This document shows positions 1-64,000 of a stretch of 64,000 bases of DNA, in pieces; position 1 is the stretch's first letter; each line of letters opens with the position of its first letter. The notes under the pieces were generated by a model. The model saw nothing but the letters and a program-made list of their open reading frames with translations. It had not been told where the DNA came from and did not search any database. The stretch covers positions 62,001 to 126,000 of the forward strand of contig NZ_JACJVC010000004.1 of the NCBI RefSeq assembly GCF_023369555.1, read 5' to 3'. This stretch comes from Actinomyces sp. AC-20-1 (GTDB lineage Bacteria; Actinomycetota; Actinomycetes; Actinomycetales; Actinomycetaceae). A program made the position numbers and the translations under genes.

Positions 1-3000
1 CTCGCTCCGACGGCGGCGCCCCGGTCCCGTCGTCCTCCGGCGTCCCAGCCCAGTCGGGCACCGGCGCCCCGAGAGCCAGGTGCAGGGCGGGCGCGTCCTC
101 CGCACGCGCCCAGCACTCGCGCTCCCCCAGCCTCACGGGGAAGGTACGCCGGCTGCGCTCGAGCTCCGCGAGTCCGGCGCGCACGGCCGCCAGGGCGCCG
201 CCCTCACCCCGGCTGCGCGCCACCAGCTCGTCGAGCGTCAGCGGGCCGAGCTCGCGCAGGAGGTCGGCGACCCCCTCGGCGTCGGCCCGCACCCGCCGTC
301 GGGCCGCCAGGTGCTGCAGCTCGGAGGCGACCTCGGCCATGACCTCCTCGTCCAGCAGGTCGGCAATGCCGCCGTCGCCCACGAGCGAGGCGACGACGTC
401 GGGATCCAGGGAGAGCAGCTGCGCCCGGCGCTCGGTGTGCGGCAGGTCCTCCTGGTACAGGAAGGCGCTGGTGTAACCGAACAGCAGCGGGCGGGCGAAG
501 GGCGACGGCACCTGCGTGACCGCCTCCATCACGCGCACCTGCTGGTGGGCCAGGCGCTCCATGAGGACGCGCAGGGAGGGAAGGTCCCACACGTCCTGCA
601 GGCACTCGCGGGCGGCCTCCACCGAGACCGGGAAACCGGAGACCTGCCGTGAGGCCTCCAGGAGCTGGCCGGCCTTGAGGCGCTGGAGCCACAGCGGGGT
701 GCGGCTGCCGGGGCGCGCCGTCGGCATGAGCAGGCAGCGGGCGGCGCACTCGCGGAAGCGGGCGGCGAAGACCGCGGTCTGGTCGACGCCGGTGCGCACC
801 AGCTGGTCGATCTCCACCGGGTCGAAGAGGAGCAGGTCCGCGCCCGGTGGTTGCTCGGTGTCCGGCAGCAGCAGCACCATGCCGTCATCGCCGGTGACGA
901 CCTGCGGGTCGGTGCCCAGCGTGCGGCGCACCCGCTCCTTGACAGCCATGGCCCAGGGCTCGTGGACGCGACGGCCCAGCATGCTGTGCAGGATGAGGCG
1001 CCAGCTGCCGCTCTCGTCCCGGCACTGCTCCAGCACGAGCGCGGTGTCGCAGGGGATGACGCCGGTCGCCCTGCGCTGCTCGCGCAGCAGCGACACGAGG
1101 TTGGCCTGGGCGTGAGCGTCCAGGCCGGCGCGCCCCAGGCGCTCGGTGAGAGCCGGTTGCGGCGCCTCCCCGGGGCCGCCGACGCCCAGGAGCCCGGCCG
1201 CCTCCCGCAGGAACGCGCCCTTGGCTGCACCGGTGGCGGCCGGCCGTCCGGCCCCCTCGCCGCGCCAGAAGGGCAGGCGGGCGCTGCGGCCGGGTGCCGG
1301 GTCGACGACGACGCGGTCCGTACCGATCTGCCGGATGCGCCAGGAGGAGGTGCCCAGGGTGATGACGTCCCCGACGCTGGACTCGTTGACCATCTCCTCG
1401 TCCAGCTCGCCCACGCGCCGGCGGCCCGCGGTGGCCTCACCCTCGGGCAGCACGACCGGGAACAGGCCGCGGTCGGGGATGGTCCCGGAGGCGGCGACGG
1501 CGAGGCGCTGCGCGCCGGGGCGGGCGGTGAGGGTACCGGTCTCGCGGTCCCACACGATCCGTGGGGAGAGGTCGCTGAGGTCGGCGCTGGCGTTGCCTCC
1601 GGCGAGCAGCGTGAGCACGGAGTCGAAGGCGGCGCGCGGCAGGGCCGTGTAGGGGGCGGCGCGGGTGACGGTGGCGTACCAGTCATCGGCGGTGCGCTCC
1701 TCGGTGCTCACGGCGGCGACGGTCTGCTGGGCGAGCACGTCCAGGGCGTTGGGGACCAGGGCGGTGCGCTCGATGCTGCCGGAGCGCATGCCCTCGGCGA
1801 CGACGACGGCGTCGATGAGCTGGGTGCGCTCGATGGGGTAGATGGTGCCGCGCGGGCGCCCGCCGACGCGGTGCTCGGCGCGTCCCACGCGCTGCAGGCC
1901 GGCGGCCACCGACGGCGGGGGCGCCACCTGGAGGACGAGGTCGATGGAGCCCATGTCGATGCCGAGCTCGAGGGAGGCGGTGGCCACGACGCAGCGCAGC
2001 GCCCCGGACTTGAGCTCGGCCTCGACCTGGCGGCGCTGCTCCTTGGAGACCGAGCCGTGGTGCGCCTTGGCGATGACGGGGGCGCCCTCGGGCAGTGCGT
2101 GGGTGCGTGCGCTCTGGCCCATCTCCCAGGACTCGCGGTGGCGCACCGGCTCGGGGGCGGCCTGGGAGTCCGACGGCGGTGGCTGGCCGCCGTCGGGCCC
2201 CGACTGTGCGCGCTCAGCGGCCAGGTGCGCGGCGTAGGCCTCGTTGAGGTGGGCGGTCAGTCGCTCGCACAGGCCCCGGGAGTTGACGAAGATGAGCGTC
2301 GTGTGGTGGGCGAGGACCTGCTCGAGCAGCGCGCGCTCGATATGAGGCCAGATGGAGAGCGTCATGCGGGCGGGGGCGCCCCCGGAACCCGTGGCACCGT
2401 CGGAACCGGCGGCCATGGCGGCGCGCAGGGCCCGGTCGCTGCGCCACACCTCGCGGCCGCGCCGTCCACCGGTGGTCCCGGCCGGGCCCGCCCCGATCCC
2501 GCCGCCCGCCCCACCGCGGGGCGCGCCCCTCAGGGCCCGCTCGTGGCGGTCCCACGTGGCCGGGACGCGGGCCATGTCGGCCACCGGCACGCACACGCTG
2601 ACGTCGGGGGTGGTGCGCTCGTCGTCGGCGATGATGCTCACCGGGTGCGGGCCGCCCAGGAAGCGGGCGATCTCCTCGGGCGGGCGGACGGTCGCGGACA
2701 GGCCGATGCGCTGCGCGGGACGGGGCAGGAGGTCGTCCAGGCGCTCGAGGGACAGGGCCAGGTGGGTGCCGCGTTTGTCCCCCGCGAAGGAGTGGATCTC
2801 GTCGACGATGACGGTCTCGACGCTGCGCAGGGTCTCGCGCACCGCGCTGGTGAGCATGAGGTAGAGCGACTCGGGGGTGGTGATGAGGATGTCGGGCGGG
2901 TGCGTGCGCAGGCGGCGGCGCTCGGCCGGGGTGGTGTCGCCCGTGCGCGTGCCGACGGCGATGGTGGCAGCGGGCTCGCCCATCTCCTCGGCCGCCTCGG

Positions 3001-3298
3001 CGATGCCGGCCAGGGGGCGGCGCAGGTTCCGCTCGACGTCGGCGCCCAGGGCCTTGAGGGGGGAGATGTACAGGACCCTCACTCCGCGCTGCTCGCCCTC
3101 CTCGCTGGGGCGGCAGAGGCGGTCGATCGCGGACAGGAAGGCGGCCAGGGTCTTGCCCGATCCGGTGGGGGCGATGGCCAGGGCGTTCTCGCCGCGGCCG
3201 ATGGCCTGCCAGGCGCGCCGCTGCACGGGTGTCGGCCCGGCCGGGAAGGCGGCGTCGAACCAGGCGCGGGTGGCGGGCGTGAAGGTGGCGGGCGGCAT
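1..3298 (-). CDS. lhr: Lhr-family ATP-dependent helicase (C-terminal part outside window)
   Basis: Superfamily 2 DNA helicase of the Lhr (large helicase-related) type, which unwinds nucleic acid 3'-5' and is tied to DNA repair. The reading frame from ATG at 3298 stays open to the left edge, about 1,099 residues; full actinobacterial Lhr proteins are near 1,500. Visible in order: Q-motif region and Walker A (APTGSGKT, about residue 40), DEIH box (VDEIHSFAGDKRG), SAT motif (GLSATV), a glycine-rich linker, helicase-C motifs ending QRVGRAEH, then the winged-helix/Lhr core region. It is divergent from the uvrA-like gene, which suits a repair role. The frame is absent from simple closed-ORF lists because its stop lies outside the window. 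Confidence 0.9.
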   Translation of the reverse strand, partial: MPPATFTPATRAWFDAAFPAGPTPVQRRAWQAIGRGENALAIAPTGSGKTLAAFLSAIDRLCRPSEEGEQRGVRVLYISPLKALGADVERNLRRPLAGIAEAAEEMGEPAATIAVGTRTGDTTPAERRRLRTHPPDILITTPESLYLMLTSAVRETLRSVETVIVDEIHSFAGDKRGTHLALSLERLDDLLPRPAQRIGLSATVRPPEEIARFLGGPHPVSIIADDERTTPDVSVCVPVADMARVPATWDRHERALRGAPRGGAGGGIGAGPAGTTGGRRGREVWRSDRALRAAMAAGSDGATGSGGAPARMTLSIWPHIERALLEQVLAHHTTLIFVNSRGLCERLTAHLNEAYAAHLAAERAQSGPDGGQPPPSDSQAAPEPVRHRESWEMGQSARTHALPEGAPVIAKAHHGSVSKEQRRQVEAELKSGALRCVVATASLELGIDMGSIDLVLQVAPPPSVAAGLQRVGRAEHRVGGRPRGTIYPIERTQLIDAVVVAEGMRSGSIERTALVPNALDVLAQQTVAAVSTEERTADDWYATVTRAAPYTALPRAAFDSVLTLLAGGNASADLSDLSPRIVWDRETGTLTARPGAQRLAVAASGTIPDRGLFPVVLPEGEATAGRRRVGELDEEMVNESSVGDVITLGTSSWRIRQIGTDRVVVDPAPGRSARLPFWRGEGAGRPAATGAAKGAFLREAAGLLGVGGPGEAPQPALTERLGRAGLDAHAQANLVSLLREQRRATGVIPCDTALVLEQCRDESGSWRLILHSMLGRRVHEPWAMAVKERVRRTLGTDPQVVTGDDGMVLLLPDTEQPPGADLLLFDPVEIDQLVRTGVDQTAVFAARFRECAARCLLMPTARPGSRTPLWLQRLKAGQLLEASRQVSGFPVSVEAARECLQDVWDLPSLRVLMERLAHQQVRVMEAVTQVPSPFARPLLFGYTSAFLYQEDLPHTERRAQLLSLDPDVVASLVGDGGIADLLDEEVMAEVASELQHLAARRRVRADAEGVADLLRELGPLTLDELVARSRGEGGALAAVRAGLAELERSRRTFPVRLGERECWARAEDAPALHLALGAPVPDWAGTPEDDGTGAPPSER

Positions 3299-3370
3299 CG
3301 GGGTCAGGATAAGTGCCTGTCACCCAGCCCTGGTCAGAACCCGTCCCGGCCCGCCCAGGTGCTGCAGAAA

Positions 3371-3386
3371 CCGCGGGATCCCGCGG
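3371..3386. promoter_or_regulatory. 16-bp perfect palindrome between lhr and uvrA-like gene
   Basis: CCGCGGGATCCCGCGG is a perfect 16-bp palindrome in the 144-bp divergent intergenic region, 73 bp from the lhr start and 45 bp before the -10 (TACCCT, 3431-3436) of the uvrA-like gene. It could be an operator or a small hairpin; nothing in the sequence names the binding protein. Confidence 0.35.
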
Positions 3387-3442
3387 AACCTCCCAATTGA
3401 GAAGCGCTCTTACCAGGGAGGAGTGACACGTACCCTGCTCCC

Positions 3443-6103
3443 ATGCCCTCCGTCATCCAGGTGCGCGGCGCGCGCGTGCACAACCTCCGGTCCGTCGACG
3501 TCGACGTCCCCCTCGGACGCCTGGTCGCCGTCGCCGGGGTGTCCGGCTCCGGCAAGTCCTCCCTCGCCCTGGGCACCCTCTACGCCGAGGGCGCCCGCCG
3601 CTACCTGGAGTCCCTGTCCACCTACACGCGCCGCCGCCTCACCCAGGCCGCCCGGCCCGACGTCGACGAGGTCCTGCACGTGCCCGCCGCGCTCGCGCTC
3701 CACCAGCGCCCGCCCGTGCCCGGTGTGCGCTCCACCTTCGGCACCTCCACGGAGGTCCTGAGCAGCCTGCGCCTGGCCTTCTCTCGCCTGGGCCACCACG
3801 CCTGCCCCAACGGGCACCTCAACGAGCCGACCACCGCCGTCGCCCTCGAGGTGCCGATCACCTGCTCCACCTGCGCCGTCGACTTCCTCGGCCCGGGTGC
3901 GGAGGAGCTCGCCTTCAACTCGGGCGGCGCCTGCCCCACCTGCGAGGGCACGGGCACGGTGCGCACGGTGGACGAGTCGACCCTGGTGCCCGACGAGTCG
4001 CTGTCCATCGACGAGGGAGCGGTCGCTCCCTGGCAGAACCTCATGTGGTCGCTCATGAAGGACATCGCCCGCGAGATGGGCGTGCGCACCCACGTGCCCT
4101 TCCGCGAGCTGACGGACCGGGAGCGCGAGACCGTGCTCCACGGTCCCGCCGAGAAGAGGCACATCCTCTACGTCAACGAGAAGACCGACGTGGCGGCTGA
4201 GATGGACTTCACCTACTACAGCGCGGTGCGCACCGTGGAGAACGCGCTGTCCAAGGTGAAGGACGAGCGGGGCATGAGGCGCGTGGAGAAGTTCCTCCAC
4301 GAGGACGTCTGCCCGGACTGCGGCGGCTCGCGCCTGTCCGCCGCCGTCCGCGCCACGCGCCTGTGCGGGACCGGCCTGGACGAGGCCTGCCGGCTCCCGC
4401 TCGGCGAGCTGGTGGAGTGGGTGTCCGGCGTCCCCGCCACGATGCCGGAGGAGCTGAGGGCGATGGCGGAGCAGATCGTCGACGAGCTGCGGGTGACCGC
4501 CGGCCGCCTCATGGACCTGGGCCTGGGCTACCTCTCCCTCGACCGCGCCTCGATGACCCTGTCCACGGGCGAGCGCCAGCGCGTCCAGCTGGCGCGGGCC
4601 GTGCGCAACCGGACGACGGGCGTCCTGTACGTCCTGGACGAGCCGAGCATCGGCCTGCACCCGCACAACCTGCGCGGCCTGACCAGCGTCGTCGAGGACC
4701 TGCTGGCCGACGGCAACTCGGTGCTGCTGGTGGACCATGACGCCCGGCTGCTGCGCCAGGCCGACTGGCTGCTGGAGATCGGGCCGGGCTCGGGCGCCGA
4801 GGGCGGCGCCGTCGTCCTGTCCGCGCCCGTGGCCCAGGTGGTGGGTGGGCAGGCCCCCTCCTGGGCGAAGGGCCTGCCGATGTCGGGCGACCCGGCGGAC
4901 TCGCTCATCCGCCCCTTCCTCACGGGGCGGGCGCCGGTCCGGGTGCGCGAGGAGGTGCCCGCCGGGCGGGTCTTCGACCTGGGGCGGATCAGCCTGGAGA
5001 CGGCCCCGGTCCACACGGTGCACGCCCTGGAGGTCTCGGTGCCCCAGCAGCGGCTGACGGCGGTGACGGGCGTGTCCGGCTCGGGCAAGACGACTCTCGT
5101 GCTCGAGGCCCTGGTCCCGGCGCTGCGCTCACTGGAGGACGAGGCCCCGCTCCCCCTGCCGGCGACCTCCCTGGACCCCGGGGCGACCCGGCGGGTCGTC
5201 GTCGTCGACGCCACCCCGATCGGTGCGAACGTCCGCTCGACAGTGGCGACCTACTCCGGGGTCATGGACGGCCTGCGCCGCGCGTACGCCGCCCTGCCCG
5301 AGGCGAGGGCCGCCGGCCTGGGGGCGGGGGACTTCTCCTACAACACGGGCTCCCTGCGCTGCGAGCACTGCGACGGGACGGGGCAGGTGGTCCTCGACGT
5401 GCAGTTCCTGCCCGACGTCGAGATCGAGTGCCCGGCGTGTGAGGGCACGCGCTACGGGCAGCGGGCGCGCCAGATCCGGCGGCCCGGGGCCCAGCGGCAG
5501 GGCGGCAGCCCGACGGCGGGTGGCGCGTCGTCGTCGGAACCGCCGAAGGCGCCCCACGCACCGGAGGGGCTGTCCCTGCCGGAGCTGCTGTCCCTCACCG
5601 TGTCCGAGGCGGCCCGGGCCTGCGCCGACCTACCGCGGGTGCGCCGACAGCTGCGCCTGCTCGTGGACCTCGGCCTGGGCTACCTCACCCTGGGGGAGGC
5701 GACGCCGACCCTCTCTGGTGGTGAGGCTCAGCGCCTCAAGCTCTCCACGCACCTGGGCTCATCCCAGGCCGGGACGCTCTTCGTCCTGGACGAGCCGAGC
5801 ATCGGCCTGCACCCGCTGGACGTGCGGGTCCTGCTCGGCGTCCTCGACCGGCTCATCGAGGCCGGGGCGACAGTGGTCGTCATCGAGCACGACCTCGACA
5901 TGATCGCCAACGCCGACTGGGTCGTCGACATGGGGCCGGGTGGCGGCGAGGCGGGCGGCCGGGTCGTGGCGGCGGGCACGCCGTCGGGGCTCGTGGCGGG
6001 GACGGCCGACGGTGCTGGTCAGTCGCTCACCGCCCGCTACCTCGCAGAGCACCTGGCACAGGCCCTTGCCCACCCCAGTGGTCCCGGCGGCCCCACCGCC
6101 TGA
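3443..6103 (+). CDS. UvrA-like ABC ATPase lacking the UvrB-binding domain (UvrA2 type)
   Basis: Excinuclease subunit A paralogue of 886 residues (canonical UvrA is about 940-960). Two ABC modules are present: Walker A GVSGSGKSS at about 32-40 and GVSGSGKTT near 541-549; signatures LSTGERQRVQ near 372 (altered) and LSGGEAQRLK near 757; Walker B/D-loop VLDEPSIGLHP in both. Zinc-binding cysteine pairs resemble UvrA (CPTCEGTG, CPDCGGSR, CEHCDGTG, CPACEGTR). Only about 30 residues separate the first cysteine pair from CPTCEGTG, where UvrA carries its UvrB-binding domain, so that domain is missing. Such proteins (UvrA2, DrrC) are linked to drug or damage tolerance rather than core repair. Start chosen because TACCCT at 3431-3436 lies 6 bases before ATG (leaderless). 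Confidence 0.85.
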   Translation: MPSVIQVRGARVHNLRSVDVDVPLGRLVAVAGVSGSGKSSLALGTLYAEGARRYLESLSTYTRRRLTQAARPDVDEVLHVPAALALHQRPPVPGVRSTFGTSTEVLSSLRLAFSRLGHHACPNGHLNEPTTAVALEVPITCSTCAVDFLGPGAEELAFNSGGACPTCEGTGTVRTVDESTLVPDESLSIDEGAVAPWQNLMWSLMKDIAREMGVRTHVPFRELTDRERETVLHGPAEKRHILYVNEKTDVAAEMDFTYYSAVRTVENALSKVKDERGMRRVEKFLHEDVCPDCGGSRLSAAVRATRLCGTGLDEACRLPLGELVEWVSGVPATMPEELRAMAEQIVDELRVTAGRLMDLGLGYLSLDRASMTLSTGERQRVQLARAVRNRTTGVLYVLDEPSIGLHPHNLRGLTSVVEDLLADGNSVLLVDHDARLLRQADWLLEIGPGSGAEGGAVVLSAPVAQVVGGQAPSWAKGLPMSGDPADSLIRPFLTGRAPVRVREEVPAGRVFDLGRISLETAPVHTVHALEVSVPQQRLTAVTGVSGSGKTTLVLEALVPALRSLEDEAPLPLPATSLDPGATRRVVVVDATPIGANVRSTVATYSGVMDGLRRAYAALPEARAAGLGAGDFSYNTGSLRCEHCDGTGQVVLDVQFLPDVEIECPACEGTRYGQRARQIRRPGAQRQGGSPTAGGASSSEPPKAPHAPEGLSLPELLSLTVSEAARACADLPRVRRQLRLLVDLGLGYLTLGEATPTLSGGEAQRLKLSTHLGSSQAGTLFVLDEPSIGLHPLDVRVLLGVLDRLIEAGATVVVIEHDLDMIANADWVVDMGPGGGEAGGRVVAAGTPSGLVAGTADGAGQSLTARYLAEHLAQALAHPSGPGGPTA

Positions 6104-6180
6104 CCCTGCTCCCAACTCCTCGGTTTGCGCTCGAACTCCCTGGGGGACCCCCGTGGTTTCGAGCGCAAACCGAGGAGGCG
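6093..6180. repeat. Palindromic direct repeat, copy 1 (left of MNT-HEPN module)
   Basis: An approximately 85-bp unit, nearly identical to 7061-7147. It starts inside the last codons of the uvrA-like gene (CCACCGCC then TGA). Its core is a long imperfect hairpin: CCTCGGTTTGCGCTCGAA at 6118-6135 pairs with the matching arm ending near 6177, around a loop with CTCCCTGGGGGAC. It may act as a terminator for the gene to its left. Only a few point differences separate the two copies. Confidence 0.85.
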
Positions 6181-6190
6181 AGAGAACAGA

Positions 6191-6214
6191 TATAGCAGTT
6201 GCTATACTTACGCC
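6191..6214 (+). promoter_or_regulatory. Promoter/operator of the MNT-HEPN operon
   Basis: TATAGCAGTTGCTATA (6191-6206) is an inverted repeat with 7-bp arms. It overlaps the -10 hexamer TATACT (6203-6208), which ends 6 bases before the ATG at 6215. This is the arrangement expected when the HTH-bearing antitoxin represses its own leaderless promoter; binding by that protein is inferred. Confidence 0.6.
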
Positions 6215-6712
6215 ATGGAGACGGTCATCGATCTCGACGGCGCTCCCCCGGACCTGGAGACGATCGCGCACGAGACGGATGAGGCCATGCGCACCGCCCG
6301 CTCCCGGCTCGTGGACGCAGTGCGCCTCTCCCACCGGATGGGGCTGACCCAGGCGGAGATCGCCCGGAGGATCGGGCGCTCCCAGCCGGAGGTCTCCCGC
6401 CTCCTGCGCTTCCACGGGACCGGCCCGCTGGCCATGCGGCTGCGCAGGAACCGCGCCGAGGTGCTGAGGACCATCGGCGAGGCGGGCGGCTCGGATGTGC
6501 GCGTCTTCGGCTCCGTCGCCACCGGCCACGAGCGCGAGGACTCCGACATCGACCTGCTGTTCCACATGGGACAGCCCCTGAGCCTCATGGACCTGGGACG
6601 GCTCGAGCACGCGCTCGCCACCCTCCTCAGTGCCCCCGTCGACACGGTCCCTGACACATCCATCGCTCCCTACGCGCGGGACCGTATCCTGCGAGAGGCG
6701 GTCCCGCTGTGA
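6215..6712 (+). CDS. mntA: HTH-MNT nucleotidyltransferase antitoxin
   Basis: 165-residue fusion of an N-terminal helix-turn-helix (about residues 40-66, LTQAEIARRIGRSQPEVSRLL) to a minimal nucleotidyltransferase fold with the family motif GSx10DxD (G99-S100, D111, D113). In MntA/HepT systems the MNT protein neutralises the HEPN RNase by adding AMP to a tyrosine near its active site. Here the extra HTH suggests it also represses the operon through the palindrome upstream. The start is ATG 6215; a longer frame from 6125 runs through the repeat and is not credible. Its stop overlaps the start of the HEPN gene, so the two are translationally coupled. The symbol is by family analogy. Confidence 0.82.
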   Translation: METVIDLDGAPPDLETIAHETDEAMRTARSRLVDAVRLSHRMGLTQAEIARRIGRSQPEVSRLLRFHGTGPLAMRLRRNRAEVLRTIGEAGGSDVRVFGSVATGHEREDSDIDLLFHMGQPLSLMDLGRLEHALATLLSAPVDTVPDTSIAPYARDRILREAVPL

Positions 6713-7050
6713 GTCCCACGCACCGCACTCCCGAAGAGCTCATGAGCGAGGCGCTGTACCACCTCGAGCTCGCACTCACGTACTCCCACCACGACCTCGC
6801 CGAGCAAATCGTCATCGACGCGATCTGCCTGCGGATCAGTAGCGGCATCGATGCCCTTGGAGCCCTGCCCGCCGAGATCCGCGACAACCTGACCGCCGGG
6901 CAGTGGCCGTCTCTGCGCGGTATGCGCAACCGGATCGCACACGGCTACCTCGGCATCGACGAGGCCATCATCATCGAGACCGTGCGCAACGACCTTCCCG
7001 TCCTCGTCGGAGCCCTTCACCGCGTTCTCGTCACCGCCCGCGGCCAGTAG
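6709..7050 (+). CDS. hepT: HEPN-domain RNase toxin (HepT-like)
   Basis: 113-residue all-alpha HEPN protein. The catalytic Rx4-6H motif is visible as R73-N-R-I-A-H78, followed by G-Y80, giving the RX4HXY form in which the tyrosine is the residue AMPylated by MntA in characterised systems. It should be an RNase toxin held inactive by the product of the preceding gene. GTG start at 6709 overlaps the MNT stop codon by four bases. The right-hand palindromic repeat begins 10 bases after its stop. Confidence 0.82.
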   Translation: MSPTHRTPEELMSEALYHLELALTYSHHDLAEQIVIDAICLRISSGIDALGALPAEIRDNLTAGQWPSLRGMRNRIAHGYLGIDEAIIIETVRNDLPVLVGALHRVLVTARGQ

Positions 7051-7060
7051 GCGCAGACGT

Positions 7061-7147
7061 CCACCGCCTGACCCCGCTCCCAACTCCTCGGTTTGCGCTC
7101 GAACTCCCTGGGGGATCCCCGTGGTCTCGAGCGCAAACCGAGGAGGT
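7061..7147. repeat. Palindromic direct repeat, copy 2 (right of MNT-HEPN module)
   Basis: Second copy of the unit at 6093-6180, same orientation, offset 968 bp. The stem arms (7085-7102 and about 7125-7145) and the loop are kept, with a few substitutions that leave the hairpin intact. The two copies bracket exactly the MNT and HEPN genes and their promoter. Confidence 0.85.
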
Positions 7148-7189
7148 CGAGGAGGCGAGGGGGTCAGAGGCCGGCCGTAGCCTGGGTGC

Positions 7190-8572
7190 ATGGCACGCGC
7201 ACCCGGCTCCCGCCCCGGCCCCGCCGACGACGCCCCGAGCCTCTTCGAGGCGGCCGCCGGCGAGGGCTGCCTCGTCGACGACCCCACCCGGCCGCTCGCC
7301 GACCGTCTGCGCCCAGCCGTCCTCGAGGAGGTCGTCGGCCAGGACCACCTGCTGGCGCCCGACGCCCCACTCGGTCGCATGGTCGCCTCCGGGCGCCTGT
7401 CCTCCGTCATCCTGTGGGGGCCGCCCGGCTGCGGCAAGACGACGATCGCGCGCCTGCTGGCCGAGCGCACCGGCCTGGTCTTCGAACAGGTCAGCGCGAC
7501 CTTCTCCGGCGTCGCGGACCTGCGCAAGGTCTTCACCACCGCCACCAAGCGCCGCGAGATCGGCCAGGGCACGCTCCTGTTCGTCGACGAGATCCACCGG
7601 TTCAACCGCGCCCAGCAGGACTCCTTCCTGCCCTACGTCGAGGACGGCACGGTGGTGCTCGTCGGCGCGACGACCGAGAACCCCTCCTTCGAGCTCAACG
7701 GGGCCCTCCTGTCCCGCTGCCAGGTCATGGTCCTGCACCGCCTGGACGAGGCGGCCCTGGGCGAGCTGCTCACCCGCACCGAGCGCCTCACCGGCCACCG
7801 CCTGCCGCTGACCGGCTCCGCCCGCTCCGCCCTCATGTCGATGGCCGACGGCGACGGCCGCTACCTGCTGGGGATGGTCGAGCAGGTCCTCGCCCTGCCC
7901 GAGGGCGGCGGCGCGCTCGACGCCGAGGCCCTCACCGCCGTCGTCGCCTCCCGCGCCCCCCTGTACGACAAGACGAGCGAGGAGCACTACAACCTCATCT
8001 CCGCCCTGCACAAGTCCATGCGCGGGTCCGACCCGGACGCCGCCCTGTACTGGCTGGCCCGCATGCTCGGCAGCGGCGAGGACCCCCTGTACGTCGCACG
8101 GCGCCTGGTGCGCTTCGCCAGCGAGGACGTGGGCCTGGCCGACCCAGCCGCCCTCCAGGTGACCCTGTCCGCCTGGGACGCCTACGAGCGCCTGGGCTCG
8201 CCCGAGGGCGAGCTGGCGATCGCGCAGGCGGTCGTGTACCTGGCGACAGCGCCGAAGTCGGTCGCCGTCTACCGGGGCCTGGGCCGCGCGCAGAAGGCCG
8301 CCAGGCGGACGGGCTCGCTCATGCCCCCGGCGCACATCCTCAACGCGCCCACGCGCCTGATGAAGGAGCTCGGCTACGGGGAGGGCTACCAGTACGACCC
8401 GGACACGACCGAGGGCTTCTCCGGGGCGGACTACATGCCCGAGGGCTACCCGCCGCACGAGGAGCGCGAACGCTTCTACGAGCCGACCGACCACGGCCAC
8501 GAGCGCCGCATCCGTGAGCGCCTGGCCTACTGGGAGGGGCTGCGCGAGCAGATCCGCTCCCGGCGGCCCTGA
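7190..8572 (+). CDS. rarA: Replication-associated recombination protein A (AAA+ ATPase)
   Basis: 460-residue RarA/MgsA (Mgs1/WRNIP1 family) clamp-loader-like AAA+ ATPase that acts at stalled replication forks. Walker A GPPGCGKT at 77-84, Walker B DEIHRFN at 133-139, sensor 1 GATTENPSF, arginine finger region LLSRC, and the C-terminal tetramerisation domain with SMRGSDPDAALYWLARML and HILNAPTRLMKELGYG, all characteristic. Length is normal for the family. TAGCCT at 7178-7183 is 6 bases before the ATG, so it is probably leaderless, with its promoter just after repeat copy 2. Confidence 0.95.
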   Translation: MARAPGSRPGPADDAPSLFEAAAGEGCLVDDPTRPLADRLRPAVLEEVVGQDHLLAPDAPLGRMVASGRLSSVILWGPPGCGKTTIARLLAERTGLVFEQVSATFSGVADLRKVFTTATKRREIGQGTLLFVDEIHRFNRAQQDSFLPYVEDGTVVLVGATTENPSFELNGALLSRCQVMVLHRLDEAALGELLTRTERLTGHRLPLTGSARSALMSMADGDGRYLLGMVEQVLALPEGGGALDAEALTAVVASRAPLYDKTSEEHYNLISALHKSMRGSDPDAALYWLARMLGSGEDPLYVARRLVRFASEDVGLADPAALQVTLSAWDAYERLGSPEGELAIAQAVVYLATAPKSVAVYRGLGRAQKAARRTGSLMPPAHILNAPTRLMKELGYGEGYQYDPDTTEGFSGADYMPEGYPPHEERERFYEPTDHGHERRIRERLAYWEGLREQIRSRRP

Positions 8573-8610
8573 GCCGGGCAGGAGGGATCCCGACGGCGGT
8601 GCCCGGCTCA
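8570..8610. terminator. Bidirectional terminator between rarA and pulA
   Basis: TGAGCCGGGCA at 8570-8580 pairs perfectly with TGCCCGGCTCA at 8600-8610 (11-bp stem), starting in the rarA stop codon, followed by another GC-rich palindrome at 8612-8632. The two genes converge here. No T-run is present, as is common in GC-rich actinobacteria. Confidence 0.6.
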
Positions 8611-8658
8611 GCGGCCCGGGCCGGCCGGGCCCGTCCCTGCTCGCGGACTGGGCCCGGC

Positions 8659-11439
8659 TCAGCGCTCGACGAGGACGGCGGCGGTGCGCCCGGGCAGGGT
8701 GAGGTCCCCGGTCACGGGCTCGAAGCGGGTGGAGCGCACGACGTCGTCGGCCCCGGTGCGCTGGATGTCGCTGAGCCTCAGGTAGCGGCCGGTGAGCTCG
8801 TCCACCCGCACCGTCACCGTCTCCGGGCGGGCGTTGAGGGCGACGACGACGCCGTCCAGCGCCGGGTCGATGTCCAGGTCGCCGCCGCCGTCGTCCACGA
8901 CCATGACGATGACGCCGGGCACGCCCCGCTCCCCGGACAGGGGGAAGGAGACGCGCTCGCGCACGAGCTCGGCCGAGCCGAGGGTGAGCAGCGGGGTCGA
9001 GCGTCGCAGGCGCAGCAGGTCGAGGGCCATCTCGCGGGCCTTGGCGACGTCCTCGGGGCGCGGGCGCAGGTCCTCGTGCATGAGCAGGTCGGCCTGGATG
9101 AGCCAGCGGTCGAAGTTGCGCTCGGCCGGCGGCAGGCCCCGGCCCCAGCCGGTGTCCTGCCCGGTCCAGTCGATGGCGTTGAAGTGGTCGCCGGAGTTGT
9201 AGGAGTCGCGGTCCAGGGACTTCGAGCGCAGCAGCTCGGTGCCCGCAGCCCAGAAGCAGGGGGTCTGGCCGAGGGTCACGGCCGCGAGGGCGAGGACCTG
9301 GGCGCGCACGCGCTGGTCCATGGGGGTGGTGGAGGGCAGCTTGTAGGCGAGCCAGTCGAAGAGGGCCTCGTCGTCGTGGGACTCGACGTAGGCGATGGAG
9401 TCGACGGGCTCGTCGCCGTAGGCGGCCGCCCCGTGCCCGTAGCCGGGCCCGCCCGCCGCGCGCAGGTTGCCGGCGAGGGAGAGCTGGACGAGCTCGGTGC
9501 GCCAGGCGAGGTCTCGGGCGGCGGCCTCGGCCGGGCGCTCCTCCTGCTCGTTGGGGTCGACGACGGCGCCGGTGGCCAGCCCCTGGCCCACCCGCAGGTC
9601 GGGCAGGAAGCGCTCGCCCAGCAGGCCGTCGCGCACCCGGTCGTTGAAGGTGCCGATGCGCAGGAGGCCGCCGTCGGGGCCGGAGCCGACCTGCCCCTGG
9701 ACGGCCCGGCGGTAGCTGCGGCTGCCGGAGGCCTTGTGGACCTCCCAGCCCTCGCCGTACAGGAAGACGGGGTGCCCGACGGCGTCGTCCTCGACCTCGT
9801 CCAGCGCCCGGCGCAGGGCGCTCATGGTGGCGGTGGAGTGGTAGCCCATGAGGTCGAAGCGGAAGCCGTCCACGCGGTAGTCGCGCACCCACCCGACGCA
9901 GGCGTCGATCATGAGCCGCTCGGCCATCGCCCTCTCGGTGGCGACGTCGTGGCAGCAGGTGAAGCCCTCACCACGGCCGGCGGCGTCCAGGCGGTGGTAG
10001 TAGCCGGGGACGACGCGGTCGAGGACGGAGTGCTCCCCCTGGCCGCCGTCGGCGGTGTGGTTGAAGACCTGGTCGAGGACGACCTGCAGGCCCATGCCGT
10101 GCAGGGCGCCGATCATCGCCCGCAGCTCACGGGTGCGCGCGCCGCCGTCCTGACGGCCCTCGCGGGCGTAGGAGCCCTCCGGGGCCATCCAGTGGTAGGG
10201 GTCGTAGCCCCAGTTGTAGGCGTCGCGGTCGGCGACGGCGGCGACGGCGGCCTGCGGGCGCCGGGAGGCGGGCGTGGTGCCGGCGGGGATCTCGGGCACG
10301 CTCTGGTCCGCACGGTCCTCGGGGACGCTGGAGAAGTCGAAGACGGGCAGGAGGTGGATCGTGTCGATGCCGGCGGCGGCGAGCGCACGCAGGTGCCGGG
10401 TGCCGGCCGAGTCGACGCCGAAGGCCGCGTAGGTGCCGCGCAGGGCGGCGGGGACGGTGCGGTCCGCGGCGGAGAAGTCGCGCACGTGGAGCTCGTAGAT
10501 GGCGCGGGCGCTGTCCTGGGCGACGACGGGCGGCAGGTTCTCCACCCAGACGCTGGGTTTGAGGGCGCGCTGCTCGAGGTCGACGGCGACGCTGCGCCGC
10601 GAGTCGCGGGTGAGGGCGCGCGAGCACGGGTCGGTCACGAGGTTCGTCTCGACGCGGCCGGTGTCGGGGACGTAGACCTCGACCTCCCACAGGTACTGGC
10701 AGCCGGGTCTGAGGCCGGCCGCCGACGAGGCCCCGGCACTGACCTCCCAGCGCCCGTCCCAGGTGCCGAGGGCGCCGCCGGCGGGGGCGCGGCTGGCGGT
10801 GGTGCGCACGGGGGCGGCGTCGACGTCGGGCACGGAGCCGGTGGGGTCGCCCGTGTCCCAGGTGAGCAGGGTGACGCAGCGGGCAGTGGGGGCCCACAGC
10901 GCGAAGGCGGGGGCGCCATCGGGCTCCTCGAACCAGGTGCCGAGCGGGGCGGAGCCGTCACGGGCGGCGGCGGCCTCGCCCCAGAGCCTGTCGATGACGG
11001 GCCAGGTCTGCACGCCGGTGAAGGCGGTGACCCACCCGGCGGCGGCGCGCTGGACGACGGCGACCTGCCCGGCGAGCAGCTTCACGACGTCCTCGCGCTC
11101 CAGGCGGGGGGCGCCGGTCTCGTCGAGGAGGCTGAGGGCGAGGTAGCCCTCCAGCTGGGGGTGGGTGGTGACGATGTCCTCGTCCAGCGTGCCGACCGGG
11201 CGCAGGGGGACCTCGTAGCCGTCGTCGCCCAGGTGCAGGACGCCCTCCTTCAGGCGCACGGAGCCGGTGGGCGAGGTGAGCAGGCCCAGGCGCAGGGCGG
11301 TCTCGTGGGTGCCAGCGGGGACGAGCTCGGGGGGCCAGGCGAGGGTGGTGGCGTCGACCCAGTAGGCGCGTGAGCCGTCGGTGCCGGGGACGGTGTGCGC
11401 GATGGGGGCCTCGTGGTGGACGTGCGCGGTGGGGGTCAT
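8659..11439 (-). CDS. pulA: Pullulanase-type alpha-1,6-glucosidase
   Basis: 926-residue GH13 debranching enzyme that hydrolyses alpha-1,6 branches in glycogen or pullulan-type glucans. Visible: N-terminal beta-domains, a CBM48-like region (DGAPAFALWAPTARCVTLLTWD), YNWGYDPYHWMAPEGSYA typical of pullulanases, then GH13 conserved regions VVLDQVFNHT (I), GFRFDLMGYHS (II, nucleophile Asp), LYGEGWE (III, acid/base Glu) and YVESHDDEALFDW (IV). No signal peptide, so probably cytoplasmic, acting in glycogen turnover with the phosphoglucomutase encoded elsewhere in the window. Start taken at ATG 11439 (MTPTAHVHH), with AGGAAGG upstream; the longer in-frame extension to 11682 reads through low-complexity antisense sequence. 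Confidence 0.9.
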   Translation of the reverse strand: MTPTAHVHHEAPIAHTVPGTDGSRAYWVDATTLAWPPELVPAGTHETALRLGLLTSPTGSVRLKEGVLHLGDDGYEVPLRPVGTLDEDIVTTHPQLEGYLALSLLDETGAPRLEREDVVKLLAGQVAVVQRAAAGWVTAFTGVQTWPVIDRLWGEAAAARDGSAPLGTWFEEPDGAPAFALWAPTARCVTLLTWDTGDPTGSVPDVDAAPVRTTASRAPAGGALGTWDGRWEVSAGASSAAGLRPGCQYLWEVEVYVPDTGRVETNLVTDPCSRALTRDSRRSVAVDLEQRALKPSVWVENLPPVVAQDSARAIYELHVRDFSAADRTVPAALRGTYAAFGVDSAGTRHLRALAAAGIDTIHLLPVFDFSSVPEDRADQSVPEIPAGTTPASRRPQAAVAAVADRDAYNWGYDPYHWMAPEGSYAREGRQDGGARTRELRAMIGALHGMGLQVVLDQVFNHTADGGQGEHSVLDRVVPGYYHRLDAAGRGEGFTCCHDVATERAMAERLMIDACVGWVRDYRVDGFRFDLMGYHSTATMSALRRALDEVEDDAVGHPVFLYGEGWEVHKASGSRSYRRAVQGQVGSGPDGGLLRIGTFNDRVRDGLLGERFLPDLRVGQGLATGAVVDPNEQEERPAEAAARDLAWRTELVQLSLAGNLRAAGGPGYGHGAAAYGDEPVDSIAYVESHDDEALFDWLAYKLPSTTPMDQRVRAQVLALAAVTLGQTPCFWAAGTELLRSKSLDRDSYNSGDHFNAIDWTGQDTGWGRGLPPAERNFDRWLIQADLLMHEDLRPRPEDVAKAREMALDLLRLRRSTPLLTLGSAELVRERVSFPLSGERGVPGVIVMVVDDGGGDLDIDPALDGVVVALNARPETVTVRVDELTGRYLRLSDIQRTGADDVVRSTRFEPVTGDLTLPGRTAAVLVER

Positions 11440-11539
11440 CGTCTTCGGCCTTCCTGGCGTGCGGAGGGAGCGTGTCCTGCCCCGGGTCCACTTTGGCACG
11501 CCGGCCCCGGGCCCGCCAGCGCCGCGCGACGAGACGGCG

Positions 11540-11570
11540 TTGACACCGGCACCGTCACGCCCCCTACCCT
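11540..11570 (+). promoter_or_regulatory. Promoter of the MRMR leader peptide / PLP-enzyme transcript
   Basis: TTGACA at 11540-11545 and TACCCT at 11565-11570, 19 bp apart, the latter ending 6 bases before the ATG of the leader ORF. Transcription would therefore start at or next to that ATG. Confidence 0.55.
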
Positions 11571-11576
11571 GCGGCC

Positions 11577-11651
11577 ATGACTGCTGCGACCGCCTCGACC
11601 CGCACCCGTGCCGTGCGTCCCGTCGTCGTGCGTCGAATGCGCATGCGCTGA
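11577..11651 (+). CDS. Putative leaderless regulatory leader peptide ending in RRMRMR
   Basis: 24-codon ORF (ATG 11577, TGA 11649-11651), too short for usual gene calls. It is arginine- and threonine-rich and ends in RRMRMR, with two Met codons in its last four sense codons. It sits 160 bp before a methionine/cysteine-metabolism PLP enzyme and starts just after a good promoter, so it would be translated from the first base of the mRNA. Downstream hairpins (11695-11710; GTGGCG 11762-11767 with CGCCAC 11789-11794) end just before the enzyme's AGGAG site. Ribosome stalling at the Met/Arg codons controlling those hairpins is an inference. Confidence 0.5.
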   Translation: MTAATASTRTRAVRPVVVRRMRMR

Positions 11652-11810
11652 CAGCGCCAGCCGTCGCCGTCCGACCACTCACGGCTAGAGCACCGAGGCA
11701 CCTGCGCCTCGTCGAGCTCCGCGGGCCCCGCCCGTGTCCCCCTTGTCAACGCCATCGCGCCGTGGCGCCCCGTGCGCGCCCGGCACCCCGCCACCCACCA
11801 GGAGACTCGC

Positions 11811-13010
11811 ATGACCGCGCCTGAGCCCCCGGTCCCCGCCGACAACACCCACGGCCCGCGCACCGCCCCCGTCCACCACCACCCCTCCTGGCAGGACGCC
11901 CGGGTCCAGCAGGAGTGGGGCCTCGACACGGTGCTCGCGCACGTCGGCACGGCCACCGACCCGGCCACCGGCGCCATCACGACCCCGATCCACCTGTCCA
12001 CCGCCTACGGCCACCCGGGGCTGCACCAGTCCACCGGCTACGACTATGCGCGCACGGCCTCCCCCACCCGCGACATCCTCCAGGACGCGCTGGCCCGCCT
12101 CGACCACGGCACCGCCTCCTTCGCGACGGCGACCGGCATGGCGGCCCTGCAGCTCACGGTGGAGGCCCTGGCCCCGCACGGCGTGAGGATCGTGGCCCTG
12201 GAGGACCTGTATGGCGGCTCCTTCCGCTACCTGCAGGTCCTGGCCGAGACCGGGGCCCACGACGTCGACCTCGCGCTCGGGGCGCAGGGGCTGCGCCAGG
12301 CGCTGACTCGCCCCGCTGCGCTGGTCATCATCGAGACGCCGACGAACCCGATGATGGAGCAGCTCGACGTCGCCGAGGTCGCGGCGTGGGCGCACGCCGC
12401 CGGGGCGCTGCTCGTCGTCGACAACACGTTCTTCACGCCGGTCATCCTGCGGCCGCTGGATGAGGGGGCCGACGTCGTCCTGTACTCGGCGACGAAGTAC
12501 CTGGGCGGGCACAACGACGTCTCCGCGGGCGTCGTCACCGTGAGGGACCAGGTGCTGGGGGAGCGTCTGCAGTACCGGCTCAACACGACCGGTGCGACGC
12601 TCGACCCCTTCAGCTCCTTCCTCCTGCTGCGCGGCCTCAAGACGCTGTCCCTGCGCCTGGCGCGCCACGAGGAGAACGCGAGGCGGGTGGTGGCCTTCCT
12701 CGAGTCCTCTCCCGCGGTGACCCGGGTGCTCTACCCGGGGCGCTCGGGCATGGTGTCCTTCGACGTCGCGCCGGAGGTGGACATCGCGGTGCTGCTGGGG
12801 TCGGTGCGGGTCTTCACCTTCGCCGAGTCCCTCGGCGGGGTGGAGTCGCTGGTGACGTGTCCGAGCGTGCAGACGCACGCGGACGTCCCGCCTCAGACGC
12901 GTGCGCGCTACGGGCTCACGGACCGGCTGCTGCGTCTGAGCGTGGGGATCGAGGACGCCGAGGACCTCGTGGCGGACCTGTGTCAGGCTCTCGGGGCGGC
13001 GACCGCCTGA
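11811..13010 (+). CDS. Cys/Met metabolism PLP-dependent enzyme (cystathionine gamma-synthase or lyase family)
   Basis: 399-residue fold-type I PLP enzyme of the transsulfuration family. Motifs: YDYARTASPTRDILQDALARLDHG near the N-terminus, ATGMAAL, ETPTNPMMEQLDV, VVDNTFFTP, and the PLP lysine in YSATKYLGGHND (about K229). The family includes cystathionine gamma-synthase, beta-lyase, gamma-lyase and O-acetylhomoserine sulfhydrylase; sequence alone does not decide the reaction. The retained RLS-VGIEDAEDLVADL C-terminus fits synthases and lyases. Start at ATG 11811 is supported by AGGAG at 11800-11804. The leader peptide upstream suggests control by methionine supply. Confidence 0.88.
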   Translation: MTAPEPPVPADNTHGPRTAPVHHHPSWQDARVQQEWGLDTVLAHVGTATDPATGAITTPIHLSTAYGHPGLHQSTGYDYARTASPTRDILQDALARLDHGTASFATATGMAALQLTVEALAPHGVRIVALEDLYGGSFRYLQVLAETGAHDVDLALGAQGLRQALTRPAALVIIETPTNPMMEQLDVAEVAAWAHAAGALLVVDNTFFTPVILRPLDEGADVVLYSATKYLGGHNDVSAGVVTVRDQVLGERLQYRLNTTGATLDPFSSFLLLRGLKTLSLRLARHEENARRVVAFLESSPAVTRVLYPGRSGMVSFDVAPEVDIAVLLGSVRVFTFAESLGGVESLVTCPSVQTHADVPPQTRARYGLTDRLLRLSVGIEDAEDLVADLCQALGAATA

Positions 13011-13012
13011 GG

Positions 13013-13081
13013 CCGGGCCCGGTGGCGCCGCGCACCGGACCCGGACGGCGGGCTCACCGCTGGGGCGGTCGGCCCGCCGTC
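13013..13081. terminator. Paired hairpins between the PLP enzyme and guaB1
   Basis: Two consecutive strong stems separate the convergent genes: CCGGGCCCGGTG (13013-13024) with CACCGGACCCGG (13033-13044), and GACGGCGGGC (13044-13053) with GCCCGCCGTC (13072-13081). Likely a bidirectional terminator. Confidence 0.6.
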
Positions 13082-13082
13082 G

Positions 13083-14664
<1,582 letters not shown>

Positions 14665-14665
<1 letters not shown>

Positions 14666-14740
14666 GGTGCGCCCGAAGGGACTCGAACCCCCAACCTTCT
14701 GATCCGTAGTCAGATGCTCTATCCATTGAGCTACAGGCGC
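14665..14740 (-). tRNA. tRNA-Arg (ACG)
   Basis: 76 nt including an encoded CCA. On the minus strand the acceptor arms GCGCCTG and CGGGCGC pair (with one G-T), the anticodon loop is CTACGGA (anticodon ACG), and the T-arm holds GGTTCGAGTCC. ACG is normally edited to ICG and reads CGN codons. Confidence 0.95.
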
Positions 14741-14977
14741 ATGTCGTTTCCGACAAGCAGGAAGACTACTCGCGCCGCCCAGGGGCCACAAATCCACGGC
14801 CCGTGAGCCTGCGCACAGCGGCTGCCTCCATCGGCCAGGTCCTGCGCAACTGCTCCGCGACGGCGAGAGCGCGCAGAAGGTGGAGACGGAGGACGTTCAC
14901 CGCCTCTCTTGCCCCCTCACACCCTCGCCTGTACGGGATACTGCCCCTGACAGAACCGTCACGAGAAGAGGGGTGTC

Positions 14978-15196
14978 ATGACTGAGCCCGTGCGATACCT
15001 GTCCGTAGCGGACGTGGCCCGGCTACTCGGGGTGACCGGCTCAACGGTACGCAGCTACATGGTGCAGGGCCGACTGCCTGAACCAGCGGTCATCGTCGGC
15101 CTCGAGCGTGAGTCTCGCGGCTGGACACGCGAGAGCATCGAGGAGTGGAACGCGAGCCGTCCCGGACGTGGGGCGCGCACCGACCTGCGCCGCTGA
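14978..15196 (+). CDS. Small helix-turn-helix DNA-binding protein
   Basis: 72 residues. LSVADVARLLGVTGSTVRSYMVQGRLPEPAVIVG is a MerR/excisionase-like HTH_17 domain, and W48 with the IEEWNASRPGRG tail matches small AlpA/excisionase-type regulators that read prophage or plasmid promoters. AGAGGGG lies 8-12 bases before the ATG. It stands alone between tRNA-Arg and tRNA-Ser genes. A role as excisionase would need a nearby integrase, and none is in the window. Confidence 0.75.
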   Translation: MTEPVRYLSVADVARLLGVTGSTVRSYMVQGRLPEPAVIVGLERESRGWTRESIEEWNASRPGRGARTDLRR

Positions 15197-15390
15197 GACA
15201 CACCAGGTACCGTCCCCATCAGGATCCCGTAGGGGCGGTGGCACGGACCGACCCTCTCACCACTCTTGACCCTTCGGGGTCTGGCGGGGCACACTAGGTC
15301 CTGCCCCCGCATTACGGTGCGGTGCGGAAGTAAACGCCGGAGTTCCTGTGTCGACATAGGGCCCGGCGTTCGCGCTGCCTGCGGTGCTCT

Positions 15391-15558
15391 CTATGCCAGG
15401 CTCACGTGCTCGACCCGCACCCTGTGGGCCAGGTGCTCCCAGGCACGGGCGTCGCCAGCCAGAGAGTCACCGTAGGCTCCGACCACCTGGTCCGGCACCC
15501 ACAGGCGTGGTTCGTCGCTTCCGTAGACGTGCGAGAGTGCCAGGCTGCCGATGACGTT
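15391..15558 (-). pseudogene. C-terminal gene remnant (DUF3800-like tail)
   Basis: The 467-bp gap between the HTH gene and tRNA-Ser(GCT) holds about 56 codons on the minus strand with clean GC-rich third positions, ending at TAG 15391-15393. The peptide (VIGSLALSHVYGSDEPRLWVPDQVVGAYGDSLAG...) has the look of a protein C-terminus; LWVPDQVVGAYGDSL recalls the end of DUF3800-type proteins, a resemblance from memory only. Upstream of codon 1 the frame becomes low complexity and no good start is seen. Probably a truncated gene. The rest of the gap shows nothing clear. Confidence 0.4.
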
Positions 15559-15663
15559 GGAGCGCCGATGAGGCGCACGGCAGGGCCTTCTCACGACAGG
15601 CGCCATGGACCATGGACGCCAGCACACAGAACCCCGGGAGCCTTGCAGCGTCCCGGGGCCGGG

Positions 15664-15753
15664 TGGCGGAGATGGGGGGATTCGAACCCCCGAGGGGTTT
15701 TATCCCCAACTTTCTTAGCAGGAAAGCGCACTAGGCCACTATGCGACATCTCC
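15664..15753 (-). tRNA. tRNA-Ser (GCT)
   Basis: 90 nt including an encoded CCA. Minus-strand acceptor GGAGATG pairs with CATCTCC, anticodon loop CTGCTAA (anticodon GCT), a long variable arm typical of tRNA-Ser, and the T-loop GGTTCGAATCC. Confidence 0.95.
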
Positions 15754-15939
15754 GTGCTCGGGTGAGCAGCCCGCATGAGCGAGCGTGGGCAGCCTACCGG
15801 CCCGGGGCCCCGGCGGGCAAACCTGGGACGCCTGCGATCCCGGCCACTGTCCCGCAGCCGCCGTGGTCCGCCACCCCGTCATCCACGGCCCACCACAGAC
15901 GACAGGAGGAGGGCCTCCGACCGGACGCCCTCTCGCCAG

Positions 15940-16025
15940 CGGAGCGGGAGGGATTCGAACCCCCGGTGCGCCAGGCGCACAGCGGTTTTCAAGACCGCCA
16001 CATTCGGCCACTCTGTCACCGCTCC
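15940..16025 (-). tRNA. tRNA-Ser (TGA)
   Basis: 86 nt without an encoded CCA. Minus-strand acceptor GGAGCGG pairs with CCGCTCC, anticodon loop CTTGAAA (anticodon TGA), a long variable arm and the T-loop GGTTCGAATCC. It reads UCN codons. Confidence 0.95.
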
Positions 16026-16081
16026 AGTGCCCTCGCGGGCAGGGTGAGACTACCATCCGGCGCCGGCCCGCCGGCCCCGGC

Positions 16082-17428
16082 TCAGCCCCAGCTGATGATG
16101 CCGCGCCGGCGCGGCTGCGCACGCGCGGGCACCGGCGAGGCCGGGTCGTCCAGGCGCCCCTCGGCGAGCGCCTGCCCGAGGCACGGCCACACGGGCACGC
16201 GGGGCATGAGCGTGGCCTGCAGGGCGTGGTAGATGTCCGGGTGCCCCTCCCAGGTGCGCGTGGAGGGGCGGTTGTCCTGGTCGAGCTCGTGGGTCCACAC
16301 GCCCGGCGCCTCGATGAGGTACTGCTCGGCGTAGTCGATCCAGGAGCGGTAGCAGTGCTCGTAGTGCTCGACCTCGATCTCGCCGCGGCCGTCGTCGAGC
16401 AGGGCGCGGCGGATGGCGGCGGCGGCGCTGATGCCCTCGCAGACCACCCAGTGCATGCGCTCGTGGACCACCGGCACGCCGTCGAAACCGGTCGTGTAGA
16501 CGAAGCCGGGGCCGCCGTCGACGCGCCAGGCGTCTGAGCGGGCCCGGTCGAAGAGCTCCTCGGCGGCGTCGAGCATCCAGTCCGGTGTGGGCAGGGAGCG
16601 GTGGACCAGGGCGGAGCGGGCCTGGACGGTCAGGCGCGCCCACTCCAGGCCGTGGCCGGGGGTGACGCCGTAGGGGCGGAAGGGGTGCGCCGGCTGGTCC
16701 TTGTGGTAGTCGAGGCGGGGGCGCCAGGAGGTGTCGTAGTGCTCGGGCAGGCGCCAGTCGTGGGCGCGGGCCTGGACGTTGACGGCGTGGTCGAGGATCT
16801 GGACGGCGCGGGTGAGCCACGTGATGTCGCCGGTGACGTCGGTGACGGCGAGGTAGGCCTCGACGGTGTGCATGGCGGCGTTGATGCCGCGGTAGTCCTC
16901 AGGGTCGGTGAAGTCGGCGGCGTAGGACTCCACCGGCATCCCGTAGGTGTCGTCCCACCAGCGGCGCTCCTGGGCGGCGAGGGCCTCGCGCAGGAGCTCC
17001 TGCGCGCCCGGCCGGTTCGCGGCGGTGGCGGTGGCGGCGGCGAGGACGACGAAGGCGTGCTGGTAGCACTCCTTGCGGCCGGCCGGGTCGGCGGGCACGC
17101 CATGGCCGTCGGCGTCGAGCTCGTGCTCGACAGCGGAGTGCCACCCGCCGTTGACGTGGTCGCGCAGGGCCCTGTTCAGGGCGCGCACGCCGTGGTCGGC
17201 GTAGCGCCGGCAGCCGGGGACGCCCATGAGGGCGCCGAGGGAGAAGGCGTAGGTCATGCGGCCGGTGATCCACAGCTCGACGGGGTGCGTGGTGTCCACC
17301 GTGCCGTCCTCGCCGATCCACCCGAAGCCGGCGGGCACGGCGGCGGCGCGCGCGTAGCGCAGCAGGGCGTGCGTCTCCTCGGCCAGCCAGCGGTTGTGCT
17401 CGGGCGCGCCGAACCATCCCAGACCCAT
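16082..17428 (-). CDS. AGE-family sugar epimerase/isomerase
   Basis: 448-residue (alpha/alpha)6-barrel protein of the N-acylglucosamine 2-epimerase family, which includes mannose and sulfoquinovose isomerases (YihS type). Recognisable: NRWLAEETHALLRYAR, TYAFSLGALMG, GGWHSAVEHELDADGHGVPADP, YQHAFVVLAAATA, INAAMHTVEAYLAVTDVTGD and WEGHPDIYHALQATLMP. Conserved histidines in HTVEAYL and the late HPDIYHA motif are active-site candidates. AAGGAGAT precedes the ATG at 17428. It follows the sugar-binding lipoprotein gene by 209 bp on the same strand; interconversion of an imported hexose is plausible, but the substrate is unknown. Confidence 0.85.
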   Translation of the reverse strand: MGLGWFGAPEHNRWLAEETHALLRYARAAAVPAGFGWIGEDGTVDTTHPVELWITGRMTYAFSLGALMGVPGCRRYADHGVRALNRALRDHVNGGWHSAVEHELDADGHGVPADPAGRKECYQHAFVVLAAATATAANRPGAQELLREALAAQERRWWDDTYGMPVESYAADFTDPEDYRGINAAMHTVEAYLAVTDVTGDITWLTRAVQILDHAVNVQARAHDWRLPEHYDTSWRPRLDYHKDQPAHPFRPYGVTPGHGLEWARLTVQARSALVHRSLPTPDWMLDAAEELFDRARSDAWRVDGGPGFVYTTGFDGVPVVHERMHWVVCEGISAAAAIRRALLDDGRGEIEVEHYEHCYRSWIDYAEQYLIEAPGVWTHELDQDNRPSTRTWEGHPDIYHALQATLMPRVPVWPCLGQALAEGRLDDPASPVPARAQPRRRGIISWG

Positions 17429-17637
17429 GACGATCTCCTTTGATGCGCGGGCCGACGACGGCGTCCGGCCTCTGGGCGGAACGCTATCGCAGCGCCGCGC
17501 CCCCTCGTGCCGGTTCCTGCGGCGTCAATACGGCGGGGCTGCGGCCCGTACCAGGGGGTCCGACGGCGCTCCCTCAGCCGCTGCCCCATCCGCCGCCCCG
17601 GCGGTCCACCCGTCAGCCGGTCCGACGGCGGGGCCGA

Positions 17638-19167
17638 TCAGCGCTCCTCGGGCCAGGCGTCGTCGGCCCGGCCGAGGGCGTCGGCGGCGGTGCGCTCACC
17701 CACGGCCCATCCCGTGAGGGCGTCCCACAGGGCACGGGTGCCCACCTGGGAGGGCATCATGTCGGAGGCGTCGAAGCGGATGACGGACTGGCGCGACTGG
17801 AGGATGTCGGAGGCGGCTTCGGCAACCGGGGAGGAGGCCTCGACGCCGCGCGCCCCCCGGTTGGCGGAGGCGACCCCGCCCATCGCGACCCGCTCGGCGG
17901 CCCACTGGGCGCTCGTGAGGTAGCTCATGACGGCGGTCCTGGCGTCGCTCGGGGCACCGGCGGTCGCGGCGTCGGAGCCGTGCGCGAGGGCCACGAGGTA
18001 GTCCCCGCCGACGAGGACGGCCCTCTCGCCGTCGTCGACCGACGGCAGCAGGAAGGTGGACACGCCGTCGGCCCGGGTGTCCCTGCCGTCTGTCACGACG
18101 GTGCCCGCGGGCAGCAGGGTCTCGAAGGAGCTGGAGGCGTGGAGCATGAGGCAGGAGCCGGAGACGAGCTGCTCCCCGGCCTGCTCGACCGTGGTGGTGA
18201 CGGCGCCCTGCCCTCCTCCGGCGACGTGGCCCTCGGCCAGGAGCAGCTGGCCGAGGGCGTTGAGGGCCTGCACGGCCCGGCGGTCGTCGAGCGGGACCTC
18301 GTGCCCCGCCCAGGCGTCGTAGGCGGTGGTGCCCTCGGTGGCGAGCAGGGCGTCCTCGAGCCAGTCGGACAGAGGCCAGCCGGTGGTGGCGCCGTCGGCG
18401 GCGCCCACGCACCAGGGGGCGACGTCGCCGTCGGGGTGGTCCTCGACGACCTGCCGGGTGAGGGCGAGCAGGTCCTCCCAGGTCTCGGGGACCTCGTACC
18501 CGGCCCGGGCGAAGGCGGCGGGCGAGTACCAGACGAAGGACTTGACGCTGGCCATGAGGGGGGCGGCGTAGAGGGTGCCGTCGACGGTGCCGGCCCGGGC
18601 CCACACGTCCTCCCAGCCGAGCTCGGTGTTGGCGGCGACGACCTCGGGCGCCTCGGTGACGAGCCCGGCCCTGACGAGCTCGGTGATGAGGCCGGGCTGG
18701 GGGACGACGGCGAGGTCCGCGGTCACGGGGTCCGCGACCTGGGCTGCGCCACCTGCGCTGGTCCCGGGCCCGGTGGTCTCAGGGCCGGCGGCCTCGGACT
18801 CGGCCGTGGGCGGTGCGCCCGCCGTGCCGGTGGGTGGCGACGCCGGGGCGGGCAGATGGGCGCGCAGGCTCTCCTCGAGCGTGTCGGAGCCCTCCTGCAC
18901 GACGCTGATCCCGGTGCACTCGGAGAAGGCGGCGAGGGAGGCGTCGAAGGCGGCCGCCTCCTCACCCGTGAAGGGGGTGGCGATGGTGACGGTGGTGCCC
19001 TGCGGGAAGGTGCCGTAGACCGTGGTGAGGGCGGCGCAGGTGGTGGCGGCATCGGTGGCGCCGGGGCCGGCCTCGTCGGTGGCTCCGGTGGCGCAGCCGG
19101 CCAGCGCCGCCCCGGCCAGGGCGAGGGAGCAGGCGGCGGCCGCGGCGCGGCGCAGGTCGGGGCTCAT
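17638..19167 (-). CDS. Extracellular solute-binding lipoprotein (sugar ABC type)
   Basis: 509 residues. A basic N-terminus, hydrophobic stretch and lipobox L-A-G-C25 mark a lipoprotein. The mature part looks like a family 1 solute-binding protein (VTIATPFTGEEAAAFDASLAAFSECTGISV, ADLAVVPQPGLITELVRAGLV, YAAPLMASVKSFVWYSPAAFARAGYEVPETWEDLLAL). An acidic, Pro/Thr-rich insertion lies at about 105-140. ATG at 19167 overlaps the stop of the HAD gene (ATGA), so the start is firm and the two are coupled. No permease or ATPase genes follow, which is unusual; it may use a transporter encoded elsewhere. Confidence 0.85.
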   Translation of the reverse strand: MSPDLRRAAAAACSLALAGAALAGCATGATDEAGPGATDAATTCAALTTVYGTFPQGTTVTIATPFTGEEAAAFDASLAAFSECTGISVVQEGSDTLEESLRAHLPAPASPPTGTAGAPPTAESEAAGPETTGPGTSAGGAAQVADPVTADLAVVPQPGLITELVRAGLVTEAPEVVAANTELGWEDVWARAGTVDGTLYAAPLMASVKSFVWYSPAAFARAGYEVPETWEDLLALTRQVVEDHPDGDVAPWCVGAADGATTGWPLSDWLEDALLATEGTTAYDAWAGHEVPLDDRRAVQALNALGQLLLAEGHVAGGGQGAVTTTVEQAGEQLVSGSCLMLHASSSFETLLPAGTVVTDGRDTRADGVSTFLLPSVDDGERAVLVGGDYLVALAHGSDAATAGAPSDARTAVMSYLTSAQWAAERVAMGGVASANRGARGVEASSPVAEAASDILQSRQSVIRFDASDMMPSQVGTRALWDALTGWAVGERTAADALGRADDAWPEER

Positions 19168-20246
19168 GCCAGTGCCTCCTGCGACGGGGACGGGACGGGC
19201 GCGGGGCCGGAGCGCAGCAGGATGGCGTCGAGCAGGGCCGCGCAGCCGTCGCGCCACACGGGCTCGGTCACGAGGTCCCCCACCTGCCGGACCTCGGCGG
19301 GCGCGGAGCCCATGACGGCGCCGACCCGGGCCCACTGCAGCATCTCGAGGTCGTTGGTGCCGTCTCCGACGGCGATGGCGCAGCTGGCGTCGGTCCCCAG
19401 GCGGGTGGCCAGCGCGTCGAGGGCGGAGGCCTTGGTGATGCCGTTGGGGGCGACGTCGAGCCAGGCGGTCCAGCCGATGGCGTACTCCACCGAGTGCAGC
19501 CCGGCGCCGGCGACGAGCTCGCTGAAGCGGCTGACGGGCATGCCCGGGGCGCGCAGGATGACGCGGGAGACGGGCCGTGAGCGCAGGTCGTCGAGGCTGA
19601 CGACCGTCTGGCGCTCGATGAGCTCGCCCTCGGGGAAGAGGCGGGTGGTGCGGAAGCCCGAGTCGAGGTCCTCGACGGCGAGGATGCCCTCGGGGACGGC
19701 CTCGCGCAGGGTGTCGATGGCGGCGGCCGGGTCGAAGGTGATCTGCTCGACGACGCTGTGGCCCGCGGCCTCACCGGGGTCCATGCGCAGGGTGAGGGCG
19801 CCGTTGGCGCACACCATCCAGCCCTCGGTGAGGCCCACGTGGCGGGCGACGGGGACCGCGGCCTGGACGCCGCGACCGGTGGCGATGACGACGTGGGCGC
19901 CGCGCCGCCGCAGGGCGTCGATGCTCGCGCGCACCCGGGCTGAGACCCGTCCGTCCATGTCGAGGATCGTGCCGTCGACGTCGAGGGCGACGACGAGGGA
20001 GGGGCCGGCCACGAGGTTCCGGCCACCCGGGTCGAGGCGGTCGAGGTCGGCGGCGCGCTCGCGCACGAGGGCGGTGTACTCGCCGTCGGACAGGGGCGTG
20101 AGGGCGCCGCGAGCGCCGCCGAGGAACTCGGTGGAGCCCCCGAGGCCCCGGGGGGCGTCGGGGCCGGGGATCTCGGGCGCGTCCTGGCGGGGTCCGCTGG
20201 ACGGGACGCCGACGGGCGGGGCGTCCGCGGGGTGCGTGTGGCTCAC
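19164..20246 (-). CDS. HAD-superfamily hydrolase (Cof type)
   Basis: 360 residues. A HAD phosphatase domain starts near residue 84 with VVALDVDGTILDMDGRVS (motif I, DxDGT), VIATGRG (motif II), and GVTK-equivalent ITKASALDAL plus VGDGTNDLEMLQWA (motifs III/IV, GDxxND). This is the Cof/YbiV-type C2 cap class acting on sugar phosphates. The first 80 residues are a disordered Pro/Gly-rich extension. GTG 20246 lies 12 bases after the serS stop, and the stop overlaps the lipoprotein start, so serS, this gene and the lipoprotein are likely one operon. Confidence 0.85.
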   Translation of the reverse strand: MSHTHPADAPPVGVPSSGPRQDAPEIPGPDAPRGLGGSTEFLGGARGALTPLSDGEYTALVRERAADLDRLDPGGRNLVAGPSLVVALDVDGTILDMDGRVSARVRASIDALRRRGAHVVIATGRGVQAAVPVARHVGLTEGWMVCANGALTLRMDPGEAAGHSVVEQITFDPAAAIDTLREAVPEGILAVEDLDSGFRTTRLFPEGELIERQTVVSLDDLRSRPVSRVILRAPGMPVSRFSELVAGAGLHSVEYAIGWTAWLDVAPNGITKASALDALATRLGTDASCAIAVGDGTNDLEMLQWARVGAVMGSAPAEVRQVGDLVTEPVWRDGCAALLDAILLRSGPAPVPSPSQEALA

Positions 20247-20258
20247 GTCGGCTGCGGG

Positions 20259-21530
20259 TCAGGCGCGGGGCTCGATGACCTCGAGGCCGCCCATGTAGGG
20301 GCGCAGCCCCTCGGGGACGACGACGCTGCCGTCGGCCTGCTGGTTGTTCTCGAGGATGGCGACGATCCAGCGGGTGGTGGCGAGCGTGCCGTTGAGGGTG
20401 GCGACCGGCGAGGTCCGCCCGTCGCGCTTCTCGCGGATGGCGAGGCGGCGCGCCTGGTAGGTGGTGCAGTTGGAGGTGGAGGTGACCTCCATCCAGCGGT
20501 TCTGGGTGGGCAGCCAGGCCTCGCAGTCGAACTTGCGGGCGGCGGAGGAGCCGAGGTCCCCGGCCGCGGTGTCGATGACCCGGTAGGGCAGGCCGACCAG
20601 GCGCAGCATCTCCTCCTCGAGGGCGAGCAGGCGCTCGTGCTCGGCGACGGCGTCCTCGGGACGCACGTAGGCGAACATCTCGGCCTTGTTGAACTGGTGG
20701 ACGCGGATGATGCCGCGGGTGTCCTTGCCGGCGGCGCCGGCCTCGCGGCGGTAGCAGGTGGACCAGCCGAGGTAGCGGCGCGGGCCGTCGGCCAGGTCGA
20801 GGATCTCGTCCGTGTGGTAGCCGGCGAGGGCGACCTCGCTGGTGCCGGTGAGGTAGAGGTCGTCCGCCGGCAGGTAGTAGATCTCGTCGGAGTGCTGGCC
20901 GAGGAAGCCGGTGCCGCCCATGACCTGAGGGGTGACGAGCGTGGGGGTGACCATCGGGACGAAGCCGTACCCGGCGGAGGTGTCGAGGGCAGCGGTCATG
21001 AGGGCGAGCTCGAGGCGCATGCCGGCGCCCTTGAGGTAGTAGAAGCGGGAGCCGCTGACCTTGGCACCGCGCCGGGTGTCGATGATGTCGAGGCCCTCGC
21101 CCAGGGCGAGGTGGTCGGCGGGCTCGAGGCCCTCGGCGGCGAAGTCGCGAGGGCTGGGCCCCTCGTGGCGCAGGACGACGTAGTCCTCCTCGCCTCCGAC
21201 GGGTGCACCCTCGATGAGGTTCTGGAGCTGGTGGGCGAGCTCGTCGAGGCGGCCGGCGGCCCGGCCGGCGGCGGTCTCGGCCTGCTTGACCTGCTCGGCG
21301 AGCTCCTTGGCCTGGGCGAGGACGGCTGCGCGCTCCTCGGGGGCGGCCTTGCCAACGGAGCGGGAGACGTTCTTCTGCTCGGCGCGCAGGGCCTCGAAGG
21401 CGCCGAGCCGGGAGCGGCGCGCCTCGTCCGCCTCGATGATGCGGTCGACGAGGTCGACGTCGGCACCGCGGGCTCGCTGGCTCTCGCGGTAGCGCTCGGG
21501 GTTCTCGCGGAGGTCACGCAGATCGATCAT
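20259..21530 (-). CDS. serS: Seryl-tRNA synthetase
   Basis: 423-residue class II aminoacyl-tRNA synthetase that charges tRNA-Ser, including the two tRNA-Ser genes in this window. The N-terminal coiled-coil arm (about residues 30-110, rich in Glu/Ala/Arg) is followed by the catalytic core: [29 protein letters not shown], motif 2 [55 protein letters not shown] and motif 3 [18 protein letters not shown]. Normal length. TACACT at 21538-21543 (minus strand) is 7 bases before the ATG, suggesting a leaderless mRNA. Confidence 0.97.
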
Positions 21531-21625
21531 GGGGCCGAGTGTAGCCAGGGCGGTGCGGGCGTCGTCGGGGCCCGTCTGCGGCCCGGCTCGGGGCCCTCCG
21601 GGCGACCAACCCCCGGCTCTTTCAC

Positions 21626-21654
21626 ATTGCCTACCGAGTCAGGTGCATCTATAG
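21626..21654 (+). promoter_or_regulatory. Candidate oxyR promoter
   Basis: TTGCCT (21626-21631) and TATAGT (21649-21654) are spaced by 17 bp. Transcription would begin near 21661, leaving a 5' leader of about 125 nt that contains the GCACC repeat. It is the most consensus-like promoter in the serS-oxyR gap. Confidence 0.5.
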
Positions 21655-21744
21655 TCACTTCCATCCCGATAACTGTGATCGGTCGTCCGTACCGCCGCCT
21701 CACCGCCTCCGGCACGACCACCGAGCACGCCCCGCGCACCAGCC

Positions 21745-21769
21745 GCACCGCACCGCACCGCACCGCACC
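21745..21769 (+). repeat. Five perfect tandem GCACC repeats before oxyR
   Basis: Five consecutive 5-bp GCACC units, 15 bp before the oxyR start codon. Pentamer tracts can change length by slippage; here a change would alter the 5' leader, not the reading frame. Confidence 0.8.
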
Positions 21770-21784
21770 GACAGGATCGCAGAC

Positions 21785-22717
21785 ATGCCCGCCTCCTCCC
21801 TGCCCTCCTTCTCCCAGCTGCGCGCCTTCGTCGCCCTGTGCGACCACCAGCACTTCGGCGAGGCCGCCAGCACGCTCGGTGTGAGCCAGCCCAGCCTCTC
21901 CCAGGCCATCACCGCCCTGGAGAAGCGCGTCGGCGGCGAGCTCGTCGAGCGCACCACCCGCCGCGTGCTCGTCACACCCCTGGGCGAGACCCTCCTGCCC
22001 TACGCGCGCGAGGCCGTCCTGTCCGCCGAGTCCTTCAACGAGGCCGTCGTCAACCAGGGCCAGGCCCTCACCGGCACGCTCCGCCTGGGCCTCATCCCCA
22101 CGCTCGCCCCCTACCTCATCCCCGTCATCGTCGACGGCCTGGGCCGCGAGCTGCCCCGGCTCAGCCCGGAGCTGCGCGAGCTCGTCACCAACGACATCCT
22201 CGACCAGCTGGGCCAGGGCCACCTCGACGCCGCCGTCATCTCCACGGACGTGGACCTGCAGCGCGTGGCCTCCATCGACATGTACGACGAGCCCCTCGTC
22301 GCCCTCGTCCCCGCCTCCCACCCCTGGGCCGGGCGCGAGGACGTCAACCCCTCCGAGCTCGACGACCAGGAGCTCCTCCTGCTCGACGAGAGCAACTGCC
22401 TGCGCGACCAGACCCTGTCCCTGTGCCAGCGCTACGGCACCAACCCGCCCGTCGCCGTCGCCACCACCCTGTCCACGGTCGTGTCGATGGTCTCCCACGG
22501 CATCGGCGTCACCGTCCTGCCCGAGGGCGCCCTCAACATCGTCACCGGCCGTCAGGGCTACGCCGTCGCACGCTTCGGCTCCGCGCCCCCCATGCGCCGG
22601 ATGGGGCTGGTCCACCGGGCCTCCTCCTCGCGCACCGCGGACTTCCAGCGCCTCGCCCGGGTCATCACCGACCTCGCCGTCGAGGCCGGCCTGCCCGTCA
22701 TCCCCCTGACCGCCTGA
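21785..22717 (+). CDS. oxyR: OxyR-type LysR hydrogen-peroxide sensor
   Basis: 310-residue LysR-family regulator. N-terminal winged HTH (FSQLRAFVALCDHQHFGEAASTLGVSQPSLSQAITALEK, about 8-47) and a two-lobe sensor domain. The redox pair of OxyR is kept: C205 and C214 in CLRDQTLSLC, with the same spacing as C199/C208 of E. coli OxyR. It should switch on antioxidant genes when the disulfide forms. No catalase or ahpC lies next to it; serS is divergent upstream. The ATG at 21785 follows a leader with a promoter at 21626-21654. Confidence 0.9.
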   Translation: MPASSLPSFSQLRAFVALCDHQHFGEAASTLGVSQPSLSQAITALEKRVGGELVERTTRRVLVTPLGETLLPYAREAVLSAESFNEAVVNQGQALTGTLRLGLIPTLAPYLIPVIVDGLGRELPRLSPELRELVTNDILDQLGQGHLDAAVISTDVDLQRVASIDMYDEPLVALVPASHPWAGREDVNPSELDDQELLLLDESNCLRDQTLSLCQRYGTNPPVAVATTLSTVVSMVSHGIGVTVLPEGALNIVTGRQGYAVARFGSAPPMRRMGLVHRASSSRTADFQRLARVITDLAVEAGLPVIPLTA

Positions 22718-22783
22718 CACCTCCCCCGGCCGGGCACCGCGGAGCGGGCACCCGGGACCCCGCTGCCCGCTAGGCTCCCGGGC

Positions 22784-23848
22784 ATGACCCTGGGCACGCG
22801 TGACGAGGCGCCGCTCGCCTGCGTCGTGCTCAACCCCTCCAAGCCGGACGTCACCCCCGCGCTGCGCTCCCACCTGGCCACCGCCCTCCGGGCCGCCGGC
22901 TACCGCGGCCCCCTGTGGCTCGAGACGAGCCGCGCGGAGACCGGCGCGACCCAGGCCCGGTTGTGCGTCGCCTCGGGCGCCCGCCTCGTCCTCGCCGTCG
23001 GCGGCGACGGGACCCTGCGCTCGGTGGCGGCGGGCCTGGCGGGCACGGACACGGTCCTGGGGATCATCGCGCTGGGCACGGCGAACCTCGCCGCCCGCAA
23101 CCTCGGCCTGCGCGTGGGCAGCCTCGACGCGCTCACCGCCACCGCCCTGCACGGCCGCCCCCGCCCCGTCGACCTGTCCTGGGTGAGCACGGACCCCTCC
23201 GACGCCGACCTCACCGACCTGTTCGAGCAGCCCCCCGGCGGCTGGGCCAGGCCCACGCTGGGCACCGAGCACGCCTGCCTCGTCGTCGCCGGGATCGGCT
23301 TCGACGCCGACCTCGTGGCCTCCACCCGCCCCGACCTCAAGGCCCGCCTCAAGTGGGGCGCCTACGCGCTGGCCGCCGTCGAGAACCTGTCCTCGCCGCG
23401 CATGGACCTCGTCGTGTCCGTCGGCGAGGAGGCCTGCCCGCCGGGCCGGGCCGAGGCCGTGAGCCCGCGCCGCCACCTCGAGCGCCTGAGCGCCCGCACG
23501 CTGCTCGTGGCCAACGGCGGGCGCCTGCCCGCGGGCATCGTCCTGCTGCGCGAGGCCGCCATGGACGACGGCGTGCTCGACGTCGCCGCCATCGACACGG
23601 TCGGGGGCCTCGCCGGCTGGACGTCCCTCGCACGCCAGGTGCTGCCACCCTACGCAGCCACCTACACCCCGCCCGGGCGGGCGCTCGGCCGCGTGGTGCT
23701 GCGGCGAGGACGCGACGTCGTCGTGCGCACGGCGGCGCCCGCGCTCGTCCAGGTCGACGGCGACCTCCTGGCGCCCACGCGCAGCCTGCGGGTGCGGCTG
23801 CAGCCGGGGGCGGTGCTCGTGAGCCTGCCCGACGGCGACCGGGGCTGA
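22784..23848 (+). CDS. Diacylglycerol kinase-family lipid kinase
   Basis: 354-residue protein with the DAGK catalytic domain: VVLNPSK at the start, VLAVGGDGTLRSVAAGLAGTD (GGDGT nucleotide-binding motif, about 67-87) and LGTANLAARNLGL. The C-terminal beta-domain includes VVAGIGFDADLV, AAMDDGVLDVAAID and VQVDGD. Family members phosphorylate diacylglycerol or related lipids at the membrane; the exact substrate is open (DgkB, YegS and mycobacterial Rv2252 are relatives). TAGGCT at 22771-22776 is 7 bases before the ATG, so it is probably leaderless and separate from oxyR. Confidence 0.85.
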   Translation: MTLGTRDEAPLACVVLNPSKPDVTPALRSHLATALRAAGYRGPLWLETSRAETGATQARLCVASGARLVLAVGGDGTLRSVAAGLAGTDTVLGIIALGTANLAARNLGLRVGSLDALTATALHGRPRPVDLSWVSTDPSDADLTDLFEQPPGGWARPTLGTEHACLVVAGIGFDADLVASTRPDLKARLKWGAYALAAVENLSSPRMDLVVSVGEEACPPGRAEAVSPRRHLERLSARTLLVANGGRLPAGIVLLREAAMDDGVLDVAAIDTVGGLAGWTSLARQVLPPYAATYTPPGRALGRVVLRRGRDVVVRTAAPALVQVDGDLLAPTRSLRVRLQPGAVLVSLPDGDRG

Positions 23849-23874
23849 GCCCGGCCCCGCCCGGACGGGACCTC

Positions 23875-24831
23875 CTACAGGCTCCGCCCGTCAAGGACGT
23901 CGCGGACCCAGGCGCGGGCGACGACGAAGTCCTTGTCGCTCGTGCCCGCGGGCACGACAACGGGACGGGCGTCCAGGCGCGGGTAGGAGCCGAGAAAGCG
24001 CACCTGCGGGCAGGTGCGGTGCAGGCCGATGAGGGCCGCCTGCACGCGCTCCTCACGCACGTGCCCCTCGATGTCGATGGAGAAGCGGTAGCGGCCCAGG
24101 GAGTCGCCCACGGGGCGCGACTCGATGCGCGAGAGGTTGACGCCGCGGGCGCTGAACTGCTCGAGCATGCCCAGCAGGGCGCCGGAGCGGTCGTGCGGGA
24201 GCTGGACCTGCAAAGTCGTCTTGTCCGCCCCCGTGGGCTCCCCGACGCGCCCGGGGCGGGTGACCTTGACAAAGCGGGTGACGGCGCCGGCGTTGTCCGC
24301 CACGCCCCCGGCGATGACCGCGAGCCCGTACTGCTCGGCGGCCAGCGGGTTGCACAGGACCGCCTCGTACCCGAGCGAGGCAGGCTCCTCACTGCCCGCC
24401 AGGGCCTTGGCGGGCGCGGAGGTGGAGGTCCCGGCGACGTAGACGGCGTCGGGCAGGTTGCGGTGGACCCAGCCGCGGCACTGCGCCCAGGCGTGGGCAT
24501 GGGTGGAGATGGCGCGCACGTCCTCCAGGCGGGTGCCCTCGCGCCCGGCCAGGACGAAGGTGATGGGCACGGCCACCTCCGCGGCGATGGTGAGCGGGGC
24601 GCCGGAGACGAGGTTGTCGAGGGTGGCGTTGACCCCGCCCTCGATGGAGTTCTCGATGGGCACGACGGCGGCCTCCGACAAACGCTCGCGCACCCGGTCG
24701 AGGGCGGTGGGCACGTCCTGGCAGGGGTCGAGCTCGACGTCGATCGGGGCGACCTGGCGCAGGGCCATCTCGGTGAAGGTGCCGGTCGGGCCGAGGAAGG
24801 ACCAGCGCTGCGGGGTGGTGGGGGCCGTCAT
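23875..24831 (-). CDS. pheA: Prephenate dehydratase
   Basis: 318-residue monofunctional prephenate dehydratase, turning prephenate into phenylpyruvate for phenylalanine synthesis. The periplasmic-binding-like catalytic lobes show FLGPTGTFTEMAL, VPIENSIEGGVNATLDNL and the STHAHAWAQC region; the usual catalytic Thr-Arg-Phe is TRFVKV near 215. A C-terminal ACT domain (TTLQVQLPHDRSGALLGMLEQFSARGVNLSRIESRPVG) gives feedback inhibition by Phe. TAGCCT lies 6 bases before the ATG on the coding strand (24838-24843), so it is probably leaderless. A HisC/Pat-like aminotransferase that could finish the pathway is encoded at 57284. Confidence 0.93.
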   Translation of the reverse strand: MTAPTTPQRWSFLGPTGTFTEMALRQVAPIDVELDPCQDVPTALDRVRERLSEAAVVPIENSIEGGVNATLDNLVSGAPLTIAAEVAVPITFVLAGREGTRLEDVRAISTHAHAWAQCRGWVHRNLPDAVYVAGTSTSAPAKALAGSEEPASLGYEAVLCNPLAAEQYGLAVIAGGVADNAGAVTRFVKVTRPGRVGEPTGADKTTLQVQLPHDRSGALLGMLEQFSARGVNLSRIESRPVGDSLGRYRFSIDIEGHVREERVQAALIGLHRTCPQVRFLGSYPRLDARPVVVPAGTSDKDFVVARAWVRDVLDGRSL

Positions 24832-24945
24832 GGGCCGAGGCTATCGGCCGGGCGGGCGCCGTGCCGGGTGTGCCTGCCTGGTGAGAGGTCTCCATCTCCC
24901 CCGTCAGGAGGAGGCCGACGGCGATGGCGCCCGTAGGCTGGTCGC

Positions 24946-27348
24946 ATGAGTGAGCAGGCCTCTCGCCGCCGGCGCCTGGTGCGACTGGGCACCTCTGCGC
25001 TCGTCCTGCTCATGGTGCTCGGCATGGTCCTGTCCGTGGTCAGCGGCGCGCTGGCCGCGCCGAGCGGGGCTGCCGGCTCCCCCGGCGACCCCGCCACCGG
25101 GACCGTCACCGCCGAGACCGGGAAGCCGGCCCCCGTCGTCCTCATCGCCACGACCGGGCTGTCCTGGGGCGACCTCGTCGCCGAGCACGCCGCCCCGCTC
25201 GACGGCGCCTCCCTCCCGGACCCGCAGGGCCTCACCGAGACCCTCCTGAGCCTGACCCGGGAGTCCACGCCCGCGAACCTCGTCCAGCGCACCGCCTCCG
25301 CCACCACCTGCCCGGCGGACGCCTGGCTGTCGCTGTCCGCGGGGGCCCGCACGCGGGCACTGCCCTCCTCCCCCGGGCCCGGGCAGGACTGCGCCTGGCC
25401 CGCCGGCTGGCAGGACGCCGTCGCCGCCTCGCGCCAGGCCGGCTACGGCGCCCGGCCCGGCGCCCTCGCGGACGCCCTCGCCCAGGCGGGTCTGAGCACG
25501 CTCGCCGTCGGCCGCGGCGCCTCACTCATGCTCACGACCTCCGACGGCGGTGCCCCCGCCTCGGCCCCCTCGCTCTCGCAGGCCGTCTCCGACACCCCGG
25601 CGGACCTCACCGTCGTCGACGCCGCGGACCGCCGCGTGCTGCTCGAGTCGCTGCGGGTGGCGGCCGGGCTGGAGGGGGCGCGCGTCGTCGTCGCCTCGAT
25701 CGCGGACCCGGCCGACCCGGGCCTGCAGGCGCTGGTCCTGCCTCGGGGCACGACCGGCTGGGAGGGCACGGGGGCTGTTCCCGCCGGCGCCGTCATCCGG
25801 GCGGACGAGGAGGTGCTCCTCGCCTCGCCCTCCACCCGCCAGCAGGGCCTCGTCCAGCTGGCGGACCTGTCCGCCACCGTGCTGACGGCCCTGGGAGGCG
25901 AGGTGCCCGCGAGCATGACCGGGCGGGCCCTCACCCTGCCCGGCTCCTCCCCCGCCGTGGCGCTCGAGCCACTCGAGCCGCGCTACGCGCCCCTGGGCGT
26001 CATGACCCTGGCCCACGACGCCCTGCACGCCGAGGCCTCGCAGCTGACGACACTGCCGGTCGGTGGGGCCCTCGTGCTCGCGGCCCTGGCCTGCGTCGTC
26101 GTGGCCGCGGTGGTCCTGCGCGGCCCGGCGGGGCGGCGGCGCCTGCACGCCGTGGGCATCGCCGCGACCTGCGTGGCCGCCCTGCCGCTCGGCACCTGGA
26201 TGGGCGCGATCATCCCGTGGTGGCGTGCGGGCGCGAGCGCCGCCTACGAGCCCGGCTGGCAGGTGGTGCCCGCGGCGCTGGCCGCGACCGCCGCCACGGC
26301 CCTGTCCTTCCTGGGGCTCCTGCACGGCGCCTGCGCCGCCGTGACCGCGCTGCGCGACCACGCGCTGCGCACGCGGGCCACCGGCCCCTCCGGGGGGCGA
26401 CGCCCGGGGCGCCTCGGCCTGCCCGGCTCCCCACAGCCGCTCACCGCGCCACTGCTGACCACCGTCCTGCTCGCGCTCGTCACCGCTGTCGTCCTGCTCA
26501 CCGACGCCGCCACCGGCGCCCCCCTGGGCTTCAACGGCGTGCTGGGGATGAACGCCGTGGTCGCGGGGCGCTTCTACGGGCTGTCGAACACCGCCTTCGC
26601 CCTGGCGGCGGCGGCGCTGGTCGTCGCGGTCGGGGCGGTGGCCGGGTCCCTTGTCGAGGCGCAGCCCTCACCGGCGCTGCGCCGCACGGCGGCCCTCGTG
26701 GGCGTGGGGGTGCCCGGGGTGGCGGCGTTGCTCGTGGTCGGGCTGCCGTCCCTGGGGGCCGACGTCGGCGGGACCCTCACGCTGGTGGCCGCCCTCGCGG
26801 CCCTGGCGGCCGGGCTGGCGGGCAGCCGCATCACCTGGAAGCAGTGGCTCGGCGTGGGCGTCGTCGCGGTCGCGGTGGTGGGCGTCTTCGGCTTCGTGGA
26901 CCACGTGACGGGCTCGGGCACGCACATGGGCCGTTTCGTGGGCCAGCTCCAGGACGGGACGGCGGCGACGACGATCCGCCGCAAGGCGTGGGCCCTGGTG
27001 GCGCCCTTCACGTCCTCGACGCCGGCCCTGGTGGCGCTCGTCATCGGGGTGCTGCTCATCGCGGTGGCCTGGTGGTGGCTGGCGCGTGAGCGCCGGGCCT
27101 GGCGGGCGGGGGCCTCCGGCTACGCGCCGCTCGTGGCGCCGGCGCACCCGGCGCAGGACCGGGCCGGGGGCGCGCAGGGGCTCGTGCTCGGCTGGTTCGG
27201 ACCGGTGCTGCGCGCGCTGCTGGTGCTCGTCGTCGTCGAGGTGCTCGTCAACGACTCGGGGGCGTCGATGGCGGTGCTGTCCGCGGCCTGCTCGGCCCCG
27301 CTCCTGCTGGCGCTGGGGTGCGCCCGGCTCCGGGCCCGCGCGCGCTGA
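24946..27348 (+). CDS. Large polytopic membrane protein, unknown function
   Basis: 800 residues: cytoplasmic basic N-terminus, one membrane segment (about 13-38), a long extracytoplasmic domain (about 40-350) and then 8-10 hydrophobic segments. The outer domain starts VVLIATTGLSWGDL and ends STRQQGLVQLADLSATVLTALGGEVPASMTGRAL, a pattern like alkaline-phosphatase-superfamily domains, but the metal-ligand set is incomplete to the eye. FNGVLGMNAVVAGRFYGLSNTAFALAAAAL is a motif shared by related bacterial membrane proteins of unknown function. TAGGCT at 24934-24939 is 6 bases before the ATG. It converges with the glycosyltransferase gene, 13 bases apart. A cell-envelope role is only a guess. Confidence 0.8.
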   Translation: MSEQASRRRRLVRLGTSALVLLMVLGMVLSVVSGALAAPSGAAGSPGDPATGTVTAETGKPAPVVLIATTGLSWGDLVAEHAAPLDGASLPDPQGLTETLLSLTRESTPANLVQRTASATTCPADAWLSLSAGARTRALPSSPGPGQDCAWPAGWQDAVAASRQAGYGARPGALADALAQAGLSTLAVGRGASLMLTTSDGGAPASAPSLSQAVSDTPADLTVVDAADRRVLLESLRVAAGLEGARVVVASIADPADPGLQALVLPRGTTGWEGTGAVPAGAVIRADEEVLLASPSTRQQGLVQLADLSATVLTALGGEVPASMTGRALTLPGSSPAVALEPLEPRYAPLGVMTLAHDALHAEASQLTTLPVGGALVLAALACVVVAAVVLRGPAGRRRLHAVGIAATCVAALPLGTWMGAIIPWWRAGASAAYEPGWQVVPAALAATAATALSFLGLLHGACAAVTALRDHALRTRATGPSGGRRPGRLGLPGSPQPLTAPLLTTVLLALVTAVVLLTDAATGAPLGFNGVLGMNAVVAGRFYGLSNTAFALAAAALVVAVGAVAGSLVEAQPSPALRRTAALVGVGVPGVAALLVVGLPSLGADVGGTLTLVAALAALAAGLAGSRITWKQWLGVGVVAVAVVGVFGFVDHVTGSGTHMGRFVGQLQDGTAATTIRRKAWALVAPFTSSTPALVALVIGVLLIAVAWWWLARERRAWRAGASGYAPLVAPAHPAQDRAGGAQGLVLGWFGPVLRALLVLVVVEVLVNDSGASMAVLSAACSAPLLLALGCARLRARAR

Positions 27349-27361
27349 GCCGCCCGGGCGC

Positions 27362-28156
27362 TCAGTCCTCGCACACGGCCCGGTAGGCGCGGAAGGGCGA
27401 CTGGGCCCGGACGGCGTCCTCGTCGAGGCCGCGCACGCGGCGTCCGCGCAGGCGGCGGGCGGCGATGGCGCGCAGGACGTCGCGGTACTGCGTGGCGCGG
27501 TGGACCCTTCCCGCCCGGTCGTTGCCGGAGACGCGGTGGGTGATGTCGCAGGGGACCTCGATGACGGTGAGGCCGGCGGTGAGCACGTCGATGCTCAGCG
27601 CGACCTCGACCCCCCAGCCGGTGGCCAGCGGTGCCGCCGCCTCATAGGCCTCGCGGGTGAGGCAGCGCTGGCCGGACAGCGGGGCGACGGGGGCCCAGCC
27701 GGTGGCGCTGGCGATGGCGCCCCGGGCGGCCCGCACGACCCGGCCCCGCCCCCCGGCCCCGGCCTGCTTGGGGGGCACGGCGATGGCCATGTCGGCGACG
27801 CCGTCGAGCACCGGGGGAACGAGCTCGGCGCAGGCGGCGGCGGAGTCCCCGAGGTCGGCGTCGATGAAGAGCAGGAGCCGGGAGGGGCCGTCGGAGTAGT
27901 CGCGCATGGCGACGATGCTGGCGCCGGTCTCCAGGGCGGAGGCCTTGCCCCGGGAGACCGAGTGGCGCACGGTGACGGCGCCGGCGGCGCGGGCGTGGCC
28001 CTGGGTGTCGTCGGTGGAGCCGTCGTCGACGACGACGACGAGGTCAACGCGGGGGATGGCCCGGCAGGCCCGGACGGTGGCGGCGATGCGCGCCGACTCG
28101 TTCTTGGCCGGGATGACGACGGCGACTCGCTGGTCCGGGCGCTCTGACGGGCTCAC
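27362..28156 (-). CDS. Family 2 glycosyltransferase
   Basis: 264-residue GT-A fold enzyme. RVAVVIPAKNESARIAATVRA and VVVVDDGSTDDTQGHARAAGA form the nucleotide-sugar site, LLLFIDADLGDSAAACAELV carries the DxD, and SGQRCLTREAYEAAAPLATGWGVEVALSIDVL resembles the acceptor region of glucosyl-3-phosphoglycerate-synthase-like enzymes. It lacks membrane segments, so it acts in the cytosol or at the membrane face. GTG 28156 is chosen as start because TACGCT at 28163-28168 (minus strand) is 6 bases upstream; a 23-residue longer form from 28225 is possible but poorly supported. Donor and acceptor are not known. Confidence 0.82.
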   Translation of the reverse strand: MSPSERPDQRVAVVIPAKNESARIAATVRACRAIPRVDLVVVVDDGSTDDTQGHARAAGAVTVRHSVSRGKASALETGASIVAMRDYSDGPSRLLLFIDADLGDSAAACAELVPPVLDGVADMAIAVPPKQAGAGGRGRVVRAARGAIASATGWAPVAPLSGQRCLTREAYEAAAPLATGWGVEVALSIDVLTAGLTVIEVPCDITHRVSGNDRAGRVHRATQYRDVLRAIAARRLRGRRVRGLDEDAVRAQSPFRAYRAVCED

Positions 28157-28255
28157 GGCACAAGCGTATCCACTTCCGACCAGAAGGTCAGACCAAGGGG
28201 CCCGAACCACGCTGGCGGCCGCCACCCTCCGGGCAGCGCCGGCACCACCCGGGGC

Positions 28256-28441
28256 TCAGCGGGCCGGGACACTCTCCTCGAGGTCCCCGGCCGCCGCGCC
28301 CGTGGCGGCACGGGTCTCGTCGTCGAGCAGGCGGGTGACGGAGGCGTCGATGCCGAGCTCGGCGTCGACGGCGGCCGCCTCCGCGGCCCGGCGCCGGGCT
28401 CGCCCGTTGCCCTCCCGGCCCCACCGGAGCCGGCGCCTCAC
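28256..28441 (-). CDS. Small hypothetical protein
   Basis: 61 residues with a basic N-terminal third (RRRLRWGREGNGRARRRAAEA) and an acidic C-terminal part (LGIDASVTRLLDDETRAATGAAAGDLEES). It lies 28 bases after the acetyltransferase stop on the same strand. No family is recognised. It may be a genuine small gene or a chance frame in GC-rich DNA. Confidence 0.3.
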   Translation of the reverse strand: MRRRLRWGREGNGRARRRAAEAAAVDAELGIDASVTRLLDDETRAATGAAAGDLEESVPAR

Positions 28442-28469
28442 CGCCCGGGCGGCCCCGCCGTCGACCCTG

Positions 28470-29129
28470 TCAGGACATGTCCTGCGGCGGCCGGAAGGCG
28501 GTCTCCTCGCCGGGGGCGATCCTGCGCAGGACGCGCGCGGGTACCCCGCCCACGACCGTCATCGGCGGCACGTTCCTCGTGACGACGGCCCCCGCCGCGA
28601 CGACGGCGCCCTCGCCGATGCTCACCCCCGGCAGGACGGTGACGTTCGCGCCCAGCCAGGCGCGGTCGCCGATGGTGACGGTCGCGGAGAACTGGGCGCC
28701 GGTCAGGCGCAGGTCCGGGTCAAGGGGGTGGCCGGCGGTGGAGATGGTGACGTGGGGGCCGAGAAGGACGCCCGAGCCGATGACGATCTCGGCGTCGTCG
28801 ATGAAGGTGGCACCGGTGTTGAACCAGCAGCCGTCACCGATGCTCGTGTGCGAGCCGTAGGCGCAGTAGATGGGGGTCTCGATCCAGGAGCCCTCCCCGA
28901 AGGAGCGGAAGAGCTCGCGGGCGACGGCGGTGCGCGCCTCGGGGTCGCGGATGGTCGTGGCGTTGTAGCGCTCGGTGAGCTCCTTGCCGCGCACGCGCTC
29001 CTCCTCCAGGTCCTCCAGCCCGGGGCCGAAGTCGACGTAGAGCTCGCCGGTGTCAAGGCGGCGCCGGGTCTCGTCGAGGTCGAGGCGGTACTGCTCGGTG
29101 GTGGGGGCGGGGCGGGCGTCGTTGCTCAT
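28470..29129 (-). CDS. Maltose/galactoside O-acetyltransferase family protein
   Basis: 219-residue left-handed beta-helix acetyltransferase of the LacA/Maa/NodL class. The N-terminal Mac domain (GELYVDFGPGLEDLEEERVRGKELTERYNAT) is followed by hexapeptide repeats (IGDGCWFNTGATFIDDAEIVIGSGVLLGPHVTI), the catalytic histidine region ISTAGHPLD, and TIGDRAWLGANVTVLPGVSIGEGAVVAAGAVVTRNVPPMTVVGGVPARVLR. It transfers acetyl from acetyl-CoA to a sugar. No operon partner indicates the substrate. Confidence 0.92.
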   Translation of the reverse strand: MSNDARPAPTTEQYRLDLDETRRRLDTGELYVDFGPGLEDLEEERVRGKELTERYNATTIRDPEARTAVARELFRSFGEGSWIETPIYCAYGSHTSIGDGCWFNTGATFIDDAEIVIGSGVLLGPHVTISTAGHPLDPDLRLTGAQFSATVTIGDRAWLGANVTVLPGVSIGEGAVVAAGAVVTRNVPPMTVVGGVPARVLRRIAPGEETAFRPPQDMS

Positions 29130-29144
29130 GGGCCCATCGTGTCA

Positions 29145-29180
29145 GACGGCGCCGGACCCGTGGAGGGGCCCGGCGCCGTC
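29145..29180. terminator. Hairpin after the DUF5692 gene
   Basis: GACGGCGCCGG (29145-29155) pairs perfectly with CCGGCGCCGTC (29170-29180) in the gap between the DUF5692 stop and the acetyltransferase start. The two genes are on the same strand, so this would end the DUF5692 transcript. Confidence 0.55.
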
Positions 29181-29186
29181 CGCGTC

Positions 29187-30215
29187 TCAGGCGACGAGGC
29201 CGTGGCGGATGAGGCGGCCGTCGGCGTCGACGACGTTGCTCTGCTCGCCCAGGGCCTTGACCTCGCGCTGGGCGGCGAGGTCGCCGTAGAGCTCGCCCGT
29301 GTAGGGGTTCTTGCGGGTCTTGACGACCTTGAGGGCCATGTAGGCGGCGACGAGGACGTTGCACAGCAGGGCGGCCGCGGAGACGACCATGAGGGAGGTG
29401 GTCGAGTAGGTCGAGCTGACGTGGAAGGCGCCCTCGTCGATGAAGGCGGGCACGGTCTGGGCGAACATGCACCACAGGGCGAGGGTGTGGGCGCGGTGCT
29501 GGAGCCAGGCGCCCTTGCCCAGGGTGAAGGAGCACAGGGTGGGGGCCAGCAGGAGCGCGAAGCCGCAGTACCAGGCGTGGCCGGGCAGGCAGTTGTAGGT
29601 GTAGGCGAAGTTCCACAGGTCGTAGGCGATGACCCAGAACCACAGCATGTCCGGCCAGAGCATGTCGCGCGAGCCGTCGCCCTTGACCTTGCGGCGCACG
29701 ACGATGCCCATCCAGCCGGTGATGGTGACGATGTTGAGCACGCCGGCGGCGGCGTTCATGTAGTTCCAGGGGCCGCCGACCACCCACATGCCGTCGGCGA
29801 CGCCGCCGCCCACGTACTGCAGGCCCACCTGGATGTCACGGGCGACGGCCTCGCAGATGTTGAGGGCGAGGATGAAGGGCGGGAAGCACAGGGCGAGGCG
29901 GTTGTCGGCCAGGCGCCAGGTGGTGCCGTCCTTGCGGGTGCCGTGCAGGTAGCGGATGCACCAGAAGCCGATGCAGCCGGCGGTGGCGGAGTAGACCTTG
30001 GCCAGGTGGAACCAGTCCGTGTAGGTGGTCTCGGACAGGACGGTGAACCACAGGACGGACAGGACCAGCGGCAGGGCGACGAAGGCGCCGAACCCGACCC
30101 ACTTGAAGCGGCGGGTGACCTCGTTGAAGCCGAAGAGGGCGGCGAAGACGAGGATCCAGACGAGCCAGACCTCGATGGCCGAGGCGCCGGCGTCGTAGTT
30201 GAAGGTGAACAGCAT
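29187..30215 (-). CDS. DUF5692-family integral membrane protein
   Basis: 342 residues with about nine hydrophobic segments. Characteristic stretches are MLFTFNYDAGASAIEVWLVWILVFAALFGFNEVTRRFKW, GGPWNYMNAAAGVLNIVTITGW, DMLWPDMLWFWVIAYDLWNFAYTYNCLPGHAWYCGFALLLAPT and a C-terminal tail VVKTRKNPYTGELYGDLAAQREVKALGEQSN. This matches what I recall as DUF5692; no biochemical role is established. Unusually rich in Trp and Tyr. GTAGGAGAG lies close before the ATG at 30215. It is not obviously in an operon. Confidence 0.8.
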   Translation of the reverse strand: MLFTFNYDAGASAIEVWLVWILVFAALFGFNEVTRRFKWVGFGAFVALPLVLSVLWFTVLSETTYTDWFHLAKVYSATAGCIGFWCIRYLHGTRKDGTTWRLADNRLALCFPPFILALNICEAVARDIQVGLQYVGGGVADGMWVVGGPWNYMNAAAGVLNIVTITGWMGIVVRRKVKGDGSRDMLWPDMLWFWVIAYDLWNFAYTYNCLPGHAWYCGFALLLAPTLCSFTLGKGAWLQHRAHTLALWCMFAQTVPAFIDEGAFHVSSTYSTTSLMVVSAAALLCNVLVAAYMALKVVKTRKNPYTGELYGDLAAQREVKALGEQSNVVDADGRLIRHGLVA

Positions 30216-30376
30216 CGTTCTCTCCTACGGCAGCGTTTGTGTCCGGCGTCGTCCCGAGGATGCGGGTGGCGCCGGGTGCGGGGCATCCGACGGACTCACC
30301 CGCCGTGGATGTCTACAACACATTGTGCCCGATCTTGGAGGATTTCCCTGGGGCTGAGGTCCCGGGGAACCCGCCC

Positions 30377-31744
30377 TCAGGCCGCGACGCCCCCCGAGCG
30401 GGCGGTCTGCGCCCCGTCGTCGAGCAGCCGACGGCGGGTGCGCAGGTAGGCGGGGACGAGCAGCACGACGGCGCCCACCCAGGCCAGGGGCTCGCTGGCG
30501 CACACGCCCAGGTAGCCGAGCACCCCTCCGAGCCAGATCGCCACGACGACGCGCATGACGAGCTCGGCCACGCCCGAGTAGAAGGGGGCGCGCATCTTGC
30601 CCAGGCCCTGGAGCGCGCCGCGCAGCACGTAGAGGACCGCGAGGAGCCAGTACGTCAGGGAGAACATGATGACCGCCTGGGCGGACAGGCTCACGACCTG
30701 CTCGGAGCCGTCGCCGACGAAGACGCGCGAGAGCGGCGCGGCGGTCGGCACGAGAATGAGCGCGAGGACCAGCGAGGTGGCGACGGCGAGGACGTTGCCC
30801 TGCCTGACGCCCGCTCGCACGCGGTCCAGGCGCCGCGCCCCGAAGTTCTGGGCGACGTAGGTGGACACGGCCAGGCCGATGGAGGACAGGGTCGAGTTGG
30901 CGAGCCCGTCGATGCGGATGGCGGTGGTGAAGGCGGCGATGGCCTCGGAGCCGAGCTCGTTGAGGCGGAACTGCACGGCGACGACGCCGATGGCGATGAT
31001 CGACATGTTGAAGCCAAGGGGCACGCCCATCTTCAGGTGGTGGCGCAGCTCGGAGCGGGTGACCCTCCAGTCCTCGCGGCGCAGGTGGAAGACGGGGAAG
31101 CGCTTGCGGATCCACCACAGGCACAGCAGGACGCTGATGACCTCGGCGATGGCGGTGGCGTAGGCGGCGCCCTCGACGCCCATGCCGAGCCAGGCGATGA
31201 GGGCGACGTCGAGGACGATGTTGAGGGCAGAGGCGATGGCGAGGAAGACGAGCGGGGTGCGCGAGTCCCCGACGGCGCGGATGATCGCGGACAGGTAGTT
31301 GAAGGCGACGATGGCGAAGGAGGTGGCGAAGCACACCAGGCCGTAGCGCATGGCGTCGTCCATGAGCTCGGCGGGCGTGTGGAGCAGCACGAGCAGCGGC
31401 CTGAGCAGCACCGTGCCGAGGAGCGTGAGCACGACGGTGAGGGCGACGGACACGAGGGTGCCGGCGGCCACGGAGCGGCGCACGGCCACCTCGTCCTGGG
31501 CGCCGTAGGCCTGGGACAGGGGGATGGTCAGACCGCTGGTCATGCCGAAGGAGAAGCCGATGACGAGGAAGAGCAGGACGCCGGTGGCGCCGACGGAGGC
31601 CAGCGGCAGGACGCCGAGGAAGCGTCCGACGACGATGGTGTCCGCGAGCTGGTAGGCCTGCTGGATGATGTTGCCCAGGACGAGGGGGACTGTGAAGGCG
31701 CCGATGACGCGCCAGGGGGTGCCTTCGGTGAGCGGGGTGGCCAT
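30377..31744 (-). CDS. MATE-family multidrug/metabolite exporter
   Basis: 455 residues, twelve predicted membrane helices in two homologous halves. N-terminal GTPWRVIGAFTVPLVLGNIIQQAYQLADTIVVGRFLGVLPLASVG is the classic MATE helix 1-2 sequence; YLSAIIRAVGDSRTPL and VLRGALQGLGKMRAPFYSG are the matching repeats of each half. Such proteins expel cationic drugs or metabolites in exchange for Na+ or H+. The neighbour downstream is the DUF5692 gene, 161 bp away; substrate unknown. Confidence 0.92.
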   Translation of the reverse strand: MATPLTEGTPWRVIGAFTVPLVLGNIIQQAYQLADTIVVGRFLGVLPLASVGATGVLLFLVIGFSFGMTSGLTIPLSQAYGAQDEVAVRRSVAAGTLVSVALTVVLTLLGTVLLRPLLVLLHTPAELMDDAMRYGLVCFATSFAIVAFNYLSAIIRAVGDSRTPLVFLAIASALNIVLDVALIAWLGMGVEGAAYATAIAEVISVLLCLWWIRKRFPVFHLRREDWRVTRSELRHHLKMGVPLGFNMSIIAIGVVAVQFRLNELGSEAIAAFTTAIRIDGLANSTLSSIGLAVSTYVAQNFGARRLDRVRAGVRQGNVLAVATSLVLALILVPTAAPLSRVFVGDGSEQVVSLSAQAVIMFSLTYWLLAVLYVLRGALQGLGKMRAPFYSGVAELVMRVVVAIWLGGVLGYLGVCASEPLAWVGAVVLLVPAYLRTRRRLLDDGAQTARSGGVAA

Positions 31745-31850
31745 GGAGTCCTCGGGTCGGGCAGGGGAGGTCGGATCTGGGCCACCAGCCTATTGGTCTT
31801 CCCGGTTGTTTTCCCTTCGGTCCGGCACGACCCTCGTCACGTTGACCCGA

Positions 31851-32528
31851 TCAGGACAGGCGGCCGCCGTCCATCGTGAGGACCCGGTCGGCGACCGTCC
31901 TGGCCTCGGCCTCGTGGGTGACGACGAGGACCGCGGCCCCCTCGTCGGCCGCCTGCCGCAGGAAGGCCAGGACCACCTCGACGTTCTCGCTGTCCAGCCC
32001 GGCGGTGGGCTCGTCTGCGAGCAGGGCGGCGGGGCCCAGGAGCAGGGCGCGGGCGAGCGCCAGGCGCCGCAGCTCGCCGCCGGAGAGCTCCTGGGGGTAC
32101 TCCCCCGCGAGCTCGGCCAGGCCGACGTCCTCGAGCAGCGACGCCGCACGCGCCACGGGCGGCTGGGCGTCGCCCCGGATGACCGCGGGCAGCAGGACGT
32201 TGTCCAGGACGGTGAGGGAGCGCAGGGCGGCGTGCCCCTGGGGCACGAGGCCGATGCTCCCGTTGCGCAGCCGCGAGCGCTCACCCTCCGCGAGGGCGTA
32301 GAGGTCGCGCCCCTCCACCTCGACCGTGCCGGCGGTGGGGGTGAGCAGCCCGGCGAGCATCATGAGCAGCGTGGACTTGCCGGAGCCGGAGCGGCCCGTC
32401 ACGACGGTCAGGCTCCCGGGGGCCAGCTCGAGGTCCGTGGGGGCCACGGCGGTGAGCACTGCGCCGGAGCGGTGGGAGCGGGGGTAGTCCTTGGTCAGGG
32501 CCCGGGCCCGGATCGTCATGGTCGTCAT
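31851..32528 (-). CDS. ABC transporter ATP-binding protein (MacB/LolD type)
   Basis: 225-residue ATPase. Walker A GRSGSGKS at 45-52, Q-loop LVPQGHAALRSLTVLDNVLLP, signature LSGGELRRLALARALL near 145, Walker B AALLADEPTAGLD, and H-loop VTHEAEAR. The sequence is of the LolD/MacB class that drives FtsX-type permeases rather than importers with binding proteins. ATG 32528 comes one base after the permease stop, with AGGAGGG about 8 bases upstream. Last gene of the five-gene leftward operon starting at 36192. Confidence 0.9.
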   Translation of the reverse strand: MTTMTIRARALTKDYPRSHRSGAVLTAVAPTDLELAPGSLTVVTGRSGSGKSTLLMMLAGLLTPTAGTVEVEGRDLYALAEGERSRLRNGSIGLVPQGHAALRSLTVLDNVLLPAVIRGDAQPPVARAASLLEDVGLAELAGEYPQELSGGELRRLALARALLLGPAALLADEPTAGLDSENVEVVLAFLRQAADEGAAVLVVTHEAEARTVADRVLTMDGGRLS

Positions 32529-32529
32529 G

Positions 32530-33747
32530 TCACTCGCCCTCCTTGAGCACGAGGCTGGGGTCAACGCGGTGGGTGCGGTGCAGGCTGGCGGCCGCGCTGA
32601 GCGCCGCGGCCAGGACGGCCCCGGCGAGGGTGGCGACGGCGGTGAGGGCGACGGCGCCCGCCCCCGGCAGGACGAGGCCGACGCCCAGGGCCTGGCCGAT
32701 GGCCGTGGCGAAGGAGGTGACGACCACCCCCGCGGCGACGATGCCGGCCAGCGCCCCGGCGAGGTTGACGATGACGGCCTCGGCGACGACGGTGCGCCCG
32801 ACCGCCCGGCGGCCGGCGCCCAGGGCGGTGAGGGTGGCGAGCTCCCGGCGGCGCTCGTGGACGACCAGGGCGTGCACGAGGACCGTGACGGCCAGGCCGA
32901 GGCCCCAGATGAGGGCGACGAGCACGGTGACGGTGCGCGCGGCGCTCTCGAGGGAGGCGGCGACGCCCGCGACCATGCCAGAGGCGGTGGTGACGGTGAC
33001 GCCGGGGACCCGGGCGGCGATGGCGGCGGCCACGACGTCGGGGTCGGCGCCGTCGGCGAGGCCCACGGTGACGGCGGAGACGACGTCGTCGGCGTCGACG
33101 TGTCCGTAGCGGTTGAGGTTCTTGTCGAAGGAGGCCTTGAGGACCGCGGCGAAGGTCTCGCGGTTCATGTAGACGGCGTTGTCGAGGCTGGTGCCGGAGG
33201 GGGCCAGCTGGCCGGCGATCCGCAGCTCGTGGTCGAAGAGGGTGAGGGTGCCGGAGACGGTGACGTTGGCCCCGACGACGACCTCCATGGCGCCCACCCC
33301 GTCACCGGCCCCGCCGGTGCCGCCGCGGCTCTGGGCGATCCACGGCTGGATGGTGAAGTCGGTGGCGGGGTCGAAGGCGATGAGCTGGAGGCGGGCGGAG
33401 CAGCAGGAGGACTTGGCGGAGGCGAGGTACAGCTGGGCGGAGACGCGCTCGACGCCCGGGGTGGCGGCGACCTGCTCGACGACGTCGGCGTCCATGTAGA
33501 AGTAGTCGGGCTCGGTCGTCAGGAGGGCCTGCTGGGGGTTGTAGCCGGTGCCGGTGTCCTCGGGGGTGACGAGGACGTCGGCGCCCAGGCGCGAGCGGGC
33601 GAGGTCGAGGCCCTGGCGCACGCCCTGGATGACGAGCCCTCCTCCGAAGGCGGCGACCGCCATGAGGGTCGTGAGGGTGAGCAGGGCGGCGGTGCGGGCG
33701 GGGTAGCCGCGCAGGTTGCGCCACGGCAGGGTCCTCATGGTGAGCAC
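32530..33747 (-). CDS. FtsX-like ABC permease with a CC motif
   Basis: 405 residues: one N-terminal helix, a large extracytoplasmic MacB-like domain (about 45-265) and three C-terminal helices with the FtsX coupling region VHERRRELATLTALGAGRRAVGRTVVAEA. The outer domain carries YFYMDADVVEQVAATPGVERVSAQLYLASAKSSCCSARLQLIAFDPATDFTIQPWI, with adjacent cysteines at 115-116 that could bind a metal. GTG start 33747 has GGAGG 7 bases upstream. It sits between a second permease and the ATPase. The gene set resembles the ABC part of p19/FetMP-type iron-uptake loci. Confidence 0.85.
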   Translation of the reverse strand: MLTMRTLPWRNLRGYPARTAALLTLTTLMAVAAFGGGLVIQGVRQGLDLARSRLGADVLVTPEDTGTGYNPQQALLTTEPDYFYMDADVVEQVAATPGVERVSAQLYLASAKSSCCSARLQLIAFDPATDFTIQPWIAQSRGGTGGAGDGVGAMEVVVGANVTVSGTLTLFDHELRIAGQLAPSGTSLDNAVYMNRETFAAVLKASFDKNLNRYGHVDADDVVSAVTVGLADGADPDVVAAAIAARVPGVTVTTASGMVAGVAASLESAARTVTVLVALIWGLGLAVTVLVHALVVHERRRELATLTALGAGRRAVGRTVVAEAVIVNLAGALAGIVAAGVVVTSFATAIGQALGVGLVLPGAGAVALTAVATLAGAVLAAALSAAASLHRTHRVDPSLVLKEGE

Positions 33748-33766
33748 GTGTGTTCCTCCGGTGGTG

Positions 33767-34978
33767 TCAGACGGTCAGGAGCGCCTGGCCGCCGTCGAGG
33801 CGCAGGGTACGGCGCAGGGCGAGACGGGTGCTGGCGACGGCGGTGAGCAGGGTGAGGCCGACGGCGGCCGCGGCGGCCAGGGCCAGGGCGGGGGCCTGCG
33901 GCGGTCCACCGGGCAGGGTCCTGCCCGCCAGGGCCAGGGCGGTGGCGGCGCAGGCCGCCCCGGCCAGGGCCCCGGCGGCGTGGACGAGCAGCGTCTCGTG
34001 GGTCAGGAGGCGGCGCACGGTGCGGGCGCTGGCGCCGACGGTGCGCCAGACCCGGATCTCCTGGCGGCGCTCGTGCATGAGCAGGGACTGGGTGACGGCG
34101 TGGGCGGCCACGAGCAGCCCCCAGGCGAGGGCGGTGGCGCCGACGACGAGGCCCAGGTGGGCGGTGACGGAGGTGGCGGTGGTGACCAGGGCGGCGTCGG
34201 TGTAGTCGGCGGTCACCTTGCGGACGTAGACGTTGACCCACCCGGCGACGGAGGCGGCGTCGTCGCGCTCGTGGAGGGTGAGGAGGGCGGCGGAGTAGCT
34301 GGTGGCGGGGTCGAGGCCCTGGTAGCGGGTGTCGCCCGCGTCGGTGGCGGCATCGAGGAGGGGGCGCAGGGTGTCGGTGCTGGCCAGGACGGCGTCGTCG
34401 AGCCGGGTGCCGGTGGCGGCGAGGTGGGCGGTGACGGGCCACTGGCGGCCCCAGAGGGTGAGGGTGGTGGGGTCGCCGCCCAGCCTGGTGGCGACGTTCG
34501 CGCCGACGGCGAGGGTGCCGGCGGCGGGGTCGGCGTCGGGTCCCTCCTCGAGCCAGGCGGACAGGGCGGTGTCCGTGGCGGGCTCGTAGCCGACGACCCA
34601 GGCGTCCTGGCCGTCGCTCAGGGTGGCGGTGAGGTAGAGCTGGTGGGTGACGACGGCGATGTCGTCGTTCTGGGACAGGCGGGCCAGGGCGGTGCGCTCG
34701 CGCTGGTAGTCGACGGGGGTGCCCAGGACGGTGAGCGCGTTGTCGGGCACCTGCTGGCGGCCGGCGGTGGGGTAGACGATGACGTCGGCGCCCAGGCGCT
34801 GCTCGGCGAGGAGGAGCTCGGCGAGGAGGAGCTCGGCGCGGGTGCCGGCCAGGAGGGTGAGGCCGGCCATGAGGCAGGCGGCCTGGGCGAGGGCGAGGGC
34901 GAGGAGGATCGCGGTGCGGGCTCGGTGGGCGAGGGCGTTGCGGGCGGGGACGGCGCGCAGGGTGAGGGGGCGGGTCAC
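33767..34978 (-). CDS. FtsX-like ABC permease (second subunit)
   Basis: 403 residues with the same layout as its neighbour: N-terminal helix (about 20-42), outer domain, then three helices with LMHERRQEIRVWRTVGASARTVRRLLTHETLLVHAAGAL. The outer domain has a short duplication (LLLAE twice at about residues 50-60). GTG 34978 overlaps the stop of the lipoprotein gene (GTGA), which fixes the start; a 28-residue upstream extension is an artefact. Together with 32530-33747 it would form the heterodimeric membrane part of the transporter. Confidence 0.85.
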   Translation of the reverse strand: MTRPLTLRAVPARNALAHRARTAILLALALAQAACLMAGLTLLAGTRAELLLAELLLAEQRLGADVIVYPTAGRQQVPDNALTVLGTPVDYQRERTALARLSQNDDIAVVTHQLYLTATLSDGQDAWVVGYEPATDTALSAWLEEGPDADPAAGTLAVGANVATRLGGDPTTLTLWGRQWPVTAHLAATGTRLDDAVLASTDTLRPLLDAATDAGDTRYQGLDPATSYSAALLTLHERDDAASVAGWVNVYVRKVTADYTDAALVTTATSVTAHLGLVVGATALAWGLLVAAHAVTQSLLMHERRQEIRVWRTVGASARTVRRLLTHETLLVHAAGALAGAACAATALALAGRTLPGGPPQAPALALAAAAAVGLTLLTAVASTRLALRRTLRLDGGQALLTV

Positions 34979-35742
34979 GGGCGCGGCTCCCGGCTCGGCG
35001 GGGTGGCCGGTGCGGTGGACGAGGCGGTGGACGGGTCCGTGGCCCCGGTGAGGCTGAGCCACAGGGCGGGGCGCACGCCGAGCTCGGCGTCAACGGCGAT
35101 CCCGGCGGTGACGCTCTCGCCGGCGGCGGAGACGTACTGGGCGGCGTAGTCGTCTCCTCCGGGGGAGCGCAGCCACCAGTCGGCGTGGCCCTCGTCGTCG
35201 GTGTAGAGGGCGGGGCTGGAGGCGGCGGGGGTGACGGTGGCCCGGCCGTTCCACTCGCGGTCCCAGTCGGTGGAGAGGTAGATGACGGCGTCGGTCTCGC
35301 TCAGGGCCAGAACCCGGTCGGTGGTAGGGGCGCCGCCGTCGGTTCCGGTGAGGGACTGGTCCGGGTTGTCCAGGACGGTGGGCTGGACGAGGTCCTGCTC
35401 GGCGGATGTGAGGGCCTGGGTGAGGAAGTCGGCGTTGAGCCAGGCGCGCAGGTCGGAGTCGGCCCAGGTGATGGGCTCGAAGGGGACGTGGTGGTAAGGG
35501 CGGGCGGCGACGACGTCGGCGGTGAGCAGCAGGAGGCGGTCGTCGATGCGGTCCAGGACGATCCACTCCAGGGGCTCGGTGCCGTTGGCGGCGTCGGCGT
35601 CCTGCTCCCAGGTGCCCAGGGTGACGACGTCGCCCTTCTCAGCGGAGGCGTAGTCGGCGGTGGGGGCGGGGGCGCAGGAGCTGAGGGTGCCGGGCAGCAG
35701 GAGGGCGAGCGCGGCCACGGCGGCGCGCACGCGGGTGGTCAT
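34975..35742 (-). CDS. DUF6273-type lipoprotein
   Basis: 255 residues. Signal peptide with lipobox L20-S-S-C23, then a domain with GDVVTLGTWEQD, LEWIVLDRIDDRLLLLTADVVAARPYHH, ITWADSDLRAWLNADFL, and ADWWLRSPGGDDYAAQYVSAAGE...GVRPALWLSL, the pattern of DUF6273. The function of that domain is not established; it is found in secreted bacterial proteins. Being cotranscribed with and overlapping a permease gene, it may be the surface partner of the transporter. The C-terminal 20 residues are Thr/Ser/Pro-rich. Confidence 0.78.
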   Translation of the reverse strand: MTTRVRAAVAALALLLPGTLSSCAPAPTADYASAEKGDVVTLGTWEQDADAANGTEPLEWIVLDRIDDRLLLLTADVVAARPYHHVPFEPITWADSDLRAWLNADFLTQALTSAEQDLVQPTVLDNPDQSLTGTDGGAPTTDRVLALSETDAVIYLSTDWDREWNGRATVTPAASSPALYTDDEGHADWWLRSPGGDDYAAQYVSAAGESVTAGIAVDAELGVRPALWLSLTGATDPSTASSTAPATPPSREPRP

Positions 35743-35766
35743 CGGCCCTGGGGTCGCGGCGGGCCG

Positions 35767-36192
35767 TCAGGCGGCGGCCGGGGCGGGGGCGCGGCGCGCG
35801 CCGCGCAGGGTGGTGACGAGGCCGGCGGCGCCGGTGCCGGCGACGAGGACGCTCATGATGCGGGTGAAGGGCTGGAAGACGGTGTGGCAGCGCATCGTCT
35901 CCATCATGCACAGGGGGCAGATGATGCCGGGCAGGAGGAGGACGACGACGGCGCCGACGACGCCGAGGGCCTGGAGGGCGGCGCGCAGGGCGCGGTTGCG
36001 CACGAAGGCGCTGGCGCCGAGGACGAGAGCGAGGAGGGCTCCTCCGGCGGTGACCTGGTTCTGGCAGTGGTGGCAGTGCATCCAGGTGCCGTCGGGCTTG
36101 GGGTCGCAGGCGGAGAAGACGGTGGTGACGCCGACGGCGAGGAGGGCGGCGAGGGCCGCGGCGGCGAGCGGGAGGGTGCGGGCGATCTTCAC
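35767..36192 (-). CDS. DUF4418-family membrane protein
   Basis: 141 residues with four membrane segments. Cysteines and histidines are conspicuous: SACDPKPDGTWMHCHHCQNQ between helices 1 and 2, and ICPLCMMETMRCHTVFQPFTRIMS between helices 3 and 4, which fits DUF4418 and suggests metal or redox handling. GTG 36192 is chosen because AAGGA lies 6 bases upstream; an in-frame extension to 36333 reads over the promoter. First gene of the operon DUF4418 - DUF6273 lipoprotein - two permeases - ATPase. Confidence 0.75.
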   Translation of the reverse strand: MKIARTLPLAAAALAALLAVGVTTVFSACDPKPDGTWMHCHHCQNQVTAGGALLALVLGASAFVRNRALRAALQALGVVGAVVVLLLPGIICPLCMMETMRCHTVFQPFTRIMSVLVAGTGAAGLVTTLRGARRAPAPAAA

Positions 36193-36235
36193 GGGGGTCC
36201 TTGGTGGTAGCGACGTCCAGCCGGGGTGGCGAAGG

Positions 36236-36267
36236 CTAGTTAAGTCTGGCCTAAGTAGGCTCGTCAA
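36236..36267 (-). promoter_or_regulatory. Promoter with overlapping DtxR/IdeR-like iron box
   Basis: On the minus strand a -35 TTGACG (36262-36267) is followed by an AT-rich -10 region (36237-36244). Overlapping that -10, TTAGGCCAGACTTAACTAG (36236-36254) matches the 19-bp DtxR/IdeR consensus at 13 positions by my count. A repressor bound here would block the ABC operon when iron (or manganese) is plentiful; this is inferred from the match and gene content. Confidence 0.45.
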
Positions 36268-36354
36268 AGCCGGGGGACGGGGCGTCAGCATCCGGGCGGC
36301 AGCCGGGCGCGGCGGGCGGGCCGGACCGGACAAGCCGGGCGGGCGGGCCCGGCG

Positions 36355-36620
36355 TTCCTAGGGTCTTCACAGGGTGGTCGGGGGTGCTCTTTCAGGGTGG
36401 GCGGGTTACATGTGACTCACCGCCGGACGGAACGGGTCGCGAGGGTTGGGGAACCCAGTGACCGGCCCGGACCGAGAGCGGTGAGGGTCCAAGGGAGCCC
36501 TCGCCGCCCGCTCCGGCGAAGGAGGAGCGCTCCCCCTGCTGGGAACCAGGGCGCGGAGCCCCTCATGACGAAGGCCCTCGGGCCCGGGAGAGACAACCCG
36601 GGACCGAGGGCCTCGTCACG
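36355..36620 (+). repeat. Structured 260-bp direct repeat, copy 1 (candidate ncRNA)
   Basis: Matches 36914-37180 at an offset of 559 bp. Positions 36392-36524 (133 bp) are identical in both copies by eye. Internal helices: GGGTT/AACCC around 36443-36456, CGGTGAGGG/CCCTCGCCG (36479-36487 with the arm near 36508), CTCC/GGAG, a variable stem-loop at 36529-36559, and a terminator-like hairpin 36573-36612. In the variable stem-loop the two copies differ in sequence but keep pairing. No ORF is credible. A transcribed structured RNA is likely; an identity with the Actinomyces-1 RNA motif is possible but untested. Confidence 0.7.
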
Positions 36621-36652
36621 CGCGCAGGCAGGCGCTGGCCGGCACTGAGCCC

Positions 36653-36753
36653 TCACTGCATTCACTGAAGGCTCTCACTCAATAGAGTGAGCGCCTCATT
36701 TGATTCAGTGACGACCTCACTTTCTACAGTGAGGACACTCCGATCTTCAGTGA
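36653..36753. promoter_or_regulatory. Operator array A (orphan; TCACT-N6-AGTGA sites every 21-22 bp)
   Basis: Five consecutive sites: a decayed TCACT...ACTGA (36653-36668), TCACTCAATAGAGTGA (36675-36690), TCATTTGATTCAGTGA (36696-36711), TCACTTTCTACAGTGA (36717-36732), and a half site CACTCC...TTCAGTGA ending 36753. Starts are 21-22 bp apart, two helical turns. The array has no gene start beside it. It matches array B at 38929-39051 in unit, period and final half site. Confidence 0.7.
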
Positions 36754-36912
36754 CGACTCGGTCTGGCCGCCGTCGAGGCCCTCGCCCGCGGGGAGGCCAC
36801 TGATGCCGCGATCTGCCGCATCTACCTGGCTTCTCGAGCCAGGGCGGGACACGGCCGAGGTCCGCGCTGCGGCGTGACGACGGCGTCGCGGCGGGATGAT
36901 GGGTGGATCGGA
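36754..36912. other. Non-coding gap with a possible short coding remnant
   Basis: Between array A and repeat copy 2. One plus-strand frame around 36763-36845 reads GLAAVEALARGEATDAAICRIYLASRARAG, which looks protein-like but has no start or length to support a gene. Nothing else is visible. Confidence 0.25.
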
Positions 36913-36913
36913 T

Positions 36914-37180
36914 TTCCTAGGCTCTTCCCAGGCTGGGTGGGGGTGGTCTCTCAGGGTGGGCGGGTTACATGTGACTCACCGCCGGACGGAACGGGTCGCG
37001 AGGGTTGGGGAACCCAGTGACCGGCCCGGACCGAGAGCGGTGAGGGTCCAAGGGAGCCCTCGCCGCCCGCTCCGGCGAAGGAGTGACTGCTCCTCCCCGT
37101 TGGGAACCGGGGAGCGCGAGCACCTCATGACGAAGGCCCTCGGGCCCGGGAGACACCACCCGGGCCCGAGGGCCTCGCCA
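36914..37180 (+). repeat. Structured 260-bp direct repeat, copy 2 (candidate ncRNA)
   Basis: Second copy of 36355-36620. Its variable stem-loop uses TGCTC/GAGCA (37088-37092 with 37118-37122) and CTCCCCG/CGGGGAG (37093-37099 with 37108-37114), with the same CGC bulge and GGGAAC loop as copy 1. The final hairpin GGCCCTCGGGCCCGGG (37135-37150) pairs perfectly with 37159-37174 and also lies just past the stop of the AlbA-domain gene on the other strand, so it may serve as a bidirectional terminator. Confidence 0.7.
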
Positions 37181-37205
37181 CGTGCACGCGCAGGAGCCCG
37201 CGAGG

Positions 37206-38924
37206 TCAGTGCGCGAGGAGGTACTTCCTCCTCCGGCTCTGCGGCGGCGCCGTCGCCTCCACGAGCCCGCGCTCCACAAGATCGCGGAGCAGGGGGCGCA
37301 AGGAGCCTACGCTCCTACCCGTCGCCTCCGAGACCTCATGGATGGACCGGGGCTCATCCGCGCGCAGGACCAGCAGGACCTCGCGCTGGGCCTCGCTGGC
37401 CACGGGCAGGCCGGGGCTGTGCGCAAGCGTGTACGGCCCATCACCACCACCAGTGAGGAGGCCGGTGTCCACAAGTCCCGCGAGGACCCGGCGGCAGTCG
37501 TCGGAGTCGAGACCGAGGTTCTGGCGAAGGTCTCCGGTGGAGACGCTTCCCTTGCGGTGCACGAGAGCGAGCGCGACGTTCTCATGCCGGCTGCGGCCGG
37601 GGGCGTCCGGAAGCTCGGACAGCCAGGCGTCGACCTGTGGGTCGAGGAGCCCGAAGCGGTCAAGACGCACGACGACGTGGTCGACGGTGGACGGACCGTA
37701 GTCGGGGGCACGGAGCCCCTGCTGGCGCATGGCGGAGATCATCCGCGGGACACCAGATCCCTGCTGCTCGGCAACGGTGGAGCGGCCATCACCCAGGGGC
37801 ACCAGGCTGAGGAGCCTGGCAAGGGCCTGGTTGCGCGCCTGAGAACGCCCGTCGGCGACGTTCTCCTTGGTCTTGTCGCCCCAGAACCCACCGGGGCTGG
37901 AGACCTCCACCCGGTCCGGGTAGACGTCGACAGCGACCTGCTGCCCGCGCACCCAGTGCGAGTAGTCACGGTGCATCACGGCATTGGTGATGGCCTCGCG
38001 AAGAACCTCCTCGGGGATCTCTGCGACGTCGCGCCCGCCGGTACCGTCAATGACTCGGTGCACGCGCAGGTTGCGCAGCACCGCGGCAACGGAGTCCTGG
38101 ATCATCCGCGGCAGGGAACCGTCACAGTTCTGACGGTCGATGAAGCGGACGCTCGGGTCCTGCGACTTGTCGACACCGGGGTGCACGGCGACGTCAACAG
38201 TGAGCTGGGGGTACTCCTGCTGCGGATAGGCACCAAGGGCGAGGTACCCGGCCAAGGTCACCTGACCGTCCCGGGTGAGGACGTTGATCCTCTCGAGGGC
38301 GGCTGCGACGTCGTCGGGCGCGATGCCCTCAAGTGCCTGCGAGCGCCCCGCCCGAAGCACGTCAAGAGTTCGGGCCACGGCGTCCTTGGAGAGGTCGGCG
38401 AGACTCGCGCCGGGGACCACCTGGCGGTCCGTGCCATCCAGCTGGTCCTGGGTACGCAGGAGATACACCTCGTAGGGGGTGAGGTGCACGTCCGCGTCGT
38501 CGACCCGCCTGTAGCTGCCGCGCTCGACACCCTGGTCGTAGACGTAGCACGGCATGGCAATGCCGGGTTCAGGTCGGAGCGGGTGGATGGTGAGGAGGAT
38601 GACGTCGTTGCCGTCGACACTTCCACGTGCCAGCTCGTAGTCGGGCACCGGTTGCACCTTCGGACTCTCCCCCAGGGCCCGGGTGAGACCGGCGCGCAGG
38701 CCAGCCATGAGAGCGGGCACGTCGAGACCTGGAACCGAGGCGAACCCGTTGCTCTCGTCCAGTCCGAGGATGACGACGCCGCCGTCGGTGTTCGCGAAGG
38801 CCGACACCGTCTGCCAGACCGTCTTGCTCAGACCTCCTGCGGCGGACTTGGCCTCAACCAGGCCGTCATCAACGCCTTGGCGTCGCAGCCGCGCGACGAG
38901 ACTCTCAAGATCCTCATCAGTCAC
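37206..38924 (-). CDS. AlbA_2-domain putative transcriptional regulator with ATP-binding domain
   Basis: 572 residues of the COG2865 type. N-terminal Schlafen-like AlbA_2 domain (about 10-130: VEAKSAAGGLSKTVWQTVSAFANTDGGVVILGLDE, SYRRVDDADVHLTPYEVYLL), a GHKL-type ATPase-like part (IPEEVLREAITNAVMHRDYSHWVRGQQVAVDVYPDRVEVSSPGGF and GSGVPRMISAMRQQG), and two C-terminal winged HTH-like segments (about 450-565). GTG 38924 is chosen: TACAGT is 6 bases upstream inside the first operator site. A longer frame from 38954 would translate the operators. Proteins of this type often accompany restriction or defence genes; self-repression via array B is inferred. Confidence 0.8.
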   Translation of the reverse strand: MTDEDLESLVARLRRQGVDDGLVEAKSAAGGLSKTVWQTVSAFANTDGGVVILGLDESNGFASVPGLDVPALMAGLRAGLTRALGESPKVQPVPDYELARGSVDGNDVILLTIHPLRPEPGIAMPCYVYDQGVERGSYRRVDDADVHLTPYEVYLLRTQDQLDGTDRQVVPGASLADLSKDAVARTLDVLRAGRSQALEGIAPDDVAAALERINVLTRDGQVTLAGYLALGAYPQQEYPQLTVDVAVHPGVDKSQDPSVRFIDRQNCDGSLPRMIQDSVAAVLRNLRVHRVIDGTGGRDVAEIPEEVLREAITNAVMHRDYSHWVRGQQVAVDVYPDRVEVSSPGGFWGDKTKENVADGRSQARNQALARLLSLVPLGDGRSTVAEQQGSGVPRMISAMRQQGLRAPDYGPSTVDHVVVRLDRFGLLDPQVDAWLSELPDAPGRSRHENVALALVHRKGSVSTGDLRQNLGLDSDDCRRVLAGLVDTGLLTGGGDGPYTLAHSPGLPVASEAQREVLLVLRADEPRSIHEVSEATGRSVGSLRPLLRDLVERGLVEATAPPQSRRRKYLLAH

Positions 38925-38928
38925 ACTG

Positions 38929-39051
38929 TCACTGTACTTCAGTGACAACGTCACTGAAGTACAGTGATGACGTCACTTTATTTAGTGACAAGATCACTGC
39001 ATCGAGTGATGTGCTCACTGTATTGAGTGAAAGCACTCCCTTTTTCAGTGA
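38929..39051. promoter_or_regulatory. Operator array B between regulator and restriction genes
   Basis: Five palindromes plus a half site: TCACTGTACTTCAGTGA (38929-38945), TCACTGAAGTACAGTGA (38951-38967), TCACTTTATTTAGTGA (38973-38988), TCACTGCATCGAGTGA (38994-39009), TCACTGTATTGAGTGA (39015-39030), and CACTCCC...TTCAGTGA (39034-39051). Start-to-start spacing is 21-22 bp. Site 1 covers the -10 (TACAGT, 38931-38936) of the AlbA-domain gene. The array fills the divergent gap to the restriction enzyme gene, so it may govern both directions. Confidence 0.8.
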
Positions 39052-39089
39052 GCTGTGAGCACATCACAGCCGAGACAGCGCTCCCCACA

Positions 39090-39180
39090 GGGAGACAGGG
39101 TGGGGAACAGACCGGGCGAGACCCCTGGGCCTATGAGACCGAGCCAGGCCCGCAGACCTCGCCACGCGCTCACACGACGC
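39090..39180 (+). repeat. Possible decayed third copy of the structured element
   Basis: TGGGGAACAGACCGGG, a GGGCCT/AGGCCC stem (39128-39149) and the tail CCTCGCCACGCG (39157-39168) echo the order GGGGAACCC...GACCGG, terminal hairpin and CCTCGYCACGYG tail of the two full copies. Similarity is weak and much of the middle is missing. Confidence 0.25.
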
Positions 39181-39197
39181 CCGTGACAGCGCCCGTT

Positions 39198-39209
39198 TAG
39201 CATCGCACC
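39198..39209 (+). promoter_or_regulatory. -10 region of the restriction enzyme gene
   Basis: GTTTAGCAT with TAGCAT at 39198-39203, 6 bases before GTG 39210. The methyltransferase gene has a closely similar GTTTAGCTT (TAGCTT 40616-40621) 5 bases before its ATG, suggesting matched leaderless promoters for the two activities. No clear -35 is seen. Confidence 0.4.
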
Positions 39210-40559
39210 GTGGACACCAGGAAGTTCGTCGCCGCGAGGTCCAAGGCGGAAGCGGTCGCGCGACTCTACTCGGCCGCCGACTGCCCTGCGCCCGCTCAGC
39301 CACTGGGACCCGGCAGCAAGGAGCGCAAGGACGTCCTCACAGCGACCGCCTCACGGTTTGCCCTCGACGTCAACACCGCCGCAGCGAAGGACGTGCTCGC
39401 CCGCGAGATCGTGGAGGCCTTTGGTGGCACCTGGGACACGCGCTACTCCTCGACCGGCCAGACCATCACCCTTGACGGTCTCAACGCGGTCCTCGCGCCG
39501 GCCGAGGAGCGCCGTCGGCTCGAGACCGAGCGTGAGCTCCGCTCTCTCGATCCGGCCTACCCGCCCGGCTTCCACCCGGCCCGCGACAAGCTCGAGGTCG
39601 TCCGCCGGATCTCCTCCCTCACTGGCGGTCGGCCGCAGGACCTCGGCCCCGGCAGCAAGGAACGCAAGTCCGTCCTCACGGAGCTCGTCGAGAACCTGTC
39701 GCTCCCCGTCGATGCCCGGCTGTCGAAGACACGCCTTGCCGAGGCAATCACCCGTTACTTCGGCCTCACCTGGACTGACGCCTGCTGGTCCCGTGGGGAG
39801 ACGCTCACTCTCGTCGGCCTCAACACGGTGCTCGCCGGTGCGGAGCAGGAGGTCCGGCGTGGTCTCCACGCCTCACGCACCCGCCTTCTCCAGGAGGCCC
39901 AGCTCCTTGTGTCCGCACTCGCCCACGCCTGCCCCTCCCACTGGGAGGGCCGCGAGTGCGTCCAGCAGATGGTCGACGCCGAGCACGCCAAGTCACGTCA
40001 AACCGAGTGGGTCGGCTGGTACTTCGAGTTCATCGGCCTGCCCGCACTCATCAACGCCTACGGCGGCGGCCCACGACGCGTCGGCGCCACAGAGTTCGAC
40101 TACGCCCGCGCCTTTGTGTGGGACCTCAAGGCCCACGCGCAGCCCAACCTGCGACAGCCTGGGCACGTCACTGGAGAGGCTCCTCTCAACGACCGCGACT
40201 CGATCCTCCGCTGCGTTGAGACGACCGGCTCCCTCGGCTTCCTCGTCCTGTCCGGCTCCTCCGTCCACGACGACGACGGCAGCTTCGACACGTGGCACCG
40301 GAAGATGAGGGGCAGCACGACGGCACGCACGGAGAGGTCCCGCACCCTCAAGGCCGCATTCACACCTGTCACGGTTGACGCCTATGTCTTCCAAGGGATG
40401 AGCGGGCTCGAGAGCGCCCTTGAGAAGAAGGTCCTCACCCCCTTCCATCAAGGTCGGCAGGCCAGTGGCGCCGCTCGCGCCCCCAAGCTCAAGCTCAACC
40501 TCGGCCGGGGACGAGAGGAGGGTTATGTCATGGCGAGCAGTCCACTCACCATGACATGA
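39210..40559 (+). CDS. Putative type II restriction endonuclease with duplicated N-terminal domain
   Basis: 449 residues. Two tandem copies of a domain at about 32-104 and 145-217 each begin LGPGSKERK and end in (L/V)GLN(A/T)VLA.AE. The C-terminal half holds TEFDYARAFVWDLKAHAQPN, where D297...D305-x-K307 fits a PD-(D/E)xK nuclease core. Its place directly before a C5-methyltransferase and a vsr gene makes a cognate restriction enzyme the best reading; I do not recognise the specificity. GC content is visibly lower than that of the flanking chromosome. Leaderless GTG start. Confidence 0.65.
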   Translation: MDTRKFVAARSKAEAVARLYSAADCPAPAQPLGPGSKERKDVLTATASRFALDVNTAAAKDVLAREIVEAFGGTWDTRYSSTGQTITLDGLNAVLAPAEERRRLETERELRSLDPAYPPGFHPARDKLEVVRRISSLTGGRPQDLGPGSKERKSVLTELVENLSLPVDARLSKTRLAEAITRYFGLTWTDACWSRGETLTLVGLNTVLAGAEQEVRRGLHASRTRLLQEAQLLVSALAHACPSHWEGRECVQQMVDAEHAKSRQTEWVGWYFEFIGLPALINAYGGGPRRVGATEFDYARAFVWDLKAHAQPNLRQPGHVTGEAPLNDRDSILRCVETTGSLGFLVLSGSSVHDDDGSFDTWHRKMRGSTTARTERSRTLKAAFTPVTVDAYVFQGMSGLESALEKKVLTPFHQGRQASGAARAPKLKLNLGRGREEGYVMASSPLTMT

Positions 40560-40626
40560 CGGACACCCGCCAAGCTCCCAGCGAAAAGAGCTTCCCTCCG
40601 GTTCGAACATGTGTTTAGCTTTCCCC

Positions 40627-42054
40627 ATGACTGGCACCCGGACGACGAAGGCGGCGATGTCGGCCTCCGCACCTGAGGCCTCCTTCACCTACAGCGACCT
40701 GTTCGCCGGCATCGGCGGCTTCCACGCCGCTCTGTCCGGGATGGGTGGCGGTTGCGTGTACGCCGTCGAGATCGACAGGGACGCCGCCCGCGTCTACCAG
40801 CAGAACTGGGGCCTCGACCCCCTCGGGGACATCACTGTCCATGCCGGGGAGGACGGGGTGGACACCCGGAAGATCCCTGAGCATGACATCCTCGCGGCTG
40901 GCTTCCCCTGCCAGCCCTTCTCCAAGTCCGGCGCCCAGAAGGGCATGGAGGAGACCCGCGGCACCCTGTACTTCAACATCCTGCAGGTGGTGCGTGAGCA
41001 CCACCCCACCGTGCTGCTGCTCGAGAACGTCCGCAACCTCACCGGCCCCCGTCACAAGCACGAGTGGGACGTCATCATCAGCACCCTCCGCGACGAGGGC
41101 TACCACGTCTCCGACACCCCCGCCATCCTCTCCCCCCACCAGATCGCGGCGGACCACGGCGGCCGGCCCCAGGTCCGTGAGCGCGTCTTCATCACCGCCA
41201 CCCACGACCCCGATCACATCGGCGCCCCTGACCCGCAGCCCGTCACACGCCCCCGGGAGCTGTACGGCTCACCGTCGCCAGACTGGAACATTGAGGACAT
41301 CCTTGACGATGAGAGCAGCGAGACCGAGCGCTACGCACTCACGCCTGCAGAAACCCGTTGGATCGACGCCTGGGACGACTGGGTGCAGATGTTTCGCCGT
41401 CACAACGAGCCTGGCACGAAGCTACCCGGCTTCCCGATCTGGGTGGACGCCTGGGCTGATATCGAGGCCTTCGAAGCCGATGTCGAGGCTGGCGAGCACG
41501 AGGACACCCCCTCCTGGAAGCTCAGCTTCCTGAGGAAGAACGCGCTTCTCTTCACCGACAACGCCTCCTGGATCCCCCAGTGGGAGAAGAAGTGGGGGGT
41601 GCACGAGTTCCCACCATCGCGCCGCAAGCTCGAGTGGCAGGCACAGGACTTGGCCTCCCTGTGGGACTGCCTCATGCACCTGCGCCCGTCCGGGCTGCGG
41701 GCCAAACCGCCCACGTATGTGCCCGCACTCGTCGCCATCACCCAGACGAGCATCGTCGGGCCGCGCCGTCGTCGTCTCATGCCGTCTGAGGCCGCGCGCC
41801 TACAGGGCTTCCCCGACTCCTTCTCCTTCGTCGGCCAGCCCGACGCGAGCACCTACAAGCAGCTGGGCAACGGCGTCAACATCGGCGTCGTCTGGAATGT
41901 CCTCAAGCGCCACTGTGAGCGCGACGCAGCGATCCTCGAGACCACTGGGTCGGGGCGACGCATTCTTGCCGCCGTGCGCGAGGCCCCTGACAACCCGGAC
42001 AGCCCTGTGCGAGACGCACTGAGGCGAGCACAGCAGGCCGCCGCCCAGGGCTGA
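40627..42054 (+). CDS. DNA (cytosine-5-)-methyltransferase
   Basis: 475-residue C5-cytosine methyltransferase. Motifs in order: I DLFAGIGGFHAAL, IV GFPCQPFSKSG with the catalytic cysteine, VI LLLENVRNL, VIII GRPQVRERVFI, a target-recognition region of about 200 residues, IX RRRLMPSEAARLQGFPDSF and X YKQLGNGVNIGV. It protects the host against the enzyme encoded just upstream. ATG 40627 is preferred over 40609 because TAGCTT ends 5 bases before it. Vsr follows after 12 bases, so MTase and vsr are one operon. Confidence 0.93.
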   Translation: MTGTRTTKAAMSASAPEASFTYSDLFAGIGGFHAALSGMGGGCVYAVEIDRDAARVYQQNWGLDPLGDITVHAGEDGVDTRKIPEHDILAAGFPCQPFSKSGAQKGMEETRGTLYFNILQVVREHHPTVLLLENVRNLTGPRHKHEWDVIISTLRDEGYHVSDTPAILSPHQIAADHGGRPQVRERVFITATHDPDHIGAPDPQPVTRPRELYGSPSPDWNIEDILDDESSETERYALTPAETRWIDAWDDWVQMFRRHNEPGTKLPGFPIWVDAWADIEAFEADVEAGEHEDTPSWKLSFLRKNALLFTDNASWIPQWEKKWGVHEFPPSRRKLEWQAQDLASLWDCLMHLRPSGLRAKPPTYVPALVAITQTSIVGPRRRRLMPSEAARLQGFPDSFSFVGQPDASTYKQLGNGVNIGVVWNVLKRHCERDAAILETTGSGRRILAAVREAPDNPDSPVRDALRRAQQAAAQG

Positions 42055-42066
42055 GGGGTCCGAACC

Positions 42067-42522
42067 ATGGCCGACGACGCCCTGCACGCACCCGAGCCAG
42101 CGCGCGTGGCCCCGGCTGACACCTCCGTCTCACGCCGTTACGCGGGTCTTGCGCGCCGTGATACCTCCCCTGAGGTGGCGCTGCGGCGCGTGCTGTGGCA
42201 CGCCGGCTTCCGCTACCGGGTGCAGTACAAGGTCCCTGGGTTGCCGCGGCGGAAGATCGACATCGCATTCCCCAGCAAGAAGGTCGCGGTCCAGGTTGAC
42301 GGTTGCTTCTGGCACGGATGTCCAGAGCATGGCAGGGCACCCGGGCGGAACTCCGAGTGGTGGCAGTGGAAGATCGCCCGTAACCAGGCCCGAGACCGCG
42401 ACACCGACGAACGGCTGGCAGCCCTCGGTTGGACGGTTATCCACGTCTGGGAGCACGAGGACCCTGCGGACGCGGCCAACCGCATCGCCAGGACTGTCCA
42501 CGCCCCGCCGAATCGCCTTTAA
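42067..42522 (+). CDS. vsr: Very short patch repair endonuclease
   Basis: 151 residues. VSRRYAGLARRDTSPEVALRRVLWHAGFRYRVQYKVPGLPRRKIDIAFPSKKVAVQVDGCFWHGCPEHG and WQWKIARNQARDRDTDERLAALGWTVIHVWEHE carry the Vsr landmarks, including the catalytic Asp in KIDIAF and the FWHGCPxH zinc/active-site motif. It nicks 5' of T in T:G mismatches left by deamination of 5-methylcytosine, matching the methyltransferase upstream. Length is normal. Confidence 0.93.
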   Translation: MADDALHAPEPARVAPADTSVSRRYAGLARRDTSPEVALRRVLWHAGFRYRVQYKVPGLPRRKIDIAFPSKKVAVQVDGCFWHGCPEHGRAPGRNSEWWQWKIARNQARDRDTDERLAALGWTVIHVWEHEDPADAANRIARTVHAPPNRL

Positions 42523-42597
42523 GAAGGGGACGCCCGTCTTGCATTTAAATCAACTTCTCCTCAATCAACCGATCACGCCCACCTCCCCTGAATATCC

Positions 42598-44029
42598 GGC
42601 TCTTCGTAATCGAGGGTGTATCGGGCGGGTGAAGTCTGGGGGCGCGTCGTTGCTTGGATAGGGGTCGAGGTCTTTCGAGGATGGAAGTTCTCACGCTCAC
42701 CATCCGAAAGACCTCGACGTGTCCAACGCTACCTTCCTCGCCCCTGACTTGACCATGTTCTGCCGTCTGGACGAGCTCGGCCTGGAAGTGACGGGCCAGC
42801 ATCTCCAGCCGGATCTCACGATCCTCGAGTGCCGTGTCGTCGAACCGGATGAGTGGTGCCGACGCTGTGGCGGTCAGGGCTCGTGCCGCGACACCGTCGT
42901 TCGCCGCCTGGCGCACGAACCGTTGGGCTGGCTGCCCACCTTGCTACAAGTCCGGGTCCGCCGCTACCGGTGCGGCGAGTGCGGGCACGTGTGGCGCCAG
43001 GACACGAGCAAGGCAGCCGAACCACGATCGAAGCTCTCCCGCCGGGCGCTGCGGTGGGCGCTGGTCGGGCTCGTCACCCAGCACCTGACCGTTGCCCGGG
43101 TCGCCGAGGCCCTGGCTGTGTCCTGGAACACCGCGAACTGTGCCGTGCTGGCCGAAGGCCAGCGTGTCCTGATCAACGACCCCGCCCGGTTCGACGGCGT
43201 GCACGTCGTCGGGGTAGATGAGCATGTTTGGCGGCATACGCGTCGTGGCGACAGGTACGTCACCGTCATCATCGACCTGACCGGCCCACATACCGGCACC
43301 GGTCCCGCCCGGCTGTTGGACATGGTCGAAGGCCGCACGAAGCAAGCATTCAAGTAGTGGCTCGCGGACCGTCCGAAAGCCTGGCGCGATGGCGTCGAGG
43401 TCGTCGCCATGGACGGCTTCACCAGCTACAAGACCGCAACGCTCGAGGAAATGCCTGATGCGGCCCCGGTTCTCGATCCATTTCACGTCGTCCGCTTAGG
43501 GAGTGAAGCGTTGGACGAGTGCCGCCGCGTGCAGCAAGAGCTCTGCGATCGCCACGGCCGGAAGACCGATCCGCTCTACCGCGCCCGCCGCACCCTGCTC
43601 ACCGGCCACAGTTTGCTCACACGCAGCCAGCAAGAACGCCTCGAGGAACTGTTCTCGAACGAACTACACGTCGAGGTGGAAGCCACCTGGGGCATCTACC
43701 AACGCATGATCGCCGCCTACCGCGATCCCGACCGCGCCCGCGGACGAGAAGCGATGCGCGCCGTGATCAGCTCCATCAGCAGCCGCGTCCCCGCCGCGCT
43801 CAAGGAGACCCGTCGCCTTGGCCGCACGCTGACCAAACGCGCCGCCGACGTGCTCGCCTACTTCGACCGACCCGGCACCAGCAACGGGCCAACTGAAGCG
43901 ATCAACGGTCGACTGGAACATCTGCGAGGCAGTGCCCTGGGCTTCCGAAACCTGACCAACTACATCGCCCGATCACTCCTCGAAAGCGGCGGGTTCAGAA
44001 ACCAACTACACCCTCGATTGCGAAGAGCC
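42598..44029 (+). mobile_element. ISL3-family insertion sequence, 1,432 bp
   Basis: Terminal inverted repeats of 22 bp at 42598-42619 (starting GGCTCTTCG) and 44008-44029 (ending CGAAGAGCC) differ at one position. GGCTCTTCG ends are typical of ISL3. The single transposase gene is broken by an amber codon. The 8 bp outside each end do not match, so no target duplication is visible and the flanks may have rearranged. It sits directly downstream of vsr. Confidence 0.85.
42664..42718 (+). promoter_or_regulatory. Hairpin before the transposase start codon
   Basis: 42664-42684 (GTCGAGGTCTTTCG then GGATGG) pairs with 42700-42718 (CCATCC then GAAAGACCTCGAC), giving a stem of about 19 bp with one bulge that ends at the base before GTG 42719. 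Read-through RNA from outside would fold this and hide the start, a known way for IS elements to block impinging transcription. Confidence 0.6.
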
Positions 44030-44074
44030 TGTAATTGGACACACATGAATTATATACCGGCCACCCCAAATTAA
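42719..44074 (+). pseudogene. ISL3 transposase interrupted by an in-frame amber codon
   Basis: Zinc-ribbon N-terminus (CRRCGGQGSC, YRCGECGHVWRQD), HTH region, and DDE-type catalytic domain (HVVGVDEHVWRH, VAMDGFTSYK, VLDPFHVVRLGSEALDECRR, then GPTEAINGRLEHLRGSALGFRNLTNYIARSLL). TAG at 43355-43357 falls between K212 (...GRTKQAFK) and W (...WLADRPKAW), with the frame otherwise intact on both sides. The second half (from 43358) runs past the right inverted repeat and stops at 44072-44074 in flanking DNA. Inactive unless the amber codon is read through. Confidence 0.85.
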
Positions 44075-44354
44075 AGCCACTCCCAAAGAAGACGAAGCCA
44101 TCTCCGCACCAGGATGTGACACGCAAGTTCAAAGCTATCGAACGCTGGATTAAATTCACCTCATTCGACACCATGCTCGAGTTCACGGCGACAGGAAAGC
44201 CATCCACCAGTTACACCAACTGGACATCGCAAGCCCAGCGCTACCACAGCCCTCAACCGGCAGTCAAAATGATAGTCATACTGTCAAATTAGCACTTTCG
44301 TGATGAGTATTCACAGTATGACTCGCAGTCTGCCGCCGCTGCCGCGGCGCTCCC
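44030..44354. other. AT-richer island edge with an 11-bp inverted repeat
   Basis: 325 bp of base composition much lower in GC than the surroundings. Overlapping frames exist (for example 44035-44292 plus, 43995-44207 minus), but none has a convincing start or family. AGTCATACTGT (44274-44284) and ACAGTATGACT (44313-44323) are perfect 11-bp inverted repeats 28 bp apart; they could terminate the SMP-30 gene or mark the end of an old element. Confidence 0.5.
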
Positions 44355-45215
44355 TCACCCGTTGAAGGGCAGCGGCGCGAGCCCCTTGACGCCCACCTCG
44401 GTGACGTACACGGACCCGGCGGCGGGCTCGACGTCCTCGGGCAGGTCCTCGCGCGAGGTCGTGATGAACAGGCGGTCCAGGTCCGCCCCGCCGAAGGTGC
44501 AGGCCGTCGTCTTGGAGACCCCCACCTCAACGACCTCGCTCAGCCGCCCCTCGGCGTCGTAGCGCCTCACCGCCCCGCCGCGGTGCAGGGCCACCCACAC
44601 GCCGCCCTCGGCGTCGACCGTGAGACCGTCGGGCTTGCCGGCCCCCTCCTCGATCGTCACCCACGGGCGCGGGTCGACCAGCCCGGCCTCGGCGTCGTAG
44701 TCGAGCAGCGTGATCGTGCGCGTCGGTGTGTCCACCCAGTAGGCGCGCGTGCCGTCCGGGCTGAATCCCAGGCCGTTCGCCGTCGTCGCCCCGCCCCAGG
44801 CCACGACCGGCTCGGTCCCCGGCCCGTCCCAGCGGTAGACCTTCGCCGCCCCCTCGACCCGCTCCCAGGACATCGTGCCGATCCAGAAGCGGCCGTCCGG
44901 GTCGCAGCCGCCCTCGTTCGTGCGGATCGTCGGGTCCGGGTACAGCTCGACGGCCTCCGCCAGGTCCGACAGGTCCTCCTCGCGCCCCAGCGCCACGCCC
45001 CGCTCGGTGGCGACGAGCGCGCCCCCGCCGACGCGCGGGCGGATGACGGAGGCGACGCGCGAGGGGACGGCCAGACGGCGGTGGGCGCCGTCGTCGTCGA
45101 TCTCGATGACCGCGCCGTGCAGCATGTCGACGAAGCGCAGTCGGCCGGTGGCCTCCCACCACACCGGTCCCTCGCCGTGGTAGGAGATCGTGTCTGTCAG
45201 TCGCTGTGCCCTCAT
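44355..45215 (-). CDS. SMP-30/gluconolactonase-family protein
   Basis: 286-residue six-bladed beta-propeller. GEGPVWWEATGRLRFVDMLHGAVIEID, RTNEGGCDPDGRFWIGTMS, TTANGLGFSPDGTRAYWVDTPTRTI and GKPDGLTVDAEGGVWVALHRGGAVRRYD carry the metal ligands typical of the family (Glu, Asn, Asn, Asp). Relatives hydrolyse sugar lactones such as gluconolactone or L-arabinonolactone. TAGCCT is 6 bases before the ATG on the coding strand (45222-45227). It returns to chromosome-like GC content after the island. Confidence 0.9.
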   Translation of the reverse strand: MRAQRLTDTISYHGEGPVWWEATGRLRFVDMLHGAVIEIDDDGAHRRLAVPSRVASVIRPRVGGGALVATERGVALGREEDLSDLAEAVELYPDPTIRTNEGGCDPDGRFWIGTMSWERVEGAAKVYRWDGPGTEPVVAWGGATTANGLGFSPDGTRAYWVDTPTRTITLLDYDAEAGLVDPRPWVTIEEGAGKPDGLTVDAEGGVWVALHRGGAVRRYDAEGRLSEVVEVGVSKTTACTFGGADLDRLFITTSREDLPEDVEPAAGSVYVTEVGVKGLAPLPFNG

Positions 45216-45291
45216 GCGGCCAGGCTAGCGGCCGTCGACGCCGGTCGTCGCGCCCGGATTCGTGTCACCCCGCCGTGGCATCATCGTCGGT

Positions 45292-46929
45292 ATGGACAGC
45301 ACCCCGGCCGTGTCGAAGAGCCAGGCCTACACCATCGTCGAACTGCGTGAGCTCATGCGCGCCGGCGGGCTGCGCGTCCCGCAGTTCCAGCGCTCCTTCC
45401 GGTGGGAGGCGAAAGACGTCCGGGACCTGCTCGACTCCATCCTCCGGGGGTACCCCATTGGCAGCCTGCTCCTGTGGCAGCGCCCCGCCCCGCCCGAGCG
45501 GCTAACGATCGGTGCGCTGCGCGTCGACGCGCCTGAGCGCCAGGACGCCCTGTGGGTGGTGGACGGCCAGCAACGCGTCACCAGCCTCGTCAATGCCGTT
45601 GACCCCGAGGGCGCACAAGACCCGCGCTTCCTCCTCGGCTACTCCCTCAGACACCACGAGATCGTCAGCGGGCGCCGGCTCGATGACCCTCTGGTGGTTC
45701 CGCTGCCGGACCTGTTCGACTTCGGGCGGGCGCTGGGCTGGCTCGCCAGCAACCCGGACGCCGCCAAGTACGCCGAGCACATCCAGGACGTGACCGGCAG
45801 GCTCAACCGATTCACTGTCCCGGCCACCGTCATGACTCAGGCCGATGAGAAAGTCCTTCGTGAGGTCTTCGACCGGATCAACTCCCGCGGGGAGCCCCTG
45901 AGCGCCGCCGAGATCTTCAACGCCCTCCACGGCGAGCCGGACGCGGGACGCACGACGGCGGACATCGCGCTGAGTGTTGACGCCCAGACGCGTTTCGGCC
46001 AGCTGGGCGAGCAGGTCATCATCCAGGCCCTCTTCGTGCGCCGGCATCCAGACATCACCCGGGACGTCCACGACGAGTTCTCGGACAGCCGTCGCCGCGT
46101 CAGCGACTTCCCGGACGAGGACGAGGAGCAGGCTTACGAGTCCACCGAGCGGGCCCTCGTCGCCGCCGTGCGCTTCCTCCAGGAGCATTGTGGCATCCCC
46201 CATCTGACATTCCTCCCCTTCCGCTTCCAACTCCTCGTGCTCGTCCGTTTCTTCGCGCTCTTCCCCACCCCGCACGAGCGCAACCTCGAGCTGCTCACCC
46301 GCTGGTTCTGGCGTACGAGCACGGGGGCCGACAAGCTAGGGATCAGCGGGTCGCAGACGGACTTGCGCGCCTGGGCCGGACGCGTCGTGTGCAGCGAGTC
46401 GGCATCAGTTCAACAACTCCTCGACGCCGCCCGGCTGCCCGACGCGCCACAGGTCCCTGACCTGTCTGTCTTCCGCACAACACGCTCTAGCTCCAAGATG
46501 ATCCTCGCCGCCCTCTGGGACCGGCAACCCATCGACCCTGAGACCGGAGAGGGGCTCACACGCGACGCGCTCGCCGAAGCCCTTGAGGGGGAAACGACAC
46601 CACGGGCGATCGTCACCGACCTCGTCATACCATCGGCCCTGCCGAACAACGCCGCCGTCGCGGCCGCCAAGCTGATCTCACTGAGAGACCGTCAAGACCT
46701 GCTGGCGCTCCTCACCCCCGCCAGCGATCTCACCTCCCTGCTCCTCGATAAGGCCATGCTCGACTGCCTCCAGCACAACGACGTCGACGGGTTCCTCAGC
46801 CTCAGGAAGGACGCGATGCACCGCTACCTCACCGACTTCCTCGTAGTTCGCACTGCCTGGGGTCAGGAGGACACACCACCGCTGACCGACTTCGTCTTCG
46901 ACGGCGACGACGCCGGCGGTGCCTCATGA
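45292..46929 (+). CDS. DUF262 (GmrSD-type) protein
   Basis: 545 residues. The N-terminal DUF262 domain, a ParB/Srx-like fold, shows LRVPQFQRSFRWEAKDVRDLLDSILRGYPIGSLLLW and VVDGQQRVTSL (DGQQR at 91-95), then FDRINSRGEPLSAAEIFNALHGEP. In GmrSD and related type IV restriction enzymes this domain hydrolyses nucleotides and is joined to a DUF1524 HNH nuclease; no HNH motif is visible here. The stop overlaps the start of the HipA-like gene (ATGA), so the products are probably made together. ATG 45292 is preferred over an in-frame GTG at 45262. Confidence 0.8.
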   Translation: MDSTPAVSKSQAYTIVELRELMRAGGLRVPQFQRSFRWEAKDVRDLLDSILRGYPIGSLLLWQRPAPPERLTIGALRVDAPERQDALWVVDGQQRVTSLVNAVDPEGAQDPRFLLGYSLRHHEIVSGRRLDDPLVVPLPDLFDFGRALGWLASNPDAAKYAEHIQDVTGRLNRFTVPATVMTQADEKVLREVFDRINSRGEPLSAAEIFNALHGEPDAGRTTADIALSVDAQTRFGQLGEQVIIQALFVRRHPDITRDVHDEFSDSRRRVSDFPDEDEEQAYESTERALVAAVRFLQEHCGIPHLTFLPFRFQLLVLVRFFALFPTPHERNLELLTRWFWRTSTGADKLGISGSQTDLRAWAGRVVCSESASVQQLLDAARLPDAPQVPDLSVFRTTRSSSKMILAALWDRQPIDPETGEGLTRDALAEALEGETTPRAIVTDLVIPSALPNNAAVAAAKLISLRDRQDLLALLTPASDLTSLLLDKAMLDCLQHNDVDGFLSLRKDAMHRYLTDFLVVRTAWGQEDTPPLTDFVFDGDDAGGAS

Positions 46930-48146
46930 CCGAGGCCGTCTACGCAGTCCTCCTCCACGGCGAGCACATCGGCACGATCCAGCGTCGCGACACCGACACC
47001 ACCTTCACGATCTTCACCTTCGACCGCGACTACTGGGACCGGCCGGACCGGAGGGTGCTCGGCCGCTGGTTCGAGGACCACCCGCGCAAACGTCCCCGGG
47101 CGAACAACCGTGTTCCCGCGTGGTTCTCCAACCTGCTGCCCGAGGGCCGCCTGCGCGAGCTCATCGCCCGTGAACAGGGCGTGAACGCTCACAGGGAGAT
47201 GGACCTCCTCGAACGCATCGGCGCCGACCTGCCCGGGGCCGCCGTCGTCACCCTCGACCCGAACCAGGAAGTCGACGCTACTTTCGATGACGCCGTCGCC
47301 CCCCAGCGCCCAGCCTCCGTTGTGCCCCCCGGCCCCCGCCGAGCCTCCCTCGCGGGCATGGCGCTGAAGTTCGCCATGAGTCGGCGTGATGGCCGGCTCG
47401 TCCTGCCCGCCCACGGCGAGGACGGGGACTGGATCCTCAAGATCCCCGACTCCGCCTACCCAGGTCTGCCCGCCAACGAGCTCGCCGTCATGCACCTGGC
47501 CGCCCGGGTGGGGATCGAGGTGCCCGAGACTGCCCTGTGGCACCGCGACAGCATCGACGACCTCGGCCCGGGCGCCTGGCCGTCGGAGGAGACCCAGGCC
47601 TACGCGGTCCGCCGCTTCGACCGCTCTCCCACCGGACGCATCCACATTGAGGACTTTGCCCAGGTGCTCGGCGTGCACGGCATCGGCGAGGGCAAGTACC
47701 ACTCCAACGTCGAGACCGTCCTCGGCCTGGCCTGGCGCGGGCAGGACCACGAGTCCCTCCAGGAGGCCGTGCGCCGCAGCGTCTTCAACCTGCTCGTCGG
47801 CAACGGAGACGCCCACCTGAAGAACTGGTCGCTCATCTACCCAGACGGTAAGCGAGCCCGGCTCTCACCCGCCTACGACTTAGTGTGCACGGGGGTGATT
47901 CCGAACCACGCGGAGCTCGCCCTGCCCTTCCTCGGCGCCACCCGCCTGACCGAGCTCCGGCGCGAGCACTTCGCCCGGCTCCAGGACATGCTGGGGGTCG
48001 GGGACACGGACGTCCTCGACGTCGTCGATGACACTCTCGACCGCTTCTGCGAGACGTGGGCCGAGGGCACTGTCGCCCCCGAGCCCGTGGCCGAGTGGAT
48101 CGACTCGCACCTGGCGGGCACCCGGCACCGGCTCCTCGGGGACTGA
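46926..48146 (+). CDS. HipA-like serine/threonine kinase
   Basis: 406 residues. N-terminal HipA_N/couple domain (VYAVLLHGEHIGTIQRRD...VLGRWFED...WFSNLLPEGRLRELI), Gly-rich SLAGMALKFAMS at 141-152 (the equivalent of the autophosphorylated serine loop of E. coli HipA), WILKIPD with the ATP-binding lysine, catalytic GNGDAHLKNW at 292-301 and SPAYDLV with the metal-binding Asp near 318. HipA toxins phosphorylate aminoacyl-tRNA synthetases to induce persistence. No HipB-type HTH gene is next to it; its partner by overlap is the DUF262 gene, which is unusual. Confidence 0.85.
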   Translation: MTEAVYAVLLHGEHIGTIQRRDTDTTFTIFTFDRDYWDRPDRRVLGRWFEDHPRKRPRANNRVPAWFSNLLPEGRLRELIAREQGVNAHREMDLLERIGADLPGAAVVTLDPNQEVDATFDDAVAPQRPASVVPPGPRRASLAGMALKFAMSRRDGRLVLPAHGEDGDWILKIPDSAYPGLPANELAVMHLAARVGIEVPETALWHRDSIDDLGPGAWPSEETQAYAVRRFDRSPTGRIHIEDFAQVLGVHGIGEGKYHSNVETVLGLAWRGQDHESLQEAVRRSVFNLLVGNGDAHLKNWSLIYPDGKRARLSPAYDLVCTGVIPNHAELALPFLGATRLTELRREHFARLQDMLGVGDTDVLDVVDDTLDRFCETWAEGTVAPEPVAEWIDSHLAGTRHRLLGD

Positions 48147-48288
48147 CGCGGTCATCGGCCCCGGCTCCCAGGCTCCGCATTCAGGAGAACACAAGGATCA
48201 CCCAGGGGTTCTTCAGGAAGACTTATGAGACTAGGCTCACCCAACAGCGACGGAGCAACCCCGCTCCACCGCGGAACGGAGCCCACAC

Positions 48289-48495
48289 ATGAGTGACAAC
48301 AGCACCTTCGACCAGGTCGCCGGCAAGATCAAGGAGACCACGGGCAAGGTCGTCGGGGACAAGGAGCTCGAGGCCGAGGGTCTTCTCCAGAACCTCCAGG
48401 GCAAGGCCACCGAGGCCGTCGAGGACGTCAAGGACACCATCAAGGGCGTCGTCGACCACTTCTCCAAGGACGACGACGAGCCCACCGCCGTCTGA
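48289..48495 (+). CDS. CsbD-family stress protein
   Basis: 68 residues: FDQVAGKIKETTGKVVGDKELEAEGLLQNLQGKATEAVEDVKDTIKGVVDHFSK, the standard CsbD motif, highly charged and helical. CsbD-like proteins are general-stress proteins of unknown mechanism. ATG at 48289 follows a leader of about 50 nt after TAGGCT (48232-48237). Confidence 0.92.
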   Translation: MSDNSTFDQVAGKIKETTGKVVGDKELEAEGLLQNLQGKATEAVEDVKDTIKGVVDHFSKDDDEPTAV

Positions 48496-48511
48496 GCCCA
48501 CCACTCACGCG

Positions 48512-48552
48512 GGTGCCCCTCGCCGTCGGACACACCGCCGGCGAGGGGCACC
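48512..48552. terminator. Bidirectional terminator between csbD and DUF5926
   Basis: A perfect 14-bp stem, GGTGCCCCTCGCCG (48512-48525) with CGGCGAGGGGCACC (48539-48552), between convergent genes. Confidence 0.7.
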
Positions 48553-48573
48553 GCTGCGCTCAGGCCCCGGGGC

Positions 48574-49443
48574 TCAGAGGTTGACCTGGCGGGAGATGAT
48601 GCCCGCCTTCGCACGGCGCGCCTCGGCGTCCAGCGGGGTGGTGTCCGCCAGTGCGGCGTCAAGGCGCTCACCCATGGCCTGCAGCAGCCCGGTCAGCTCC
48701 TCGGCCTCCGTGCCGCGGTTGAGCTCCCACACCGGGATCGCCAGGCCGCAGGCGCGGAAGGCGCCGATGAAGCGCGCGCCCTCCTCGAGGTCGGAGGCGC
48801 GGGCCGCGTGCACCCGGGCGAAGGCGTTGAAGAAGGCGTCCTCGTCCTCGCCGCGCACCCAGCGGACGAACTCCTTGCCGTTGATACGGCACCAGTAGGC
48901 GTGCGGCACGCCCGGCACGGCGACGGTCGGGGCGATCTCCTCCTTGGCCTGCTCGAGCTGCTCCACCGCCTCCGGGTCCTTGGCGGCCTCGGCGTCGAGC
49001 CAGAAGTCGAAGGTCTCGCGCACGCTCACCACCGGCTCCACCGCCGGGTCGAGGATGTCCTGCAGGCGCGGGCCCGGCTCGGGCAGGCCGTTCATGAGCA
49101 GGCCGGAGCCCTCCTCGAGCTCGAGGGCCGCGAGCACCGCGGCCGCCACGTCGCGGCTGGCGTCACCCGAGTGCATGGTGGTCTGCAGGGCGACGAGCAC
49201 CTCGCCGTCGGCCCGCTTGAGGCCCTGCGCCAGCTCGGGCAGCAGGGTGACGAGCTGGACGTCCCGCCCGCCGTGCTCCTGCGTCAGGCGCACGGTGGTG
49301 GTGGCGGCCGGGATGATCTGCATCATCGCGACCAGGTCCTCCTCGTTGGCGATCCCGGCGAAGGGGCGCGCGACGAACTCGATCTTCTGCTTCTTCGGGG
49401 CGGCGGGAGCAGCCTGACGCTGCTTGCGCTTCTTCTTCGACAT
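48574..49443 (-). CDS. DUF5926-family protein
   Basis: 289 residues. A Lys-rich N-terminus (SKKKRKQRQAAPAAPKKQK) leads to VEFVARPFAGIANEEDLVAMMQIIPAATTTVRL, then VPHAYWCRINGKEFVRWVRGEDEDAFFNAFARVHAA. This pattern is what I know as DUF5926, conserved in Actinobacteria and of unknown function. TACGCT at 49450-49455 on the coding strand is 6 bases before the ATG. Confidence 0.85.
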   Translation of the reverse strand: MSKKKRKQRQAAPAAPKKQKIEFVARPFAGIANEEDLVAMMQIIPAATTTVRLTQEHGGRDVQLVTLLPELAQGLKRADGEVLVALQTTMHSGDASRDVAAAVLAALELEEGSGLLMNGLPEPGPRLQDILDPAVEPVVSVRETFDFWLDAEAAKDPEAVEQLEQAKEEIAPTVAVPGVPHAYWCRINGKEFVRWVRGEDEDAFFNAFARVHAARASDLEEGARFIGAFRACGLAIPVWELNRGTEAEELTGLLQAMGERLDAALADTTPLDAEARRAKAGIISRQVNL

Positions 49444-49470
49444 GGGTGCAGCGTAGCGGGAGGCCGAGGG

Positions 49471-51018
49471 TCAGAAGTGCGAGGAGGAGCCCGCCCCGGA
49501 GAAGCCCCCACCGCCGCCGCCGTAGCTGCTGGAGCCGGAGGAGGACGAGGAGCTGGACGACGACGATCTCGCGGCGCTGGAGTAGCCCGTCACCAGGCCG
49601 GCCACGGGGGCGACGCCCGACGACGTGCCCTTCGCCCGGGAGCCCGCGCCCTCCAGGCCGGCCGAGGAGGAGTTGAGGCGGATGGTCGAGGCGGGGCGGT
49701 AGGTCCCGGTCGTGCCGCCGATCGTCCACGTGCCCGCGTAGGGGTCGGCGCTCCTCGTCCACGTCCTGCGGGCCTCCTTGTACTCCGTCATGCGGTGGGA
49801 GGCCTCCGAGGACCGGTCGGCGGTGATGGCCTGCTGGGACAGCTGCATGGCGCGGCTGCGGATCTTCTCACTCACCGAGTCCAGGTGGTCCAGCGCCGCC
49901 GACGGCGTGACGCGGCGCGCCTCCAGGTCCGCTGTCCAACGGCCGAGGTCGTTGACGGTGGTGCGCAGCCACTCGCGCTGCGCGGCGGTGGACACACCGA
50001 CCCCCTTCGTGTCGATGCTGTCGCACAGGGACCCGAAGGAGGCGGCGTCCTCGTACACGGGCCCGAGCTCGTTGTCCCAGGCCTCGCGCCACGTCGAGGA
50101 CATGGTGAGCAGGGCGGAGGCGTGGGCGATCGTGTCGTCGAGGGAGTCGAGGGTGTCGGCATCCTGGGCGATGGAGGCGGTGGCCTCGAGGTTGCGGAAG
50201 CGGAACCAGTCGGCGCCCTTGACGGTGCTGAGCGCCTGCATCCTCTTGGTCAGGTCGAAGTAGCGGCCGCGGAACCAGGAGTAGCGGATGAGGACCTGGG
50301 AGCCGTGGGGCTCGTCCTCGGGGATCGTGCGCGCCAGGACCTCGGTCTCGTCCCAGTCGCGGGTGACGTTGGCGTAGTGCCGCTCGGCCCGACGGTACCG
50401 GCGCCGGCTCTCCAGGCCCGCCCACCACAGGGACCCGGTGCCGGCCAACCCGGCGAGGGCACCGGTGATCCACAGCCACCCGGCGCGGGCGAGAGCGGGC
50501 TTGCCGACGGCGGAGGCCGCCTCCCGGCCCATGTCCACCAGGCCCCCGGCCCAGTCGCCCTCACGGAAGGCACCCTTGCCCGCGTCCTGGATGTCCTCCT
50601 GGACGGCGGTGCCGACCTTGACGTCCTCGCCGAAGTACGTGCCGACCCAGCGCCCCGACGGGGAGACGGCGAGGACCACGAGCCCGTCGGCCCAGTAGTT
50701 CGGGTCCTCGGCGCTGATCCACTGCGGCTGGTGCTCGCGGGCGTAGGTGAGGACCTCGAGGTTGAAGTTGGCGGAGTAGTCGGCGTCGAGAGTGAGGACG
50801 GCGAGGTTGACGTCCTGGCGGAAGCGCAGCTCGGAGAGCCTGTCCTGGACGGCGGCCGGCTGCAGGGCCCCGTACTCGTCGTGGACCTCGACCTGGGGGA
50901 CGTGGGTGCGGCCGAAGGGCCACAGCATCATGAGGGGCACCAGCAGGACCAGCAGCAGGCCGACGGCGGTCTTGCCGGTGAGTGCGAGGACGGAGCGGGA
51001 ACCGCCGAGGGAGGTCAT
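49471..51018 (-). CDS. DUF5129 (TPM-like) membrane protein
   Basis: 515 residues. An N-terminal membrane helix (about 15-33), a TPM-like extracytoplasmic domain (VHDEYGALQPAAVQDRLSELRFRQDVNLAVLTLD...WISAEDPNYWADGLVVLAVSPSGRWVGTYFGEDV, about 40-170), a second helix (about 180-205), a long helical region, and a low-complexity Ser/Gly tail ending GGGFSGAGSSSHF, the signature ending of TPM-domain proteins. AAAGGACC precedes the ATG. Function unknown; envelope or photosystem-repair-like TPM proteins are distant relatives. Confidence 0.82.
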   Translation of the reverse strand: MTSLGGSRSVLALTGKTAVGLLLVLLVPLMMLWPFGRTHVPQVEVHDEYGALQPAAVQDRLSELRFRQDVNLAVLTLDADYSANFNLEVLTYAREHQPQWISAEDPNYWADGLVVLAVSPSGRWVGTYFGEDVKVGTAVQEDIQDAGKGAFREGDWAGGLVDMGREAASAVGKPALARAGWLWITGALAGLAGTGSLWWAGLESRRRYRRAERHYANVTRDWDETEVLARTIPEDEPHGSQVLIRYSWFRGRYFDLTKRMQALSTVKGADWFRFRNLEATASIAQDADTLDSLDDTIAHASALLTMSSTWREAWDNELGPVYEDAASFGSLCDSIDTKGVGVSTAAQREWLRTTVNDLGRWTADLEARRVTPSAALDHLDSVSEKIRSRAMQLSQQAITADRSSEASHRMTEYKEARRTWTRSADPYAGTWTIGGTTGTYRPASTIRLNSSSAGLEGAGSRAKGTSSGVAPVAGLVTGYSSAARSSSSSSSSSSGSSSYGGGGGGFSGAGSSSHF

Positions 51019-51131
51019 GGGAGGTCCTTTCCGAGGGGTGCCTCCAGGTTATCGGCCCGGGGTGCCCGACAGTCGCGAACACGGGGTTGCTGTCACGACA
51101 CCTCCGTCAGGGCCCCGTCAGGACAATGCCG

Positions 51132-51518
51132 TCAGGCGCGCACGGCGACAGCCTCGATCTCCACGCCGGCCCCCAGCGGCAGGGCCGCGACCTGGAAGGC
51201 GGCGCGGGCCGGCAGGACGGGCCCGGTGAAGAAGCGCGCGTAGACCTCGTTGACGGCCGCGAAGTCGGCGATGTCGGCCAGCAGGACGGTGGTCTTGACG
51301 ACGTCGCCGTAGCCCAGGCCCGCGGCCTCGAGGATGGCGCCGACATTGCGCAGCGACTGCTCCGCCTGGGCCCGGATGCCGCCGTCGACCAGCCGCCCGG
51401 TGGCGGGGTCGAGCGGGACCTGGCCGGAGACGTACACGGTGCCGCCCGCCTCGACGGCCTGCGAGTAGGGGCCGACGGCGGCGGGGGCGTTCTCGGTGGC
51501 GACGCGGGTGGCGGTCAT
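51132..51518 (-). CDS. ridA: RidA-family enamine/imine deaminase
   Basis: 128-residue YjgF/YER057c/UK114 protein. [78 protein letters not shown] and [24 protein letters not shown] are diagnostic, including the substrate-binding arginine in PARAA. It removes reactive 2-aminoacrylate-type enamines formed by PLP enzymes, such as the transsulfuration-family enzyme encoded at 11811. AGAAGGACC lies just before the ATG. Confidence 0.95.
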
Positions 51519-51620
51519 GGTGGTCCTTCTCCCCTCATCCGGTGGTCCGGGTCGCGCCCGGACCTACAGTTGCGACGTCACCCTAGCCGTACCCTTGACG
51601 CTGACAGTGGGGATGGTCTC

Positions 51621-52541
51621 GTGGACGCCGCCGAAGAGCCCTCCCGGTCGAAGGGACCCGACCACAGCCCGTGGCGGCGACTCGCACGGGCCACCGGCGA
51701 GAGCGTGCAGCGCGCCGGCAGGGCCGTCCCCGCGCTCACCGGTACGCCCTTCGCCCGCACGGTGGCCACCGCCATGTCCTCGCGGCCGCACGCGCGCGCC
51801 GCCTCCTCGGTCCTGCTCGGCGCCAGCCTGCTGACGACCGGGCTCCGGTACGGCGGCCGGGAGGCGAAGCGGCTCAAGGCCGCCGGCTACGGCAGCAGTC
51901 TCGATGAGCACAGTGACCGCCGTGACGTCCGCGACGACGCCTCCCGGGCGGCGAGGGTCCCCGTCCCCGGCGACCCGGCGGCCCTCGACCTGGACGAGCT
52001 CGTCCACGTCCACGGCCGCCGCCTGCCGCGGATCATGGCTGCCTCGGGCATCGTCACCGCCCTGGGGCGCCAGGGGCGCGAGCAGCGGGTGATGGACCGG
52101 TCCCACGCCGTCGGGTCGCTGCACACCGTCATGGTGAGCGAGCGCGACGCCGTCCGCGTCGCCCTGCCATGGACCCGCCTGTGCGTGGACACCGACTCGG
52201 CTGCGAGCGCCCTGTCCATCCTCGACCAGCGCCACCTCGATGTGGTCGTGGCCCTGCCCGGCCGCGCACCCGGCGAGTACGAGGCGGACCTGCGCCTCCT
52301 GCTGCCCGGCGCTCTGCCCGCGCTCCCGCCGGCTCTCGCCGACCGCCCACGGCTGCGCCTGCACCTGCTCGGCCGAGGCCGGGTGGCCTACGACGACGGT
52401 GCCGACGCCGTCACGCTCGACGGCGTCGCGCACGCGTACCGTGGTTCCCTGCTGCTCGCCGGGGGACGGGTGGTGCGCGCGGAGCTGTGGGTGTCCGACC
52501 GCTTCAACGCGCCCGCCTGGGTGGTCAACAACCTCGGTTGA
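51621..52541 (+). CDS. Hypothetical protein
   Basis: 306 residues, no family recognised. The first 30 residues are polar; a short hydrophobic patch (ARAASSVLLGASLLTTGLRYGG, about 60-80) may be membrane-associated. Two repeated-looking segments, DLDELVHVHGRRLPRIMAASGIVTALGRQGREQRVMD and RHLDVVVALPGRAPGEYEADLRLLLPG, follow, and the end is LWVSDRFNAPAWVVNNLG. GTG 51621 is a tentative start; the frame is open much further upstream. Divergent from ridA. Confidence 0.6.
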   Translation: MDAAEEPSRSKGPDHSPWRRLARATGESVQRAGRAVPALTGTPFARTVATAMSSRPHARAASSVLLGASLLTTGLRYGGREAKRLKAAGYGSSLDEHSDRRDVRDDASRAARVPVPGDPAALDLDELVHVHGRRLPRIMAASGIVTALGRQGREQRVMDRSHAVGSLHTVMVSERDAVRVALPWTRLCVDTDSAASALSILDQRHLDVVVALPGRAPGEYEADLRLLLPGALPALPPALADRPRLRLHLLGRGRVAYDDGADAVTLDGVAHAYRGSLLLAGGRVVRAELWVSDRFNAPAWVVNNLG

Positions 52542-52654
52542 CCGCCGGCGGGCCGACGCCGTCGGGCCGCTGGAGCAGGGCGGGTGCGAGACGTCCCCGT
52601 CCGCCAGCCGGGAGGCGTCCCTCGTAGCCAGTGGCCCGTGACACACTGGCGTCC

Positions 52655-54334
<1,680 letters not shown>

Positions 54335-54346
54335 CACCCGTCCCGC

Positions 54347-56128
54347 GTGCGGGGAGGCGTGCCCACACCCACCGATGCCCGCCCCGTGCGGGTGCTCGAC
54401 GCCCTGCGCCGCGCCCTCGCCGTCGTCCTCCTCGCCGGTGGTGCCGGCGCCGCCGTCTCCCTGCTCCTCGCCCGTCACGAGGGCGCCGTCTACCAGACCT
54501 TCGACACCGGCCACCTCGGCGTCGAGGACCTCTCCGACGTCGTCGTGCCCGCCGTGGCCGCCCTGCTCGGGGCCGCCGCGCTGTGCGCGCTCGGCCTGTG
54601 GGCCCGCGGCGACCGCCGCACCGACCGCCCCCTCGGCCCGACGCTCCTGCCCGGTGTCCTCGACCTCGACCTCCTCGACGCCGCGGCCCTCGCCGGCGCG
54701 GGCCTCATCCACCTGCGGCTGCGCGGCACCGACCTCACCGACCCCGCGCTCACGGTCCTCGTCGAAGCCGTCTGGGCGCTCGCCGCCGGGACCGTCCTCC
54801 TGCCCCTTCACCCCACCGCGAGCGCCGAGGCACCCAAGGCCGGGCACAGCGGTCCCACCCGCCGCGGGGCCGTCGCCCTGGCGGCCCTCGCCCTGGCCTC
54901 CGCGGGGGCCGGCGCCGTCGCGACCCGCACCACCGGCGTCCCGCCGCTGCTCGACACCGGGGAGCTCAGAACCGGGCCCGACCCCGACCTCACCACGACC
55001 ACCGGACCCAACGGCAGGTGATCGGTCACCACCGCCGGCAAGGTCCTGGACCTCACCGGCTCCCCCAGTGGGCTCATCGTGCTCTTCAGCCGCCCCGCCG
55101 TCCTCAGGGGCGGCGAGCAGTGGACGGCCGCTCCCAACGAGCGGCCCCGGGCGTGGCACGAGCACATGGTCATCGCCGGGGTCAGCCCCGCCACCGGCGC
55201 CGTCTACTGGCACCGCGACCTGTCCCTGCGCGGGGCCGGCGCCGCCCTCTGGTGGGGCTCGCGCTGGTGGACGCAGCTGCGCGCGACGACCTTCTCCGAC
55301 CCGTGGCTGCTGGGCCTGTGCGGACTCATGCTGCTCGTCGGCGCCGTGCTCCTCGCCGAGCTCGTCGCCGCGGGGACCGCGCAGCGCGAGGCCGCCCACG
55401 CGGCCGGTGCACGCGACGGCCGCGGGCGTCGGCTGCTCTCAGCCGCCGTGGGGGCCGCCGCCGTCACCGCCCTCGTGGCGGCGGGTGGGGTGGCCGCCCG
55501 GCAGTCCTGGCGGCTCGAGCCGGAGCACCTCGACCAGCGTCTCACCGCTGAGACCACCTATCCCGCCCCCGACCCGCTCGGCGGCTCCGCCGAGGCGGTG
55601 TGGGCGCGGGAGTACCCCGAGCGCCTCGTCGCGCTGCTGAGCGCCGACGCCGGGCCCATCGTCGTCACCGAGCTGCGGGTCGAGGCGCTCGACGGCCGGA
55701 CCGGTGAGGTCCGCTGGACCTACACGCGCGGGGACGTCCCCGGGGCGATGGGCCGGGCGGCCCTCGTCGACGACGAGGTCCGGCTCGGCTGCGGCACCAC
55801 CCTCGACGCGGTGACCGGCACGGTCCTCGCCCGCCACCGCGACCTGCGGGTCCCTCGGGACCCCGTGCCGCGCTACGAGGGCGAGGTCGATCTCTTCGGC
55901 CCGCACCCGGTCCTCAGGCTCCGGGAGGTGGACGGCTCGGGGGAGGAGCCGGGCACCTGGGAGGTCGGCCTCGACAGCGGCCCGTACCTCGGGCGGCCGG
56001 TCGTCCCGTCGGTCACGGTCAGACCCGCCGCCGGGGTACCGCTCGCCGTCGCCGTCGCCCTGAGGAACGGGGCCTCCCAGCCGGTCGAGTACGACGCCGG
56101 GCACACCGTCGTCTACGGCGTGCGCTGA
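54347..56128 (+). pseudogene. PQQ/BamB-like membrane protein broken by an in-frame TGA
   Basis: One frame is open from about GTG 54347 to TGA 56126-56128 except for TGA at 55019-55021. The first part (224 residues) has three to four membrane segments and ends DLTTTTGPNGR; the second resumes in the same frame as SVTTAGKVLDLTGSPSGLIVLF, then has one or two further hydrophobic segments and beta-propeller-like repeats (VSPATGAVYWHRD, DGRTGEVRWTYTRGD). No start with a ribosome site is seen after the stop. Either a nonsense mutation or a sequencing error; selenocysteine insertion is unlikely. Exact start uncertain. Confidence 0.65.
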
Positions 56129-56222
56129 CCCGCCGGCCCTCGGCCCATCGTCGGGCCCCGGCCCGCCACCGGGCCCCAGCCGGGGCTTACGGCCCGACGG
56201 CGGGGCTGGATAGCCTGCGTCC

Positions 56223-57239
56223 GTGACCGAGCGCTTCGAGGGCCGTGAGCCCGCCCCCATCCCCTCGCACCAGTCCCGGCCCGGCCCGGCCGACGACATC
56301 ATGCTCGCCACCGGCAGACCGCGCGAGGAGCCGCGCCCGCGCACCGCGGCCGAGCACGTCGAGGCCGCCAGGGCCAAGCAGGAGCGCATCCGGCGTCAGC
56401 CGGGGCGCAAGGCATGGGTCCCCAACCAGCACGGCGCCTGGTCGATGCTGGCCCTGCCCCCGGTGGTCGGCTGGGTGGTCGGCGGCTTCTCCTGGGTCAA
56501 CCTCCTGCTCATACCCGCCTGGTGGGGCGCCTACCTCACGTACTGGGCCTGGTCGCAGTGGCTGCGCACCCGCTCGCCACGACGCCGTCGGCTCATCCTG
56601 GCGCCGCTGCTGGTGTACACGTGCCTCACGGGGCTGCTCGGGCTCACCACCCTGGCGGCGACCCCCTACCTCGTCGGCTGGGCGCTGCCGCTCGCGCCGC
56701 TGTTCGCCGTCGCCCTGTGGGAGGTGTGGCAGGGCCGCGAGCGCTCACTGCTGTCCGGCCTGTCGACGACGGCGGCCGCCTCCCTCATGGCGGCGGTGAC
56801 CTACCACCTGGCGGTCGGCGGCGCCGGCGGCCTGCTGGGGCTCACACCGGTGCCGGGCCTGCCGGGGGCGAGCCCGAACGGCGAGCTGACCGGCTGGCCG
56901 TGGATGTGGCTGGTGACCGGGCTGACAGCCGCCTACTTCTGCGGGACGGTGCCCTACATCAAGTCGATGATCCGCGAGCGCTTCAACAACCGCCTCCTGG
57001 CGGGGACGGTCGCGTGGCACGCGGTGGTCGCGCTGGCGACGGTGTGGGCGGCGTCGGGCGGGTACCTGCCCTGGGCGCACGCGCTGCTGTGGGTGGCGCT
57101 GGCGGTGCGCTCCCTCGTCCTGCCGCGCACGCAGTGGCGGCTCGTGCGTGAGCGCCACCGCGGCCTGCGCCCGGGGACGATGGGGGTCGTCGAGATGGTC
57201 TTCTGCGTCCTGCTCCTGCTCACCGTCGCCTCCTGGTAG
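56223..57239 (+). CDS. YwiC-like family membrane protein
   Basis: 338 residues. A 60-residue polar N-terminus precedes the family signature WVPNQHGAWSMLALPPVVGW, then about eight membrane segments, with PYIKSMIRERFN in a cytoplasmic loop. This is the YwiC-like pattern; the family is related to prenyltransferase-like membrane proteins and has no proven role. TAGCCT at 56211-56216 is 6 bases before GTG 56223. Confidence 0.88.
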   Translation: MTERFEGREPAPIPSHQSRPGPADDIMLATGRPREEPRPRTAAEHVEAARAKQERIRRQPGRKAWVPNQHGAWSMLALPPVVGWVVGGFSWVNLLLIPAWWGAYLTYWAWSQWLRTRSPRRRRLILAPLLVYTCLTGLLGLTTLAATPYLVGWALPLAPLFAVALWEVWQGRERSLLSGLSTTAAASLMAAVTYHLAVGGAGGLLGLTPVPGLPGASPNGELTGWPWMWLVTGLTAAYFCGTVPYIKSMIRERFNNRLLAGTVAWHAVVALATVWAASGGYLPWAHALLWVALAVRSLVLPRTQWRLVRERHRGLRPGTMGVVEMVFCVLLLLTVASW

Positions 57240-57283
57240 GCCGGGACAGCTCGGACCGACAACCTGCCTGCCGGGCCGGCCGC

Positions 57284-58354
57284 TCAGGCGCGCGAGCGCC
57301 AGGAGGCCAGGGCGCCCAGCACGCGGTCGTTCTCCTCGGGCGTGCCGACGCTCACGCGCACGCCCTCCCCCGCGAAGGGGCGCACGAGGATCCCGGCCTC
57401 GGCGCAGTGCCGGGCCAGCGCCGTCGTGTCCCGGCCGACGGCGAGCCAGTAGAAGCTGCCCTGCACGTCGGGAAGGTCCCACCCGCTGCCGCGCAGCGCC
57501 GCCACCACCCGGTCGCGCTCGGCGGCGACGAGGCCGGCCCGGCGGGCCGTCTCGGCCAGGGCCTGCGGCTTGAGGGCGGCGAGCGCGGCGGCCTGGGCGG
57601 GCAGGCTGACGCCGAAGGGGGTCGCGACGGAGCGGACGGCACCCATGAGCCGGCTGTCGCCCATGAGGTAGCCCACGCGCATGCCGGCCAGGGCGTGCGC
57701 CTTGGAGAAGGTGCGTGAGACGACGAGGTTGGGGTGAGCGGCCAGCAGGGCGGTGGCGTCGCCGACGGCGGGGTCGGTGACGAAGTCGAGGTAGGCCTCG
57801 TCCACCATGACAACCACGTCCTGGCTCACGCGCTCGAGCAGGTCGCCGAGCTCGGCGGCGCTCAGGGCCGTCGAGGTCGGGTTGTTGGGGGTGCACACCA
57901 TGAGCAGGCGCGTGCGCGGGGTGAGAGCGCCGACGAGGGCGTCGACGTCCTGGCGCGCACCGGCGGTGAGCGGGACCGTGACGGCGCGGGCGCCGGCGAC
58001 GGCGACGCAGATCGGGTAGGCCTCGAAGGAGCGCCACGGCATGACGACGTCGTCGCCGTCGTCGCAGACCGTGTCGAGCAGGTGCTGGATGAGCGCGGTG
58101 GAGCCGTTGCCGACGGCGATGGCCTCCGCGCTGAGGCCGTGGCGCGCGGCGAGGGCGGCGCGCAGGGCGTCGCCGGTCATCTCCGGGTAGCGGTGGGCTG
58201 AGCGGGCCGCGGTGGTCGCCGCCTCGAGGACGCTGTCCTGGACGGGGTAGGGCATCTCGTTGGAGGAGAGCTTGGCGACGTCGGCGCGGGCGGGCCGCGC
58301 CCCGGGGACGTAGGCGGGCAGGGTGGTGACGGCCGGACGGATGTGTGCGCTCAT
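57284..58354 (-). CDS. HisC/Pat-type aminotransferase
   Basis: 356-residue fold-type I PLP aminotransferase of the histidinol-phosphate family. LSSNEMPYPVQDSVLEA, AVGNGSTALIQHLLDT, VCTPNNPTSTALS, VMVDEAYLDFV, SRTFSKAHALAGMRVGYLMG (PLP lysine in FSKAHALAGMR) and VSVGTPEENDRVLGAL. It stands alone, without his genes, so an aromatic aminotransferase (Pat, converting phenylpyruvate to Phe) is as likely as HisC. ATG 58354 is chosen over the frame extension to 58411. Confidence 0.85.
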   Translation of the reverse strand: MSAHIRPAVTTLPAYVPGARPARADVAKLSSNEMPYPVQDSVLEAATTAARSAHRYPEMTGDALRAALAARHGLSAEAIAVGNGSTALIQHLLDTVCDDGDDVVMPWRSFEAYPICVAVAGARAVTVPLTAGARQDVDALVGALTPRTRLLMVCTPNNPTSTALSAAELGDLLERVSQDVVVMVDEAYLDFVTDPAVGDATALLAAHPNLVVSRTFSKAHALAGMRVGYLMGDSRLMGAVRSVATPFGVSLPAQAAALAALKPQALAETARRAGLVAAERDRVVAALRGSGWDLPDVQGSFYWLAVGRDTTALARHCAEAGILVRPFAGEGVRVSVGTPEENDRVLGALASWRSRA

Positions 58355-58460
58355 GCGGGCATCCTCGCACCGCCGTGCGCGGCGTCGGGGCGGGCGGCGG
58401 TGGCCGACCACCTGCTGGACGCCTCGCCGCCCGGCCGCCCCGGGGTGGGCGGGCGTCCCT

Positions 58461-60533
58461 TCACCACCGGCTCGCCGACCCGCTTCCCGTGCCGCTGACC
58501 TCGGGCTCGAGCCTCGGGCGGACGGTGGACAGGCCGGGGAAGACGGTGCCGGCCGCGCCCACCGGGTACCCGGTGAGGCTGCCGTTGTCCGCGGCCCCGT
58601 CCGTGCCGGCCCGTGCCACCTGCTCCCACGGGGTGACGCCCGTGCTCCGCTCGACGTCGAAGACGTACTCAGTGGTGACGGCCCCCTCCTCCCCGGCCCC
58701 GGTGACGGCGGCGAGCCCGGCGGTGAAGGAGTCGAGGGCCGGCTCCGGGCCCATGTGCTCGACCGCCTGCGCGTAGTGCTCGGTGCCGTGGGGGTAGCCG
58801 TCGATGCCGGCCCCGGTGGTGTCGATGAGGACGGTGGTGCGCGTGGTGCTCGTGGTGGTGGGGGCGGCGTCCAGGGCGGGCACGACGTCGGCCGTGTCCT
58901 CCAGGTGGAGGACGGTGACGCTGTCGGGGACCGCCGCCCCGGCGACGGGGCCTCCGGCGGTGAGCAGGTGGGTGATGCGGAAGCGCTCGGCGACGGCGGG
59001 GTCGGCGGCGACGTTGGAGGCGGTGATAGCGCCCTGGCTGTGGCCGTAGACGCCGACGGCGTCGCCCTCCTGGATGCCGGCGGCCCGCATGGCGGTGACG
59101 ACGGCGCTCTCCATGTCGGTGGGCTGCCCGGCCACGGCCTCGAGGTTGGTGAGCAGGTCCTGCGGGTTGGAGCCGCCCAGGCCCCAGTCGGTGGTGCCGG
59201 GCACGACGACGAGCCAGGAGGTGGTCCCGTCCGCGTGGTCGGTGCGCAGGACGGAGATGACGCCGGTGGAGGTGTCCGTGTCCGCGTGCTTGAGCCCGGC
59301 GCTGTAGCGGATGACGTCGGCGGCGGTGGCGGGCGACCTCACGCACCTTCCCGTGGCGGCAGCACCGGCGGGGACGGCGGTGCCCAGGGCGAAGGGGTCG
59401 ACGGTGGCGGTGGGGACGGTGACGGGGCTCCCGCCGTGCGGGGTGACGACGACGCCGGTGCGCTCGCCGTGCCGGCGCGCCCCGGAGGCGGCTGCGACGA
59501 CGGCGAGGTAGGCGGCGACCCGTTGCATCGGTGTGAGGCTGGAGGTGGCGACGCGGCGCGAGCCGACCTGGACGGTCTCGGGCAGGCGCTCGGTGACGGC
59601 GGGGTCGAGGCGGCGGGCGGCGTCGGCGAGGTAGGTCTCCACGGCGGCGGACTCGGTGCCGGTGCCGGCCTGCTGGACCCAGCGGCTCGCGGTGACGATG
59701 AGCATGAGGTCCTGGACGGCCCAGGGGGCCAGGGCCGTGTCCTTGAGGAGGGTCGCGACCTGGAGGAGGTCGGCGTCGGGGTCGTCGAGGTAGGCGCCGT
59801 TGGCGCTGAGCAGGCGGATGGCCTCGAGGACCCCGAGCCCGAGCAGGGCGGCGGTCGGGGAGGAGGTGTAGGTCTGCACGTCGGTGCTCAGGGCGGGCAG
59901 GGAGCCGGTGGCCCAGCGGGCCCGGGCGGCCGACTCGGCGCCCGAGTAGACCTCGGCGGCCGCGCTCACCGCCGCCGCGAGGTCGTGCAGGGCTCCGGCG
60001 GTGACGGCGAGGGAGCCGGGGCCGTCCGCCAGGGCCTCGAGGGCCGTGACGGCGTGGCGCTGGCGGAGCATGTGGGAGACGTCGGCGCTCGTGCGCGGCC
60101 ACGAGGGCTGGGGAAGGCCGTCGTCCTGGTCCCAGGCCCAGCCGCCGGTCGTGCCGGTGGGCAGTGGGCGGGACCCGCTCATCACCACCGGGGAGCCGAC
60201 CCACATGTCGGCCCACCCAGTCGGGTCCTCCACGACGAGCGGCAGGACGGCGTCCTCGACCTCGGTGACGGCCTGGAGCACGTCCAGGCGGGCCTGGTCG
60301 AGCCGGTCGCCCGCGGTGGTGAGGGCGAGGGCGAGCCGGTCGAGGTCCGTGGTGTCGACGGTGCAGGTGCCGCCGACGACGAGTGCGGTGACGGTGCCGG
60401 CACCGGCGCTCCACCGGGTCTCGTAGGGCTGCTCGAGGGTGCTCACGGTGCCGACCCCGGAGGGCCACCGGGTCTCGTAGGGCTGCTCGAGGTCGGGGGC
60501 GGGTGGGTCGGCCCGGGCGCCGTCGGTGCTCAC
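58461..60533 (-). CDS. Large alpha/beta-hydrolase protein coupled to a WXG-like gene
   Basis: 690 residues. The N-terminal 50 residues include an 18-residue tandem repeat (EQPYETRW...GTV twice; DNA period 54 bp at 60411-60492). A helical region follows (about 60-370), then an alpha/beta-hydrolase domain with VVVPGTTDWGLGGSNPQDLLTN, GVYGHSQGAITASNVAAD (nucleophile Ser in GHSQG), a late Asp and GYPHGTEHYAQAV (candidate His). GTG 60533 overlaps the stop of the small upstream gene. No signal peptide is seen; export with its WXG-like partner by a type VII system is a possibility only. The ORF extending to 61577 is an artefact. Confidence 0.75.
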   Translation of the reverse strand: MSTDGARADPPAPDLEQPYETRWPSGVGTVSTLEQPYETRWSAGAGTVTALVVGGTCTVDTTDLDRLALALTTAGDRLDQARLDVLQAVTEVEDAVLPLVVEDPTGWADMWVGSPVVMSGSRPLPTGTTGGWAWDQDDGLPQPSWPRTSADVSHMLRQRHAVTALEALADGPGSLAVTAGALHDLAAAVSAAAEVYSGAESAARARWATGSLPALSTDVQTYTSSPTAALLGLGVLEAIRLLSANGAYLDDPDADLLQVATLLKDTALAPWAVQDLMLIVTASRWVQQAGTGTESAAVETYLADAARRLDPAVTERLPETVQVGSRRVATSSLTPMQRVAAYLAVVAAASGARRHGERTGVVVTPHGGSPVTVPTATVDPFALGTAVPAGAAATGRCVRSPATAADVIRYSAGLKHADTDTSTGVISVLRTDHADGTTSWLVVVPGTTDWGLGGSNPQDLLTNLEAVAGQPTDMESAVVTAMRAAGIQEGDAVGVYGHSQGAITASNVAADPAVAERFRITHLLTAGGPVAGAAVPDSVTVLHLEDTADVVPALDAAPTTTSTTRTTVLIDTTGAGIDGYPHGTEHYAQAVEHMGPEPALDSFTAGLAAVTGAGEEGAVTTEYVFDVERSTGVTPWEQVARAGTDGAADNGSLTGYPVGAAGTVFPGLSTVRPRLEPEVSGTGSGSASRW

Positions 60534-60760
60534 GGCGCGCCCCAGCAGGCGAGCGGGTCCGCGCAGGAGACGGCGGCGACGGCGCCGGCGGCCTCGTCCA
60601 GGAGCGGTCCGACGGCGACGAGGAGGGCGCGGGCCTCGTCGAGCTCGCGCTGGCAGGCCTCGGAGGCGCCACCGGTCCAGGTGTCCGGGACGAGGGCGGG
60701 GACGAGGGCGACGGCCTGCTCGAGGCCGGTGCGCGCCGCCCCGAGGTGGAGCGAGTTCAT
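60530..60760 (-). CDS. WXG100-like small helical protein
   Basis: 76 residues, helical, with W-T-G in LVPDTWTGGASEACQRELDEARALL, where WXG100/ESAT-6-like proteins have their turn. Shorter than the usual 95-100 residues. TACCGT lies 7 bases before the ATG (60768-60773, minus strand), and the stop overlaps the start of the 690-residue hydrolase gene. Coupling of a WXG-like helper with a large effector is typical of type VII secretion substrates; no secretion-machinery gene is in the window. Confidence 0.55.
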   Translation of the reverse strand: MNSLHLGAARTGLEQAVALVPALVPDTWTGGASEACQRELDEARALLVAVGPLLDEAAGAVAAVSCADPLACWGAP

Positions 60761-60865
60761 GCCGGTGACGGTAGGCGGCGGCCCGGTGCGTGGGCGAGGG
60801 CGGTCGGCGGGCCTGTGGACAGAGGACCCGCCGGGGTGTCGCGAGTGGGGCCTGTGGTGCCCGGG

Positions 60866-61531
60866 CTACCGGGCTGGGCCGAGGTCGCGGCGCCGGCCAG
60901 CCCGCAGGGCGAGCAGCCCCGCCAGGTCGGAGACGACGACGAGCCCGAGCACCAGCCACCACAGGCCCTGCCCGAGGGCGAGCACGGCCGCGCCGGCGAG
61001 CAGCACGAGCAGCGCGGCGGCGCCGGCACCGCCGACCCACCCCCGGTGCTGCTGCGGGAGCAGCTCGTCGACGAGCACGCCCACCGCCCCGACGGCGATG
61101 AGCACGCCGGCGAGCAGGGCCGCACCGGAGAGGGCGGCGTCGATCCCGCACAGGGCCGCCGCGGCGAGCACCACGAGGCCGAGCGCGGTGCCCACGATGT
61201 CGAGGACGACCAGCGCCGCGAGCGTGCGCCCGCCGGGGCGTAGGGGCACCGCGCTCCCGCCGGGCGGCGTCGGGGCGCTCCGGCGGCGCAGGCGGCCGGT
61301 GAGCAGTCCCGCGAGCAGGAGACCGGCGGCGTCGAAGACGGCGAGGAGACCGGTGGCGAGCGCGGTCGGCCCGGTGCTCACGCACGCGGCGCAGACGGTG
61401 GCGAGCACGACGGCGACCGCTGCCCACCGGCAGGCGCGCAGGTGGCCACGGGCGAGGTCGGCGACGGGGACGAGGTCGTTGACCCAGGCGGGGACCTCGA
61501 CGTCGTCGGGGGCGGTGGGCTCGTCGCTCAT
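60866..61531 (-). CDS. Hypothetical polytopic membrane protein
   Basis: 221 residues, about six hydrophobic segments of Ala/Leu/Val, with short charged loops (LTGRLRRRSAPTPPGG, VDELLPQQHRG) and a basic C-terminus. No family recognised. ATG 61531 is chosen because GACAAT is 7 bases upstream on the minus strand (61539-61544). It precedes the WXG-like gene on the same strand by about 105 bp and could belong to the same unit. Confidence 0.65.
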   Translation of the reverse strand: MSDEPTAPDDVEVPAWVNDLVPVADLARGHLRACRWAAVAVVLATVCAACVSTGPTALATGLLAVFDAAGLLLAGLLTGRLRRRSAPTPPGGSAVPLRPGGRTLAALVVLDIVGTALGLVVLAAAALCGIDAALSGAALLAGVLIAVGAVGVLVDELLPQQHRGWVGGAGAAALLVLLAGAAVLALGQGLWWLVLGLVVVSDLAGLLALRAGRRRDLGPAR

Positions 61532-61679
61532 GGGCCGCATTGTCACCCACTGCCGCCGTCGAGGACTGAGCTCTCACGCCGACACCTGACCTCCCCGCGC
61601 AGGTCTCAGCGTGAGGGCTCAGGTCTCAGCGAGTCACAGGCCACAGCCACCCCGCGCGCCCCGTGGGAGGATCGGGCAC

Positions 61680-62063
61680 ATGGACCTCATCGCACGCACC
61701 ATCGGCAACGCCGCCGGCCTGTGGCTGGCCGCCTCGCTCCTGAGCGGCATCTGGATCACGGGCGGCTCCTCGACCACGGACACCGTCCTCATCTACCTGC
61801 TCGTCGGGCTCGTCCTCGCGCTGGTCAACTCCGTCGTCAAGCCCGTCGCCAAGGTGATCGCCTTCCCCCTGTACGTCCTCACCTTCGGGCTCTTCGCCCT
61901 CGTCGTCAACGGGGCGATGCTCATGCTCACCTCCGCGATCAGCCAGACCACCAGTGCCGGGCTCGTCGTGTCCTCCTTCGGCACCGCGGTGCTCGGCTCG
62001 CTCATCGTGTCGGTCATCTCGGCCGTCGTCGTCGGCCTCATCGGCCCCCGGCAGAAGGACTAG
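61680..62063 (+). CDS. Phage holin family 4-type membrane protein
   Basis: 127 residues with four membrane segments: RTIGNAAGLWLAASLLSGIWI, VLIYLLVGLVLALVNSVVKPVAKVIAFPLYVLTFGLFALVVNGAMLMLTSAI and VVSSFGTAVLGSLIVSVISAVVVGLIG. This matches the widespread YvlD/phage holin family 4 set, which in chromosomes is not tied to lysis. It stands alone, with no phage genes nearby. Confidence 0.88.
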   Translation: MDLIARTIGNAAGLWLAASLLSGIWITGGSSTTDTVLIYLLVGLVLALVNSVVKPVAKVIAFPLYVLTFGLFALVVNGAMLMLTSAISQTTSAGLVVSSFGTAVLGSLIVSVISAVVVGLIGPRQKD

Positions 62064-62075
62064 TGGCCGGGCCCC

Positions 62076-62705
62076 TCAGGACAGGCGGCGCCAGCAGACG
62101 ACCCCGTCGGACCGGCGCCCCGCCTCGCCGTCGGGACCGGTGACGTCCCGCCAGCGCTCCGCACAGGTCTCGACCTCCCACGCGCCCTCGGGCAGGCGGG
62201 CCAGGACGTCCGCCGCCAGGACCTCGGGCCGGAAGGAGCGCGAGTGGTGGCGGTGCCACGGCGGGTTGACGCAGTGCACGGCCGTGAGCAGGCGCCCACG
62301 GGCGACCACGCGCGCGGCCGCCTGCACGAGCACGTCCTCGAGGAGGATCGAGCCCTCGCTCGGTCCCCCGTGCACGAAGAAGGAGGTCACCAGCTCGAAG
62401 GGGCCCGCTGGGAGCGGCTCGGCGGCGAGGTCGACGACGGCGCCCTCGACGCCCGTCAGGCCCCGCTCGGCGGACCTCGAGCGCAGGCGCGCGACCGCCG
62501 TCGGGGAGACGTCAACTCCCATGGCCCGCCAGCCGCGCGAGGCGAGCCAGAGGACGTCGTCGCCCTCGCCGCAGCCGAGGTCGAGGCTGTGGCCGGGCCG
62601 CCAGCCGGCGGCGAGGTCGGTGAGGTGCTCGTTCGGCTCCCCGGACCACAGCCGCCCGACGGAGGCGTAACGCTCCTCCCACCTGTCCTGCCACTCGCTG
62701 CTCAT
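62076..62705 (-). CDS. Class I SAM-dependent methyltransferase
   Basis: 209 residues. HSLDLGCGEGDDVLWLASRGWRAMGVDVSPTAVARLR forms the SAM pocket (motif I GCGEGDD, acidic loop VDVS), followed by FELVTSFFVHGGPSEGSILLEDVLVQAAARVVARGRLLTAVHC. The N-terminal WQDRWEERYASVGRLWSGEPNEHL is seen in tellurite-resistance/thiopurine-type methyltransferases (TehB-like). Substrate unknown. TACCCT at 62712-62717 (minus strand) is 6 bases before the ATG. Confidence 0.88.
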   Translation of the reverse strand: MSSEWQDRWEERYASVGRLWSGEPNEHLTDLAAGWRPGHSLDLGCGEGDDVLWLASRGWRAMGVDVSPTAVARLRSRSAERGLTGVEGAVVDLAAEPLPAGPFELVTSFFVHGGPSEGSILLEDVLVQAAARVVARGRLLTAVHCVNPPWHRHHSRSFRPEVLAADVLARLPEGAWEVETCAERWRDVTGPDGEAGRRSDGVVCWRRLS

Positions 62706-62745
62706 GGGCCGAGGGTAGCGGCTCGCCGGCACCCCACCCCCACCA

Positions 62746-62763
62746 AGTAAGGTTACCCTTACT
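62746..62763. promoter_or_regulatory. Iron-box-like palindrome between the methyltransferase and purB
   Basis: AGTAAGGTTACCCTTACT is an 18-bp inverted repeat with mismatches only around the centre. It resembles the TTAGG...CCTAA class of DtxR/IdeR boxes but is not a strong match. It lies in the divergent gap, about 29 bp behind the methyltransferase -10 and 41 bp before the purB -10. Confidence 0.35.
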
Positions 62764-62816
62764 ACACGAGGAGGGCGGCTGGGCGCCTGACGACCGCGCC
62801 TGGCAGAATCCTCCTC

Positions 62817-64000
62817 ATGGTCGACCTCTCCACCGTGAACCCTCCCATCGCCCTCGGGCCCCTGGACGGCCGCTACCGCGCCGTCGCCGCGCCCCTGGCG
62901 AACCACCTGTCCGAGGCGGCCCTCAACCGGGCCCGGCTGAGGGTGGAGGTCGAGTGGCTCATCCACCTCACCGACAACCGCGTCCTTCCCGGCGCCCCGG
63001 TCCTGACGCAGGAGGACAAGACCTACCTGCGCGACGTCGTCGACGGCTTCGGCGCCGAGGACATCGCCGAGCTCGCCGAGATCGAGGCGGTCACCCGCCA
63101 CGACGTCAAGGCGGTGGAGTACCTGCTCAAGCGGCGCCTGGACGCCGCGCCCGCCGGCAGCGTCCTGCCCACCGTGCACGAGATCGTCCACATCTTCTGC
63201 ACGAGCGAGGACGTCAACAACCTGTCCTACGCGCTCACGGTGCGCGACGCCGTCGAGCAGGTGTGGCTGCCCGCCGCCCGCGGGCTCGTCGAGGACCTCA
63301 CCGCACTGGCCCGGGACAACTCCGACGCCGCCATGCTCAGCCGCACCCACGGGCAGGCCGCCACGCCCTCGACCCTCGGCAAGGAGATGGCGGTCCTCGC
63401 CTGGCGCCTGTCGCGCCAGGTGGCTCGGGTCGAGCGCACCGAGTACCTGGGCAAGATCAACGGCGCGACCGGCACCTACGGGGCGCACGTCGTCTCCGTG
63501 CCCGGGGCCGACTGGGAGCGGGTGGCCCGCGGCTTCGTCGAGGGCCTGGGCCTGACCTGGAACCCGCTCACCACCCAGATCGAGTCGCACGACTGGCAGG
63601 CCGAGCTGTACTCCGACGTCGCCCGCTTCAACCGCGTCGCCCACAACCTCGCCACGGACGTGTGGACGTACATCTCGCTGGGCTACTTCCACCAGCGCCT
63701 CGCTGCGCAGGGCTCCACCGGCTCCTCGACGATGCCGCACAAGGTCAACCCCATCCGCTTCGAGAACGGCGAGGCGAATCTCGAGATCTCCTGCGCCCTG
63801 CTGGACACGCTGGCCGCCACGCTCGTGACCTCGCGGCTGCAGCGCGACCTCACGGACTCCACCACCCAGCGCAACATCGGTGTCGCCTTCGGCCACTCCC
63901 TGCTGGCGCTGGACAACATCCGTCACGGCCTGGCCGGTCTCGACGTCGACCGCGCCCGTCTGCTGGAGGACCTGGACGCGACGTGGGAGGTGCTGGGCGA
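62817..64000 (+). CDS. purB: Adenylosuccinate lyase (runs off the right edge)
   Basis: 394 residues visible of roughly 470. PurB cleaves SAICAR and adenylosuccinate in purine synthesis. Visible: NPPIALGPLDGRYR, HDVKAVEYLLKR, HIFCTSEDVNNLSYAL, MLSRTHGQAATPSTLGKEMAV (catalytic His) and the fumarase-family signature GSTGSSTMPHKVNPIRFENGEANL with the flexible catalytic loop. The form is the ASADH-like E. coli type. CAGAAT at 62804-62809 is 7 bases before the ATG. With GuaB1 in this window it is part of purine nucleotide balance. Confidence 0.96.
   Translation, partial: MVDLSTVNPPIALGPLDGRYRAVAAPLANHLSEAALNRARLRVEVEWLIHLTDNRVLPGAPVLTQEDKTYLRDVVDGFGAEDIAELAEIEAVTRHDVKAVEYLLKRRLDAAPAGSVLPTVHEIVHIFCTSEDVNNLSYALTVRDAVEQVWLPAARGLVEDLTALARDNSDAAMLSRTHGQAATPSTLGKEMAVLAWRLSRQVARVERTEYLGKINGATGTYGAHVVSVPGADWERVARGFVEGLGLTWNPLTTQIESHDWQAELYSDVARFNRVAHNLATDVWTYISLGYFHQRLAAQGSTGSSTMPHKVNPIRFENGEANLEISCALLDTLAATLVTSRLQRDLTDSTTQRNIGVAFGHSLLALDNIRHGLAGLDVDRARLLEDLDATWEVLG

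Follow-up and report, generated by a model that had tools for sequence, protein, structure and literature searches.

An array of short palindromic operators directly precedes the gene for a 572-residue protein with SLFN_AlbA_2, HATPase_c_4 and winged-helix domains in the 64-kb stretch of Actinomyces DNA analysed here (the window), and this array is probably the self-operator of that gene, in which an effector fused to its own repressor would use its C-terminal winged helix to silence its own promoter cooperatively. The gene, its putative promoter element and the operators (array A) are as follows.

37206..38924, minus strand: gene for a 572-aa protein with SLFN_AlbA_2, HATPase_c_4, a middle winged helix and a C-terminal MarR-like winged helix (profile matches, alignment, model); predicted autorepressor and effector
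38936..38931, minus strand: -10-like hexamer TACAGT inside operator 1, 6 nt before the GTG at 38924; predicted leaderless transcript
38929..38945, no strand: operator 1, gene-proximal, TCACTGTACTTCAGTGA, with a 7-bp spacer; separated from the start codon by 4 nt; contains the minus-strand TACAGT
38951..38967, no strand: operator 2, TCACTGAAGTACAGTGA, exact pattern match
38973..38988, no strand: operator 3, TCACTTTATTTAGTGA, exact pattern match
38994..39009, no strand: operator 4, TCACTGCATCGAGTGA, exact pattern match
39015..39030, no strand: operator 5, TCACTGTATTGAGTGA, exact pattern match
39036..39051, no strand: operator 6, degenerate; right half AGTGA kept at 39047-39051, left half gone

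A pattern scan of the window found five exact TCACT-N6/7-AGTGA sites at 38929-39030, starting at 38929, 38951, 38973, 38994 and 39015 with spacers of N7, N7, N6, N6 and N6. The original prediction had placed five operators in a range reaching to 39051; the five sites are borne out as exact matches, whereas the range itself spans six places, the sixth being half-degenerate. The right halves across array A follow each other at steps of 22, 21, 21, 21 and 21 bp, so that half-sites occur about once per helical turn in alternating orientation, in agreement with the proposed operator-like array on one face of the helix. The exact pattern with spacers of N5-8 has seven matches in the window against 0.08 expected, and none of 100 shuffles reached at least seven; two of the seven are part of a second array at 36653-36753. 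A loose pattern (N6, up to two mismatches) shows no enrichment in the 64-kb window (12 matches versus 11.4 expected), and the case for the array thus lies in the exact sites and their clustering. Outside the arrays, the exact pattern matches at just two isolated places in the 2.7 Mb genome, fewer than the seven of a reversed control pattern, so there is no sign of a regulon, and a genome-wide regulon was rejected as an explanation. A looser array pattern has one additional place in this genome (C42:147671).

The array is fixed in position relative to the gene. The proximal operator ends 4 nt (nine genomes) or 5 nt (one genome) before the start codon and has a 7-bp spacer in all ten genomes with an intact 5′ end, a count that includes the window and from which G005, G017 and G021 were dropped out of 13, their 5′ ends being lost or altered. 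Furthermore, eight of the ten have a TANNNT hexamer six or seven nt upstream of the start codon, matching the earlier proposal that site 1 covers the −10 of this gene. A hexamer so near the start codon suggests a leaderless transcript with its predicted −10 inside the proximal operator. A simple scan with a sigma-70 consensus detected no promoter.

Homologues were found in 38 of the 59 genomes searched (the gene's own included). Array sites lie near the gene in every one of the ten closest homologues outside the window (57-85% identity). Nine of them carry the array upstream; the remaining one, G021, is the closest sequence relative of the window gene, has lost its 5′ end and retains a downstream array alone. 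A genus scan yielded two further orthologues (G059 and G062). The original prediction had staked itself on arrays lying before close homologues, and they are present in 10/10 with an intact 5′ end. At 19 more distant loci there are zero to two isolated TCACT/AGTGA sites and no array of that motif. Broken or shortened copies of the gene are frequent (G005, G013, G017, G021 and G031), which fits the pattern as known for costly genes. In G021 (L045, 6046-9187), the truncated orthologue adjoins an HNH nuclease gene and a further gene of the SLFN_AlbA_2/HATPase_c_4 type.

The product of the gene at 37206-38924, which we take to be a COG2865-type protein, matches SLFN_AlbA_2 (PF04326; 34.6 bits, cut-off 25.3), HATPase_c_4 (PF13749; 74.2 bits, cut-off 26) and, at its C terminus, MarR_2 (32.1 bits, cut-off 27). 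The predicted structure of the 572-aa protein (pLDDT 89.4) also contains this C-terminal winged helix, and its structural matches include Schlafen N-domains and winged-helix repressors. The C-terminal winged helix structurally resembles Z-DNA and RNA binders too (VIA-align, mostly covering residues 505-572). In an alignment of 59 sequences (58 of the best 80 homologues plus the window protein), an acidic triad is conserved, with D/E19 and E24 in 59/59 and an acidic residue at position 57 in 58/59 (E in 57, D in 1), and the GHKL residues E310, N314, H318 and R319 (E..N..H-R motif) are invariant. Of these sequences, 58 align over the C-terminal winged helix, the remaining one being cut by a contig end, and 36 over the middle winged region. 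Scans of the protein gave only MsvR in NCBIfam, at 18.6 bits against a cut-off of 220, and only weak domain matches in PADLOC, the best being pAgo and Aga proteins. The conserved acidic and GHKL residues make an RNase-like, ATP-gated effector plausible.

We infer from this arrangement how the array could work. The C-terminal winged helix, with its recognition helix at about residues 539-551 in the model, would bind the half-sites, about one per turn and in alternating orientation, along about 120 bp. Neighbouring molecules would help each other, so that little protein would suffice to cover the core promoter and the start region and to silence the gene almost completely, the proximal operator containing the −10 of the probably leaderless promoter. 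The Schlafen-type N-terminal domain, which bears the acidic triad, and the ATP-binding GHKL domain would likely act as effector and sensor, and a signal such as infection or damage may cause occupancy to be lost, giving a burst of protein. A bolder version would make the array a polymerisation platform, which not only silences the gene but also holds the ATPase/nuclease inactive on the DNA, such that release upon infection or damage would free the protein and open the promoter at once; DNA binding would then be a built-in antitoxin, and the family a large class of single-gene modules. We regard this version as unlikely.

Arrays of other spellings appear to stand at the same place before distant homologues. 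Inspection of the distant homologues described above had hinted at other phased repeats there, and a separate search supplied loci for a test: the best 80 of 536, these 80 being nearly all from Actinomycetota, of which 77 were usable (L059 and L094 have too little upstream DNA, and the N terminus of L098 is unmatched), with start codons set by alignment to the window protein, which may be off. In the 120 bp upstream, 7-mers that recur in direct or inverted orientation take up a median of 45 bp (n = 77) versus 14 in controls (n = 183; Mann-Whitney p 2.5e-19), for a measure picked after inspection of the same, related loci. As controls we took the regions before other open frames of these loci; codon bias served to pick the frames, and some may therefore lie inside operons. 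At least 42 bp of recurring 7-mers were found in 46/77 homologue regions versus 21/183 controls, and eight-mers with one mismatch reach at least five copies in 30/77 versus 6/165. Sets reduced to 41, 29 and 16 representatives gave medians of 42, 45 and 45.5 versus 14, 14 and 16 (p 1.4e-9, 3.3e-9 and 1.3e-4). Regions before MarR genes, a winged-helix control that presumes symmetrical flanks, have a median of 19 (n = 30) with 2/30 reaching at least 42 bp, or 28 and 6/30 if the best start codon is chosen each time. The spacings of direct repeats peak at 12 bp (30/77 loci versus 2/183), at 20-21 bp and at 24 bp, and the spelling varies: a Frankia carries GCTAGTATGATA in steps of 12 bp, Actinoplanes relatives carry CTTCACA, and loci of Corynebacterium and Arcanobacterium carry AACACT.

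By lag autocorrelation, 10 of the 19 distant loci scored above every one of 20 shuffles; of the ten close loci, the test failed for L016, L019, L024 and L027 and picked a stretch outside the array in L018. A comparison of operon with stand-alone members was uninformative, with four possible operon cases among the 77. In a small, hand-picked sample of homologues from plasmid and phage records (14 of 16 fetched loci used), four reach 42 bp of recurring 7-mers (from S. epidermidis, L. iners, a Chlorohelix plasmid and a gut phage-labelled contig) and ten remain below, three proteobacterial ones at 0. Viral spread was considered and rejected; a scan of viral_contigs by short peptides found no relative, and distant homologues occur in 34 phage-collection records. 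Two of these, Gordonia phage Nymphadora gp38 (L203) and Mycobacterium phage Squirty gp31 (L204), both annotated as DNA helicase, lie next to or near integrase genes and have modest repeats (37 bp in one, 26 bp in the other); they may conceivably take part in lysogeny control. Other members lie between the S and R subunit genes of a type I restriction operon in Pseudoalteromonas (L201) and between brxC and pglX in a BREX operon in Azotobacter (L202), both with no clear upstream array.

The spelling of the operators weakly follows the sequence of the winged helix. With 6-mers (55 sequences), operator similarity correlates with recognition-helix identity at a partial r of 0.194 once the other regions are removed (0/1000 permutations), compared with 0.102 for the rest of the winged domain (1/1000) and 0.056 for residues 1-430 (67/1000). 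With 5-mers (58 sequences), the respective values are 0.127, 0.125 and 0.08 (0, 0 and 13 per 1000), so that in one of the two measures the recognition helix has hardly any advantage over the wider winged domain. An earlier, whole-domain version of the correlation gave 0.145 versus 0.103. Among distant pairs, operator similarity is 0.025 where the helices are at least 50% identical (n = 57) versus 0.011 for the others (n = 1034); no 6-mer excess is seen in the four distant pairs whose helices reach 60% identity or more (0.009). These values, though the effect is small, suggest that the array is read by the winged domain of the protein itself. Together with the array following the gene in close orthologues and the winged helix being aligned in 58/59 sequences, they agree with the earlier naming of the AlbA/GHKL protein as the likely binder.

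Alternatively, another DNA-binding protein, such as a global regulator, could bind the array, with the AlbA-domain protein merely its target. There are precedents for such a division of labour, since the separate small repressor RptR acts through repeats in a defence-island promoter (PMC12255303) and TrlG has a separate, regulator-like partner, TrlR (PMC7554251). Within the genus, however, arrays of the motif lie mainly beside the SLFN/GHKL gene or where the gene may have been lost; unrelated motifs occupy the same place in relatives, so that the regulator would have to change each time; and the motif weakly tracks a winged helix that belongs to the gene itself and is nearly universal in the sample. 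We therefore consider a foreign binder quite improbable, and binding by the protein itself remains our preferred reading.

On the other side of the array lies a restriction operon.

39210..40559, plus strand: predicted type II restriction enzyme (PADLOC REase_II, E 1.6e-9); without a Pfam or NCBIfam match
40609..42054, plus strand: C5-cytosine methyltransferase
42067..42522, plus strand: Vsr mismatch endonuclease

The original prediction had the far end of the array approach the promoter of the restriction gene. A shared divergent operator, serving the restriction operon along with or instead of the AlbA gene, would suit a divergent gene pair with the array in between, and some relatives do lie in or near defence loci. 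However, the far end of array A is 158 bp short of the restriction gene's GTG (39210), and so the array falls short of that gene's core promoter. Furthermore, in G013 (L049) the homologous restriction-methylase-Vsr operon (72-78% identity) is found on the 3′ side of the AlbA gene and has no array before it. Among ten orthologue loci, restriction and methylase genes were found in one only and the Vsr gene in two, the array still being there in the nine whose examined flanking DNA has no restriction and methylase genes. On the distance and the G013 arrangement, an operator of the restriction gene was rejected, the part of the original prediction that is not supported, and a shared one is quite improbable. 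The fixed distance to the start codon in 10/10 genomes and the operon on the other side in G013 instead assign the array, on comparative grounds, to the SLFN_AlbA_2/HATPase_c_4 gene, not to the restriction gene. The restriction and AlbA modules keep company in different arrangements. As for control of the C-protein type, the restriction gene is not immediately preceded by a small HTH controller gene; its divergent neighbour encodes the 572-aa SLFN/GHKL protein. Directly after the Vsr gene, an ISL3-type transposase occupies two open frames (42719-44074; 212 and 221 aa), the first matching the ISL3 HTH weakly, and at 45262-48146 a GmrSD_N-domain gene is followed by a HipA-type gene with overlapping ends, so that the region holds more defence or stress genes.

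In the genus, the pattern TCASTN6-7ASTGAN4-6TCAST occurs in 21 of 41 genomes, with two matches overall for the reversed control. In 13 of the 21, the array lies beside a close homologue of the gene or a broken form of it; G061 has a single match of the pattern. Six genomes (G012, G014, G015, G020, G034 and G060) have an array with no adjoining gene, so the array can stand alone, and such arrays could have a use of their own. In two of them a match to the end of the gene lies no more than about 50 bp past the array, covering the last 19 codons in G015 (84% identical, E 7e-6) and, weakly, the last 22 codons in G034 (E 0.046); the flanking DNA examined in G012, G014, G060 and G020 yielded no gene traces near the arrays. 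G016 and one place in G020 (L183 and L169, about 1501-1560) share a long TCACT/AGTGA palindrome between convergent frames, which was judged by eye to be a two-way terminator and was rejected as an array.

Beyond the 3′ end of the gene, the window holds a second array and two copies of a structured RNA.

36653..36753, no strand: array B, decayed, about five sites, mostly imperfect, two of them exact; some 450 bp past the gene's 3′ end
36416..36524, plus strand: Actinomyces-1 RNA (RF02928), copy 1; hairpin at 36572-36613
36975..37083, plus strand: Actinomyces-1 RNA (RF02928), copy 2; hairpin at 37134-37175, next to the 3′ end of the gene

Array B is most likely the scar of a lost second copy of the gene. 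It lies between the two Actinomyces-1 RNA copies, as does an array in G021; the copies in the window (36350-37197) are in tandem, with a strong hairpin downstream of each. The RNA is present in 41/41 genus genomes, and copies lie near the AlbA unit in G000, G021, G005 and G022 and on both its sides in G030, as if they marked an insertion hot spot. The array as a regular companion of the RNA was rejected: among the matches listed, taking the best per genome, array-like spacing was found at just 4 of 30 RNA loci, three with the gene and one with a scar. That the array is at heart a structural or mobile-DNA element (a centromere-like site, a recombination end or replication iterons), with transcription control secondary, is highly improbable: the six arrays without the gene, the several units near Actinomyces-1 RNA copies and the overlap of centromere arrays such as the omega parS heptads with promoters (PMC9499535) would allow it, but the exact placement 4-5 nt before the start codon (10/10), the scan of eight window proteins, which turned up no domain for partition or replication, and the gene-end matches after the G015 and (weakly) G034 arrays, as for a gene scar, argue against it.

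As a self-operator, the array has parallels in known systems. Omega, the ParB of pSM19035, binds 7-10 short consecutive non-palindromic repeats that overlap promoters, including that of its own gene, a single repeat being bound weakly and two neighbouring repeats strongly (PMC9499535). Here too, an array of repeats overlaps the putative promoter of the predicted binder's own gene. However, omega is a ribbon-helix-helix protein that reads 7-bp repeats and serves plasmid partition with ParA (PMC9499535), whereas the present protein has a winged helix fused to Schlafen and GHKL domains and steps of about 10.5 bp; there are no 7-bp heptads, the right halves stepping by 21-22 bp, and no ParA among the eight window proteins scanned. 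RptR represses its own promoter through repeats overlapping the −10 in a restriction/DarTG defence island (PMC12255303), and array A would share with it this overlap, along with a restriction-linked defence locus. RptR differs in being a small stand-alone repressor with three repeats containing the palindrome TAGCTA, in a type I system, and the part of that report consulted mentions neither Schlafen nor AlbA (PMC12255303). By analogy, the array would work like omega/parS in its architecture and resembles RptR in its context, and is a member of neither.

The closest counterparts of the protein are likewise partial. TrlG of the Photorhabdus temperature-restriction locus, which is tied to growth arrest and has relatives near restriction genes, has the same two Pfam domains (Alba_2 and HATPase_c_4), but the regulator-like TrlR is encoded by a separate gene, and an operator array is not mentioned in the part of that source consulted (PMC7554251). 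COG2865 is one half of an uncharacterised, predicted Xre-COG2865 toxin-antitoxin pair, a stress module with a DNA-binding partner (PMC5308263), whereas here the DNA-binding part is fused; no Xre-type HTH was found among the eight window proteins scanned. The solved relative 3LMM (Corynebacterium diphtheriae DIP2311) is listed as an uncharacterised protein, and in the open-access papers searched no operator array was described for COG2865-type proteins. The vertebrate Schlafen N-terminal RNase SLFN13, with active-site residues E205, E210 and D248, shares the AlbA_2-type fold and an acidic triad matched by spacing only, acid-x4-E with the next acid 33 residues on here versus 38 in SLFN13 (PMC5862951). 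SLFN13 is an RNase, whereas the 37206-38924 product is a predicted nuclease, remotely similar in sequence and structure.

A limited search of the open-access literature found no description of arrays before SLFN_AlbA_2/HATPase_c_4 genes. We therefore claim only modestly that an array before a SLFN/GHKL/winged-helix gene is new; autoregulatory operator arrays as such are already known. Several bacterial phyla have proteins with SLFN_AlbA_2 and HATPase_c_4 domains; they go by vague names (RNA-binding, ATP-binding, helicase), and some are encoded within restriction or BREX operons. A phased self-operator with a spelling that differs between clades would give this family a first testable regulatory logic and a way of reading its DNA specificity from sequence, and it hints that its members may be tightly silenced effectors rather than general regulators.
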